From Bacteroidales bacterium (GTDB taxonomy: Bacteria > Bacteroidota > Bacteroidia > Bacteroidales > UBA7960), in the NCBI GenBank assembly GCA_007129945.1, contig SKUN01000132.1:1-41191 (forward strand): a stretch of 41,191 nt of DNA. Direction: 5' to 3'. Positions 1-41,191 of this stretch are shown here, in pieces (positions within the stretch are counted from its first letter, which is position 1; every line of letters starts with the position of its first letter). A program made the translations under genes and the position numbers. The notes beneath the pieces are model-generated. The model ran no database searches and was not told the origin of the DNA. It saw only the letters and a list, made by a program, of their open reading frames with translations.

Positions 1-1168
1 AAAGATCAGGGATATTTTTCCGGATATCACGGCCTTTTCTTTTGATTAGCCATATGGCCAGGGCTACAAATAACAGATTCAGCAATAACCATGAATATCC
101 GTGGGCAAAATTGAAAAAGAACCCCACATACCTTGAATCAGGAATTTCAAGGCGAATCTCAAACGGAAACAACCTTGCAAACATTCTGTGATCAGGTCTT
201 TCGTGCCTTGGCTCCCAAGTTGTTTCATAAGTGTCAATTACTTCATACACATCATCTATCCTTATTACCTTCATAAAATCCTCCCCGATAACACTGATGG
301 TTTTTCCGAAAAGATCATGCCTTATCCGCAACCTGTCTCTATTCCTGTCAAACCCCTCAACAGGTAGTTTTTGAAGATAATACACCTCGTCAAGTATCAC
401 ATACACTTCATTGTCTTCAGTATACAGGTAGGCATAAAACTCTTCCGTACGCATATCTACAGATTCAATAAAGACAATATCCATATCCTCAGGGATATCA
501 ATACGCGCAACATAAGGTTCTCCTCTGATCTTTTTAAGGTGATACAAATCGCCCTCGTCATCCTTGATAAAATATCCCTCATCCTTGCTTTTCATCACTG
601 TGGGTATCCCGGCTATCAGCTGGGCGGGAAAGGAAAAGCCCTTTTCAAGTAATGCATCGTTAAAAATCCGGCTCTTTTCCTTGTCCACCTCATTGGTCTC
701 TGCCACAATGAACTCAATCCTGTTTTTCAGACGGAAAAAATCTTCAGGCAGAGACAACCCTACCCGTCCGCTCTCCGCTTCGATGAGAGGCAATAGCACA
801 GATTCAGGGGTATTAATGTTTCGGGGTATGTAACTATAGCTCCCACGATGTGTGCTGATAGTTGCATGATCCATAGGAACACCCTTCAGGCTATCCGGCA
901 TCGTACCATCGGCGGCAAGCTGCCTGAAAAACATCAGCGGGAGTTTTTGCTCCACCTCTTCACTGGTGTAGGTGTTTCCTGATGCATCTTTACGTATCAC
1001 ACCATCCTCACCGGGCTGTACAATAATAAAATCATCAATTACGTGGCTGAACATTACATTCGGGACAGGTCTGCTTTCCTGAAAAATGGTCCAATACAGA
1101 TCAGGAATGGCCATGGCAGTCACAATCACTCCAATAATAACTAAAACAAATCGGCTTATTTTAACCAT
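1..1168 (-). CDS. DUF4857 domain protein, part of ABC export locus (3' end beyond window)
   Basis: I translated this from the minus strand; it is absent from the ORF track because its stop lies beyond position 1. The visible 389 codons begin MVKISRFVLVIIGVIVTAMA, an N-terminal membrane helix. A long extracytoplasmic region follows, and a second hydrophobic segment (GYSWLLLNLLFVALAIWLIK) lies close to the visible end, followed by basic residues. The layout and its place behind an ABC ATPase and permease match Bacteroidota DUF4857 proteins, whose function is unknown. The start ATG overlaps the stop of the upstream permease gene (ATGGTTAA), so translation is probably coupled. It is likely the last or near-last gene of the sigma-factor operon. 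Family assignment is from memory of the family and its context. The role, perhaps a periplasmic partner of the transporter, is inferred. Confidence 0.75.
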   Translation of the reverse strand, partial: MVKISRFVLVIIGVIVTAMAIPDLYWTIFQESRPVPNVMFSHVIDDFIIVQPGEDGVIRKDASGNTYTSEEVEQKLPLMFFRQLAADGTMPDSLKGVPMDHATISTHRGSYSYIPRNINTPESVLLPLIEAESGRVGLSLPEDFFRLKNRIEFIVAETNEVDKEKSRIFNDALLEKGFSFPAQLIAGIPTVMKSKDEGYFIKDDEGDLYHLKKIRGEPYVARIDIPEDMDIVFIESVDMRTEEFYAYLYTEDNEVYVILDEVYYLQKLPVEGFDRNRDRLRIRHDLFGKTISVIGEDFMKVIRIDDVYEVIDTYETTWEPRHERPDHRMFARLFPFEIRLEIPDSRYVGFFFNFAHGYSWLLLNLLFVALAIWLIKRKGRDIRKNIPDL

Positions 1169-1838
1169 GATGCATCTCCCCCTTTCTGAACCTGTAACCA
1201 GAAAACAAAATAACAATTACCGTAATTACGGCCATAAGAGCAAATACCCAGAGAACCTTGGTATACGCCAATGGAACCACACGAATATAAAACTGGGTTA
1301 CAAATCCGTAGGCAATTACGGCGTACAGCACCCGATAAAGCCACAGGGGTTCAAGCATAATCAATGCAGCAAGTGAGTAAGCAGCCAACCCTCCCAAAAA
1401 CCAGGGTAGTATTGTAGTCAGCATCATATGAATGATTTCCGGAGGAAAATAGACCGCACTTCCAATTATAAACACCAATAAATATGTGGCAAAGACTGCC
1501 AAAAGACAAACCAGCCCGAACCCGTGCTGTATCAGCAGAACTTTATTTTCACGGATCGGGAGGTGAAAAGTGAGTTTGATCCGCTGGCTCACAATTTCGG
1601 GGAAATACTGTGCAATCGCAAGTCCCAACCCGGCAAGAAGCGGAATATACTTCAGTGACGCTGCATAGTTCGCACCTTGAATAATGATCCGGTACCAGTA
1701 ATCGTGAGCATCCATAAAGCGAACACCATATCGTACATTCAAAAAAATGTTCCCCAATACTATTAAACCAAGCAAAAGAAATAAAGCCAACGCCCATCGA
1801 ATCTTGAGCCATTCTTTATAAAAAATCGATCTATACAT
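1161..1838 (-). CDS. ABC transporter permease-like integral membrane protein
   Basis: This 225-residue protein is strongly hydrophobic with about six membrane helices, beginning after a short amphipathic N-terminus (MYRSIFYKEWLKIRW) typical of ABC-2 type permeases. It lies 24 bases downstream of the ATPase gene and overlaps the DUF4857 start, so the three probably form one membrane complex. No conserved motif reveals the substrate. Efflux or membrane-stress functions are plausible because the operon starts with an ECF sigma factor, but that is inference. The C-terminus is short and basic (YRFRKGEMHHG). Confidence 0.75.
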   Translation of the reverse strand: MYRSIFYKEWLKIRWALALFLLLGLIVLGNIFLNVRYGVRFMDAHDYWYRIIIQGANYAASLKYIPLLAGLGLAIAQYFPEIVSQRIKLTFHLPIRENKVLLIQHGFGLVCLLAVFATYLLVFIIGSAVYFPPEIIHMMLTTILPWFLGGLAAYSLAALIMLEPLWLYRVLYAVIAYGFVTQFYIRVVPLAYTKVLWVFALMAVITVIVILFSGYRFRKGEMHHG

Positions 1839-1862
1839 AATTGCAAGTTTTTCTGATTAAGA

Positions 1863-2756
1863 TTAATACATTCCGGTAAGACCAATAAAAGCATCCTCCA
1901 GGTTCATTTCCTTTTCTTCAATTGATCTAATGGCAATACCCTGACCAGACAAAAAGCCTTTAACCGCCGATATGTCCTGGTAACCATAAAAAGACACTTT
2001 GTCATTGATCTGCTCGATATTTACCGCCAGGTCTGTTTCGGGAAATTCCATATCCGGATTCTCCAGAACAATTTCATACTGACAGAATTTTTCCATAAAT
2101 TCTTCAACCGGCTGCTGTGCCAGAATACGGTTGTAATCCATGATCAATACATCATCTATAAGCCTTTCCATGTCCTGGATAATGTGAGAGGTTACAAAAA
2201 CGGTCTTATTGTTGGCCTTGGCATATTCACGCAAATAGTCAATAAAAAGGCGTCGGTAACCCGGATCAAGACCCATGGAGAAATCATCCAGTACCAGCAA
2301 CTGTGGATCCTGAGCCAGAATAAGTCCCAGGGCCACCTGCGAACGTTGTCCGCATGACATCCGCGATATTTTTTGTGTGGGAGTGACCTGAAGTTTCGAC
2401 AATAACTCCCAATAGGGCTCACTGTTCCACCTGGAATAACATCCAGAATAAAACTTTTCAATCTGATGCACATTCATGAATGCGTATTGAATATGCCCCT
2501 CAATCAGAAACCCGATCTTTTCTTTGGTGGCAGGAGTCAGATGCTGGGAATTCTCCCCATAGATCAGACATTCACCGGCCGTAGGATGCAGAAAACCATT
2601 CATGATATTGATGGTAGTGGACTTACCGGCACCATTTTTACCAAGCAACCCGAGAATTTTTCCCTCCCCGACCTTAAAACTCAGGTTCTCATACACGAGT
2701 TTTTTACCGTAATAGTGGGTCAGGTTGTTACATTCAATTGCGTACATAGAATTCAT
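1863..2756 (-). CDS. ABC transporter ATP-binding protein
   Basis: A 297-residue ABC ATPase. Walker A is GKNGAGKST (residues 39-47), the signature is MSCGQ (133-137) in place of LSGGQ, Walker B is LLVLDD (153-158), the D-loop is SMGLDP (160-165) and the H-loop histidine is H191. The residue after the Walker B aspartate, normally the catalytic glutamate, is aspartate. The last ~90 residues form the extra domain common in drug- or lipid-exporter ATPases of the ABC-2 class. The start could be Met1 or Met4 (MYAIEC); nothing in the sequence decides. It presumably drives the permease encoded next. Substrate unknown. Confidence 0.9.
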   Translation of the reverse strand: MNSMYAIECNNLTHYYGKKLVYENLSFKVGEGKILGLLGKNGAGKSTTINIMNGFLHPTAGECLIYGENSQHLTPATKEKIGFLIEGHIQYAFMNVHQIEKFYSGCYSRWNSEPYWELLSKLQVTPTQKISRMSCGQRSQVALGLILAQDPQLLVLDDFSMGLDPGYRRLFIDYLREYAKANNKTVFVTSHIIQDMERLIDDVLIMDYNRILAQQPVEEFMEKFCQYEIVLENPDMEFPETDLAVNIEQINDKVSFYGYQDISAVKGFLSGQGIAIRSIEEKEMNLEDAFIGLTGMY

Positions 2757-2774
2757 ATTAATTTGTAAAGAGAA

Positions 2775-3326
2775 TCATTCATTTTGCGAAAGCGGAAAAT
2801 TCATCTGGCCAAGAATCTCCAGTCTTTCCTTCCTCGGACAATCCACACGATTACATTGCTCACACCTGGCCTCCAGTTGCATGATCATTTTAAAAAGGCT
2901 TGCCAGCATGGTGTTTTGATCTTCCGTACATACACTCCTGACATTATCAAAATATTCGACGGTTAGATTTTTAAGGTTGGTATGCATGGTTCCGATACGC
3001 CTTGTCAAACGCTCAATTTTCACAGGATCCGGATCCTGCCTGGCCATTTCTTCAAGCAGACTAATATTCGCATCGCACAAAAGATCCAGGGTATAATTAT
3101 ACCTCCTGAAAGTTCGGTCACTCTGCTGTACAACCTCATAATATTGTTCGTCTGTCAAATCCAGCTGTTCTTTCAGAAAACGAATAGAACGGATATCTTT
3201 GCGCTTTTGATCAGACTTGCCCTCCGCAGAAGCGGTCAGCAGTATAGTGGCCAGGGCGGTGACATTCACTACCAGTAATGCATAATTCAACCATTGAATA
3301 TGCCTGAATGGACGATTAATTGACAT
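2775..3326 (-). CDS. Membrane-anchored periplasmic Spy/CnrR-like protein
   Basis: 183 residues with one N-terminal membrane helix (about residues 13-31), then a helical periplasmic domain carrying an LTDEQ motif (residues 57-61) of the kind seen in the LTxxQ/Spy-CpxP and heavy-metal-sensor (CnrR/RcnX-like) families. Five cysteines are present, three of them clustered as CEQCNRVDC (155-163), which suggests metal binding or redox sensing. It sits 12 bases after the secreted-protein gene in the sigma operon. Proteins of this kind commonly accompany ECF sigma/anti-sigma pairs in Bacteroidota. Family membership is inferred from layout and motif, not from a search. Confidence 0.65.
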   Translation of the reverse strand: MSINRPFRHIQWLNYALLVVNVTALATILLTASAEGKSDQKRKDIRSIRFLKEQLDLTDEQYYEVVQQSDRTFRRYNYTLDLLCDANISLLEEMARQDPDPVKIERLTRRIGTMHTNLKNLTVEYFDNVRSVCTEDQNTMLASLFKMIMQLEARCEQCNRVDCPRKERLEILGQMNFPLSQNE

Positions 3327-3338
3327 GATTACAGGGTG

Positions 3339-3752
3339 TTAATCTATGAGCCAGCCTTTTTCCTTTAAGTAGTTTTCTGCCTCTTCTTTGCTCCGGAAAA
3401 CCTCCTCCGGGTCACTGCCCCACCAGGTTTCCCCATAAGTAACTCCCATTGCTTCACATCCTTCACGATCACCCAGACTGATATTCTCCATGGCCCTGAG
3501 CCTGACCTGATCTTCGGCAACAACGACTATCCGGGCATGCAGCGGCCGTCCCAGTGTTGTACCATCCGGCAAAACAAAAACTGCAATGGTGTAGCAGTAT
3601 TCACCCCTCTCAACCCAATCCGGAAAGCCGGATGGTGTATCCTGCACGGGTGAAGAATAATTGTTTGCCCCATTAATGGAATTGGCGGCGGTACTTGCAG
3701 GAGAAAGAATTGAAACAACAAAAAAAGCGATAAGCAAAACACTGGTTTTCAT
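3339..3752 (-). CDS. Secreted protein of unknown function
   Basis: 137 residues with a clear signal peptide (MKTSVLLIAFFVVSILSPASTA) and a small mature domain. The mature part has two cysteines that could form a disulfide (EYCYTIAVF and EGCEAMG), a tryptophan-rich stretch (ETWWGSDPEEVF) and a C-terminal segment (SKEEAENYLKEKGW) that looks like a small helical repeat. I do not recognise the family. It lies between the putative anti-sigma gene and the Spy/CnrR-like gene and is probably a periplasmic component of the same stress module. Confidence 0.7.
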   Translation of the reverse strand: MKTSVLLIAFFVVSILSPASTAANSINGANNYSSPVQDTPSGFPDWVERGEYCYTIAVFVLPDGTTLGRPLHARIVVVAEDQVRLRAMENISLGDREGCEAMGVTYGETWWGSDPEEVFRSKEEAENYLKEKGWLID

Positions 3753-3794
3753 AAGAATATGATAAGATTAGAAAAACAACTATGACAACTATTT

Positions 3795-4100
3795 CTAAAT
3801 TTCATAAAAGAAAAATGTTTTCTCAGGAACGGAATACAGGTTGTGGATTTCCTGGAATTCTTTCAAGGAGTTCTCTCTTTGACCAAATCGGTCACTCATG
3901 GCATGTCCTGATCCGATCAAAACTCCCACGCTGACACACAGGATAAACATTGCAGCCATTCCGGCGAAACGAAGTCTGTACACAAACACAGACCCTGGTC
4001 GGATTCTCTCTTCGTCAATCCGTTCCATGACGCGATCAGCAAACCCATCTGATGCCCTGAGGCAAACAGTTGCTTTTAGAGATGACTTGTAGCTTTGCAT
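3795..4100 (-). CDS. Small single-pass membrane protein, putative anti-sigma factor
   Basis: 101 residues. A cytoplasmic N-terminal segment of about 40 residues containing an FADRVMERIDEER helix is followed by one membrane helix (FAGMAAMFILCVSVGVLIGSG) and a short periplasmic tail. It lies directly downstream of an ECF sigma gene (57-base gap), the usual place of the cognate anti-sigma factor. It is shorter than typical zinc-binding anti-sigma proteins and lacks the HxxxCxxC motif, so the role is inferred from position and topology only. Confidence 0.6.
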   Translation of the reverse strand: MQSYKSSLKATVCLRASDGFADRVMERIDEERIRPGSVFVYRLRFAGMAAMFILCVSVGVLIGSGHAMSDRFGQRENSLKEFQEIHNLYSVPEKTFFFYEI

Positions 4101-4157
4101 CGGTTCACTTCCCTTTTATATAACTGACAATGTTCCGGCTAAAAAATTGCGCTGATT

Positions 4158-4736
4158 TTAAAAAAAATCATCAGAATATCTTCTGCATTTCTTTTTTAAA
4201 TTAGATTTTGCCCTGAATATCAGTGACTCCACACAAGACAGGGAAACCTTCAACACATCTGCAATTTCTTTGTAAGAGAGATCTTCAAAATGGTGGAGAA
4301 TAAATGCTTTCTGCTGCCGCGCTGGCAACCCGGACAATGCATCCTTAAAAATATGCATCCGCTCCTCCCGCACCATGGCCTGATGCGGATCTGCTTCCGG
4401 ACAAAGAATTCGTGGCATATGTTTACAGTCTTTTCCCGGAGCAATATGATCCAGAAACAGTACCTTTTTTAAAAGCCGGTTCTTTTTCTGAAAGTTAATG
4501 GATTTGTTCAGGGCCATACGATAAAGCCAGAAAGAAAGTTTTTCCCCGTTTTGCAGTGATGAAATAGAACGATAAGCCTCAATAAACACTTCCTGGGCAA
4601 TGTCCTCTGCGTCAGCGGCGTTGTGTAAAACCCGAAAACAAGAATTGATTACAAGGTCCTGATACCTGTTGATCAGCACCCGCATGGCCGCTTGATTACC
4701 GGCAAGAATCTCCTCTACGATTTCCTGATCACACAT
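4158..4736 (-). CDS. ECF-type RNA polymerase sigma factor
   Basis: 192 residues with the two-domain ECF layout. Region 2 includes ADAEDIAQEVFIEAYRS (residues 41-57). Region 4 includes LPARQQKAFILHHFEDLSYK and the helix-turn-helix IADVLKVSLSCVESLIFRAK. The linker holds an unusual group of cysteines and histidines (H97, C104, H106, C112, H118). It heads a seven-gene minus-strand operon with a likely anti-sigma factor, periplasmic proteins and an ABC exporter, so its regulon probably includes its own operon. A near-palindrome lies about 23 bases upstream of the start. Confidence 0.92.
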   Translation of the reverse strand: MCDQEIVEEILAGNQAAMRVLINRYQDLVINSCFRVLHNAADAEDIAQEVFIEAYRSISSLQNGEKLSFWLYRMALNKSINFQKKNRLLKKVLFLDHIAPGKDCKHMPRILCPEADPHQAMVREERMHIFKDALSGLPARQQKAFILHHFEDLSYKEIADVLKVSLSCVESLIFRAKSNLKKKCRRYSDDFF

Positions 4737-4758
4737 TGTAACACCCCATAAAGTTGCC

Positions 4759-4774
4759 TGGGTTAATTAGCCCA
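4759..4774. promoter_or_regulatory. Near-palindrome upstream of the sigma gene
   Basis: TGGGTTAATTAGCCCA is a 16-base dyad with one mismatched pair, in the 64-base gap between the end of the S46 peptidase gene and the sigma start. It could be an operator or part of a weak terminator (the minus strand has TTTT just before it). I see no consensus -7 box here, so a dedicated sigma-type promoter is possible. Confidence 0.25.
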
Positions 4775-4800
4775 AAACACCGGACCCCATTCATATGCCG

Positions 4801-6996
4801 CTAATTGAGACCAGGTATAGTCATCTCCTCCAGGAGGTAGCCGGCCCCGGCATATTGATCAATAATAAAGAGCACATAACGTATGTCCACACTGATGGCT
4901 CGCTGAAGTTCAGGAGCATAGGCTATGTCCGAAGACATGGCTTCCCAGTTTCCGTCGTAGGCAATCCCTACCAATTCCCCCCGACTATTCAGCACAGGGC
5001 TTCCGGAATTGCCTCCGGAAATATCAATATTTGAAAGAAATGAAACCGGCAATATCCCACCATCACCGTAGGGACCAAAATCTCCTGTGCTCAGCAATTC
5101 GATAAGCTTATCCGAAGTGCTGTATAAATCGGGATGCATCGTAACTTTTTCGATAATCCCTTTATGAGTTGTAAAAGGCTCGTAGATAACCGCATCATGG
5201 GGTTCATACCCTAAAACACTTCCGTAAGTAACCCGCATGGTAAAATTGGCATCAGGATATAAGCTTCGCTCAGTGATCATCTCATTAAGGGCTTCATACC
5301 AAAGTCTTTTGCCGGGAATCAGGTAACGCTGGTTAATTTCCGTATTATGCTGCCGGAGTTCTACTGCTTTACTGAATACTGAATTGGTAAAATGAAAGCC
5401 AACATCCCGACGTAACACTTCACGATCCGGGTTTTGAAGAAAGGTTTCCATTCTCCGCCTGTCGGTCAAAACGGAGGTTTCAAACATATATTCAATAAAA
5501 CGGTCAGTACAGCCCTCAAATTCCCGGTCTATTACACGGAGAAAGGCGGGTTGGTGATCTTCAGGAAGCTCATTGATTACATAAGGCAGCATTACTTTAA
5601 GAACTTTCTTTTCCGTTGGCATATGATAGGCAAAGAAGTTGCCCAGGGCATCCTGAAGTCCCGCAATGAAGCGCTCAATGGCCACCTCATCAGGCTCCCC
5701 GGCCGATAGCTGATTATTTAGTGTGTTCAATCGCCTTCCGAAAGGAAAGTAACTCTGACTTCCTACCAGTGCCTCCATGAGCAAACGATGACTGTAGGCT
5801 TTCTCCCTTCTTTCACTCATGGCATGTTCGATAAGGGCGAGGGCATCTCCAAATGTTTCCTCGCGTTGCGGATCCCGGGCCACCCATTGGCTAAACCTGT
5901 CCTCCAGCTCACGGGCATCCTCGATCACGCCAAGATTCCTCAACGCTTTATTCTGTCCTACAGAATATTTCCAGTAATTACTGGAATTAAAATAACGGGA
6001 CGCATACTGCAACCTGATCGCATCATCACTATCCATGGCCTCGCGCCATATTTCCTGCCGCTTCCCCCGGATTTCAGCACGGATTATGTTACCCACTTCT
6101 TTTTCCTCTAAAATCTCATACGAAGTCAGGTAACGGGTGGTTGCACCTGGATACCCCATGGCCATTACAAAGTCTTCCTCTTCAGGCCCCTCAAGGGTAA
6201 TCGGGAAATAATGAGCCGGTTCATAAGGGATGTTATTTTCATCATAAAAGTCAGATGGATGGCCGTCAGGTTCCACATAAACACGAAACAAGGCAAAATC
6301 GGCATTGTGATTCGGCCACTCCCAGTTGTCTTCATCTCCACCAAACTGACCGATTGAATTTGGTGGTGCACCAACCAGCCGCACATCAGAATAATCCTGA
6401 TATACGAAAAGCAGGTACTGTCCGACGTCACCCATCCTGAAAAGTTCTACCGCCCCCCTGTAGGGTCCTTCGGCAGAAACCTCCCGCTGGATAGTGCTTC
6501 GCTTTTGCCGAATGGCACGATTTCTCTCACCTTCGTCCATATCATCGGAAGGAGCAGCAAGCACCCTGTCGGTAACGTCTTCTATTCGCTTCAGGAAAGA
6601 AACGGAAAGCCCAGGCACATGCATCTCTTCTTCCCGGTTCATTGCCCAGAATCCTTCATGCAAGTAGTCATTTTCGCTGCTGCTTAAGGCCTGGAACAAA
6701 TCCACTCCACAATGGTGGTTGGTCAGCAATAACCCTTCTGGTGAGATGATTTCTCCGGTGCATCCGCTGCCAAATATGACTACTGCATCTTTAAGGCTTG
6801 ACTCATTGACCGAATAAATTTGCTCTGAAGTCAATTCAAGTCCAAGCTCCACCATATCATCCATGATCAGCTCCTCCAGATAGGGCAACAGCCACATTCC
6901 TTCATCTGCCTTCAGCTGAGGTTTGGCTGTCAATAAAAAAAAGGAACAAAGAATCAGGGAAGAATACTTATTAAAAGTTTTGGAACAGAAATGCAT
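4801..6996 (-). CDS. S46 family dipeptidyl-peptidase (DPP7-like)
   Basis: A 731-residue exported serine exopeptidase that would remove dipeptides from the N-termini of oligopeptides in the periplasm. A signal peptide ends before DEGMWLL (residue ~31), the usual mature start of S46 enzymes. The catalytic triad is seen as TNHHC (His95), HNADF (Asp233) and GGNSGSP (Ser664). Cysteines at 79 (GSGCTG) and 96 (NHHC) match the conserved active-site disulfide. Eighteen residues after the catalytic serine is glycine (YDGNWE). That position is Arg673 in P. gingivalis DPP11 and Gly in DPP7, so preference for hydrophobic or aliphatic P1 residues rather than Asp/Glu is expected. A second S46 gene lies 38 bases upstream in the same operon. 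Confidence 0.93.
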   Translation of the reverse strand: MHFCSKTFNKYSSLILCSFFLLTAKPQLKADEGMWLLPYLEELIMDDMVELGLELTSEQIYSVNESSLKDAVVIFGSGCTGEIISPEGLLLTNHHCGVDLFQALSSSENDYLHEGFWAMNREEEMHVPGLSVSFLKRIEDVTDRVLAAPSDDMDEGERNRAIRQKRSTIQREVSAEGPYRGAVELFRMGDVGQYLLFVYQDYSDVRLVGAPPNSIGQFGGDEDNWEWPNHNADFALFRVYVEPDGHPSDFYDENNIPYEPAHYFPITLEGPEEEDFVMAMGYPGATTRYLTSYEILEEKEVGNIIRAEIRGKRQEIWREAMDSDDAIRLQYASRYFNSSNYWKYSVGQNKALRNLGVIEDARELEDRFSQWVARDPQREETFGDALALIEHAMSERREKAYSHRLLMEALVGSQSYFPFGRRLNTLNNQLSAGEPDEVAIERFIAGLQDALGNFFAYHMPTEKKVLKVMLPYVINELPEDHQPAFLRVIDREFEGCTDRFIEYMFETSVLTDRRRMETFLQNPDREVLRRDVGFHFTNSVFSKAVELRQHNTEINQRYLIPGKRLWYEALNEMITERSLYPDANFTMRVTYGSVLGYEPHDAVIYEPFTTHKGIIEKVTMHPDLYSTSDKLIELLSTGDFGPYGDGGILPVSFLSNIDISGGNSGSPVLNSRGELVGIAYDGNWEAMSSDIAYAPELQRAISVDIRYVLFIIDQYAGAGYLLEEMTIPGLN

Positions 6997-7034
6997 AAAA
7001 AAGGTATTTAGGTAAATAAAACTGGTGAGCCGAT

Positions 7035-9287
7035 TTAATTTATTATTACCAACTCATTCATAATATTTGAAGCCCCCGCAAATTTATCCGTCACAAAAAG
7101 CACATAGCGGATGTCAACGTGGATGGCCCTGTTCAGCTCAGGAAAGAATACCACATCCCCGGCAAGCGATTCCCAGTTGCCGTCAAAGGCCAACCCTTTT
7201 AATTGTCCGTTTGCCCCAATAACCGGGCTGCCGGAGTTTCCTCCTGTAATGTCGTTATCAGTAATGAAATTCACCGGCATCCGGCCATCATCTCCGTAAG
7301 GACCAAATTGCTGTTCGTGGTACAGCGACAAAAGGTCATCCGGTACCACGAAATCATCATGCTCAGGATCCTCTTTTTCCATGACACCGCTTAACGAAGT
7401 GATATGGTGGTAATTTACCGCATCCCGAGGGCTATATCCAAGCACTTTCCCATAACTCATTCGCATGGTGAAATTGGCATCCGGGTACATACGATCGCCT
7501 TCGCTCTTTTCACGGATTGCCTCCATATAAAGACGCGAACCAGCCCGCTCTCCTTCCGAAAGCTCCCGGTTAATGTCACGCAGCTCAATGGCCTTATCAT
7601 AAATACTGACTGAATAGCGGATCACCGGATCCCCTTCCATTGCTTCCAGCCGAGGATTGCTGATAAAACGAGCAAAGCGCTCCGGACATGTCAGGAATGA
7701 GTTCTCAAACATATATGCTGCAAATTCCATGTAATTTCCGGCAAATGCACTATCCGCATAGTGAATAATATCAGGCTGATGTTCCCGGGGCAGTTCATCA
7801 CTGACCAGTTCCATCATCGCAGCCACCACACGACGGTCGGCAGGAGGATGATAATCCTCGTAAAACCCTGATTGCCTTCCTGAAAATCCGGAAACAACCT
7901 CAGCCAGTTCCGCCTGACTGATATCCTCATCGAGGTTACGGTAAAACACATTGGCACGAATGCCTGCCACATAAATCTCCGTTCCCATCAGCAGTGCTTC
8001 ATTCAGCAAATGATGGGCATAGGCAGTAGGTCGCTTTTCTTCCACAGATTCACGGATCATTGTCAGCACCTCACCGTATTTTTTCTTCCTCACAGGATCC
8101 TCATCTACCCAGTCCATAAACTGCTTTTCTTCAGCGCGTTTTATTTCGGGCACATCATGTCGCCTCAGCTGTTCCAGCTGACCCTGTGATAGTTGCATGC
8201 CATTGCTCGCATTGAAATACTTCGAGGCATATTTCAGCCTTACTTCATCACTGGCCTGCATTTCCTCCCGTATGATATCAAGTCGCCGTTTACGGGCCGC
8301 AATGCGCCCCGGATGGGTCACCTTCATCAGGTCCTCCACCTGGGAAGCTGTCAGATACCTTTGAGAACTTCCGGGATAACCCAGCACCATCGAAAAGTCC
8401 AGTTCGTTTATTCCACCCGCATTAATTTCCAGGTAACGGTCGGGCACATAAGGCACATTGTCCGGCGAATAATCTGCCGGCTGCCCCTCATTGTCAGCAT
8501 ATACCCGGATAAATCCGAAGTCGCCCGTATGTCTTGGCCACCTGAAGTTGTCTTCGTCACCACCAAACTTGCCTATGGAAGAAGGTGGAAACCCCACCAA
8601 ACGGACGTCCTTAAACACTTCATATATGTACAGGTAATATTTACCTCCCTGGTAGTGGTTGGACAAAAACCCCTGGGAATCTGTATCTGCGGTATATGCT
8701 GAGGCAATGTCTCTGCCAATGGTCAGCATGGAAACCCTTTCACCACGCTCCCTGCGGGAAGCAATCTCCTTTTGAACCTCATCGGTCACGTCAATGATTT
8801 TTTTCAGGAAAGTGACCGTCAACCCCGCTGCAGGAATCTCCCCGTCAAATGAAGAGGCCCAGTAACCGTCAGTGAGATAATCATTCTCAGCAGTACTGAC
8901 CCGTTGAATATGGTCGTAAATCACATGATGATTGGTAAGCACCAACCCATTTGCTGAGACCACTGAACCTGATCCCACATTGCCCACATTGACTACCGCA
9001 TCACTCAGACTGGCATCATCGTTGCTGAATATCTCCTCTGCGGACATTTTGCCCCCCAATGATTGGATATCTTCCATGTTGTAAGCACCAATCCTGGGCA
9101 ACAGCCACATGCCCTCATCACTCCGGGCCGGATTTGCGATTAACACAAAAACAAAAAGCAACACCATGATGGGCTTACCCGGTATCAGTTGAAGCCACAA
9201 GGATTTCAACATCCGCAAATCAAATTGTTTGTCAGGCCTGCAGGCCCTCAACTTACCGGATGTTCCTGTCGGGAATTTTTGATCCAT
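7035..9287 (-). CDS. S46 family dipeptidyl-peptidase, disulfide-less paralogue
   Basis: A 750-residue paralogue of the next S46 enzyme. Triad: TNHH (His121), HTGDF (Asp256) and GGNSGSP (Ser685), with glycine at +18 from the serine (FDGNWE), again DPP7-like. Both cysteines of the usual active-site disulfide are replaced (GSGSVV and NHHVIY). The first 25 residues are polar and precede a better signal peptide that begins at Met26 (MLKSLWLQ) and ends before DEGMWLL. The true start may therefore be 9212, giving 725 residues, close to the family length. It is 21 bases downstream of an outer-membrane barrel gene and likely co-transcribed with it. Confidence 0.9.
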   Translation of the reverse strand: MDQKFPTGTSGKLRACRPDKQFDLRMLKSLWLQLIPGKPIMVLLFVFVLIANPARSDEGMWLLPRIGAYNMEDIQSLGGKMSAEEIFSNDDASLSDAVVNVGNVGSGSVVSANGLVLTNHHVIYDHIQRVSTAENDYLTDGYWASSFDGEIPAAGLTVTFLKKIIDVTDEVQKEIASRRERGERVSMLTIGRDIASAYTADTDSQGFLSNHYQGGKYYLYIYEVFKDVRLVGFPPSSIGKFGGDEDNFRWPRHTGDFGFIRVYADNEGQPADYSPDNVPYVPDRYLEINAGGINELDFSMVLGYPGSSQRYLTASQVEDLMKVTHPGRIAARKRRLDIIREEMQASDEVRLKYASKYFNASNGMQLSQGQLEQLRRHDVPEIKRAEEKQFMDWVDEDPVRKKKYGEVLTMIRESVEEKRPTAYAHHLLNEALLMGTEIYVAGIRANVFYRNLDEDISQAELAEVVSGFSGRQSGFYEDYHPPADRRVVAAMMELVSDELPREHQPDIIHYADSAFAGNYMEFAAYMFENSFLTCPERFARFISNPRLEAMEGDPVIRYSVSIYDKAIELRDINRELSEGERAGSRLYMEAIREKSEGDRMYPDANFTMRMSYGKVLGYSPRDAVNYHHITSLSGVMEKEDPEHDDFVVPDDLLSLYHEQQFGPYGDDGRMPVNFITDNDITGGNSGSPVIGANGQLKGLAFDGNWESLAGDVVFFPELNRAIHVDIRYVLFVTDKFAGASNIMNELVIIN

Positions 9288-9308
9288 ATTTCAAGTGTTT
9301 AGATTCCA

Positions 9309-10514
9309 TCAAAGTTCGAGAAAAAAAGTCCATTTCGCCAGCAGCATATTGTCATAAAAAGAACTTTCGGAAAAATGATTGTATTCAAGGCGCAACCTGT
9401 GGTTGTAAATAGGAATGTAAGACAACCCGACTGTGTAAACCCTTTCATTGGTGACATCCACCATCTGCGATCCAAAGTCAGGTAGTTCAAGCTGCTGATA
9501 CATAATGCTGCTGCTGATTTTATTTGTATGATTCAGAATCAGAAAGGCATAACCTCCAAAGAAACTTTCATTGGCAAGTTTCCGGTTGACCCATTCGGTT
9601 TGAAAGAAAACAGAACGATCTCCCGGAGTATACCAGAGCAAATTGGCACCACCCCCCCAGGCATTCATGCCGAGTCCGTTATTCAGCTCCACAGCATCAG
9701 CAACGGATACATGACTGGAAGGAACATACTTTAAAAAAGGATGATCATTTTCCTGGTGATCAAAATAGCCAAAGCCTCTGATACCCATATCGAAATCACC
9801 CACATTAAATGCAAAGTCCAGCGTCGTCGTCAGTACGGTATGCGATGATTGATAACCGTTTTTAGCGGCTTCGACCAACAGGGCTGTTCTTGAACGACCC
9901 GCATCATGGAACCACTTCACACTACCTCCATCAAGGGCCAGTCCGTGGTTGTCCCCCCAATACTCGGTAAAAATACGGGGTTTCATATTGAACTGAAAAT
10001 CGGCCAGGTGTAACTGATTGGCATAACTTACAACAGAAAACATACGACCGGCAGTAAACTCAAGATTGGTGGCCTCGGGTTTCCACGTTATAAAAAATTC
10101 CTCCACTTCCAGTTCAATGTCATAATCAGGGTCTGCCTTTCGAACAAAAGCAGGTTTGTTGAGGAAATCATGCCAAACTGCAGAGTCAAAATGAAACGCC
10201 CCGAAAAAAGTCAGACGCTCACTCAGCTGTCCGTCCAGGTCAACCATAATGGCAGCAAGCCCTCCGATTCCGTCGCCTGGCTCAGGACTGTATTTGTAAT
10301 AGGTTTCACCGCCCAGTTCAATTATTAAAAAGGGATTGTCTGCTTCACCACTGCCATCTGGCGGCAAAGAGGATTCTTCCGCATCATCCGCAATTCCTTC
10401 ACCGGCCCGGCCCGGGCCTTCTTTTTCATCAGCCAGTACCGTAACAGGATGATGAATAAATAAAATGCCAACCGCAAACTGAACTGCAACTACAATAACT
10501 TTCAACCATTTCAT
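9309..10514 (-). CDS. Outer-membrane beta-barrel protein
   Basis: 401 residues with an N-terminal signal peptide ending near VTVLADEK and a short acidic, Gly/Pro-rich linker (about residues 29-60). The rest consists of alternating amphipathic strands rich in aromatic residues and asparagine, as in porin-like barrels, and it ends in WTFFLEL, similar to barrel-terminal strands. I do not recognise a specific family. As first gene of the operon with two S46 peptidases it may admit or handle peptides, but that is inferred from position only. A consensus -7 box lies about 50 bases upstream. Confidence 0.7.
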   Translation of the reverse strand: MKWLKVIVVAVQFAVGILFIHHPVTVLADEKEGPGRAGEGIADDAEESSLPPDGSGEADNPFLIIELGGETYYKYSPEPGDGIGGLAAIMVDLDGQLSERLTFFGAFHFDSAVWHDFLNKPAFVRKADPDYDIELEVEEFFITWKPEATNLEFTAGRMFSVVSYANQLHLADFQFNMKPRIFTEYWGDNHGLALDGGSVKWFHDAGRSRTALLVEAAKNGYQSSHTVLTTTLDFAFNVGDFDMGIRGFGYFDHQENDHPFLKYVPSSHVSVADAVELNNGLGMNAWGGGANLLWYTPGDRSVFFQTEWVNRKLANESFFGGYAFLILNHTNKISSSIMYQQLELPDFGSQMVDVTNERVYTVGLSYIPIYNHRLRLEYNHFSESSFYDNMLLAKWTFFLEL

Positions 10515-10564
10515 AAATAACGCAATTTTGAATTTTTCTTAAATCATGCGCCATTTTGACATTT

Positions 10565-10572
10565 CAAATGTA
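10565..10572 (-). promoter_or_regulatory. -7 promoter element for the barrel/S46 operon
   Basis: The minus strand reads TACATTTG, an exact match to the Bacteroidota -7 consensus TAnnTTTG, 51 bases before the ATG at 10514. I see no good TTG at the usual 19-20 base spacing upstream. The rest of the 245-base divergent gap (10515-10759) is AT-rich and holds nothing else I can name. Confidence 0.45.
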
Positions 10573-10759
10573 GAATGGTTTAAGCAAATCCCTGTAGATG
10601 AACTTGTTAATAATTTGTTAACCCTTTTCTGCAATAAATTTACTCCTTCATTACCTGACATTTAGCCCTGAAACCCACCCCTTGGAATGGCTATATTTTA
10701 TTTATTAATGGGATTGTTTGGCAGAAATCATTTTCTTTGCGTCAAAAACAATCAATATT

Positions 10760-12118
10760 ATGGAAGGTTTAACGGGCGTATTTTTCAGTTTTTGTATTCT
10801 GTTGCTTTTTTTGCTGGCCGGAAAGATATTGCGGGCCAGGGTAGGGCTGCTGCAGCGTATTTTCCTGCCGGCATCTATTATCGGAGGGTTTCTGGCTCTT
10901 ATATTCGGTCCTTACCTTCTGGACGTACTCCCGGATTTCCTGTATACCACCTGGTCCGACATCCCGGGGCTGCTGATCAATATCGTTTTTGCCTCACTGT
11001 TTTTGGGCGTACTGATACCGGGAATAAAGACAATGTGGACACAGGGCGGCAGCCAGCTTTGTTTCGGAATGATTGTTGGCAGCGGTCAGTACCTTGTAGC
11101 CATGCTGATCACCGTATTATTGCTGACACCCCTTTTTGGCGTACCCCCGATTTTTGCCACCATCCTGGAGATTGGTTTTGCCGGCGGGCACGGAACAGCA
11201 GCCGGAATGCATCCGGTATTTGCTGAACTTGGTTTTCCTGCCGGATCAGCACTTGCGCAGATGTCAGCTACGGTAGGTATTATTGCAGCTGTTGTGGGGG
11301 GCGTTTTTTACATCAATATCGCCATCAGGAGAGGGTATTGCGTGAACCTGGACCAGACAAAAGGCATCCCCCGGTTTAAAAAAGTGGGATTGATCCCGGA
11401 GAAAGACAGGTTTCCCTCATCCAATGCCACAGTAGCATCTGAGTCCATTGAGCCACTGGCCTTCCATTTCTCCATAGTTGGGGTCGCAATTCTGGTAGGA
11501 TGGGTGCTCCTGGCAGGTGTACGGCAATTGCATCCCATGCTCGGTGGTTTTCCCCTGTTTCCGCTTGCGATGGTCGGCGGCATGATCGTGCAGGCTTTTT
11601 CAGCCAAGATAAAAGTCAGTCAGTATTATGACCGCCTGACTTTTGAGCGAATACTGGGACTCTCACTGGATATTTTGGTTGTAGCAGCCATCGCCTCCAT
11701 ACGCCTGGATCTTTTTGTCGCACACTTCTGGCCTTTTGCCATTTTGATGGCAGTCGGTATTGCATGGCTTTTCTTCTGTCTGGTAGTGCTGGCTCCCCGT
11801 ATGTTCCCCTATAACTGGCTCGAGCGCGGAGTAACCGAATACGGAATGCAAAGCGGTGTAACCGCCATGGGATTATTGCTGCTCCGTCTTGTAGATCCCC
11901 ATTACAAAACGGATACCGCGCAGGCATTCGGATTCAAACAAATGTTGTATGAGCCGTTTCTGGGTGGCGGTTTCATTACGGCCACTGCACCTTTTATTCT
12001 GGTCGGACTTGGGATCTGGTGGTCGATTGCGGCGGCTGCAGTCATTGTATTTGCATTCGGACTGATTTCTTTCCTTAACGGCTGGACCACACGCAATCCC
12101 AGAAAAAAAGCCCGTTAA
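10760..12118 (+). CDS. GltS-like sodium/glutamate symporter family protein
   Basis: 452 residues from the ATG at 10760. The ORF track starts 14 codons earlier at 10718, but MEGLTGVFFSF begins right at the first membrane helix and is the better start. About ten to twelve membrane helices are visible in two halves. The conserved glycine-rich region FAGGHGTAAGMHPVF (first half) and the second-half segment GVTEYGMQSGVTAMGLLLLR fit the GltS (ESS) family, which imports glutamate with sodium. Substrate specificity is not proven by the sequence; other ESS-like carriers in Bacteroidota are uncharacterised. It is a single-gene unit ending in a bidirectional terminator. Confidence 0.82.
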   Translation: MEGLTGVFFSFCILLLFLLAGKILRARVGLLQRIFLPASIIGGFLALIFGPYLLDVLPDFLYTTWSDIPGLLINIVFASLFLGVLIPGIKTMWTQGGSQLCFGMIVGSGQYLVAMLITVLLLTPLFGVPPIFATILEIGFAGGHGTAAGMHPVFAELGFPAGSALAQMSATVGIIAAVVGGVFYINIAIRRGYCVNLDQTKGIPRFKKVGLIPEKDRFPSSNATVASESIEPLAFHFSIVGVAILVGWVLLAGVRQLHPMLGGFPLFPLAMVGGMIVQAFSAKIKVSQYYDRLTFERILGLSLDILVVAAIASIRLDLFVAHFWPFAILMAVGIAWLFFCLVVLAPRMFPYNWLERGVTEYGMQSGVTAMGLLLLRLVDPHYKTDTAQAFGFKQMLYEPFLGGGFITATAPFILVGLGIWWSIAAAAVIVFAFGLISFLNGWTTRNPRKKAR

Positions 12119-12138
12119 TCAAGGATCAACGGGCTTTT
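12106..12138. terminator. Bidirectional rho-independent terminator
   Basis: An 11-base perfect stem, AAAAGCCCGTT pairing with AACGGGCTTTT, with an 11-base loop. The symporter stop codon (12116-12118) overlaps the end of the left arm. Runs of T follow the stem on both strands, so it serves both this gene and the convergent betaine operon that ends at 12159. Confidence 0.9.
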
Positions 12139-12158
12139 ATCTAAGATGCTTTTCCGGA

Positions 12159-12995
12159 CTATCCGGTTTGTTTGGTTTTTCCAAAACTGGCTGTAAGCCT
12201 GTCAAGGATGATGGCCAGTATTACAACTACCAGCCCTGCTTCAAAACCTTCTCCTACCTGCAGGCGTTGAATACCACGTAACACGTTGGTACCAACTCCA
12301 CCGGCGCCGATCATTGCTGCAATGACCACCATAGAAAGACCCAGCATGATCGATTGATTCACCCCTGCCATTATGGTAGGCTTGGCGACCGGAACCTGAA
12401 CCTTCAACAGTTTTTGCATCGGGGTTGCCCCGAATGCATCTGCCGCTTCGATCAATTCATGGGGCACCTGCCGGATACCCAGGTTGGTCAGTCGGATCAG
12501 TGGCGGCAGGGCAAATACAAAGGTAGCCACCACACCAGGCACCAGGCCCAGCCCGAAAAACATCACTGCCGGAATCAGGTAAACAAAGGCCGGCATGGTT
12601 TGCATAAAGTCAAGCACAGGTCTGATAATGGAATTAAAACGGTCGCTCCGGGCGGCATAGATCCCGAGCGGTAAGCCAACGACCATTACCAGTATTTCAG
12701 CCGTTAATACCAGGGCAAGGGTTTCCACAAAAGGCTCCCACAATCCGATATTTTCGGTAATCAACAGGCCAACAAGGGCGAAAATGCTCATTTGCCAGCC
12801 TGCCAGTTTCCAGGTCAGTGCAGCAATAAGCACAATCAGGATGATGGGATGCATCAGAAGCATCCCGTCCTTCAGATTATTCACCAAAAAGTAAATGAAG
12901 GCACTGAAGCCGTCAAATACCGGTCCGAATTCACTGACAAGGTAATCCACTGCAGCAGACACCCAGTCTTTAATAGGTATACGAAATGGAAACAT
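12159..12995 (-). CDS. opuAB: Glycine betaine/proline ABC transporter permease (ProW/OpuAB type)
   Basis: 278 residues with a short N-terminal cytoplasmic region, then about six membrane helices. The binding-protein-dependent permease signature is seen at EAADAFGATPMQKLLKVQVP, the EAA loop that contacts the ATPase. Strong similarity to ProW/OpuAB is also visible in MQTMPAFVYLIPAVMFFGLG and GVNQSIMLGLSMVVIAAMIG. It would carry glycine betaine or related osmoprotectants across the inner membrane. It is the last gene of a four-gene operon, 23 bases after the ATPase gene. Confidence 0.95.
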   Translation of the reverse strand: MFPFRIPIKDWVSAAVDYLVSEFGPVFDGFSAFIYFLVNNLKDGMLLMHPIILIVLIAALTWKLAGWQMSIFALVGLLITENIGLWEPFVETLALVLTAEILVMVVGLPLGIYAARSDRFNSIIRPVLDFMQTMPAFVYLIPAVMFFGLGLVPGVVATFVFALPPLIRLTNLGIRQVPHELIEAADAFGATPMQKLLKVQVPVAKPTIMAGVNQSIMLGLSMVVIAAMIGAGGVGTNVLRGIQRLQVGEGFEAGLVVVILAIILDRLTASFGKTKQTG

Positions 12996-13018
12996 TGGTT
13001 GTTTTCTTTACAGAATGC

Positions 13019-14257
13019 TTAATCATCTTCATTTTTATCCTGACCGATCATTTCATCGTCCTGTTGTGAGAGGGCCGAAATGATGTTGCCTTTTGCAATT
13101 ACCCCCTGCAGCCTGTTGTCCTCATCCACCACAGCTATGGGACCGAATTCCGTATTGTTATAGATATTCATAACTTCGGTCATGGACTTATCCGGAGTTA
13201 CCGTCGAGGGCATGTGCAACAGGGAATTGTCAAACGGTACTTTTTCTTCCTCCTTGTGCTTGTTCAGATAATCCACAAGCTCCCGGGCACGAATGTACCC
13301 TTTCAGATTCCGCCTGGTATCCGTCATCAATATTCCGGTCAGGTTGTTTTTTCTGATCTTTCGCAGGATCGTCCTTGGTCCGTCGCCGGGGAATGCTATT
13401 TCGACAGTAGGCTGCATGATCGCTCCGGCAGTCAGCACAGCTGCCCGGTTCATGTCTTCCACAAATGCCCTTACGTAATCGCTGGCCGGTTTGGAAATGA
13501 TTTCTTCTGCCGTACCAATCTGTTCGATGCGGCCATCCTTCATAATGGCGATGCGGTCGCCGATCCGGAAAGCCTCATCAAGGTCATGTGTGACAAAGAT
13601 GATGGTTTTCTGCATTTTATCCTGCAGTTCCAGCAATTCATCCTGCATCTGCCGCCGGATAAGCGGGTCAAGTGCACTGAAAGCTTCGTCCATCAGCATA
13701 ATCCCCGCATCAACGGACAAACCACGGGCCAGTCCGACACGTTGCTGCATTCCGCCTGAAAGCTGGGAAGGATAGCTGTTTTCATTACCGGTAAGCCCCA
13801 CCTGTTCGATCACCTTCATGGCCTTTTCGCGACGTTCATCCTTGTCGACGCCCTGAAGCTCAAGACCAAATTCCACATTTTCTGCCACTGTCCGGTGAGG
13901 CAAAATGGCAAAATTCTGAAAAACCATCCCGCAAAAATGCTTGCGACGGAACTCCCGAAGGTCATTGGTGTTCAGCTTGGTGATATCCTTTCCGTCGATA
14001 ATGATCTCCCCGGCAGTAGGCTCATGCAAGCGATTCAACAAACGTTCCAGTGTGGATTTCCCGCTACCGGAAAGACCCATGAGTACGAAAATTTCTTTTT
14101 CATGTACATCAAAGGACACATCGTAAACACCTACCACCTGCTTGTGGTCATTCAGGATGTCTGCTTTGCTCTTTCCTTTTTTCAGTGCCTCAAGGGCCTT
14201 TCCGGGCTGGTTTCCAAAAATTTTTGTCAGGTTCTTGACAACAATTTTTTCTTTCAT
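13019..14257 (-). CDS. opuAA: Glycine betaine ABC transporter ATPase with CBS domains (ProV/OpuAA type)
   Basis: 412 residues. Walker A GLSGSGKST (61-69), signature LSGGMQQRVG, Walker B GIMLMDEAFSALDP, H-loop THDLDEA. A tandem CBS region fills roughly residues 275-400, and the protein ends in an acidic tail (QQDDEMIGQDKNEDD). In characterised OpuA/OpuC proteins CBS domains sense ionic strength or bind c-di-AMP, and an anionic tail tunes osmotic gating. Whether this protein does either is inferred. The gene lies 16 bases after the binding-protein gene and 23 before the permease gene. Confidence 0.95.
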   Translation of the reverse strand: MKEKIVVKNLTKIFGNQPGKALEALKKGKSKADILNDHKQVVGVYDVSFDVHEKEIFVLMGLSGSGKSTLERLLNRLHEPTAGEIIIDGKDITKLNTNDLREFRRKHFCGMVFQNFAILPHRTVAENVEFGLELQGVDKDERREKAMKVIEQVGLTGNENSYPSQLSGGMQQRVGLARGLSVDAGIMLMDEAFSALDPLIRRQMQDELLELQDKMQKTIIFVTHDLDEAFRIGDRIAIMKDGRIEQIGTAEEIISKPASDYVRAFVEDMNRAAVLTAGAIMQPTVEIAFPGDGPRTILRKIRKNNLTGILMTDTRRNLKGYIRARELVDYLNKHKEEEKVPFDNSLLHMPSTVTPDKSMTEVMNIYNNTEFGPIAVVDEDNRLQGVIAKGNIISALSQQDDEMIGQDKNEDD

Positions 14258-14273
14258 AAATAATTATAAAAAA

Positions 14274-15146
14274 TTACGGAAGCCATTGGTCTACCCTGTC
14301 GCGATTCTCAGCAATCCAGGCTCTGGCAGCTTCCATTGGCTCCATTCCATCTTCAATATAGATCATTACTTCAGCCATCTCCTCGGGTGTCCAGTAAAAG
14401 TTATCCAGGAAATTGTATACATCAGGCGCTTTTTCCAGCAGATCAGGGTGCACAATGGTGGCAATGTGCTCAGCTTCACCAAGGGTCTTTCGGGGGTCTT
14501 CAAGGTATTTCAGGTCATAAGCGGCAAATTTCCAGTGGGGGGTCCATCCGGTAACGATGATCCACTCCTCACGGTCAATGGCACGCTCCAAAGCAGCGGT
14601 CATCGCTGCGTCCGAACCGGATACCAGGTTATAGTCCAAGTCGTATTCTTCGATTGTTCTTTCTGTGGCAGCCATCAGCCCTGCACCAGGATCAATTCCG
14701 ATGATCTCACCGTCAAACTCATCCACGTAGTCATTCAGCTCTTCGATGCTGTTCACGGGAACATACTCAGGAACAACAAGACCCAGCCGTGCACCCTCGA
14801 GATTGGCTCCGAGATTGATCACATCATCCTGGGTTTCTTCAAGGTATGCCTCATGGGTAACCGGAAGCCAGCCAGCAACCATTGCATCGAAGTCTCCCCT
14901 TGCCACACCCATCCACATTGGGCCGGCATCTACAGAAGTCAGGTCAACTTCATAGCCGAGGTCGTCCTGAATTACCGCCGCAACTACATGTGTGGAAGCA
15001 ATTTCAGAATCCCACAACACGTAACCGAGGTTGATTTCATCGGTTTCCGGTGCGCACGAGTTCATGCTGAAAAGCAATCCCACAGCAACAACAATTGCAG
15101 CTGCAATTGACAATGATTTGGTCAGTAATGTTTTTGTAATTTTCAT
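14274..15146 (-). CDS. opuAC: Glycine betaine-binding lipoprotein (ProX/OpuAC type)
   Basis: 290 residues from the ATG at 15146. The ORF track extends to 15212, but that extension runs into a terminator hairpin, and the internal ATG has a strong ribosome binding site (AGGAGGA, 7 bases away). The protein starts MKITKTLLTKSL, has a hydrophobic signal and a lipobox-like end (SMNSC), so it is probably a lipoprotein. Tryptophans of the expected aromatic ligand cage are visible in YVLWDSE, AGWLPVTHEAYL and VTGWTPHWK. It delivers betaine to the OpuAA/OpuAB complex. Confidence 0.93.
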   Translation of the reverse strand: MKITKTLLTKSLSIAAAIVVAVGLLFSMNSCAPETDEINLGYVLWDSEIASTHVVAAVIQDDLGYEVDLTSVDAGPMWMGVARGDFDAMVAGWLPVTHEAYLEETQDDVINLGANLEGARLGLVVPEYVPVNSIEELNDYVDEFDGEIIGIDPGAGLMAATERTIEEYDLDYNLVSGSDAAMTAALERAIDREEWIIVTGWTPHWKFAAYDLKYLEDPRKTLGEAEHIATIVHPDLLEKAPDVYNFLDNFYWTPEEMAEVMIYIEDGMEPMEAARAWIAENRDRVDQWLP

Positions 15147-15160
15147 TTGGTTTTCCTCCT
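15144..15160 (-). promoter_or_regulatory. Strong Shine-Dalgarno site deciding the opuAC start
   Basis: The minus strand reads AGGAGGAAAACCAAATG: a seven-base Shine-Dalgarno match spaced 7 bases from the ATG. Such sites are uncommon in Bacteroidota. It selects the start at 15146 over the longer reading frame. Confidence 0.85.
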
Positions 15161-15181
15161 GTTGTTTTGTTTCTAAAATAG

Positions 15182-15214
15182 AAAAAAGTGGGGGCACATC
15201 TGTAACCCCCACTT
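15182..15214 (-). terminator. Intercistronic terminator or attenuator between porin and opuAC
   Basis: On the minus strand a 9-base perfect stem, AAGTGGGGG with CCCCCACTT, has an 11-base loop and is followed by TTTTCT. It stands 16 bases after the porin stop and 36 bases before the opuAC start. It has the form of a rho-independent terminator inside an operon, so it probably lets only part of the transcription pass into the transporter genes. Confidence 0.75.
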
Positions 15215-15229
15215 GTAAATGTAGTTATT

Positions 15230-16477
15230 CTAAAAGTAATATCCAACATTGATGTTGAAACGCAGATTCCAGTCCATGTCATCCACAGGGATTGGCCTGC
15301 CCTGGGCATCAAGTTGCCCGGCACCCATTCCCGTGCCAAAATTATCGGTAAGCCATGGATGGTTCTTACCCATCGCAAAATCGACATAAGTCCAGATATT
15401 ACCGGCTGTGATCAGGAAACCGGGAACAAGCATATGGCTGTCTTCAAAGTCAAACATCTGTCCGTCAACTTCCAGTTGCCCGTCTTTGGTCATCAGTGCG
15501 TAATCCACGTAGGGCATGATATTGGAAATGGGGCCCAGGTCCACATCAATGCCTTTTCCGATTCCCATGGAAAGGATGTTGGCTCTTGCAGCCACACCAT
15601 CGCCATAATAAGGATCACCATAAGCACCCATCTGCACACGGTCCATTAGCTGACCCGCATCATTTTTGGCTGCGTAATCATAATTGATGAACTGTCCTTT
15701 TACACTCCAGTCACCGAAAGTCGCTGCACCGTGGGCTGCAATGGCATGACCATATTCAGTTTCATCCAGTACGGAATTGTACAGCCCCTGGCGCTGGGCA
15801 GAAAAACCGACTTCTACGCCCGGAGTGATTTCATAACCAAGGCGCACGTTCAGCTGATTCATTTCCCTGATGTGAGCAGGTGCTCCGGACAATACTCCGT
15901 CAGAGTCAGGAATAACATTATAGGAATAGGTTCCTGCCCCCGGGCCGCCATAGGGGGCCGCGTTGTGTGCAGGTCCTGCTGGCTCCTGCTGGCGGAAATA
16001 AGCCATCATCAGGTTCAGGCGGTCACTAAGATCGTAACTGAATTTAACTCCCATATTGAAGTCATCCTCAAGGCCGACATAATAACCACTCATGAACCAC
16101 CAGCTGTGTGAGTTATACATCAGGTTACCGAAAGGCACCTGCGTAACACCCAGTTCCATATTGAAGTTATCTGAAAAGTCATAACCCAGATACCCTTCCT
16201 TGATAAAATGAGTGTTGAAGGTGGGATAAAAGCGATACTCAAAGTTTAGTGTCACATCGCTGTACCTGGCAGCAACATTCAACCGCCATGTATCCCAGGT
16301 GGCATAAGTACTGGTAGGCATTGCTTCACTTTCATAATGCTGACTCACGAAATTGTAGCGGACAGCACCGCCGAATTGCACAAAGTCCTCCTCATCCTGG
16401 GCATAGGCGTTGGTCGACAACCCCATCCCAAGCATCATCATCAGTACTACAAATCCTGTCAATCGTAAAAATTTCAT
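15230..16477 (-). CDS. Outer-membrane porin-like barrel of the betaine operon
   Basis: 415 residues with a signal peptide (MKFLRLTGFVVLMM... ending at AYAQ). The mature part has repeated amphipathic beta strands (for example VAARYSDVTLNFEYRFYP and LNLMMAYFRQQ) and a C-terminal aromatic residue (NVGYYF), the classic ending of an outer-membrane barrel recognised by the Bam machinery. It resembles porins with a phosphate-porin-like fold, but I cannot name a specific family. As first gene of the betaine operon it is likely the outer-membrane entry channel for the osmoprotectant. That role is inferred from gene order. Confidence 0.8.
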   Translation of the reverse strand: MKFLRLTGFVVLMMMLGMGLSTNAYAQDEEDFVQFGGAVRYNFVSQHYESEAMPTSTYATWDTWRLNVAARYSDVTLNFEYRFYPTFNTHFIKEGYLGYDFSDNFNMELGVTQVPFGNLMYNSHSWWFMSGYYVGLEDDFNMGVKFSYDLSDRLNLMMAYFRQQEPAGPAHNAAPYGGPGAGTYSYNVIPDSDGVLSGAPAHIREMNQLNVRLGYEITPGVEVGFSAQRQGLYNSVLDETEYGHAIAAHGAATFGDWSVKGQFINYDYAAKNDAGQLMDRVQMGAYGDPYYGDGVAARANILSMGIGKGIDVDLGPISNIMPYVDYALMTKDGQLEVDGQMFDFEDSHMLVPGFLITAGNIWTYVDFAMGKNHPWLTDNFGTGMGAGQLDAQGRPIPVDDMDWNLRFNINVGYYF

Positions 16478-16548
16478 AAATTAATGATTTAGTGAATAAA
16501 AATAAGTTTGAACCTGAAGAATCTCTTCATTCAAAGCCTTTGATTTAA

Positions 16549-16579
16549 CAATTCTATTTGATTCAATTCAAGAATTCAA
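16549..16579 (-). promoter_or_regulatory. Candidate Bacteroidota promoter of the betaine operon
   Basis: The minus strand reads TTG, 20 bases, then TAGAATTG, which matches TAnnTTTG at all but one position with the expected spacing. It lies about 70 bases upstream of the porin ATG at 16477. Confidence 0.45.
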
Positions 16580-16617
16580 CAAGTCGGATATGTTGATTGA
16601 CCCTATTGTTGAGCAGC

Positions 16618-16662
16618 GTGGTTTTCGGAAAAAACCACAAGCAGTATGCCCCCTCAGGGGCA
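16618..16662. repeat. Two adjacent hairpins between the S41 protease gene and the betaine operon
   Basis: GTGGTTTT-cggaa-AAAACCAC (16618-16638) and TGCCCC-CTCA-GGGGCA (16647-16662) are perfect inverted repeats standing side by side. They lie about 100-140 bases after the stop of the protease gene on the minus strand and upstream of the candidate betaine-operon promoter. Together they could terminate the protease transcript (a T-run sits in the first hairpin) or bind a regulator. The rest of this 281-base gap is AT-rich and carries no gene. Confidence 0.5.
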
Positions 16663-16758
16663 CATAACATGCAAAAGTAGTAAATTTTTTTACTTCACGC
16701 AAGGAAAGGCCTGGTTAAGTAGATAGCAAACGGGCAATTACCCCGTCTAAATACCTGT

Positions 16759-17790
16759 TTACCTGAGTATTTCAAGCGCTTTTTCAATGATATCATCACG
16801 CCCCTGCTCAATGCTTCCGGAGGAAAGATGCCGTGTAACATGGGGGGCAACACCTGACTCAATGCTGTTTCCTTCGGGATCCAGAAAACGGCTGCTGGAA
16901 AGGCGCAACATCCATCCGTTTGGCAGGTCCCTGAAGGCAGGGATCCCCCCACCCCCGCCGGTTGTATCACCCACTAAGGTGACATTGGGAAGCACCTTCA
17001 TATATTGGGCAAAGTAAGTGGTGGCGCTGTAGCTTCTCCTGTTGGTGAGCACCACCACCTTTCCGTCAAACCGGGGGCCATCATGGGGACGGATATATAC
17101 CTCCTCTGCCCGGAAGTCTTCATGCCCCGGCCCGTTTTTGATGTAGTTGGTTCCGGCAAAACGACGTTCCCTCGTAAAACGGGCGGCGATATCGCGGGCA
17201 TTGTCAGGGCTGCCTCCTCCGTTGTTACGCACATCAATGATCAGCCCGGGCCGGCCACCCGAAGCATTCAGGGTATTGATCAGTGAATTCAGATGGCTTT
17301 CACTGATTGCGTTGGCGAAACTTCCGTAATACACATAAAAAACATCCCGCTCAAGTTTAACAAACTGCAGGGGGCCGATGTATCGCTCCCGGTCCTGCAA
17401 ATAATGTCGCTGGACAATACTGTAATAAAAGTTCTCCGGGCTGTCAAGGAACCAGTCCCAGTAACGGGAGCGATCAAAAGAACTCACCAGGTTGACATGC
17501 CCGTCGCGGAGCTCATAAAGCATGGCCGCACAGAGATCAAATAATTCAACCTGCCCCATGTCCGGCCGGACTTTTTCCCGGTACTGGTCATATATGGCAT
17601 CCCAGTCTACCCCTTTCTCCCTGAAAAAGGAATAATGCCGGTCGGCAAAAGTCCACACCTCATCAAATATACTCACCGGATCATCACCAGCCTCATCTTC
17701 CATGAAAACTTGTTCACAGGAAGCAAACAACCATGGAAGCAATGCCAGAAACCCGATTTTTATGTATTTATTTTTGTTCATACCCTTCAT
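16759..17790 (-). CDS. S41 family (C-terminal-processing/tricorn-like) protease, lipoprotein
   Basis: 343 residues. The N-terminal signal ends in a lipobox (WLFASC), so the enzyme is probably membrane-anchored through lipid. An N-terminal helical region (FDEVWTFADRHYSFF) is typical of Bacteroidota S41 enzymes. The catalytic core shows RPGLIIDVRNNGGGSPDNA and the serine loop LTNRRSYSATTYFA, followed by GDTTGGGGG. I see no PDZ domain. The start could be Met1 or Met4 (MNKNKYIK, 17781). It lies 59 bases after an outer-membrane protein gene on the same strand. Substrate unknown. Confidence 0.88.
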   Translation of the reverse strand: MKGMNKNKYIKIGFLALLPWLFASCEQVFMEDEAGDDPVSIFDEVWTFADRHYSFFREKGVDWDAIYDQYREKVRPDMGQVELFDLCAAMLYELRDGHVNLVSSFDRSRYWDWFLDSPENFYYSIVQRHYLQDRERYIGPLQFVKLERDVFYVYYGSFANAISESHLNSLINTLNASGGRPGLIIDVRNNGGGSPDNARDIAARFTRERRFAGTNYIKNGPGHEDFRAEEVYIRPHDGPRFDGKVVVLTNRRSYSATTYFAQYMKVLPNVTLVGDTTGGGGGIPAFRDLPNGWMLRLSSSRFLDPEGNSIESGVAPHVTRHLSSGSIEQGRDDIIEKALEILR

Positions 17791-17849
17791 TTACACACAG
17801 ACACGCTCCATTCAAACAATTCGGCTTCAAGTGCCTTGAAAGACCTGTT

Positions 17850-18776
17850 TCAGTTCAACAGAAAGTACAATTCCAGCACAAACTGATGACGTACATTATA
17901 TAGACGCAGATCATGATTACCGTCCATACGCAAATAATCCCAATTGTATCCGATTCTGCACCAGTTGGGATTGTATTCGTTGCCAAATGAATGCCGGTAG
18001 AAAATGCCACTACTGATCTGGGCGGTATTCCCCGGGTGGGTCAGAAAGCTTTCCAGGTTCTGCAGGGTGCTTCCCCCGTCTTCCCCGATGCGATAACTGG
18101 TTCCGTACCCGGGAAACCCAAGGTTATATCCGATCAAAGATGCAGCCAGCGAAAAATCAAAATGCCATTCACGGTTAAACAGTAATAAAGGATAGGAAAT
18201 ATCCATCCTCGGCTGCAATGACCCCACAGCGTTGGCAAACAAAAAGGAATTGCCCATGGCCGGAATAATCCGGAAATCAGCCGTAAGATCTGCCTGTGCG
18301 CCTGCATAGAAACGGAATGGCCCGCGCGGATCAAGACGCCGTAAATGAACATACCTTGTGCCACCTGAAAAATTATAAACCAGCGAATTTTCATGATGCG
18401 GGCGGGAGTAGTGGAATGTGCCCCTGGCAAAATGCCATTCAGAAATATGGGAAGGTGTGCGGCGGTGCAAAGCAAAGGAAAGGACTCCCCCTGGGCCACT
18501 GTAATGAAGATTCGACATCTTCTGGTCAAACAGCAGCCCTTTTGAAAACCCCTGGTCGATTTTCAGGTAGGTTAATTTATCAGGCAGATCCGACAAATAA
18601 GTGGCCCGCAAATGCCCCCGGTCATCCCGGTCGGGGCGGTATCCATCATTATCAGTAAACTGCCCGGCGCAGACCCCGGGGACCACAAATCCCGAAAGGG
18701 ACAGGAATAAAAAAGCCATCCCGGCCAACCGGAAGAAAAAAGACTTTTTCGGAATTGAGCGCGGGATTTCTGGCAT
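17850..18776 (-). CDS. Predicted outer-membrane beta-barrel protein
   Basis: 308 residues with a signal peptide ending near GVCAGQF. The mature protein is rich in aromatic residues in alternating strands (SLVYNFSGGTRYVHLRRL, WHFDFSLAASLIGYN) and ends HQFVLELYFLLN, in keeping with a barrel of about 10-12 strands. I do not recognise the family. It is divergent from rlmN with only 86 bases between the start codons, and probably forms a transcription unit with the S41 protease downstream. Confidence 0.7.
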   Translation of the reverse strand: MPEIPRSIPKKSFFFRLAGMAFLFLSLSGFVVPGVCAGQFTDNDGYRPDRDDRGHLRATYLSDLPDKLTYLKIDQGFSKGLLFDQKMSNLHYSGPGGVLSFALHRRTPSHISEWHFARGTFHYSRPHHENSLVYNFSGGTRYVHLRRLDPRGPFRFYAGAQADLTADFRIIPAMGNSFLFANAVGSLQPRMDISYPLLLFNREWHFDFSLAASLIGYNLGFPGYGTSYRIGEDGGSTLQNLESFLTHPGNTAQISSGIFYRHSFGNEYNPNWCRIGYNWDYLRMDGNHDLRLYNVRHQFVLELYFLLN

Positions 18777-18800
18777 TGTTCTGACATTTGTTTACGCCGG

Positions 18801-18808
18801 CAAAGATA
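18801..18808 (-). promoter_or_regulatory. -7 element for the outer-membrane protein gene
   Basis: The minus strand reads TATCTTTG, an exact TAnnTTTG, 25 bases before the ATG at 18776. No clear TTG stands at the proper distance upstream, so the -33 element is weak. Confidence 0.5.
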
Positions 18809-18827
18809 CAAAAATCCATATTTTTCA

Positions 18828-18835
18828 TACTTTTG
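18828..18835 (+). promoter_or_regulatory. -7 element for rlmN
   Basis: TACTTTTG is an exact TAnnTTTG, 28 bases before the rlmN ATG at 18863. It lies back to back with the divergent -7 box at 18801-18808, 19 bases apart. The implied start of transcription falls downstream of the ORF-track start at 18788, which supports the internal ATG. Confidence 0.5.
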
Positions 18836-18862
18836 CAAACCTGCAAACACCTGAAAAAACCA

Positions 18863-19900
18863 ATGGCACAAGAACCTCAGCAATCCCTGACGGGGAAAAC
18901 CCTCGAAGAGCTTCAATTAGTGGTCAGCGCGAACCACTGGCCGGCCTATACCGCCCGGCAGATTGCCGAATGGATCTATAAAAAGCGTGTCCGGCACCCC
19001 GACCAGATGACCAACATCCCCAAAAAAATAAGGGAGGAGCTGGCCAGGGATTACTGCATTGAATGGAAAGAACCGGTGGATGTACAGACAGCGTCAGACG
19101 GGACAAAGAAGTACCTGTTTCCCACCCATCATGGAGGGTATATCGAATCTGCCTACATCCCGGACGGGAAGCGCCATACCCTTTGCATTTCATCCCAGGT
19201 GGGCTGCCGCATGGGCTGCACTTTTTGCATGACCGCCCGTCAGGGGCTTCAGGGGCAGCTGACAGCCGGAGAAATACTCAACCAGGTTCACAGCCTGCCT
19301 GAAACAGGATCGCTGACAAACATTGTTTACATGGGCATGGGGGAACCATTCGACAACCCGGATGCCGTCATGAAAAGCCTTGAAATTCTTACTTCCGCTT
19401 ATGGCTACGGGATGAGTCCGCGACGGATAACAGTTTCTACCATCGGCCTGATTCCTGAAATGCAGCGATTTCTGGGAAGCAGCCGCTGCAACCTTGCCAT
19501 CAGCCTGCACTCCCCTTTCGATGAAGAACGCCGTCAACTGGTTCCCATTCAGAAAGCCCATCCGCTGGAAGAGGTCATCGGTACCATCGAAAAGTTTTCA
19601 ATGGAAAAACAAAGAAGGGTATCTTTTGAATATATTGTTTTTAAAAACTTAAATCACAGCCCCAAACATATCAAGGCCCTTGCTCGTTTGTTACATCGCA
19701 TCCGCTGCAGGATCAACCTGATGCGCTTTCACCCGGTACCCGGAAGTGACCTGCAGTCGCCGGATGAAGAAATCATGCAATCTTTCAAAACAGCCCTGGA
19801 GGCAAAGGGAATTACCACCACCATCAGGAAATCACGAGGAACAGATATTCAGGCTGCATGCGGTCAATTGTCTACAAATAAGAAGGCCCCCAGGAGATGA
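18863..19900 (+). CDS. rlmN: Dual-specificity rRNA/tRNA adenine-C2 methyltransferase RlmN
   Basis: 345 residues from ATG 18863; the ORF track adds 25 upstream codons that lie over the promoter. The radical-SAM cluster motif is CRMGCTFC (Cys115, 119, 122). The C-terminal cysteine in AACGQL (Cys333) is the residue that forms the methyl-linked intermediate with RNA in RlmN/Cfr chemistry. Other family marks are YMGMGEPFDN and VSTIGLIPEM. It methylates A2503 of 23S rRNA and A37 of some tRNAs, using SAM. The GH3 gene follows after 125 bases. Confidence 0.96.
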   Translation: MAQEPQQSLTGKTLEELQLVVSANHWPAYTARQIAEWIYKKRVRHPDQMTNIPKKIREELARDYCIEWKEPVDVQTASDGTKKYLFPTHHGGYIESAYIPDGKRHTLCISSQVGCRMGCTFCMTARQGLQGQLTAGEILNQVHSLPETGSLTNIVYMGMGEPFDNPDAVMKSLEILTSAYGYGMSPRRITVSTIGLIPEMQRFLGSSRCNLAISLHSPFDEERRQLVPIQKAHPLEEVIGTIEKFSMEKQRRVSFEYIVFKNLNHSPKHIKALARLLHRIRCRINLMRFHPVPGSDLQSPDEEIMQSFKTALEAKGITTTIRKSRGTDIQAACGQLSTNKKAPRR

Positions 19901-20025
19901 AGCAACAAATATTAAATAATTATAAATGTGCATTTTGACAGAATTTTCGTCGTATCTTTATCAATAAGCTTAAAATACAGTTAACTGGCTGACTGACAGG
20001 CGTAGCACACATTAACGGAATATCG

Positions 20026-21558
20026 ATGGTCGTACTTGGAAATATCATAAAAGCTGCCCTCGGAATCACAGATCTTGTATTACCTGATCATGATCCGGTG
20101 GAATCACAAAAAGAAATACTTAAAGGATTACTGGAAAAAGGAGCATCTACAGAATTCGGGCAAACATATGCATTTAAAAAGATCCTGAAACGGAATAACC
20201 TTGCTGACGCTTTTGCTGAAGAAGTTCCCTACCATGACTACGATGCGATGGATTCCCGCTGGTGGAGCAAACAGAAGGAAACGGACGCAGCCGGTGTAAC
20301 ATGGCCCGGCAAGGTTAAATATTATGCCCTGAGTGCCGGCACCACGGGGAAGGAAAGCAAAAGGATCCCCATAACTGAGGAGATGTTGGAAGCAATTCGA
20401 AAAACCAGTATTTATCAGATCCTGGCCACTTCAAACTTCGATTTTCCGGCCGATTTCTTTGAAAAAGAGATTATGATGCTCGGCAGCACCACCGACCTTA
20501 AAAAATCGGGGCATTACCTGGAAGGAGAGATCAGCGGAATTGCCGCAGGCAATATCCCTTCCTGGTTTGAACGTTTCTATCGCCCCGGGAAAAAAATTGC
20601 CTCCATAAAAGACTGGGATGAGCGGGTTGATGCCATTGCCAAAGAAGCTCCCAAATGGGATATCGGTGCCATGGCCGGGATTCCTTCCTGGAATGAGCTG
20701 ATGCTGAAAAGGGTCATTGAGTATAATAAGGCGGCAAACATTCATGAAATATGGCCCAACCTGAGGGTCTTCGCTTCCGGAGGGGTGGCTTTCGGGCCCT
20801 ATAAAAAATCTTTTGAGTCATTGATGGGAAAACCCCTCACCTATCTGGATACTTACCTGGCTTCAGAGGGTTTCCTGGCATTCCAGTCCAGGCCCAATAA
20901 CGATATGGCAATGGCTTTAGCCACCAACAATGGCATATATTTTGAATTTGTCCCCTTCACCAATGACAACATTGACGGGAAAGGCAGCATTGTTCAGGGC
21001 GCCAAAGCATTGACGCTGGAAGAAGTGGAGAACAATACGGACTATGTGCTGGTCATTTCTACGGTAGCCGGCACATGGCGCTATATGATCGGAGATACGG
21101 TAAAGTTCACAGATAAGGAAAGGGCAGAAATTGTCATCACCGGACGGACCAAACATTTTCTTAATGTGGTCGGATCACAGCTTTCGGTTATTCAGATGAA
21201 CGATGCCATGAGGCAGCTGGAAAACACCTTCGGGTTACGCATTCCGGAATTTACGGTTGCAGCGGTACGACCGGAACAGGACTATATACACCACTGGTAT
21301 CTGGGAGCTGAAGGCCAAGCCAGTGAAAATAAGCTCGCCAAAGCGCTTGACGAGGCATTGAAAGACACAAACAAAGCCTACGCAATGGCCCGTACAAAAG
21401 CCCTGAAAGAGGTGAAAGTCACGCTGACCAGCCCGGAGGCTTTCTATGCCTGGGTTGAACAAAACAAAGCCAAAGGCGGCCAGGTTAAAGTTCCCCGTGT
21501 AATGAAAGCCGGCGAATTTGAAGAATGGCAAGCGTTTGCGAAAAATTTCAAAGGTTGA
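20026..21558 (+). CDS. GH3 auxin-responsive-promoter family acyl-adenylating enzyme
   Basis: 510 residues with the layout of GH3-fold adenylate-forming enzymes. The P-loop-like ATP motif YYALSAGTTGKESKRIP is near residues 103-119. A second core motif, TYLDTYLASEGFLAFQ, lies about residue 270, followed by YVLVISTVAGTWRYMIGDTV and then GRTKHFLNVVGSQLS. Plant GH3 proteins join amino acids to acyl hormones; bacterial members are common in Bacteroidota but their substrates are unknown. It appears to stand alone between rlmN and a LytTR gene, with 127 bases before the latter. Confidence 0.88.
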   Translation: MVVLGNIIKAALGITDLVLPDHDPVESQKEILKGLLEKGASTEFGQTYAFKKILKRNNLADAFAEEVPYHDYDAMDSRWWSKQKETDAAGVTWPGKVKYYALSAGTTGKESKRIPITEEMLEAIRKTSIYQILATSNFDFPADFFEKEIMMLGSTTDLKKSGHYLEGEISGIAAGNIPSWFERFYRPGKKIASIKDWDERVDAIAKEAPKWDIGAMAGIPSWNELMLKRVIEYNKAANIHEIWPNLRVFASGGVAFGPYKKSFESLMGKPLTYLDTYLASEGFLAFQSRPNNDMAMALATNNGIYFEFVPFTNDNIDGKGSIVQGAKALTLEEVENNTDYVLVISTVAGTWRYMIGDTVKFTDKERAEIVITGRTKHFLNVVGSQLSVIQMNDAMRQLENTFGLRIPEFTVAAVRPEQDYIHHWYLGAEGQASENKLAKALDEALKDTNKAYAMARTKALKEVKVTLTSPEAFYAWVEQNKAKGGQVKVPRVMKAGEFEEWQAFAKNFKG

Positions 21559-21685
21559 TCAGTGTGCAGATAACCACTTAACCCATTCAGGAAGCCTCTT
21601 AATCCTTATTTCTATTTTTTGTTTTGTTTTTAGTATTAAACGTTATATTTTTATGACGGATTAATATTACTTAAACAAAACAGAT

Positions 21686-22024
21686 ATGGAAACAAAAACA
21701 ATCGGAAACGGAATCTGGGTCCGGGAAACCCGCCGCCTGCGGCTTATTCCTTTTGGAAACATCACCCATGTGCGCTACCACAACGGCTTATCGGTCGTTT
21801 ATATGGGGAAAGAAATTCTGAAAAAGCTTCACACCCCCCTGAACGGTCTGGAGCAAAAAATGCCTGAAGACCTGTTCTTCAGGACCCACCGAAACTATAT
21901 TATCAACAAAGCCTTCGTCAGCACCTATGAACCAGAAGGCAGGGTCAGCCTTTTGGCAGGAAGGGAAATCGTCCCGGTTGCCCGCAGAAGAAGAAGATCA
22001 CTGGAAATTTTTCTTTCATCCTGA
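21686..22024 (+). CDS. Stand-alone LytTR DNA-binding domain protein (first of a pair)
   Basis: 112 residues forming little more than one LytTR domain: RLIPFGNITHVRYHNGLSVV at the start, the FFRTHRNYIINKAFV core, and a very basic end (PVARRRRRSLEIFL). There is no receiver domain, membrane helix or kinase. LytTR domains bind DNA as beta-rich repeats, usually as the output of a response regulator. A receiver-less form needs another way of being switched or acts by abundance. A second LytTR gene follows 57 bases later. A possible -7 box, TATATTTT, lies at 21644-21651. Confidence 0.88.
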   Translation: METKTIGNGIWVRETRRLRLIPFGNITHVRYHNGLSVVYMGKEILKKLHTPLNGLEQKMPEDLFFRTHRNYIINKAFVSTYEPEGRVSLLAGREIVPVARRRRRSLEIFLSS

Positions 22025-22081
22025 GCAAAACGAGTGCTATCCTGATCATTTAGCCTGGTATTAATTAAACGATTTATAATC

Positions 22082-22402
22082 ATGGACACATCCGACGAAT
22101 TAAAAGAACTGATTACAGACAAGCAAGACATTGATTATGCTTTTTTGTTTCACGGTTATACCATCCTGGTAATGAAAAACGGTTCCAATGAAGTGGTTGA
22201 TATTCCCCTTTCCGCAATAGAAACGGCACTTACAGACCGGCTGTTTTTTCGGATTCACCGCTCATACCTGGTAAACCTCAGACGAGTCCGGGAAATGGAA
22301 ATCAAAAATAACCGCCTGCTGATCCGTATCCGGGGACATGAACTGCCTGTTGCCAGGCGGCGTAAAAGGCAGCTCCTTGAATTATTGGGCGCCGTAAATT
22401 AA
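22082..22402 (+). CDS. Stand-alone LytTR DNA-binding domain protein (second of a pair)
   Basis: 106 residues, a paralogue of the preceding protein: DYAFLFHGYTILVMKNGSNE, then FFRIHRSYLVNLRRVREMEI, ending PVARRRKRQLLELL. Again there is no receiver. The shared FFRxHRxYxxN and PVARRR motifs point to a local duplication followed by divergence. It precedes the exported Cache protein by 210 bases, a gap that holds a candidate promoter and a structured leader. The pair may form a heterodimer on DNA, which is an inference. Confidence 0.88.
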   Translation: MDTSDELKELITDKQDIDYAFLFHGYTILVMKNGSNEVVDIPLSAIETALTDRLFFRIHRSYLVNLRRVREMEIKNNRLLIRIRGHELPVARRRKRQLLELLGAVN

Positions 22403-22454
22403 AACAATAAGATCGTTTTACGGTTCCGCAATATCATTTCTTTTGTGTTTTAAC

Positions 22455-22485
22455 TTGTTTGTTCACTAATTTATCAATAAATTTA
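22455..22485 (+). promoter_or_regulatory. Candidate promoter of the Cache/CAP genes
   Basis: TTG at 22455-22457, 20 bases, then TAAATTTA (22478-22485), which differs from TAnnTTTG only in its last base. A GC-rich dyad (GGGTGGG at 22486-22492 with CCCGCCC at 22505-22511, one G-T pair) overlaps the expected start of transcription and could be an operator. Confidence 0.35.
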
Positions 22486-22560
22486 GGGTGGGAATAATGT
22501 TATGCCCGCCCGGAGGAGGCCTGGATTTTCAGGTATTTTTAATTGGTAAGACGGCGGATT

Positions 22561-22605
22561 CCCCCTGTAAGACAGCATTTTGTACCTACATATAAAACAG
22601 GAGGG
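22561..22605 (+). promoter_or_regulatory. Leader that can mask the Shine-Dalgarno site of the Cache gene
   Basis: The gene has an unusually good Shine-Dalgarno site, AGGAGGG (22599-22605), 7 bases before the ATG. Upstream, CCCCCTGT (22561-22568) can pair with ACAGGAGGG (22597-22605) with a single bulged A. That would hide the ribosome binding site in a long hairpin. The leader also holds CCTG-gatttt-CAGG further upstream. No known riboswitch consensus is recognised. Confidence 0.45.
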
Positions 22606-22612
22606 TATCACC

Positions 22613-24280
22613 ATGAAAAACTCACCAACTCAACACAAAGAAGTCCAAAAGAAAAACCATCTGAACCTTCGGGTTATTCTGCTGCTGATTTTCTGCTTCC
22701 AGTGGATACCCCTTTCCCATGCAGGGCTTTCATCCACTGAAAACGAAAACAAAGCGCCCACAGGCATTTTTGAAGGGTTTTCTGCACCCGGGAAGGAGGT
22801 TGATACAACTGTCCATGCTGACCAGTGGCCGGACAATGACCCGATGACTTACGATATTGATGCCAGGGCGGCACTGGGAACTGCTTCTGCACTGATTGAC
22901 CGTTACCTGCAGCATGCTTTAACTTCTTTACGACTGATCGCCGGAAGTCCCGCCACAAGAAGCGGAATCTGGCCCGAGATCCGGCCGGGACTGATCACAC
23001 TTCGGGATGCCATCCCGGGAGCAGCCCTCTATATCGAACCGGACGGAGGATATTACAGCGTTGATGACGGTTATACAGGCCTCAACCTGTCAGACCGTGA
23101 ATACTTCAGTTCACTTTTCAGTGGAGAAGAGATCCATGGGTCCCTGATATACAGTCGCTCAACAGGTAAACAATCCGTTCTGATGGCAGTCCCCGTCTTT
23201 GAAGGTGAAGAGATTACCGGTGCTGTGGCCATTTCCATTTTCCTTGATGAGTTCCAACAACTGATCAGTAACGCCCTGAACCTGGATGACGATTACCTAT
23301 GGTATGTGTTGGATGAAGAAGGAACAACAGTTCTGCACCCACGTACCGATTTTGTTTTCATGAACCCAACCGAAGAGGGAAGCCCTTCTTTGCGTCATGC
23401 TGTTGAGACCATGAAGGCCCATTCTCACGGCTACACCTCCTACATTTTCGCTGGCAGAAACACCCATATTCTATTTTCCCAGGTACCCTTCAACAACTGG
23501 CGTGTGATACTGGGTAAAATCGGAGAAAGATCGGATGATCACTATATGCCTGAAGCCAGTGAGATTCTTGAAAACCTCAGGCAAACCTTTTCTGAAGAAT
23601 TGCGAAGGATGGACCGGCAACTGGACGATGCAGTAACCTCCTTCAACGGACAAATCCCGCCGGAACATGTGGCCAGAGACACATTCAGAAGACTTTACCA
23701 GGATAACCCCTATATCGTGACTTGTGCCCTCATAGATACCGATGGGGTATTGGTGTATGTGGAACCATCCGAATTTCATCCCTCGGAAGGTGCTCATATC
23801 CGGGACCAGGAAAATTATTTCCTTATGCAAAAAAACAGGGCTCCCATGCTCAGCAATTCCTTCCTCTCTGTAGAAGGATTTGATGCAGTAAGTCTGCAAC
23901 ATCCGATTATAGATGATGATGGCGCATTTCACGGCTCGGTCAGTCTGCTTATCAGGCCGGATGTAATGATTGAGGAGCTGGCTACTCCCTATATCGCTGA
24001 AACCATGTATGAGCCCTGGATCATGGAACCAGAAGGCCGGATTATCTTTGACAAGGCTTTTGAGGGAACCGGCAGAATGCTATTCCTGGACTACAGGTAT
24101 GAGGAGCTGCAAAGTTTACTGGAACTGGGCGATGCCATTGCAGGAAATCCCAGTGGTACAGGAGATTACGTATATCAGGATCCCGAGAGTGATCAGCGAA
24201 TGGTCAGAATGGCTGTCTGGGACACCATTCGCCTGCATGATGCAAGATGGAGGCTGATCATTTCATATGCACCGTACTAA
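22613..24280 (+). CDS. Exported tandem Cache-domain sensor protein lacking a transmitter
   Basis: 555 residues from ATG 22613; the ORF-track start at 22580 lies upstream of the ribosome binding site. An N-terminal hydrophobic segment (LRVILLLIFCFQWIPLSHAG, residues ~19-38) is a signal peptide or anchor. Two Cache-like modules follow. The first, about residues 80-320, shows LNLSDREYFSSLFSG and GKQSVLMAVPVFEGE, typical ligand-pocket segments of dCache domains. The second, about 330-555, shows ALIDTDGVLVYVEPSEF and DQENYFLMQKNRAP. There is no second membrane helix, HAMP, kinase, GGDEF or methyl-accepting domain. Cache domains bind small molecules such as amino acids. This looks like a secreted or periplasmic receptor acting with a separate partner. 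The CAP lipoprotein gene follows after 25 bases. Confidence 0.85.
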   Translation: MKNSPTQHKEVQKKNHLNLRVILLLIFCFQWIPLSHAGLSSTENENKAPTGIFEGFSAPGKEVDTTVHADQWPDNDPMTYDIDARAALGTASALIDRYLQHALTSLRLIAGSPATRSGIWPEIRPGLITLRDAIPGAALYIEPDGGYYSVDDGYTGLNLSDREYFSSLFSGEEIHGSLIYSRSTGKQSVLMAVPVFEGEEITGAVAISIFLDEFQQLISNALNLDDDYLWYVLDEEGTTVLHPRTDFVFMNPTEEGSPSLRHAVETMKAHSHGYTSYIFAGRNTHILFSQVPFNNWRVILGKIGERSDDHYMPEASEILENLRQTFSEELRRMDRQLDDAVTSFNGQIPPEHVARDTFRRLYQDNPYIVTCALIDTDGVLVYVEPSEFHPSEGAHIRDQENYFLMQKNRAPMLSNSFLSVEGFDAVSLQHPIIDDDGAFHGSVSLLIRPDVMIEELATPYIAETMYEPWIMEPEGRIIFDKAFEGTGRMLFLDYRYEELQSLLELGDAIAGNPSGTGDYVYQDPESDQRMVRMAVWDTIRLHDARWRLIISYAPY

Positions 24281-24305
24281 TAGCTAAAAATTTCCGCAAT
24301 TGACA

Positions 24306-25181
24306 ATGAAAGCCCTGCCAAGGAAGTCTGAATCACCAGTTACTGACAACAATCTTATTAACCGGTTAATCTATATTCTCCCCCTTGGTGTATTGCTGCT
24401 GGCCTCGTGCATGCGTTTTCTGCTGTCAATAGACTATGCCGGCATCAGTGGCCAAAAAGTGGCGGAGCGACATCTGAGCAACGAAGAATATGCCAACAGA
24501 TTGGAAGCTGACGGATGGCCTGTCCATGAATTGAACACAGCCGCCGATCATGCATACCTGGACGATGAAGAAAAGAACCTGGTCCTTGCCCACAACCTGG
24601 TAAGATATGACCCGGGAAAGTTTGCACGGCAATATGTGACGGAGTACATTACGTATTTTGAGGGCAAAGAGTTTCATTACCCGGGCAGAGACCTTATTAT
24701 GCTGACTGAGGAAGGGGTTGAGCCCGCAGAAGAACTTTACTGGGAGCTCCTGAACACTGAACCGGTCGGGATCTTGTTTCCTTCACAGGGGTTACATGAA
24801 GCAGCAGTTTCCCACGCTGATTATCTTGTTCGAAATAAAACAAGGGGCCACGGCGGACAGGGTGGTCTGGTGGCGAGGATAGAGAGAGAGGGTGACTGGG
24901 ACCGACAGATCGGTGAAAATATAGCCTATGGCAGTTTTTCCCCTCATGATGCACTGATGTACATGCTGATCAATGACAACGTGGCTGACAGGACCCACAG
25001 GCAAAACATACTGAATCCGGGCTTCCGTTTTATCGGGGTGGCCATGGATTATCATCCGCTATTCCCGGATGGGGAAATTTACGTCATCAACTACGCCTTT
25101 TATTTCAGGGAAACCCAGTCCGGCGTCCGAAGACCCCATCAGGACAGAAGAAGAATCCGTCCAATCCACGTCTGGGATTAG
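24306..25181 (+). CDS. CAP/SCP-domain lipoprotein
   Basis: 291 residues from ATG 24306; the ORF track uses a TTG two codons earlier. A hydrophobic segment ends in a good lipobox (LLLASC), so this is probably a lipoprotein. The CAP domain (SCP/PR-1/YkwD type) spans about residues 90-275, with HEAAVSHADYLVRN, GENIAYGSFSPHDALMYML and the signature HRQNILNPGFRFIGVA. Bacterial CAP proteins are secreted and mostly of unknown biochemistry. It lies 25 bases after the Cache gene and is very likely co-expressed with it. Its stop overlaps the stop of the convergent E1 gene. Confidence 0.88.
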   Translation: MKALPRKSESPVTDNNLINRLIYILPLGVLLLASCMRFLLSIDYAGISGQKVAERHLSNEEYANRLEADGWPVHELNTAADHAYLDDEEKNLVLAHNLVRYDPGKFARQYVTEYITYFEGKEFHYPGRDLIMLTEEGVEPAEELYWELLNTEPVGILFPSQGLHEAAVSHADYLVRNKTRGHGGQGGLVARIEREGDWDRQIGENIAYGSFSPHDALMYMLINDNVADRTHRQNILNPGFRFIGVAMDYHPLFPDGEIYVINYAFYFRETQSGVRRPHQDRRRIRPIHVWD

Positions 25182-27265
25182 TATTCCAGCAGTTCACCGG
25201 CCGCAGCCTTAATTTTTTTCATTGACGGAAGAATGGCGGCCTCCAGATTCTTATGAAACCCGACAGGGGTAAAAGCAGACCCGACACGTTTTACCGGTGC
25301 ATCCAGGTACTCAAAAGCTTTATCCGTGATTTGTGCGACAAGCTCTCCGCCAAATCCGCTAAAAACTTTATCTTCATGAACCACCAATACGCGGTTGGTT
25401 TTTTTTACCGATTCCAGGATGGTGTCTGAATCCAGCGGTATCAGGGACCGGATATCTATGACTTCGATCTCCTTCCCGGTTTCCTCAGCAATCTTACCGG
25501 CTGCCTGAATACTCAGGTGGGTTGTATTGCCGTAAGTGATAATACTGAGATCACTGCCTTCCCTTCTTATCCTTGCTTTCCCGAAAGGAACCTCAAAATC
25601 ACCGGGCACAACAGTTTCAGCCACCCTTGCATTGTAAAGGGCTTTGGGCTCAAGGAACAATGTGGGGCCTTCGGATCGCATGGCTGTTCTTAATAATCCT
25701 GCAGCATCATCGGCAAATGAAGGATACACAACCCTTATACCCGGGAAAGTAGCCAATGCCGCCTCTGTGGTCTGGGAATGATACAAGCCTCCTCCGATGT
25801 AGCCCCCGGAGGCCAGCCTGATGGTCACATTGGGTGAAAACTGCCCGTTACTCCGCCAGTAATCATGGGTCATCTCCACATACTGCTCCATGGCCGGCCA
25901 AAAGTAATCGGCAAACTCAGCCCCTTCAATCACCACACGGATTTTCCCGTTAAACCGGGTCATTCCGTTGGCTGTCCCCACAATATAATCTTCGGCAATG
26001 GGCGCATTAAATACCCGTTCTATGCCAAATTCCTGCTGCATACCTTTGGTTACATTGAATATGCCCCCTTTCTCTTTGTATGCCACGTCCTGTCCCCAGA
26101 TAAATGTGTCCGGATTGTGCCGGAATTCGGCTTTCAGGGTTTCATTCAGGGCCGTGATCAGCTTTTTCTTCTCCCCCTCTTCGTCATGAATTCCTTCGGG
26201 ATATTTCTCAGGCTTGTATGGTTCAGGAAGCACATGGTCATAAATCGATCCGGGATCCGGATCAGGCTCTTTCATGATCTTTTTATGGGCATCAGTGATT
26301 ATCTTGCCCACCTCCTTGTCGATTTCCTTTTGCTCCTCTTTCGACATGATGTTATTGTCCGCAAGCAGCTGCTGGATCTTGCCGATGGGATCATTGGCTC
26401 TCACGCAGTGAAGCTCAGCCTCATCCCTGTAAAGGTCGTGCCGGTCACTGTTTGAATGGGATCCGATACGAACCACACTGGCATGAACGATTACCGGCTC
26501 CTGCTCTTCCAGCGCATGGCGGCGGGCTTCCCTCATGGCATTCATGGAACTCAGCACATCCTTACCATCGCAGTGAATGATCCGCAGATTTTTAAACCCG
26601 CTGAAGTTGTCAGCAGCTTTTCTGTTTGCAGTCTGGTCTTTTTTCGGTACGGAAATCCCATATCCGTTATCCTGAAACACGAAGATCACCGGCAGTTTTT
26701 CATTGCTGGCTCCGTTGATGGCCTCATACACATACCCTTCAGAAACAGAGGATTCGCCCTGAGAACTGATGGCCACCCCTTTATGTCCGTACCGCTTCAT
26801 GGCCCGGGCCACACCTACTGCATGCAAAGTATGGTTTCCTGTGGAAGAAGATACATTGTGAATGTTCCATTCCGGCTTGGCAAAATGGTTTGACATATGC
26901 CGCCCGCCACTGGCCGCATCAGTGGCTTTTGACAATCCGTTGCGCAGAATTTCTTCGGTGGAAATCCCCGCGGAGATGGCGACAAGCATGTCGCGGTAGT
27001 AAGGGAAAAGATGATCGGTTTTCCGGTCAAAAACCTGACCGATGGCCAGCTGAATGGCATCATGACCTGCATAAGGCGCATGGTAGGACCACCCAAGTGC
27101 CTGCTTAAGGTAATTGGGGGCTTTTTCGTCAAGTTTACGTCCCAGTGCCATCAACCGGTACCATTCCTTGAATTTCCCGGGTTTGACGTTTTTGAGTGTG
27201 TATTTTTTAGCCGGCTCTTTTGCGCTTTCTTTTTCTTTCCTGGTTTTATTTGTTTTGCTTGCCAT
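25178..27265 (-). CDS. 2-oxoacid dehydrogenase E1, fused alpha and beta subunits (TPP-dependent)
   Basis: 695 residues from the ATG at 27265; the ORF track adds 21 codons. The alpha part (residues 1-~370) carries the thiamine-diphosphate motif as GESSVSEG ... QDNGYGISVP, nearer the branched-chain E1 form (GEGAASEG) than the pyruvate form (GDG). The beta part (~370-695) shows PIAEDYIVGTANGMTRFNGK, VIEGAEFADYFWPA and the C-terminal transketolase domain DIRSLIPLDSDTILES. The product is an E1 component for a branched-chain or related 2-oxoacid complex; E2 and E3 are not in the window. A lysine-rich N-terminal segment precedes the core. It lies 72 bases downstream of nnr. Confidence 0.93.
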   Translation of the reverse strand: MASKTNKTRKEKESAKEPAKKYTLKNVKPGKFKEWYRLMALGRKLDEKAPNYLKQALGWSYHAPYAGHDAIQLAIGQVFDRKTDHLFPYYRDMLVAISAGISTEEILRNGLSKATDAASGGRHMSNHFAKPEWNIHNVSSSTGNHTLHAVGVARAMKRYGHKGVAISSQGESSVSEGYVYEAINGASNEKLPVIFVFQDNGYGISVPKKDQTANRKAADNFSGFKNLRIIHCDGKDVLSSMNAMREARRHALEEQEPVIVHASVVRIGSHSNSDRHDLYRDEAELHCVRANDPIGKIQQLLADNNIMSKEEQKEIDKEVGKIITDAHKKIMKEPDPDPGSIYDHVLPEPYKPEKYPEGIHDEEGEKKKLITALNETLKAEFRHNPDTFIWGQDVAYKEKGGIFNVTKGMQQEFGIERVFNAPIAEDYIVGTANGMTRFNGKIRVVIEGAEFADYFWPAMEQYVEMTHDYWRSNGQFSPNVTIRLASGGYIGGGLYHSQTTEAALATFPGIRVVYPSFADDAAGLLRTAMRSEGPTLFLEPKALYNARVAETVVPGDFEVPFGKARIRREGSDLSIITYGNTTHLSIQAAGKIAEETGKEIEVIDIRSLIPLDSDTILESVKKTNRVLVVHEDKVFSGFGGELVAQITDKAFEYLDAPVKRVGSAFTPVGFHKNLEAAILPSMKKIKAAAGELLEY

Positions 27266-27337
27266 ATGTTCCTGGTATTTATTCTGAAAGTGACCATTTG
27301 TTTGTCGGGAAGTAAACAGCAGGAACAATGCTTTTGT

Positions 27338-28852
27338 TTACTGTCTCATGGTGGTTTTGGTGGCAGCAGGCAAATGGGCAATGATGTCACTGGCAGTAAG
27401 GCCTTCATATCCTTTACGAACCCGTGCCAGGTCACCGGCCCTTCCGTGCAGGTAAACAGCCATCAGGCAGCTGTGTAAAGGAGAATAATTCTGGGCAAGC
27501 CATCCCAGCACCATTCCTGTAAGCACATCCCCACTTCCCCCGGTGGCCATTCCGGGGTTGCCCGTTGAGTTGAAAAAGCACCTGCCGTCCGGCGAAATGA
27601 CCACCGTATGCGCCCCTTTCAGAATGATATGTACCTGGAAACGATGAGCGAGTTCAATGGCTTTTTCCAGCCTGTCATGATCATCCGTGGTTTTTCCCGC
27701 CAGGCGATCGAATTCCCCGGGATGCGGGGTAAAAACGGATCCCTTGGGCAAAAAGCCACACCATGTAAGATTGTCTGCCAGAATATTCAGCGCATCAGCA
27801 TCCAGGACCATGGGAACCGTGGTATTCTGAATCAGCACTTTCAGGGCACGGGCTGTTTGATCATGTGTACCTATACCAGGCCCGACACCCACAGCATTAA
27901 ACCCTTCCAGTTCCCCCACTCCTGAAATAATGCGGGGATGCTCATCCGGTTTACACATTGCCTCAGGCACACTGACCTGCAATACCTCATATCCGCACCT
28001 GGGGATCTGCACCGTCAGCAAACCAGCCCCGCTGCGTATTGCCGACCCGGCAGCAAGCACGGCTGCCCCGGCCTTTCCATAACTTCCGGCCATCAGGTAG
28101 GCATGTCCGAAGTGCCCCTTATGCGCAAATTTACGGCGTGGACGGTACAACGACCTGATATCAGATGCCTGCAGATAATGGTATTTTGTTTCTGCCTGTT
28201 TAACAGCCTGCGGATGCAGCCCGATGTCAATCAAATACCACGACCCCAGATATTTTTCATTGGATGAAAACATAAAAGCCAGCTTCGGCAATTGAAAACT
28301 CAGGGTACAATCTGCATGGATAATCCGTTTGGGGTCATTGTCCCTGTTATCCTCACAAAACAATCCTGTGGGAAAATCAATGGCCACAACAGCAGCTCCT
28401 GAACCATTGATATACTGAACTGCCCGGGCCAGCAAACCTTCCAGCGGCCGGGTCAGGCCGCTTCCCAGTATGGCATCCACCACAAGGTCATCCGATGACA
28501 AAGCAGGAAAATCACCTTCTTCCTGTATTTCTGTCAGTTTTGCACTGGCCATTCCCTCCAGCCTTTTTTCATTGGCTGCAAAGTCCTCAGATGGGTGATC
28601 TGTATGACATAGTTTGAAAATATGCACATGATACCCTGCACCAGCAAGCAAACGTCCGATCACAAGCCCGTCACCCCCGTTATTCCCCATTCCGCAGAAG
28701 ATCTTCACCTGCTGTTTTTTTTTAATTTGACGTCGGATCCAGTCATAACATTTCCTGGCTGCCCTTTCCATCAGCTCAAGGGACGAAACGGGCTCATTCC
28801 GGATGGTATAGGCATCCAGTTCTCTGATCTGCGAGGCGTTGAGTATCTTCAT
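27338..28852 (-). CDS. nnr: Bifunctional NAD(P)HX epimerase/ADP-dependent dehydratase
   Basis: 504 residues from ATG 28852; the ORF-track start (29116) would run across the divergent gene and its promoter. The N-terminal epimerase half has IFCGMGNNGGDGLVIGRLLA (residues ~51-70) and VDAILGSGLTRPL. The C-terminal dehydratase half, a ribokinase-like fold, has HAYLMAGSYGKAGAAVLA, VGVGPGIG, LDADALNIL, FTPHPGEFDRLAG and GGSGDVLTGM (~438-447). The enzyme repairs hydrated NADH and NADPH. A full consensus promoter is found upstream. Confidence 0.96.
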   Translation of the reverse strand: MKILNASQIRELDAYTIRNEPVSSLELMERAARKCYDWIRRQIKKKQQVKIFCGMGNNGGDGLVIGRLLAGAGYHVHIFKLCHTDHPSEDFAANEKRLEGMASAKLTEIQEEGDFPALSSDDLVVDAILGSGLTRPLEGLLARAVQYINGSGAAVVAIDFPTGLFCEDNRDNDPKRIIHADCTLSFQLPKLAFMFSSNEKYLGSWYLIDIGLHPQAVKQAETKYHYLQASDIRSLYRPRRKFAHKGHFGHAYLMAGSYGKAGAAVLAAGSAIRSGAGLLTVQIPRCGYEVLQVSVPEAMCKPDEHPRIISGVGELEGFNAVGVGPGIGTHDQTARALKVLIQNTTVPMVLDADALNILADNLTWCGFLPKGSVFTPHPGEFDRLAGKTTDDHDRLEKAIELAHRFQVHIILKGAHTVVISPDGRCFFNSTGNPGMATGGSGDVLTGMVLGWLAQNYSPLHSCLMAVYLHGRAGDLARVRKGYEGLTASDIIAHLPAATKTTMRQ

Positions 28853-28862
28853 GGGTCGGATA

Positions 28863-28893
28863 TTTGTCGGTAATACGCTTATGTGTATTTTTG
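28863..28893 (+). promoter_or_regulatory. Consensus promoter of the WbqC gene
   Basis: TTTG (28863-28866), 19 bases, then TATTTTTG (28886-28893): an exact fit to the Bacteroidota TTTG-N19-TAnnTTTG consensus. Transcription would start near 28899, about 40 bases before the ATG at 28939. Confidence 0.7.
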
Positions 28894-28908
28894 ACGATCT
28901 CTTACTTA

Positions 28909-28939
28909 CAAAAATAAAGCTATATTCCATAACACACAA
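28909..28939 (-). promoter_or_regulatory. Consensus promoter of nnr
   Basis: On the minus strand TTG, 20 bases, then TATTTTTG: an exact -7 box at the right spacing. The TTG overlaps the first base of the WbqC start codon. Transcription would start near 28904, about 50 bases before the nnr ATG. Confidence 0.7.
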
Positions 28940-29625
28940 TGGGTACGATAACTCCCCGCTTAAAACAGGAAAACAGGAAGATTCTTTTACCGGTGGCGTA
29001 CCTGCCGCCCCTGGAGTATATGGTCTGTATGGTTTCAGCCGGGGAAGCGATAATAGAGTTGCATGAAACCTATCAGCGGCAAAGCTGGCGGAATCGTTGC
29101 ACCATCTATACTGCAAACGGCGCCCGCAACCTGATCATCCCTGTGGAACGACCTTCAGGAAATCATTCACGAATCAGCGAAGTACTGGTTTCCAAACACG
29201 ACAACTGGCGAAAAAAGCACTGGCGCAGTATCACCAGCGCTTATCGCAACTCTCCTTTCTTCATCTATTACCAGGATCTTTTAGCCCCGTTTTTCCTTAC
29301 AGCAACCTCTTCTCCGGAATTGTTGTGGGAATTCAACCTGAAGATTCTGCAGTCAATCCTGGCAGAACTGTCCATTCCGGCAGATATCGGGTTTACCAGG
29401 GAGTTTGAGCGAGAGCCGGAAGGAATGACCGATCTCAGGGAAAAGCTGACACCAAAAACCCACCGCAGAAAAAATATACCCATCAGTCACTGGCCGGTTT
29501 ATCAGCAAACATTTGCGGAAAAACACGGATTTTTGCCCAATTTGAGCATCGCGGATCTTATGTTTAATCTGGGGCCGGGAAGCAATGACTACCTGGCAGA
29601 AACTGCAAAATATCTGGAGGGTTAA
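28939..29625 (+). CDS. WbqC-like family protein
   Basis: 228 residues with the family layout: an early LLPVAYLPPLEYMVCMVSAG segment, then ETYQRQSWRNRCTIYTANG, LIIPVERPSG and HDNWRKKHWRSITSAYRNSP, all typical of WbqC-like proteins. The family is linked to polysaccharide or O-antigen gene clusters in some bacteria, but its reaction is not established. Here it is not in a glycan cluster. It is divergent from nnr and convergent with the HD phosphodiesterase gene, with only 16 bases between the stop codons. Confidence 0.9.
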   Translation: MGTITPRLKQENRKILLPVAYLPPLEYMVCMVSAGEAIIELHETYQRQSWRNRCTIYTANGARNLIIPVERPSGNHSRISEVLVSKHDNWRKKHWRSITSAYRNSPFFIYYQDLLAPFFLTATSSPELLWEFNLKILQSILAELSIPADIGFTREFEREPEGMTDLREKLTPKTHRRKNIPISHWPVYQQTFAEKHGFLPNLSIADLMFNLGPGSNDYLAETAKYLEG

Positions 29626-29646
29626 TCTATTGCCCGGGGGATTAAC
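29621..29646. repeat. Inverted repeat joining two convergent stop codons
   Basis: GTTAATC (29621-29627) and GATTAAC (29640-29646) are a perfect 7-base inverted repeat that includes the stop codon of the WbqC gene and the stop codon of the convergent HD gene. CCCGGG sits between. It could act as a weak terminator in both directions, but no T-run follows. Confidence 0.4.
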
Positions 29647-31732
29647 TCAATGATGGATAGGCAACCCTGACGTGATAAATATTCAGGAGCATTCGCTTGA
29701 ATATCCCCTTAACCGTGGTGATATCCCTCAGTGTAATATCTGCATTGTCAAATTGTTTCTCTTTTACCTGGGTGTCAATGATATTGGCAACAAGTTCGTT
29801 GATCTGTTTCTCATCGGGTTTGCCCAGGCTCCTGGAGGCTGCTTCCACAGAATCAGCCATCATCACAACGGCCGTTTCTTTACTGAAAGGACGAGGCCCC
29901 GGGTAGGTAAACCGGGCCTTATCAATTTCCTCATCGGGGCGCTCTTTCATTTCCATGGTATAGAAATACCGTGCAGTGGTTGTACCGTGGTGGGTCCGGA
30001 TAAAATCGATCACATATTCCGGAAGGTTTTTCCTGCGGGCCATCTCAATGCCGTCAATCACATGGTCAATAATTATTCTTGCACTTTCCTTGTAAGAGAT
30101 TTCGTCATGCGGATTATATCCTGAAGTCTGATTTTCAGTAAAATACAAAGGGTTATTCATTTTCCCGATATCATGGTATAGAGCACCGGTCCTTGTCAGA
30201 AGACTATTCCCCCCGATTGCAATGATGGCCTCTTCTGACAGGTTGGCTACCTGCAATGAATGTTGAAAAGTGCCCGGGGCTTTCATTCCCAGGTTGCGCA
30301 GCAGCAGGTTGTTGGTATCAGCCAGTTCCAGCAGGGAAAAGTCAGTAGGCATGCCAAACAATCGCTCAAACAAGAATATCAGCGGATAAGCAAACAAAGT
30401 CAGGAATGCACCACCGGCAAAATAGGCAAAGTCCTGCCAGGCAAGATTTTCAAAAGACCCCGTATGAGCCAGTGAAAGGCCAAAATACACCGCAGAGTAG
30501 GTAATAAAGATCAATATGACTGTAACAAAAAGCTGAGATCGGCGCCTGAGGCTCGCCATACTTAGTATGGCAATAATCCCGGCCAGAAACTGCAGAAAAA
30601 CGAATTCAAAACTCCTGGGGATCAGAAAGCCAATCATGATGATGGTGGTAATATGGACATAGAGGGCGAGCCTGTTGTCAAAAAATGCCCGGATAATCAC
30701 AGGAACCATAACAACAGGAACCAGGTAAAGGTACTCGACATTATACCGGATAACCAGGCTGGTCAGAAATACCATCAGCAAAACTGAAAGAAGTATGAGC
30801 AGCACCCGCCTGTTATCTGTAAAGACATCCCGCCTGAAAAAATACAGAAACAACAGCAAAACAATCATGGAAATACTGACCAACAGAAACTGGCCGGCGT
30901 ACAGCACTGCCAGCATTGAGGCATCCCCGATCTGTCGCTGATATTCAGCCCTGAATGATTCAAGGATCTGATAGGTGTTTTCGGTGATCAATTCGCCTTT
31001 GGACACAATCTTCTCTCCCTCCTGAACCATTCCCCTGGTCCGGGAAATCCTTTCCATCTCGGCACTGAGGGCCCTGCTGGTCAGTTCATCATCATAAAAC
31101 ACATTATGGCTGAGGGCGCTTTCAAGCAGGGGTTTTAGTAAATCCGTATCAACCTGCCCTTCGAGTCCCTCAAGTGTATTGATCACGTAAAGAAAGGCTT
31201 CCTGTATTGTATACAGGTCACCAAGTTGCATTCCTGTGGCGATATTGTCTTCCAAAAGCCGGATCTTAAAATCATCTCCCCTGCCCCGAAACTCCTCATC
31301 GAGGTACACAATACCGTGATCATATAAATGTGACAGAATTTCATTGCCAGCGTCCCTGGTGGTTTCTTTAAATGGTTCTCTGGTACCCAGATATTTCTCT
31401 TCCCAGGCTTCTTCAAAAGAGTCTTCAAACTCCTCCTGCATGGATTTCCTTACAACCGGGCGACGGGAAAAAAAAGGCCGGAAGTCATCTTCAACTTCCG
31501 CTTTCTCCCGTTCAATCTCCTGTGGCGATTTCAGCACGGCAAAATTAAAGGGCGCAATCAGGTCTTCATGCAGCCATGGGCGTGCTCTCTGATACTCGTA
31601 GTCAAAACCGGGCTGACGGGGGAATAGCTGAACGAGCAGCAAAATACTTACTAAAACAAGGATGGCCTTGTAAATATTTGAATAATTCCGCTGAAACCAG
31701 TGAATAATTTTAATCATCAGTTTATCTTTCAT
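29642..31732 (-). CDS. PgpH-like 7TM-HD phosphodiesterase (predicted c-di-AMP hydrolase)
   Basis: 696 residues from ATG 31732; the ORF track begins at a TTG three codons earlier. The order is an N-terminal membrane helix (YKAILVLVSILLLVQLF), a ~230-residue extracytoplasmic 7TMR-HDED domain, about seven membrane helices (residues ~280-470) and a cytoplasmic HD domain. The HD domain has TGALYHDIGKMNNPLYF (HD at ~520-521) and a second histidine pair, FIRTHHGTTTARYF. This is the architecture of PgpH, which hydrolyses c-di-AMP to pApA. The function is well known for the family, but the nucleotide specificity of this copy is not shown by sequence. Confidence 0.9.
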   Translation of the reverse strand: MKDKLMIKIIHWFQRNYSNIYKAILVLVSILLLVQLFPRQPGFDYEYQRARPWLHEDLIAPFNFAVLKSPQEIEREKAEVEDDFRPFFSRRPVVRKSMQEEFEDSFEEAWEEKYLGTREPFKETTRDAGNEILSHLYDHGIVYLDEEFRGRGDDFKIRLLEDNIATGMQLGDLYTIQEAFLYVINTLEGLEGQVDTDLLKPLLESALSHNVFYDDELTSRALSAEMERISRTRGMVQEGEKIVSKGELITENTYQILESFRAEYQRQIGDASMLAVLYAGQFLLVSISMIVLLLFLYFFRRDVFTDNRRVLLILLSVLLMVFLTSLVIRYNVEYLYLVPVVMVPVIIRAFFDNRLALYVHITTIIMIGFLIPRSFEFVFLQFLAGIIAILSMASLRRRSQLFVTVILIFITYSAVYFGLSLAHTGSFENLAWQDFAYFAGGAFLTLFAYPLIFLFERLFGMPTDFSLLELADTNNLLLRNLGMKAPGTFQHSLQVANLSEEAIIAIGGNSLLTRTGALYHDIGKMNNPLYFTENQTSGYNPHDEISYKESARIIIDHVIDGIEMARRKNLPEYVIDFIRTHHGTTTARYFYTMEMKERPDEEIDKARFTYPGPRPFSKETAVVMMADSVEAASRSLGKPDEKQINELVANIIDTQVKEKQFDNADITLRDITTVKGIFKRMLLNIYHVRVAYPSLS

Positions 31733-31743
31733 TAAAACCAACA

Positions 31744-31753
31744 GGGCATGCCC
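31744..31753. repeat. GGGCATGCCC palindrome upstream of the HD phosphodiesterase start
   Basis: A perfect 10-base palindrome 12-21 bases before the ATG of the HD phosphodiesterase gene. It could be a small hairpin in the leader or an operator. The rest of the 175-base divergent gap is AT-rich, and I see no clear promoter for either gene. Confidence 0.35.
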
Positions 31754-31907
31754 CGCTAATTATCCCTGAAAATCATTTGTTTTGACACAAGTCTGTTGTA
31801 CTAACACCAAAAGTGGGCAGTCAGTTCATAACACCCCCTCCAACAAGTAACGAATTTAATAAAAAAAAATCCCTACTTTTATTTTTTTAAAATAAACGAT
31901 CCTGCAG

Positions 31908-32693
31908 ATGACTACCGGTATATGCCTTATAGCTTATATTCCACTCCGCTCTGAGCCGGACCACAAAAGTGAAATGGTCAGCCAGCTGTTATTCGGAGAA
32001 AGTTTTGACGTACTTCAGACTCAGGCCGGATGGTTGCACATTGAAATGCATTATGACCATTACCGGGGTTGGGTTTCCCGGAATCAGGCCCATTTAATGG
32101 AAGAGGCGTTCAGGGATATTTACCGGGAACTGCCCCCCCTTGTTACCACCGATTATATGGCAATCATGACAGACACTGTTACCCGGAGTAAATTCCCGGT
32201 TAGTTCCGGCAGTACATTCCTTCCGGGTGAAGACCATAAAATGGTTGTCGGAGGACACCGTTTCTGGCACCACGGAAACCTGACAGCAGGCAATAAACAA
32301 AAAAGTGATGAGCAAATTTGTGAGTATGCGCGCAGTTTTTTCAATACGCCTTATTTATGGGGCGGCCGCTCCGCTTTCGGAATCGATTGCTCCGGTTTCG
32401 TTCAGGTTGTTTTTAAACTTGCAGGAGTAAAGCTTCCGCGCGACTCTAAGGAACAAGCCAAAGCAGGCGAAAGCATTCACCTGATCCATGAAACAAAAGC
32501 AGGTGATTTGTTGTTTTTTGATAATGAGGATGGGGAGATCAATCACGTGGGTCTTTTGCTCAACGAGGGGCACATTATCCATGCGCATGGAAAAGTTCGC
32601 ATAGACAGGGTTGACCACCATGGCATTTTTGATGCAGATCAAAAAGCCTATACCCACAAGCTTCGGCTGATTAAACGAATCTGCGGTGAATGA
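31908..32693 (+). CDS. NlpC/P60 (C40) cell-wall peptidase with N-terminal SH3-like domain
   Basis: 261 residues. The N-terminus begins directly with a bacterial SH3-like fold (ICLIAYIPLRSEPDHKSEM ... WLHIEMHYDHYRGWVS); a second SH3-like part may lie at 80-125. The C-terminal NlpC/P60 domain has the catalytic triad as GIDCSGFVQ (Cys161), INHVGLLL (His213) and HAHGKVRID (His225 or His227). The layout resembles YkfC-type gamma-D-glutamyl-L-diamino-acid endopeptidases. No signal peptide is visible, so it probably acts in the cytoplasm on recycled wall peptides. It stands alone, 73 bases before thrS. Confidence 0.9.
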   Translation: MTTGICLIAYIPLRSEPDHKSEMVSQLLFGESFDVLQTQAGWLHIEMHYDHYRGWVSRNQAHLMEEAFRDIYRELPPLVTTDYMAIMTDTVTRSKFPVSSGSTFLPGEDHKMVVGGHRFWHHGNLTAGNKQKSDEQICEYARSFFNTPYLWGGRSAFGIDCSGFVQVVFKLAGVKLPRDSKEQAKAGESIHLIHETKAGDLLFFDNEDGEINHVGLLLNEGHIIHAHGKVRIDRVDHHGIFDADQKAYTHKLRLIKRICGE

Positions 32694-32724
32694 GGCAAAT
32701 CCTCTTTAATAGCAATATTTTCCT

Positions 32725-32732
32725 TACCTTTG
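32725..32732 (+). promoter_or_regulatory. -7 element of the thrS operon
   Basis: TACCTTTG is an exact TAnnTTTG, 35 bases before the thrS ATG. I find no TTG at the standard distance, only TTTA at 32705-32708. Confidence 0.5.
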
Positions 32733-32766
32733 CAGGCTGAAAAACAACATAGAAAAGCGATTTCAG

Positions 32767-34704
32767 ATGATTAAAATAACCTTACCCGATCAAAGTATAA
32801 AACAATTCAATCCGGGCATTACCGGCCTGGAGATTGCCAAAAGCATCTCGGAAGGGCTTGCCCGTAACGTCTTGTCCATTTCCGTGAATGGAGAAACCCG
32901 CGACTTGCACAGGCCCATCCATGAAGATGCGCGGATAAAACTGCATACTTTTGACGACAGGGAAGGGAAAGCAACCATGTGGCACTCCTCTGCCCACCTG
33001 ATGGCAGCAGCCATTGAAGAATTATATCCCGGCACCAAGTTCGGAATAGGTCCGGACATTGATCAGGGTTTTTATTATGACATTGACCTTGGCGACCGGT
33101 CCATATCCAGCAATGATTTTGAAAAAATTGAGCAGAAGATGCTGGAAATCGCCCGCAGAAAAGAGCCTTTTGTCAGGAAAGAGATTCCCAAAAAAGAGGC
33201 ACTGGAGTACTATTCCGAAAAAGGAGATGAGTACAAGGTTGACTTAATCAATGACCTGGAAGACGGCACCATCAGTTTTTATACATCAGGCAATTTTACC
33301 GATCTTTGCCGCGGACCTCACCTTCCCGATACCGGCACCATAAAGGCCGTCAAACTGCTGAACACTGCCGGAGCTTACTGGCGCGGTGATGAAAGCCGTA
33401 AACAACTTACCAGGGTATACGGCATCAGTTTCCCCAGGCAAAAGATGCTGAAAGAATACATGGAAATGCTGGAGGAGGCGAAAAAGCGTGACCACCGCAA
33501 AATAGGACGCGAAATGGAATTGTTTGCCTTTTCCGCCAAAGTGGGGCAAGGCCTTCCTCTATGGCTGCCAAAAGGAGCTGAACTCAGGGAAAACCTGGAG
33601 AAGTTCCTCAAGCAGGTGCAGCGAAAGGCAGGTTATAAACCGGTCATTTCTCCGCATATCGGGCATAAGAATCTGTATGTTACCAGCGGACATTACGAGA
33701 AATACGGAGAGGATTCATTCCGGCCGATCACCACACCATCTGAAGGGGAAGAGTTCTTTTTGAAGCCCATGAACTGCCCCCACCATTGTGAAATATATAA
33801 GAACAAGCAATATTCTTACAAAGATATGCCGGTGCGGCTGGCAGAGTTCGGTACCGTATACCGTTATGAACAAAGTGGTGAATTACACGGGCTGACCCGT
33901 GTCAGGGGCTTCACCCAGGATGATGCGCATATATTCTGCCGACCCGACCAGGTCAAAGAAGAATTTATTGCCGTCATCGATATTGTGCTTCATATATTTA
34001 AAGCACTTGATTTCAGTGACTACAGCGTCCAGATATCCCTGAGAAACCCCGCCAATAAAGAAAAATATATCGGCTCGGACGAAAACTGGGAAAGGGCCGA
34101 GAAAGCCATTATTGAGGCTACAGAAGAAAAAGGCCTGACAGGAGAGATTGTAACCGGAGAAGCCGCATTTTACGGACCCAAGCTGGACTTTATGGTTCGC
34201 GACGCCCTTGGTCGCAAATGGCAACTTGGAACCATACAGGTAGATTACAACCTTCCGGAACGTTTTGACCTTGAGTACACCGGGGCGGACAACCTGAAAC
34301 ACCGGCCGGTAATGATCCACCGCGCACCTTTTGGTTCCATGGAAAGATTTGTCGCCGTCATGATAGAACATTGCGGCGGAAACTTCCCGCTGTGGCTGAC
34401 TCCAGACCAGGCTATCATATTGCCTATCAGTGAGAAATATGAAAAATATGCGAAAAAAGTTTTTAATTTGCTGAATAATTACGAAATTCGCACGCTGATT
34501 GACGAGCGCAGTGAAAAAACGGGAAAGAAAATTCGCGATGCAGAAACGCGCAAAATCCCTTACATGCTGATAGTCGGAGAAAAAGAAGAAGCCTCGGAAA
34601 CCATTTCCGTTCGCAAACACGGGGAAGGTGATATCGGGGTGTTCTCTGTTGATGCATTTGCAAAGCTGGTAGAGGAAGAAACACTAAAAATGATACAACC
34701 GTAA
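32767..34704 (+). CDS. thrS: Threonyl-tRNA synthetase
   Basis: 645 residues, the full class II architecture: N-terminal TGS domain (residues 1-60), editing domain with [18 protein letters not shown], catalytic core with the zinc ligands in [11 protein letters not shown] and motif 2 region [20 protein letters not shown], motif 3 [17 protein letters not shown], and a C-terminal anticodon-binding domain. It charges tRNA-Thr. The start is ATG 32767 and the next gene is infC, as in many bacteria. No T-box is expected in this phylum and none is seen. Confidence 0.98.
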
Positions 34705-34729
34705 GTTAACCTATTTAATCACAAAGTAC

Positions 34730-34745
34730 AGGAGGACGTAACATA
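34730..34745 (+). promoter_or_regulatory. Ribosome binding site that decides a non-canonical AUA start of infC
   Basis: AGGAGGACGTAACATA: a perfect AGGAGG followed after 7 bases by ATA in the infC frame. In that frame a TAA stands at 34716-34718, and no ATG, GTG or TTG lies between it and ATA. Confidence 0.8.
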
Positions 34746-35309
34746 GCAACACCATTTAAACCAAGAGGCAGAAGACGTTTCGTAAAGAAAGAAGATCCGC
34801 ACCGCATCAATGAACGCATCACCGCACCGGTGGTTCGTGTGGTTGGGGACAATGTGGAATCTGACATCCACCCGATCCGGGATGCCCTGAATATGGCTGA
34901 GGATATGGGCCTGGACCTGGTGGAGATTGCACCAAAAGCAAACCCGCCGGTGTGCAAGATTATGGATTACAAGAAATTTCTTTACGAACAAAAAAAGAAA
35001 CAAAAAGAGATCAAGGCCAACGCCTCCAAGATCGTAGTCAAGGAAATCCGGATGGGACCCAATACGGACGAACATGATTTCCAGTTCAAACTGAAACATG
35101 CCATCAAGTTCCTTGAGGAAGGCGCCAAATTGAAAGTTTTTGTGTTCTTTAAGGGAAGATCCATCATATATAAGGACAAAGGCGAAGTGATACTGCTTCG
35201 TTTTGCGCAGGAAATTGAAGAATATGGCAAGGTGGAACAAATGCCGAAATTGGAAGGGAAACGGATGATCATGTTCGTAGCTCCCAAAAAATCAGGAAAA
35301 AAGAATTAA
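34743..35309 (+). CDS. infC: Translation initiation factor IF-3 with AUA start codon
   Basis: 188 residues when started at ATA (34743-34745). The ORF track begins at a GTG (34830), which would cut off the conserved N-terminal part [15 protein letters not shown] that opens the IF-3 N-domain. From ATA the protein begins with [20 protein letters not shown] and has the normal family length. The interdomain lysine-rich linker ([16 protein letters not shown]) and the C-domain ([29 protein letters not shown]) are intact. IF-3 checks start codons and in E. coli represses its own AUU-started mRNA, so autoregulation here is likely. It lies 38 bases after thrS. Confidence 0.93.
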
Positions 35310-35345
35310 TGTTCAATGCTTCATAAATAGTAAATTGTTTGAATA

Positions 35346-35540
35346 ATGCCTAAAATGAAAACCAAATCCGGGGCAAAAAAGCGGTTTTCTCTTACCGCTT
35401 CCGGACGTATTAAGCGCAAACATGCGTACAAGAGTCACATCTTGACCAAAAAGAGTAAAAAGCGGAAAAGAAACCTGACCAAAACCTCTCTGGTACATAA
35501 ATCAGATGAGAAAAACATCAAGGCAATGCTGGCTATGTAG
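35346..35540 (+). CDS. rpmI: 50S ribosomal protein L35
   Basis: 64 residues, very basic: [20 protein letters not shown], then [20 protein letters not shown], the signature of L35. Length and position between infC and rplT are standard. It is 36 bases after infC. Confidence 0.97.
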
Positions 35541-35584
35541 CCACTTTTCCGATTAGTATTCACCTTTGTTATAGCAACACAAGT

Positions 35585-35606
35585 CTTTCCCTGAAATAAC
35601 GGAAAG
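35585..35606 (+). promoter_or_regulatory. Small hairpin in the rplT leader
   Basis: CTTTCC-ctgaaataac-GGAAAG is a 6-base perfect stem with a 10-base loop, 25 bases before the rplT ATG. L20 represses its own operon through leader structures in other bacteria. Whether this short hairpin is such a site is uncertain. Confidence 0.25.
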
Positions 35607-35630
35607 CGCTTAACGAAAAAATCACACATT

Positions 35631-35975
35631 ATGCCAAGATCAGTCAATAAAGTTGCCGCGAGGCACAAAAGAAAAAAACTGCTGAAGTTGACCAGGGGTT
35701 ACTTCGGTGCCAGAAAGAATGTTTACACGGTGGCCAAGAACACCTGGGAAAAAGGGCTCACCTACGCCTATCGTGACAGACGCAATAAAAAGAGGGAATT
35801 CCGGAAACTCTGGATCCAGCGTATCAACGCTGCCGCAAGGCAGTACGGCATGAACTATTCCCAGTTCATCGGCAAACTGAATGACAAAGACATTCAGATC
35901 AACCGCAAGGTGCTGGCCGATTTGGCCATGAACCAACCGGATGCCTTTAAAGCCATCGTAGAGTCTGTAAAATAA
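35631..35975 (+). CDS. rplT: 50S ribosomal protein L20
   Basis: 114 residues with the typical N-terminal extension [20 protein letters not shown] and [21 protein letters not shown], which threads through 23S rRNA during assembly, and a globular C-terminus. Last gene of thrS-infC-rpmI-rplT, followed by a strong terminator. Confidence 0.98.
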
Positions 35976-35996
35976 GCATATTAAGAAGCAATGAAC

Positions 35997-36030
35997 AAAA
36001 AAGGGGAAGCCACAGCGCTTCCCTTTTTTA
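35997..36030. terminator. Rho-independent terminator after rplT
   Basis: AAAAAAGGGGAAGC, six-base loop, GCTTCCCTTTTTT: a 7-base GC-rich stem (GGGAAGC/GCTTCCC) extended by a G-T pair and A-T pairs, with T-runs on both strands. It serves rplT and also the convergent gene that ends at 36077. Confidence 0.92.
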
Positions 36031-36076
36031 TTTGCATACATCCGCATGCGGGGCAATCTGTACGGGACAATCTGTA

Positions 36077-37144
36077 TCAATATACCTCACCATACCAGAG
36101 TTCCCTCTCGAGCTTTCCTTTCTCATCATAATGATAGGAACGGTGCCACTCCACATTTCCGCGGCTATCGTACCATGTCCATCCCGTACGCTGACCATTG
36201 TCATTATAACGCATCAGGTAACGCATTTCCACATTGCCCCGGCTGTCGTACCATACATAATCCTGCAGCAAGCCATCCTGGTTATATCCATAATTTCTTC
36301 GCCACAAAAGATTGTCATAGTTGTCGTAAACCGATTCTTCTATCTGCCTCCCATCCTCATCATACCTGAATACAAAACGGTAAATCAGGCGATAAGTCCA
36401 CCTTCTGAAGAAAAATGACCTGGAGGGCTCATAGCGTCTTTCCTCTACCCTGTTCCCCTTGTCGTCATACACATACCTCCTGATCCATTGCAACTGATCA
36501 TCATCGTCATACCACAACACACCGATCCGGTTGCCATATTGATCATGCCGGTAAAGGTACCTCCACTGTATTTCCCCCTCCGGGCCGTAGACATTCTGTT
36601 CGGTAAGATACCCGTTATCATCGTAGGAAAACAGATACCTCTGGACGAGTTCTCCATTCCCGTCATACCGACGTTCTTCCTTTCTGCGGTCATCTCCGGT
36701 ATAATCATAGGTCCGTTTCCATTCCAGCGAATCCTCATCCACATAACTTTTCCACGCTGTCCGGTTCATCCGGCGGTCATAAGCATAGATCTCGCGTGAC
36801 TTAATCACACTGTCCGGGCCAATCGTTGTTTGCTCCTTCAGGTTCCCATAGTCATCGTAAATGAAATGGGTTTTCTGATTTACTTCACCCTCTCCATTGT
36901 ACTTCGCTTCCAGGATCCGGTATCCTTCGTCATTGTATTTGAGGATCTCGCTGAAATACCGATTGCCACCCGGACCATATTTGATCGTCCCGGTATTTTT
37001 TCCATTATCATCGTAAATGTATACAAACTTCCGTGAGTAATTATCCGGATAGTCATCAATGAATCCTGATGCTGACTGCCCGGTAATGACAGGCTGAGAA
37101 AAGACAAAATACAACAATGACAAAATGACAACCCTGAAAATCAT
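36077..37144 (-). CDS. Secreted YD/RHS-like repeat protein
   Basis: 355 residues with a signal peptide (MIFRVVILSLLYFVFSQPVITG). The rest is a series of about fourteen degenerate units with the pattern Y-x-YDDxGNxxExxxYDxxGxxxWRxxY, about 21-25 residues each. Examples are IYDDYGNLKEQ, AYDRRMNRTAWK, SYDDNGYLTEQNVY, YDDKGNRVEERRY and YDSRGNVEWHRSYHYD. This resembles YD repeats of RHS/teneurin proteins that form sugar-binding beta shells, but here there is no toxin tip, TcB or core domain. It stands alone, and its role is unknown. The high Tyr and Asp content suits a secreted structural or binding protein. Confidence 0.75.
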   Translation of the reverse strand: MIFRVVILSLLYFVFSQPVITGQSASGFIDDYPDNYSRKFVYIYDDNGKNTGTIKYGPGGNRYFSEILKYNDEGYRILEAKYNGEGEVNQKTHFIYDDYGNLKEQTTIGPDSVIKSREIYAYDRRMNRTAWKSYVDEDSLEWKRTYDYTGDDRRKEERRYDGNGELVQRYLFSYDDNGYLTEQNVYGPEGEIQWRYLYRHDQYGNRIGVLWYDDDDQLQWIRRYVYDDKGNRVEERRYEPSRSFFFRRWTYRLIYRFVFRYDEDGRQIEESVYDNYDNLLWRRNYGYNQDGLLQDYVWYDSRGNVEMRYLMRYNDNGQRTGWTWYDSRGNVEWHRSYHYDEKGKLERELWYGEVY

Positions 37145-37223
37145 TGTTAATAAATGCTTAATTATGAAAATAATCCTTGCATAAATTTAATAAATAAATT
37201 CCGGAATGTAAAGAGGTGATTCG

Positions 37224-37250
37224 CCCGGAAGAAAAAATGTTTATTCCGGG
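37224..37250. repeat. Inverted repeat around the Nudix gene stop
   Basis: CCCGGAA (37224-37230) and TTCCGGG (37244-37250) form a perfect 7-base stem on either side of a 13-base spacer that includes the stop codon. On the minus strand the T-run lies in the loop, so it is at best a poor terminator. Confidence 0.35.
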
Positions 37251-37948
37251 TCTGTTTGCTGGCCCGGGTTTGTTAACCCTGCCAGCAAAGGCTTTATGAA
37301 AGCAAGAAATTCAGCCATGATCATCGCAGTGGCCCCCCAGATGATCTGTCCGTTCACATCAAAACAGGGCGTGGGAAGGCAATCACCGGCACTCAGCCGC
37401 ATGGACACCTCACGAATATTTTCAGTACGGAAGAATTCAATCATCCTCACCCGGATAATCTGCTCAACCTCTATCGGATCAGGCTTAAATTTGGGTTCCG
37501 AATGAAGCATCCCCACAAAGGGGCTGACGATATAATTGCTGGGCGGAATGTACAGATCGGATAACTTCCCGACAAGTTCAACGGCGGAGGAATTGACTCC
37601 AACCTCTTCATTTGCTTCCCTGAGAGCAGTATATTGCAAGTCGGGGTCTTGTTTCTCCCGCCTGCCTCCCGGAAGGGCGATCTGGCCGCTGTGCACACCA
37701 TCATAGACGGGCCGTCGAATAAAAACCGTGCAGGTCTGGCCCTCGCTGTCAGGAAACAGCAGTATCAGCACACCACTGCTTATCGCATTCATCCCTTTCC
37801 CTACACGGATGATGTCATCCCTGCGCAAAGCCGGTGCCATGGTCAATTGAGACTGTTGCCCCGGAAGCTTCGAAAAATCTGCCTTTCTCAGCTTCCCGGA
37901 AACATCCCTGAAAGGGAATGAAGCAAAACCTGTCTTCGGATCATTCAT
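37241..37948 (-). CDS. Nudix hydrolase, NudL-like CoA pyrophosphatase
   Basis: 235 residues. The Nudix box is GGRREKQDPDLQYTALREAN followed by EEVGV, preceded by HSGQIALPGG, which is the UPF0035 motif of CoA diphosphatases (LLTxRxxxLxxHxGQxxFPGG type). The enzyme is expected to split CoA into 4'-phosphopantetheine and 3',5'-ADP. Its start overlaps the photolyase stop (ATGA, 37945-37948), so the two are translationally coupled. The N-terminal ~60 residues are a leader with little recognisable fold. Confidence 0.9.
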   Translation of the reverse strand: MNDPKTGFASFPFRDVSGKLRKADFSKLPGQQSQLTMAPALRRDDIIRVGKGMNAISSGVLILLFPDSEGQTCTVFIRRPVYDGVHSGQIALPGGRREKQDPDLQYTALREANEEVGVNSSAVELVGKLSDLYIPPSNYIVSPFVGMLHSEPKFKPDPIEVEQIIRVRMIEFFRTENIREVSMRLSAGDCLPTPCFDVNGQIIWGATAMIMAEFLAFIKPLLAGLTNPGQQTDPE

Positions 37949-39429
37949 TGGCCATTCTTATTTGATGTTGCTTCCAGTGCACGTTTATAGACCTGCAGAC
38001 ATCTTTCCCTTGCCTTTTTGTGCGCAACAATTTCCCGGACATAATCCTCTGAATCCGCTTCGGGAACCCATTTTTTAACGAATTCATCTTGCGGGTCAAA
38101 TTTTTTCTGCTGGCTGTAGGGGTTGAAAATGCGGAAATACGGAGCGGCATCACAACCACTTCCGGCACACCATTGCCATCCGCCATTGTTGGAAGACAGT
38201 TCGTAATCAAAAAGTTTTTCGGCGAAATACGCCTCCCCCCAGCGCCAGTCAATGAGCAGATGCTTGGTCAGAAAACTGGCCGTGACCATACGCAGCCTGT
38301 TGTGCATATACCCTGTCTGGTTCAGTTGACGCATCCCTGCATCCACCATGGGATAACCTGTATTACCCTCCTTCCATGCCAGGAATTCTTTTTCATTGTT
38401 ACGCCATTCAATCCGGTCGTAGGCCGGCTTAAAAGCCTGATCCACCACCGCAGGATAATACCAGAGGATCATGGCATAAAACTCCCGCCAGATAAGTTCC
38501 CCCAGGAATACTTCGTTAAGCTCTGCGGCAATTTTAGCCAGATTCCGGATACCCAATGTACCAAAACGCAGATGCACCCCGAGTTTGGAAGTGCCCTCAG
38601 CCGCAGGAAAATCACGCAGGCGGTCATAGGCCCGGATCAGATCTTTGTCTATTTTGGGAGAGGGTGTTTTCAGCGAAGACCAGGTAAACCCAAGTTCTGT
38701 AAGATCCGGAAAGAGGGAGGATTGCTCCGGCCCAGGCATGGATTGTTCCGGCATGATGTGCTTCAGCAGTTTTTCCGAGGCATGATATTCCAGGTCACCG
38801 GATTGCAGAATCTGCTTCCAGCGATTGCTGTAGGGCGTAAAGACCTGGTAAGGCGTTCCGTCCTGCTTGAGGACTTTCTCCGGGTGAAGCAGCAGGTGGT
38901 CCCAAAAGGTGTGAAAACGTATCCCATGGTCATTCAGCAATCCGGCCACCTCGTAATCTCTTTTTCTGCCATAGGGTTCATGGTCCATGTTACAGTAAAC
39001 CGCCTCAACCGGGTAGTCTGAAAGGAGTTCCCGAATTACTTCCAGGGGTTTACCTCTTTTTATCAGCAACCCTCCTCCATTATTCTGAAGGGACTCATCC
39101 ATAGAGGCCAATGACTGATAAATAAAGGATACCCGGTGATCATTTCCAGGAAGGGGATCAATGACGGATTCATCAAAAATAAACAGCGGAAGCACCTTAC
39201 GGCCGCTTTTTAGCGCCTGATAAAGCCCTTTATTGTCTTCAAGACGCAAATCTCGCCTGAACCAAAAGACAACGATCGGATTGTTGTTTGCTTTCACCAC
39301 CGGATCACTTTGTGTATTGTCATGTAAAAATAAAACAACGGGGATAATCCGCGAAACCAAAGAAGCATTAATTTTGTAGTTTCGTGGCTTAACCTGATTT
39401 TTTATTGATTGTTCAATTCCCGGACTCAT
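37945..39429 (-). CDS. phrB: Deoxyribodipyrimidine photolyase (cryptochrome/photolyase family, class I)
   Basis: 494 residues in the longest frame. The photolyase N-domain begins at IVVFWFRRDLRLEDN (residue ~52). The FAD domain shows WREFYAMILWYYPAV, MVDAGMRQLNQTGYMHNRLR, LIDWRWGEAYFAEKLFDYEL and NGGWQWCAGSGCDAAPYF, which contain the flavin- and lesion-contacting residues and the electron-transfer tryptophans. It repairs cyclobutane pyrimidine dimers with light. The start is doubtful: ATG 39429 overlaps the start codon of the divergent transporter and adds ~50 poorly conserved residues. GTG at 39300 or 39297 gives about 450 residues, the normal family length, and I prefer one of these. Confidence 0.93.
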   Translation of the reverse strand: MSPGIEQSIKNQVKPRNYKINASLVSRIIPVVLFLHDNTQSDPVVKANNNPIVVFWFRRDLRLEDNKGLYQALKSGRKVLPLFIFDESVIDPLPGNDHRVSFIYQSLASMDESLQNNGGGLLIKRGKPLEVIRELLSDYPVEAVYCNMDHEPYGRKRDYEVAGLLNDHGIRFHTFWDHLLLHPEKVLKQDGTPYQVFTPYSNRWKQILQSGDLEYHASEKLLKHIMPEQSMPGPEQSSLFPDLTELGFTWSSLKTPSPKIDKDLIRAYDRLRDFPAAEGTSKLGVHLRFGTLGIRNLAKIAAELNEVFLGELIWREFYAMILWYYPAVVDQAFKPAYDRIEWRNNEKEFLAWKEGNTGYPMVDAGMRQLNQTGYMHNRLRMVTASFLTKHLLIDWRWGEAYFAEKLFDYELSSNNGGWQWCAGSGCDAAPYFRIFNPYSQQKKFDPQDEFVKKWVPEADSEDYVREIVAHKKARERCLQVYKRALEATSNKNGQ

Positions 39430-41017
39430 GGCTGATTTGATTTATGAAGGCTATTTCGCACTGTTTTTGATTATCACATTGGGGATTATGCTGGGGGGCG
39501 TGAAGTTCAGGGGATTCTCCCTGGATCTTTCGGCTGTCGTTTTTGTGGCCCTGGTAATGGGACATTATGGCATCATGGTCCCGGAGGCTTTTCAAACCAT
39601 CGGCCTGATGTTTTTTATATTTACCGTTGGCATACAGGCCGGACCTGGTTTTTTCGATTCATTTAAAAAATCAGGAAGGCAGTTCCTGGGAATCTGTTTG
39701 CTGCTGGTAAGCATCGCCGCCCTGTTAAGTTTTACCCTTAGCCGGTTGTTTGGTCTCGACCCCCACCTGGGGGTGGGCATCTTTAACGGAGCCCTTACGA
39801 GCACCTCCGGGCTGGCAGCTGCCATTGATGTATCCGGGTCTACCCTGCCCTCCATCGGATATGGCGTGGTTTACCCGGCAGGTGCCATCATGGCCATTCT
39901 GATCATCCACCTGCTTCCTGTTTTCCTGCGGATCAATATGAAGACCCAGGAGAAACAATACCTGGATAAGATCCATGAAGAGCATCCGGATGTATTGGAA
40001 CGTAATTTTGTGGTAGAGAATAAGAACATCGACGGAAAGACCATCCGCGAACTGGAGGTGGGCACCATGACGCACGCCGTTATCAGCCGCGTCCGTCATG
40101 GAGACAAAATTTACACCCCAGGTGAAAATACCCGTCTTCACCTTGGGGACATTGTAAAGTTTGTCGGCACGGAAGAAGCCCTGGAAAAGGTGGAGCTGAT
40201 GATCGGCCCGCATTCTGACAAGGCTGTTCCAAGGGCTGCAGGCTATAAAGTACACTGGGTCCTGGTTACCAATAAAAATGTGATCAATAAAAGCCTGAAT
40301 GCGCTCAACCTCACGGCATATTACAATTCCACCATCACCCGCATCCGCCGCAGCGGCATTGATATTTCTCCCAGGGGAAGTACCACCCTGCGCTTTGGAG
40401 ACAAAGTACTGCTCGCATCAGATGATGAGAACATGCAAAAGGTGATGAAGTTGCTGGGGAACAATGAAAAAAGACTGAGTGAGACAAACTTTTTACCCAT
40501 CAGTCTGGGCATCATTATCGGCACCCTTTTCGGAGCCATTGTTTTCCCTGTATTCGGGCTGTTTGAGTTTTCCTTGGGGATAACAGGAGGCGTACTTACA
40601 GCCGCTTTGGTTCTCAGTAAAATAGGGAAGACGGGGCCAGTTATCTGGACCATGTCCGGCGGGGCCAACAATCTGCTGCGTAAACTCGGGCTGCTGATGT
40701 TCCTGGCCACCGTCGGCACACATGCAGGCGCCCATATCGCAGAAGCCCTGATGGAGTATGGCTGGACATTGCTTTACACCGGCATGGTCATCACCACAAT
40801 TCCCATGGTCGTTACTGCCCTGATCGGTTATTACGGGCTGAAAATCAATTTCGCCACACTTTTGGGAGTGATCGCCGGCAGCATGACCAGTACACCTGCA
40901 CTGGCTGCTGCCGACGTCAAAACCGAATCGGATGCCGCCTCGGTGGGCTATGCCACGGTCTATCCCCTTGCCCTGGTACTGATGATCATTTTTTCACAGA
41001 TTCTGAGTGTGATATAA
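39428..41017 (+). CDS. AspT/YidE/YbjL-type transporter with two TrkA-C domains
   Basis: 529 residues made of two related membrane halves around two soluble RCK/TrkA-C domains. The first half (about residues 1-170) shows the inverted-repeat motif GALTSTSGLAAAIDVSGST. The second half (about 350-529) repeats it as GSMTSTPALAAADVKTESD, with SVGYATVYPLALVLMI. The soluble middle (180-350) has VVENKNIDGKTIRELEVG and RLHLGDIVKFVGTEEALEKV. This is the aspartate:alanine exchanger family. AspT exchanges aspartate and alanine, but most Bacteroidota copies have no known substrate. The start ATG overlaps the longest photolyase frame by two bases. Confidence 0.93.
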   Translation: MADLIYEGYFALFLIITLGIMLGGVKFRGFSLDLSAVVFVALVMGHYGIMVPEAFQTIGLMFFIFTVGIQAGPGFFDSFKKSGRQFLGICLLLVSIAALLSFTLSRLFGLDPHLGVGIFNGALTSTSGLAAAIDVSGSTLPSIGYGVVYPAGAIMAILIIHLLPVFLRINMKTQEKQYLDKIHEEHPDVLERNFVVENKNIDGKTIRELEVGTMTHAVISRVRHGDKIYTPGENTRLHLGDIVKFVGTEEALEKVELMIGPHSDKAVPRAAGYKVHWVLVTNKNVINKSLNALNLTAYYNSTITRIRRSGIDISPRGSTTLRFGDKVLLASDDENMQKVMKLLGNNEKRLSETNFLPISLGIIIGTLFGAIVFPVFGLFEFSLGITGGVLTAALVLSKIGKTGPVIWTMSGGANNLLRKLGLLMFLATVGTHAGAHIAEALMEYGWTLLYTGMVITTIPMVVTALIGYYGLKINFATLLGVIAGSMTSTPALAAADVKTESDAASVGYATVYPLALVLMIIFSQILSVI

Positions 41018-41032
41018 CTGAGTGTGATATAA
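41003..41032 (+). repeat. Perfect 15-bp tandem duplication across the transporter stop codon
   Basis: CTGAGTGTGATATAA occurs twice in a row. The stop codon TAA of the transporter (41015-41017) is copied again at 41030-41032. The unit is a multiple of three, so the second copy would still be in frame, but it lies after the first stop and has no coding effect. Confidence 0.9.
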
Positions 41033-41106
41033 AAAGAGGGCTGCTCCCCCATCCCATATTACTCGTCATGCTTTTTGACAAAGCAACCGGATGCTGGGAG
41101 CAGCCC
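41031..41106 (-). terminator. Long-loop terminator for the minus-strand gene at the right edge
   Basis: GGGCTGCTCCC (41038-41048) and GGGAGCAGCCC (41096-41106) form an 11-base perfect stem. Inside, ATCC/GGAT and GCTTT/AAAGC give further pairing. On the minus strand the stem is followed by TCTTTTT (41037-41031), so it should terminate the gene ending at 41129. No T-run follows on the plus strand. Confidence 0.75.
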
Positions 41107-41128
41107 CAATGATCTGATCAACCCCAGC

Positions 41129-41191
41129 CTATTCCTTCGGAACAATCACGATCACCCTTTCATGGCCGTATTTATCCATGGCTTCCTGGCC
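41129..41191 (-). CDS. C-terminal end of an unknown protein (5' part beyond window)
   Basis: The minus strand reads open from the window edge for 20 codons, GQEAMDKYGHERVIVIVPKE, then TAG. This is followed 22 bases later by a rho-independent terminator, which supports a real gene end. The fragment is too short to name a family. Confidence 0.55.
   Translation of the reverse strand, partial: GQEAMDKYGHERVIVIVPKE

Follow-up and report, generated by a model that had tools for sequence, protein, structure and literature searches.

What controls four adjacent genes that encode two LytTR DNA-binding regulators, an exported Cache protein and a CAP-domain lipoprotein, and do the four form one system? 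They lie in a window of 41,191 nucleotides (the whole stretch of DNA that was analysed), and Pfam finds no receiver, HAMP, kinase or GGDEF domain in any of their products, in agreement with the first-pass annotation. That annotation proposed that sensor and output halves are linked through a membrane partner and that the LytTR pair controls the Cache and CAP genes. We find that the parts are of known kinds; the novelty lies in how they are combined and in the absence of the membrane partner.

Genes and protein families

All four proposed open reading frames were confirmed; they encode a LytTR-only pair, a double-dCache protein that is exported, and a lipoprotein of the CAP type:

21686..22024, + strand: LytTR1, 112-aa regulator with LytTR (PF04397, 45.8 bits) as its sole domain
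22082..22402, + strand: LytTR2, 106-aa LytTR-only regulator (PF04397, 63.1 bits)
22613..24280, + strand: Cache gene; exported product with two predicted dCache units, lacking membrane and transmitter parts (Pfam, PDB 5ere, AlphaFold, Foldseek, hydropathy)
24306..25181, + strand: CAP-domain lipoprotein with invariant H182, E204 and H231 (Pfam, alignment, fold)

LytTR is the only Pfam domain found in either regulator, well above the curated cut-off of 22.6 bits, and the HR/N and PV(A/S)RR motifs are conserved in the alignments, as expected of the LytTR family. The two are indeed paralogous (32% identity, E=5e-11), and LytTR2 is better conserved than LytTR1 (mean column identity in the alignments 63% versus 40%). 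Hydropathy gives no membrane segment in either. Since neither carries a receiver, control through phosphorylation of such a domain within the protein itself is excluded.

Folds of the dCache type are typical of ligand sensors. The Cache protein (555 aa) matches dCache_1 at 82.6 bits and PF22309 at 92.3 bits, and the AlphaFold model and Foldseek support two dCache units, so that the earlier description of an exported protein with two Cache modules and no transmitter stands. The dCache fold of transmembrane sensors is present, and their membrane anchors and cytoplasmic output domain are not: Pfam and hydropathy give a signal peptide only and no output domain. A plain signal peptide is found in most orthologues; in three (L011, L017 and L018) there is a lipobox. 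The match to PDB 5ere, a Desulfohalobium extracellular ligand-binding receptor (E=4e-29), covers the C-terminal half only; that half is a dCache module of the same family, and 5ere is likewise exported and free of a transmitter. The same holds for the stand-alone PF22309 Cache lipoproteins of Bacteroidales, which differ in having one such module in about 265 aa, whereas two dCache units are joined here. The amino-acid dCache motif was not seen on reading the Cache alignment.

The CAP protein (291 aa) has a CAP domain at 32.1 bits (cut-off 21.1), a CAP/SCP fold supported by AlphaFold and Foldseek, and the conserved His/Glu/His, which together place it in the CAP superfamily. Its ATG at 24306 lies exactly 25 bases 3' of the Cache ORF end at 24280, as annotated, and the lipobox (LLASC here) is present in congeners. 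It shares fold, His/Glu/His and export with bacterial CAP/SCP proteins (YkwD-like; 4d53, 4ifa), and differs from them in being a lipoprotein with an N-terminal extension conserved in its family.

Distribution of the locus

Among 20 congeners, all of them MAGs and mostly from soda-lake sediments, 17 carry all four in unchanged order on a single contig, so the arrangement is not due to chance; the locus is genus-wide, and the fear that the four genes are together in this genome alone can be set aside. The four-gene block was found in none of the other genera searched. Two of these 17 genomes carry an in-place inversion of Cache.

Functional linkage of the four genes is unproven, since synteny is conserved genus-wide and the parts are found separately elsewhere. 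Congeners with long contigs share the gene order of the stretch upstream of the block (S41, OMP, RlmN, GH3 and further genes), which confounds linkage within the genus. Stand-alone exported Cache proteins or lipoproteins are present in other Bacteroidales families; the CAP gene stands alone in sister genera of the family, often beside valS; and in a sister genus, G028, two LytTR-only genes stand in tandem, ordered as here, with neither Cache nor CAP. The collinearity, the lone CAP gene and the G028 pair, together with a Cache gene that has its own promoter (see below) and is inverted in two species, favour an explanation in which the four are neighbours only: the LytTR pair would be autoregulated with targets elsewhere, and Cache and CAP would be independent envelope genes kept by genus-wide collinearity. 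It is opposed by the absence of the block beside GH3 in sister genera, by the single genus-wide distribution of all four genes, and by two results given below, the locus-specific Cache promoter block and the failure of a genome-wide search to find other repeat-bearing targets. We regard this explanation as a serious one, if on the whole somewhat improbable.

A direct repeat upstream of LytTR1

Receiver-less LytTR regulators are a described kind, termed LRS (LytTR Regulatory Systems), and are widespread; nearly all characterisation comes from Streptococcus, where a membrane inhibitor accompanies them (PMC6193735). A trait of LRS is positive autoregulation, which is set free when the inhibitor is lost. 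The region upstream of LytTR1 contains:

21573..21581, + strand: LRS-like LytTR half-site 1, ACCACTTAA (footprinting; scored with a matrix from published LRS repeats)
21594..21602, + strand: LRS-like LytTR half-site 2, GCCTCTTAA, after a 12-bp spacer (pair score 20.8)
21623..21653, + strand: LytTR1 promoter of the Bacteroidota type, -33 TTTG (21623-21626) and -7 TATTTTTA (21646-21653), an ungapped block

The two half-sites form a direct repeat of 9-bp units, ACCACTTAA-N12-GCCTCTTAA, nearly identical to published LRS repeats such as that of HdrR, ACCTCTTAG-12-ACCACTTAA (PMC6193735). The box was first noticed by eye and afterwards tested with an independent matrix, built only from the published LRS repeats; its score compares with 1.6 +/- 3.3 in shuffles and was reached in 0 of 2000, and it is the best LRS-like repeat pair in the window. 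The repeat is individually significant (p<0.05) in 12 of 19 genus sequences, the end of box 2 lies 19-21 bp from the -33 element in 15 congeneric sequences, and the promoter is an ungapped conserved block in 19 species. Upstream of LytTR1 the repeat was not found in L023, and L010 has at best a variant with an 11-bp spacer; the LytTR pair of G028 has a possible LRS-like repeat upstream. Judged by sequence likeness, then, the suggestion that 21559-21685 is a LytTR target is well supported.

Genome-wide, LRS repeat pairs gave 33 matches and a reversed control pattern 109; therefore no LRS regulon was found at that scale. One match with the perfect pattern, on C106, lies across the beginning of an unrelated ORF, and a scan with a loose LytTR consensus was uninformative, the DNA being AT-rich. 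A covarying dyad (inverted repeat) was also sought in the two promoters, of LytTR1 and of Cache, and did not convincingly exceed column-preserving shuffles.

The Cache promoter and leader

The region between LytTR2 and the Cache gene contains:

22452..22494, + strand: Cache promoter block, with CTTG (-33), TAAATTTA (-7, 22478-22485), a conserved spacer and a downstream GGGTGGGAA; possible operator
22560..22568, + strand: leader element TCCCCCTGT of Cache, with complementarity to the Shine-Dalgarno site; present in about half of species
22598..22604, + strand: strong Shine-Dalgarno site of Cache, CAGGAGG, with AGGAGG conserved in Cache copies

The 43-bp block is kept without gaps in 20 sequences while its flanks drop to background, it has a single strong match in the genome (E=2.3e-8; the next 0.06), and it moves with Cache in both inverted loci. 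Across the genus no LytTR repeat above chance precedes Cache (mean z 0.08), and within the block no direct repeats stand out beyond column composition. The segment 22403-22612, put forward as a second LytTR target, holds instead this different, locus-specific promoter. As to inversion, no convincing inverted repeats flank the two inverted Cache genes, and phase variation was discarded as an explanation.

The true start of Cache is the ATG at 22613, with the Shine-Dalgarno site 5' of it. AGGAGG precedes 19 of 20 Cache copies and 0 copies of LytTR1, LytTR2 or CAP, and such a strong site is found at about 6 genuine gene starts genome-wide; sites of this strength are uncommon in the phylum. Pairing of the Cache Shine-Dalgarno site is modestly raised (0.75 versus 0.64 in shuffles). 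A structured RNA leader was considered and rejected: the whole-leader fold has a z-score of 0, no Rfam family matches and the sequestration is modest.

Comparison with known systems

Like the LRS systems HdrRM and BrsRM, the locus has soluble receiver-less LytTR proteins and near-identical 9-bp direct repeats 5' of its own promoter, the 12-bp spacer lying within the LRS range of 11-13 bp (PMC6193735). It differs from them in three ways. The repeat-to-promoter distance of 19-21 bp compares with about 10 bp (about 4-11 bp 5' of -35) in LRS; a second LytTR stands where LRS operons have the adjacent transmembrane inhibitor, and Pfam and hydropathy find no such inhibitor or other membrane-spanning protein in the locus; and linkage to Cache and CAP is a feature of this locus and not of LRS. 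DUF3021 was not found in the genome, in a search that had no positive control. The LRS-like operons of Bacteroides (PMC6193735, Table 3), also from class Bacteroidia, share a LytTR regulator and direct repeats 5' of a Bacteroidota promoter; unlike LytTR1 and LytTR2, their regulator has transmembrane segments of its own and is preceded by a membrane protein of the NfeD/DUF2154 kind, and both repeats and spacer are 11 bp.

The locus is also unlike LytS/LytR two-component systems: the LytTR pair has no receiver, and no PF06580 (LytS-type) kinase was found in the genome, which is 92% complete (the control was positive in 3 genomes). Two receiver-carrying LytTR response regulators, C54 and C189, do exist in the genome. 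The neighbourhood of one of them includes genes whose sequences, on reading alone, resemble those of a hybrid kinase and of a receiver protein.

Proposed mechanism

We tentatively prefer, at slightly less than even confidence, an LRS-like self-regulating LytTR operon that probably also acts on the Cache promoter, with Cache and CAP as an envelope output. LytTR1, LytTR2 or both would bind the 9-12-9 repeat 5' of their own promoter, and the bound protein may raise expression of its operon. The second LytTR takes the place of the LRS membrane inhibitor; therefore the brake would most likely be LytTR2, as partner or antagonist of LytTR1, or else an unlinked protein. Since the conserved Cache block is unique in the genome and the four-gene block has no other regulator, the switch probably also acts on this adjacent promoter. 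The earlier claim that the LytTR pair controls Cache and CAP thus gains a target-type repeat 5' of LytTR1 and, because none lies 5' of Cache, remains for those two genes something we infer. Cache would be a ligand-binding protein, periplasmic or lipid-anchored, that resembles solute-binding proteins, with the CAP lipoprotein as co-output; neither would be a sensor signalling inward, and an output role is the more likely one for both. The rare Shine-Dalgarno site may add a translational layer to Cache synthesis. This reading is favoured by the repeat and its steady distance from the promoter, by the G028 pair, by the Cache block that is unique and moves with its gene, by the lack of a PF06580 kinase and by the stand-alone Cache lipoproteins of other families. 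It is weakened by the missing repeat before Cache, the missing regulon, the longer distance from repeat to promoter, the lack of an LRS-type inhibitor, the exceptions L023 and L010, the first sighting of the box by eye and the conserved upstream synteny. The fullest form of the scheme, in which the LytTR pair is mutually regulating, has no membrane inhibitor and drives a periplasmic double-Cache and CAP output from a dedicated promoter, under additional Shine-Dalgarno-dependent translational control, we consider unlikely as a whole.

That Cache instead senses a periplasmic ligand and signals, with CAP, through an unknown membrane partner to the LytTR pair and so to the locus appears quite unlikely. 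Its dCache folds and the three orthologues predicted to be lipoproteins, and so membrane-associated, speak for such a role, and LRS regulators are under membrane-protein control (PMC6193735). Yet the locus has no membrane-spanning protein and the genome no LytS-type kinase, neither 5ere nor the Cache homologues, all soluble or lipid-anchored, have a transmitter, and the Cache gene, which has its own promoter, can occur inverted. The original picture of two halves joined by a membrane partner also loses ground in that LRS is already described and that Cache and CAP each stand alone in relatives. Binding of the LytTR1 upstream repeats by C54 or C189, which would make the pair a two-component target, is suggested by the existence of these regulators and, from a reading of sequence only, by the genes near one of them, but is very improbable, as the repeats before operons of receiver-less LytTR regulators have, in characterised cases, been self-targets (PMC6193735) and the repeat keeps its position, along with the LytTR pair, throughout the genus.

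If the self-regulating operon is correct, LRS-type repeats with two LytTR proteins and no inhibitor, found genus-wide, would represent another way to restrain such a switch, and the locus offers exact sites for testing it, 21573-21602 and 22452-22494. The strong conserved Cache Shine-Dalgarno site is a second testable oddity, because the ribosomes of Bacteroidia mostly disregard such sites (PMC9976891).

Proteins of the block

All four open reading frames lie where the first-pass annotation had placed them, and its statement that the block lacks receiver, HAMP and kinase domains was borne out by Pfam, which detected no cyclase either. LytTR is the sole Pfam domain of LytTR1 and of LytTR2 (32% identical to each other), the Cache protein contains dCache_1 and PF22309, and the fourth protein has a CAP domain. 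The Cache protein has one signal peptide and otherwise no membrane segment; it is a predicted lipoprotein in three congeners (the 20 genomes of the same genus), with a plain signal peptide in the rest, and CAP is a predicted lipoprotein in all. The AlphaFold model of Cache (pLDDT 73) has two dCache units, and its top Foldseek match is the extracellular ligand-binding receptor 5ere, with numerous dCache sensor domains ranked beneath. The CAP model (pLDDT 84) resembles CAP/SCP structures, and residues H182, E204 and H231 are identical in all 20 aligned sequences.

The source genome is a MAG of 2.41 Mb (92% complete), of which the window is contig C2. It yielded no PF06580 kinase in a search whose control worked. 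Two further LytTR proteins, encoded elsewhere in the genome, have receiver-like N-terminal parts on sequence reading. No membrane-spanning protein is encoded in the locus; DUF3021, one family of LRS inhibitors, gave no match in a search run without a positive control.

Distribution and gene order

In a neighbourhood search, as proposed in the first-pass annotation, 17 of 20 congeners had all four genes side by side in the same order; two others (G018, G008) are interrupted at contig ends and G004 has none of the four. All genomes compared are draft MAGs of related, non-independent species, some 15 lineages once close relatives are merged. Going by sample codes in record names, most MAGs of the genus presumably come from soda-lake sediments. 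Because gene order upstream of the block is conserved throughout the genus, co-occurrence of the four genes within it is weak evidence for joint function.

Within the family, Cache orthologues (60–91% identity) are confined to this genus, where they occur in 19/20 congeners. In a scan of 85,462 species genomes, every match came from a MAG of the genus apart from one Syntrophaceae contig, which encodes a homologue of the C-terminal half. The neighbourhood of GH3, the gene upstream, lacks the block in sister genera. CAP orthologues do occur in other genera of the family, several adjoining valS, without LytTR or Cache. G021 has a LytTR2 orthologue, and the sister genus G028 has a tandem LytTR-only pair:

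L106, 3610–4296 (-), two overlapping ORFs

An unrelated predicted lipoprotein gene lies ∼600 bp downstream of that pair, and the pair has a possible LRS-like repeat upstream. Stand-alone single-module Cache lipoproteins with no LytTR gene nearby (L108–L115; PF22309, ∼265 aa) are present in other Bacteroidales families and seem to form a widespread group that has been little described.

In two congeners Cache keeps its place between LytTR2 and CAP but in inverted orientation, with its own promoter and Shine-Dalgarno (SD) site, and neither locus showed convincing flanking inverted repeats:

L019/L246, G020
L022/L245, G011

G006 has a second LytTR2(partial)-Cache-CAP copy (L042 on C15, L050 on C166; Cache 82% identical between them), either a block duplication or a mixed bin.

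Upstream sequences

Sequence features in the window

21573–21602, LRS-type pair ACCACTTAA-12-GCCTCTTAA, upstream of LytTR1
22560–22568, C-rich TTCCCCCTG element, Cache leader, ∼40 nt upstream of the Cache SD and complementary to it
22598–22604, strong SD CAGGAGG of Cache
15144–15161 (-), strong SD CAGGAGG of an OpuA glycine-betaine-binding protein

Comparison of the LytTR1 upstream region across 19 species reveals a Bacteroidota promoter and a conserved box resembling ACCACTTA. The box was first spotted by eye; literature comparison and matrix scoring came afterwards. In published LytTR Regulatory Systems (LRS), nearly identical 9-bp repeats separated by a 12-bp spacer precede the system's own promoter (Zou et al. 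2018, PMC6193735). By a matrix built solely from those repeats, the pair here scores 20.8, the highest in the whole window (dinucleotide shuffles 1.6 ± 3.3; 0/2000 reach 20.8). Individually, 12/19 sequences give p<0.05, and in 15/19 the distance from the best pair to the -33 element downstream is 19–21 bp. In L010 and L023 the exact form with a 12-bp spacer is missing, and L020 is interrupted by a contig end. The pattern is not enriched across the genome. The region upstream of Cache, proposed earlier as a second LytTR target, showed no repeat above chance when the matrix was applied across the genus (mean z 0.08).

Cache has instead a 43-bp upstream block, gap-free across 20 sequences, spacer and downstream positions included, with flanking columns at background conservation. 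A model of this block finds a single site in the genome (E=2.3e-8; next best 0.06), and the block travels with Cache in both inverted loci. Dyad and direct-repeat tests within it were negative.

AGGAGG precedes the start of 19/20 Cache copies and never that of LytTR1, LytTR2 or CAP. Of the 31 window genes inspected, just two, those for Cache and the OpuA protein, have a strong SD; the genome-wide figure is about six genuine gene starts. Bacteroidia ribosomes reportedly disregard SD sites except when bS21 is missing, although some ribosomal protein genes do have them (PMC9976891). The TTCCCCCTG element, present in about half of congeners, could pair with the Cache SD; the effect is modest (SD pairing 0.75, versus 0.64 in shuffles).

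Interpretation

The locus combines LytTR-only proteins, whose own promoter is preceded at a fixed position by LRS-type repeats, with a Cache promoter that is separate and locus-specific and with a rare SD. As far as sequence can tell, it works like an LRS. The LytTR proteins would bind the repeats, feed back positively on their own operon and regulate each other, and would also act on Cache. It differs from LRS in having neither an adjacent membrane inhibitor nor the usual repeat-to-promoter distance, and is therefore not classed as one. Cache and CAP make better sense as envelope output of the switch than as its input.

Elsewhere in the window, 4801–9287 (-) encodes two neighbouring, related exported serine-peptidase-like proteins (S46/DPP7-like on sequence reading).
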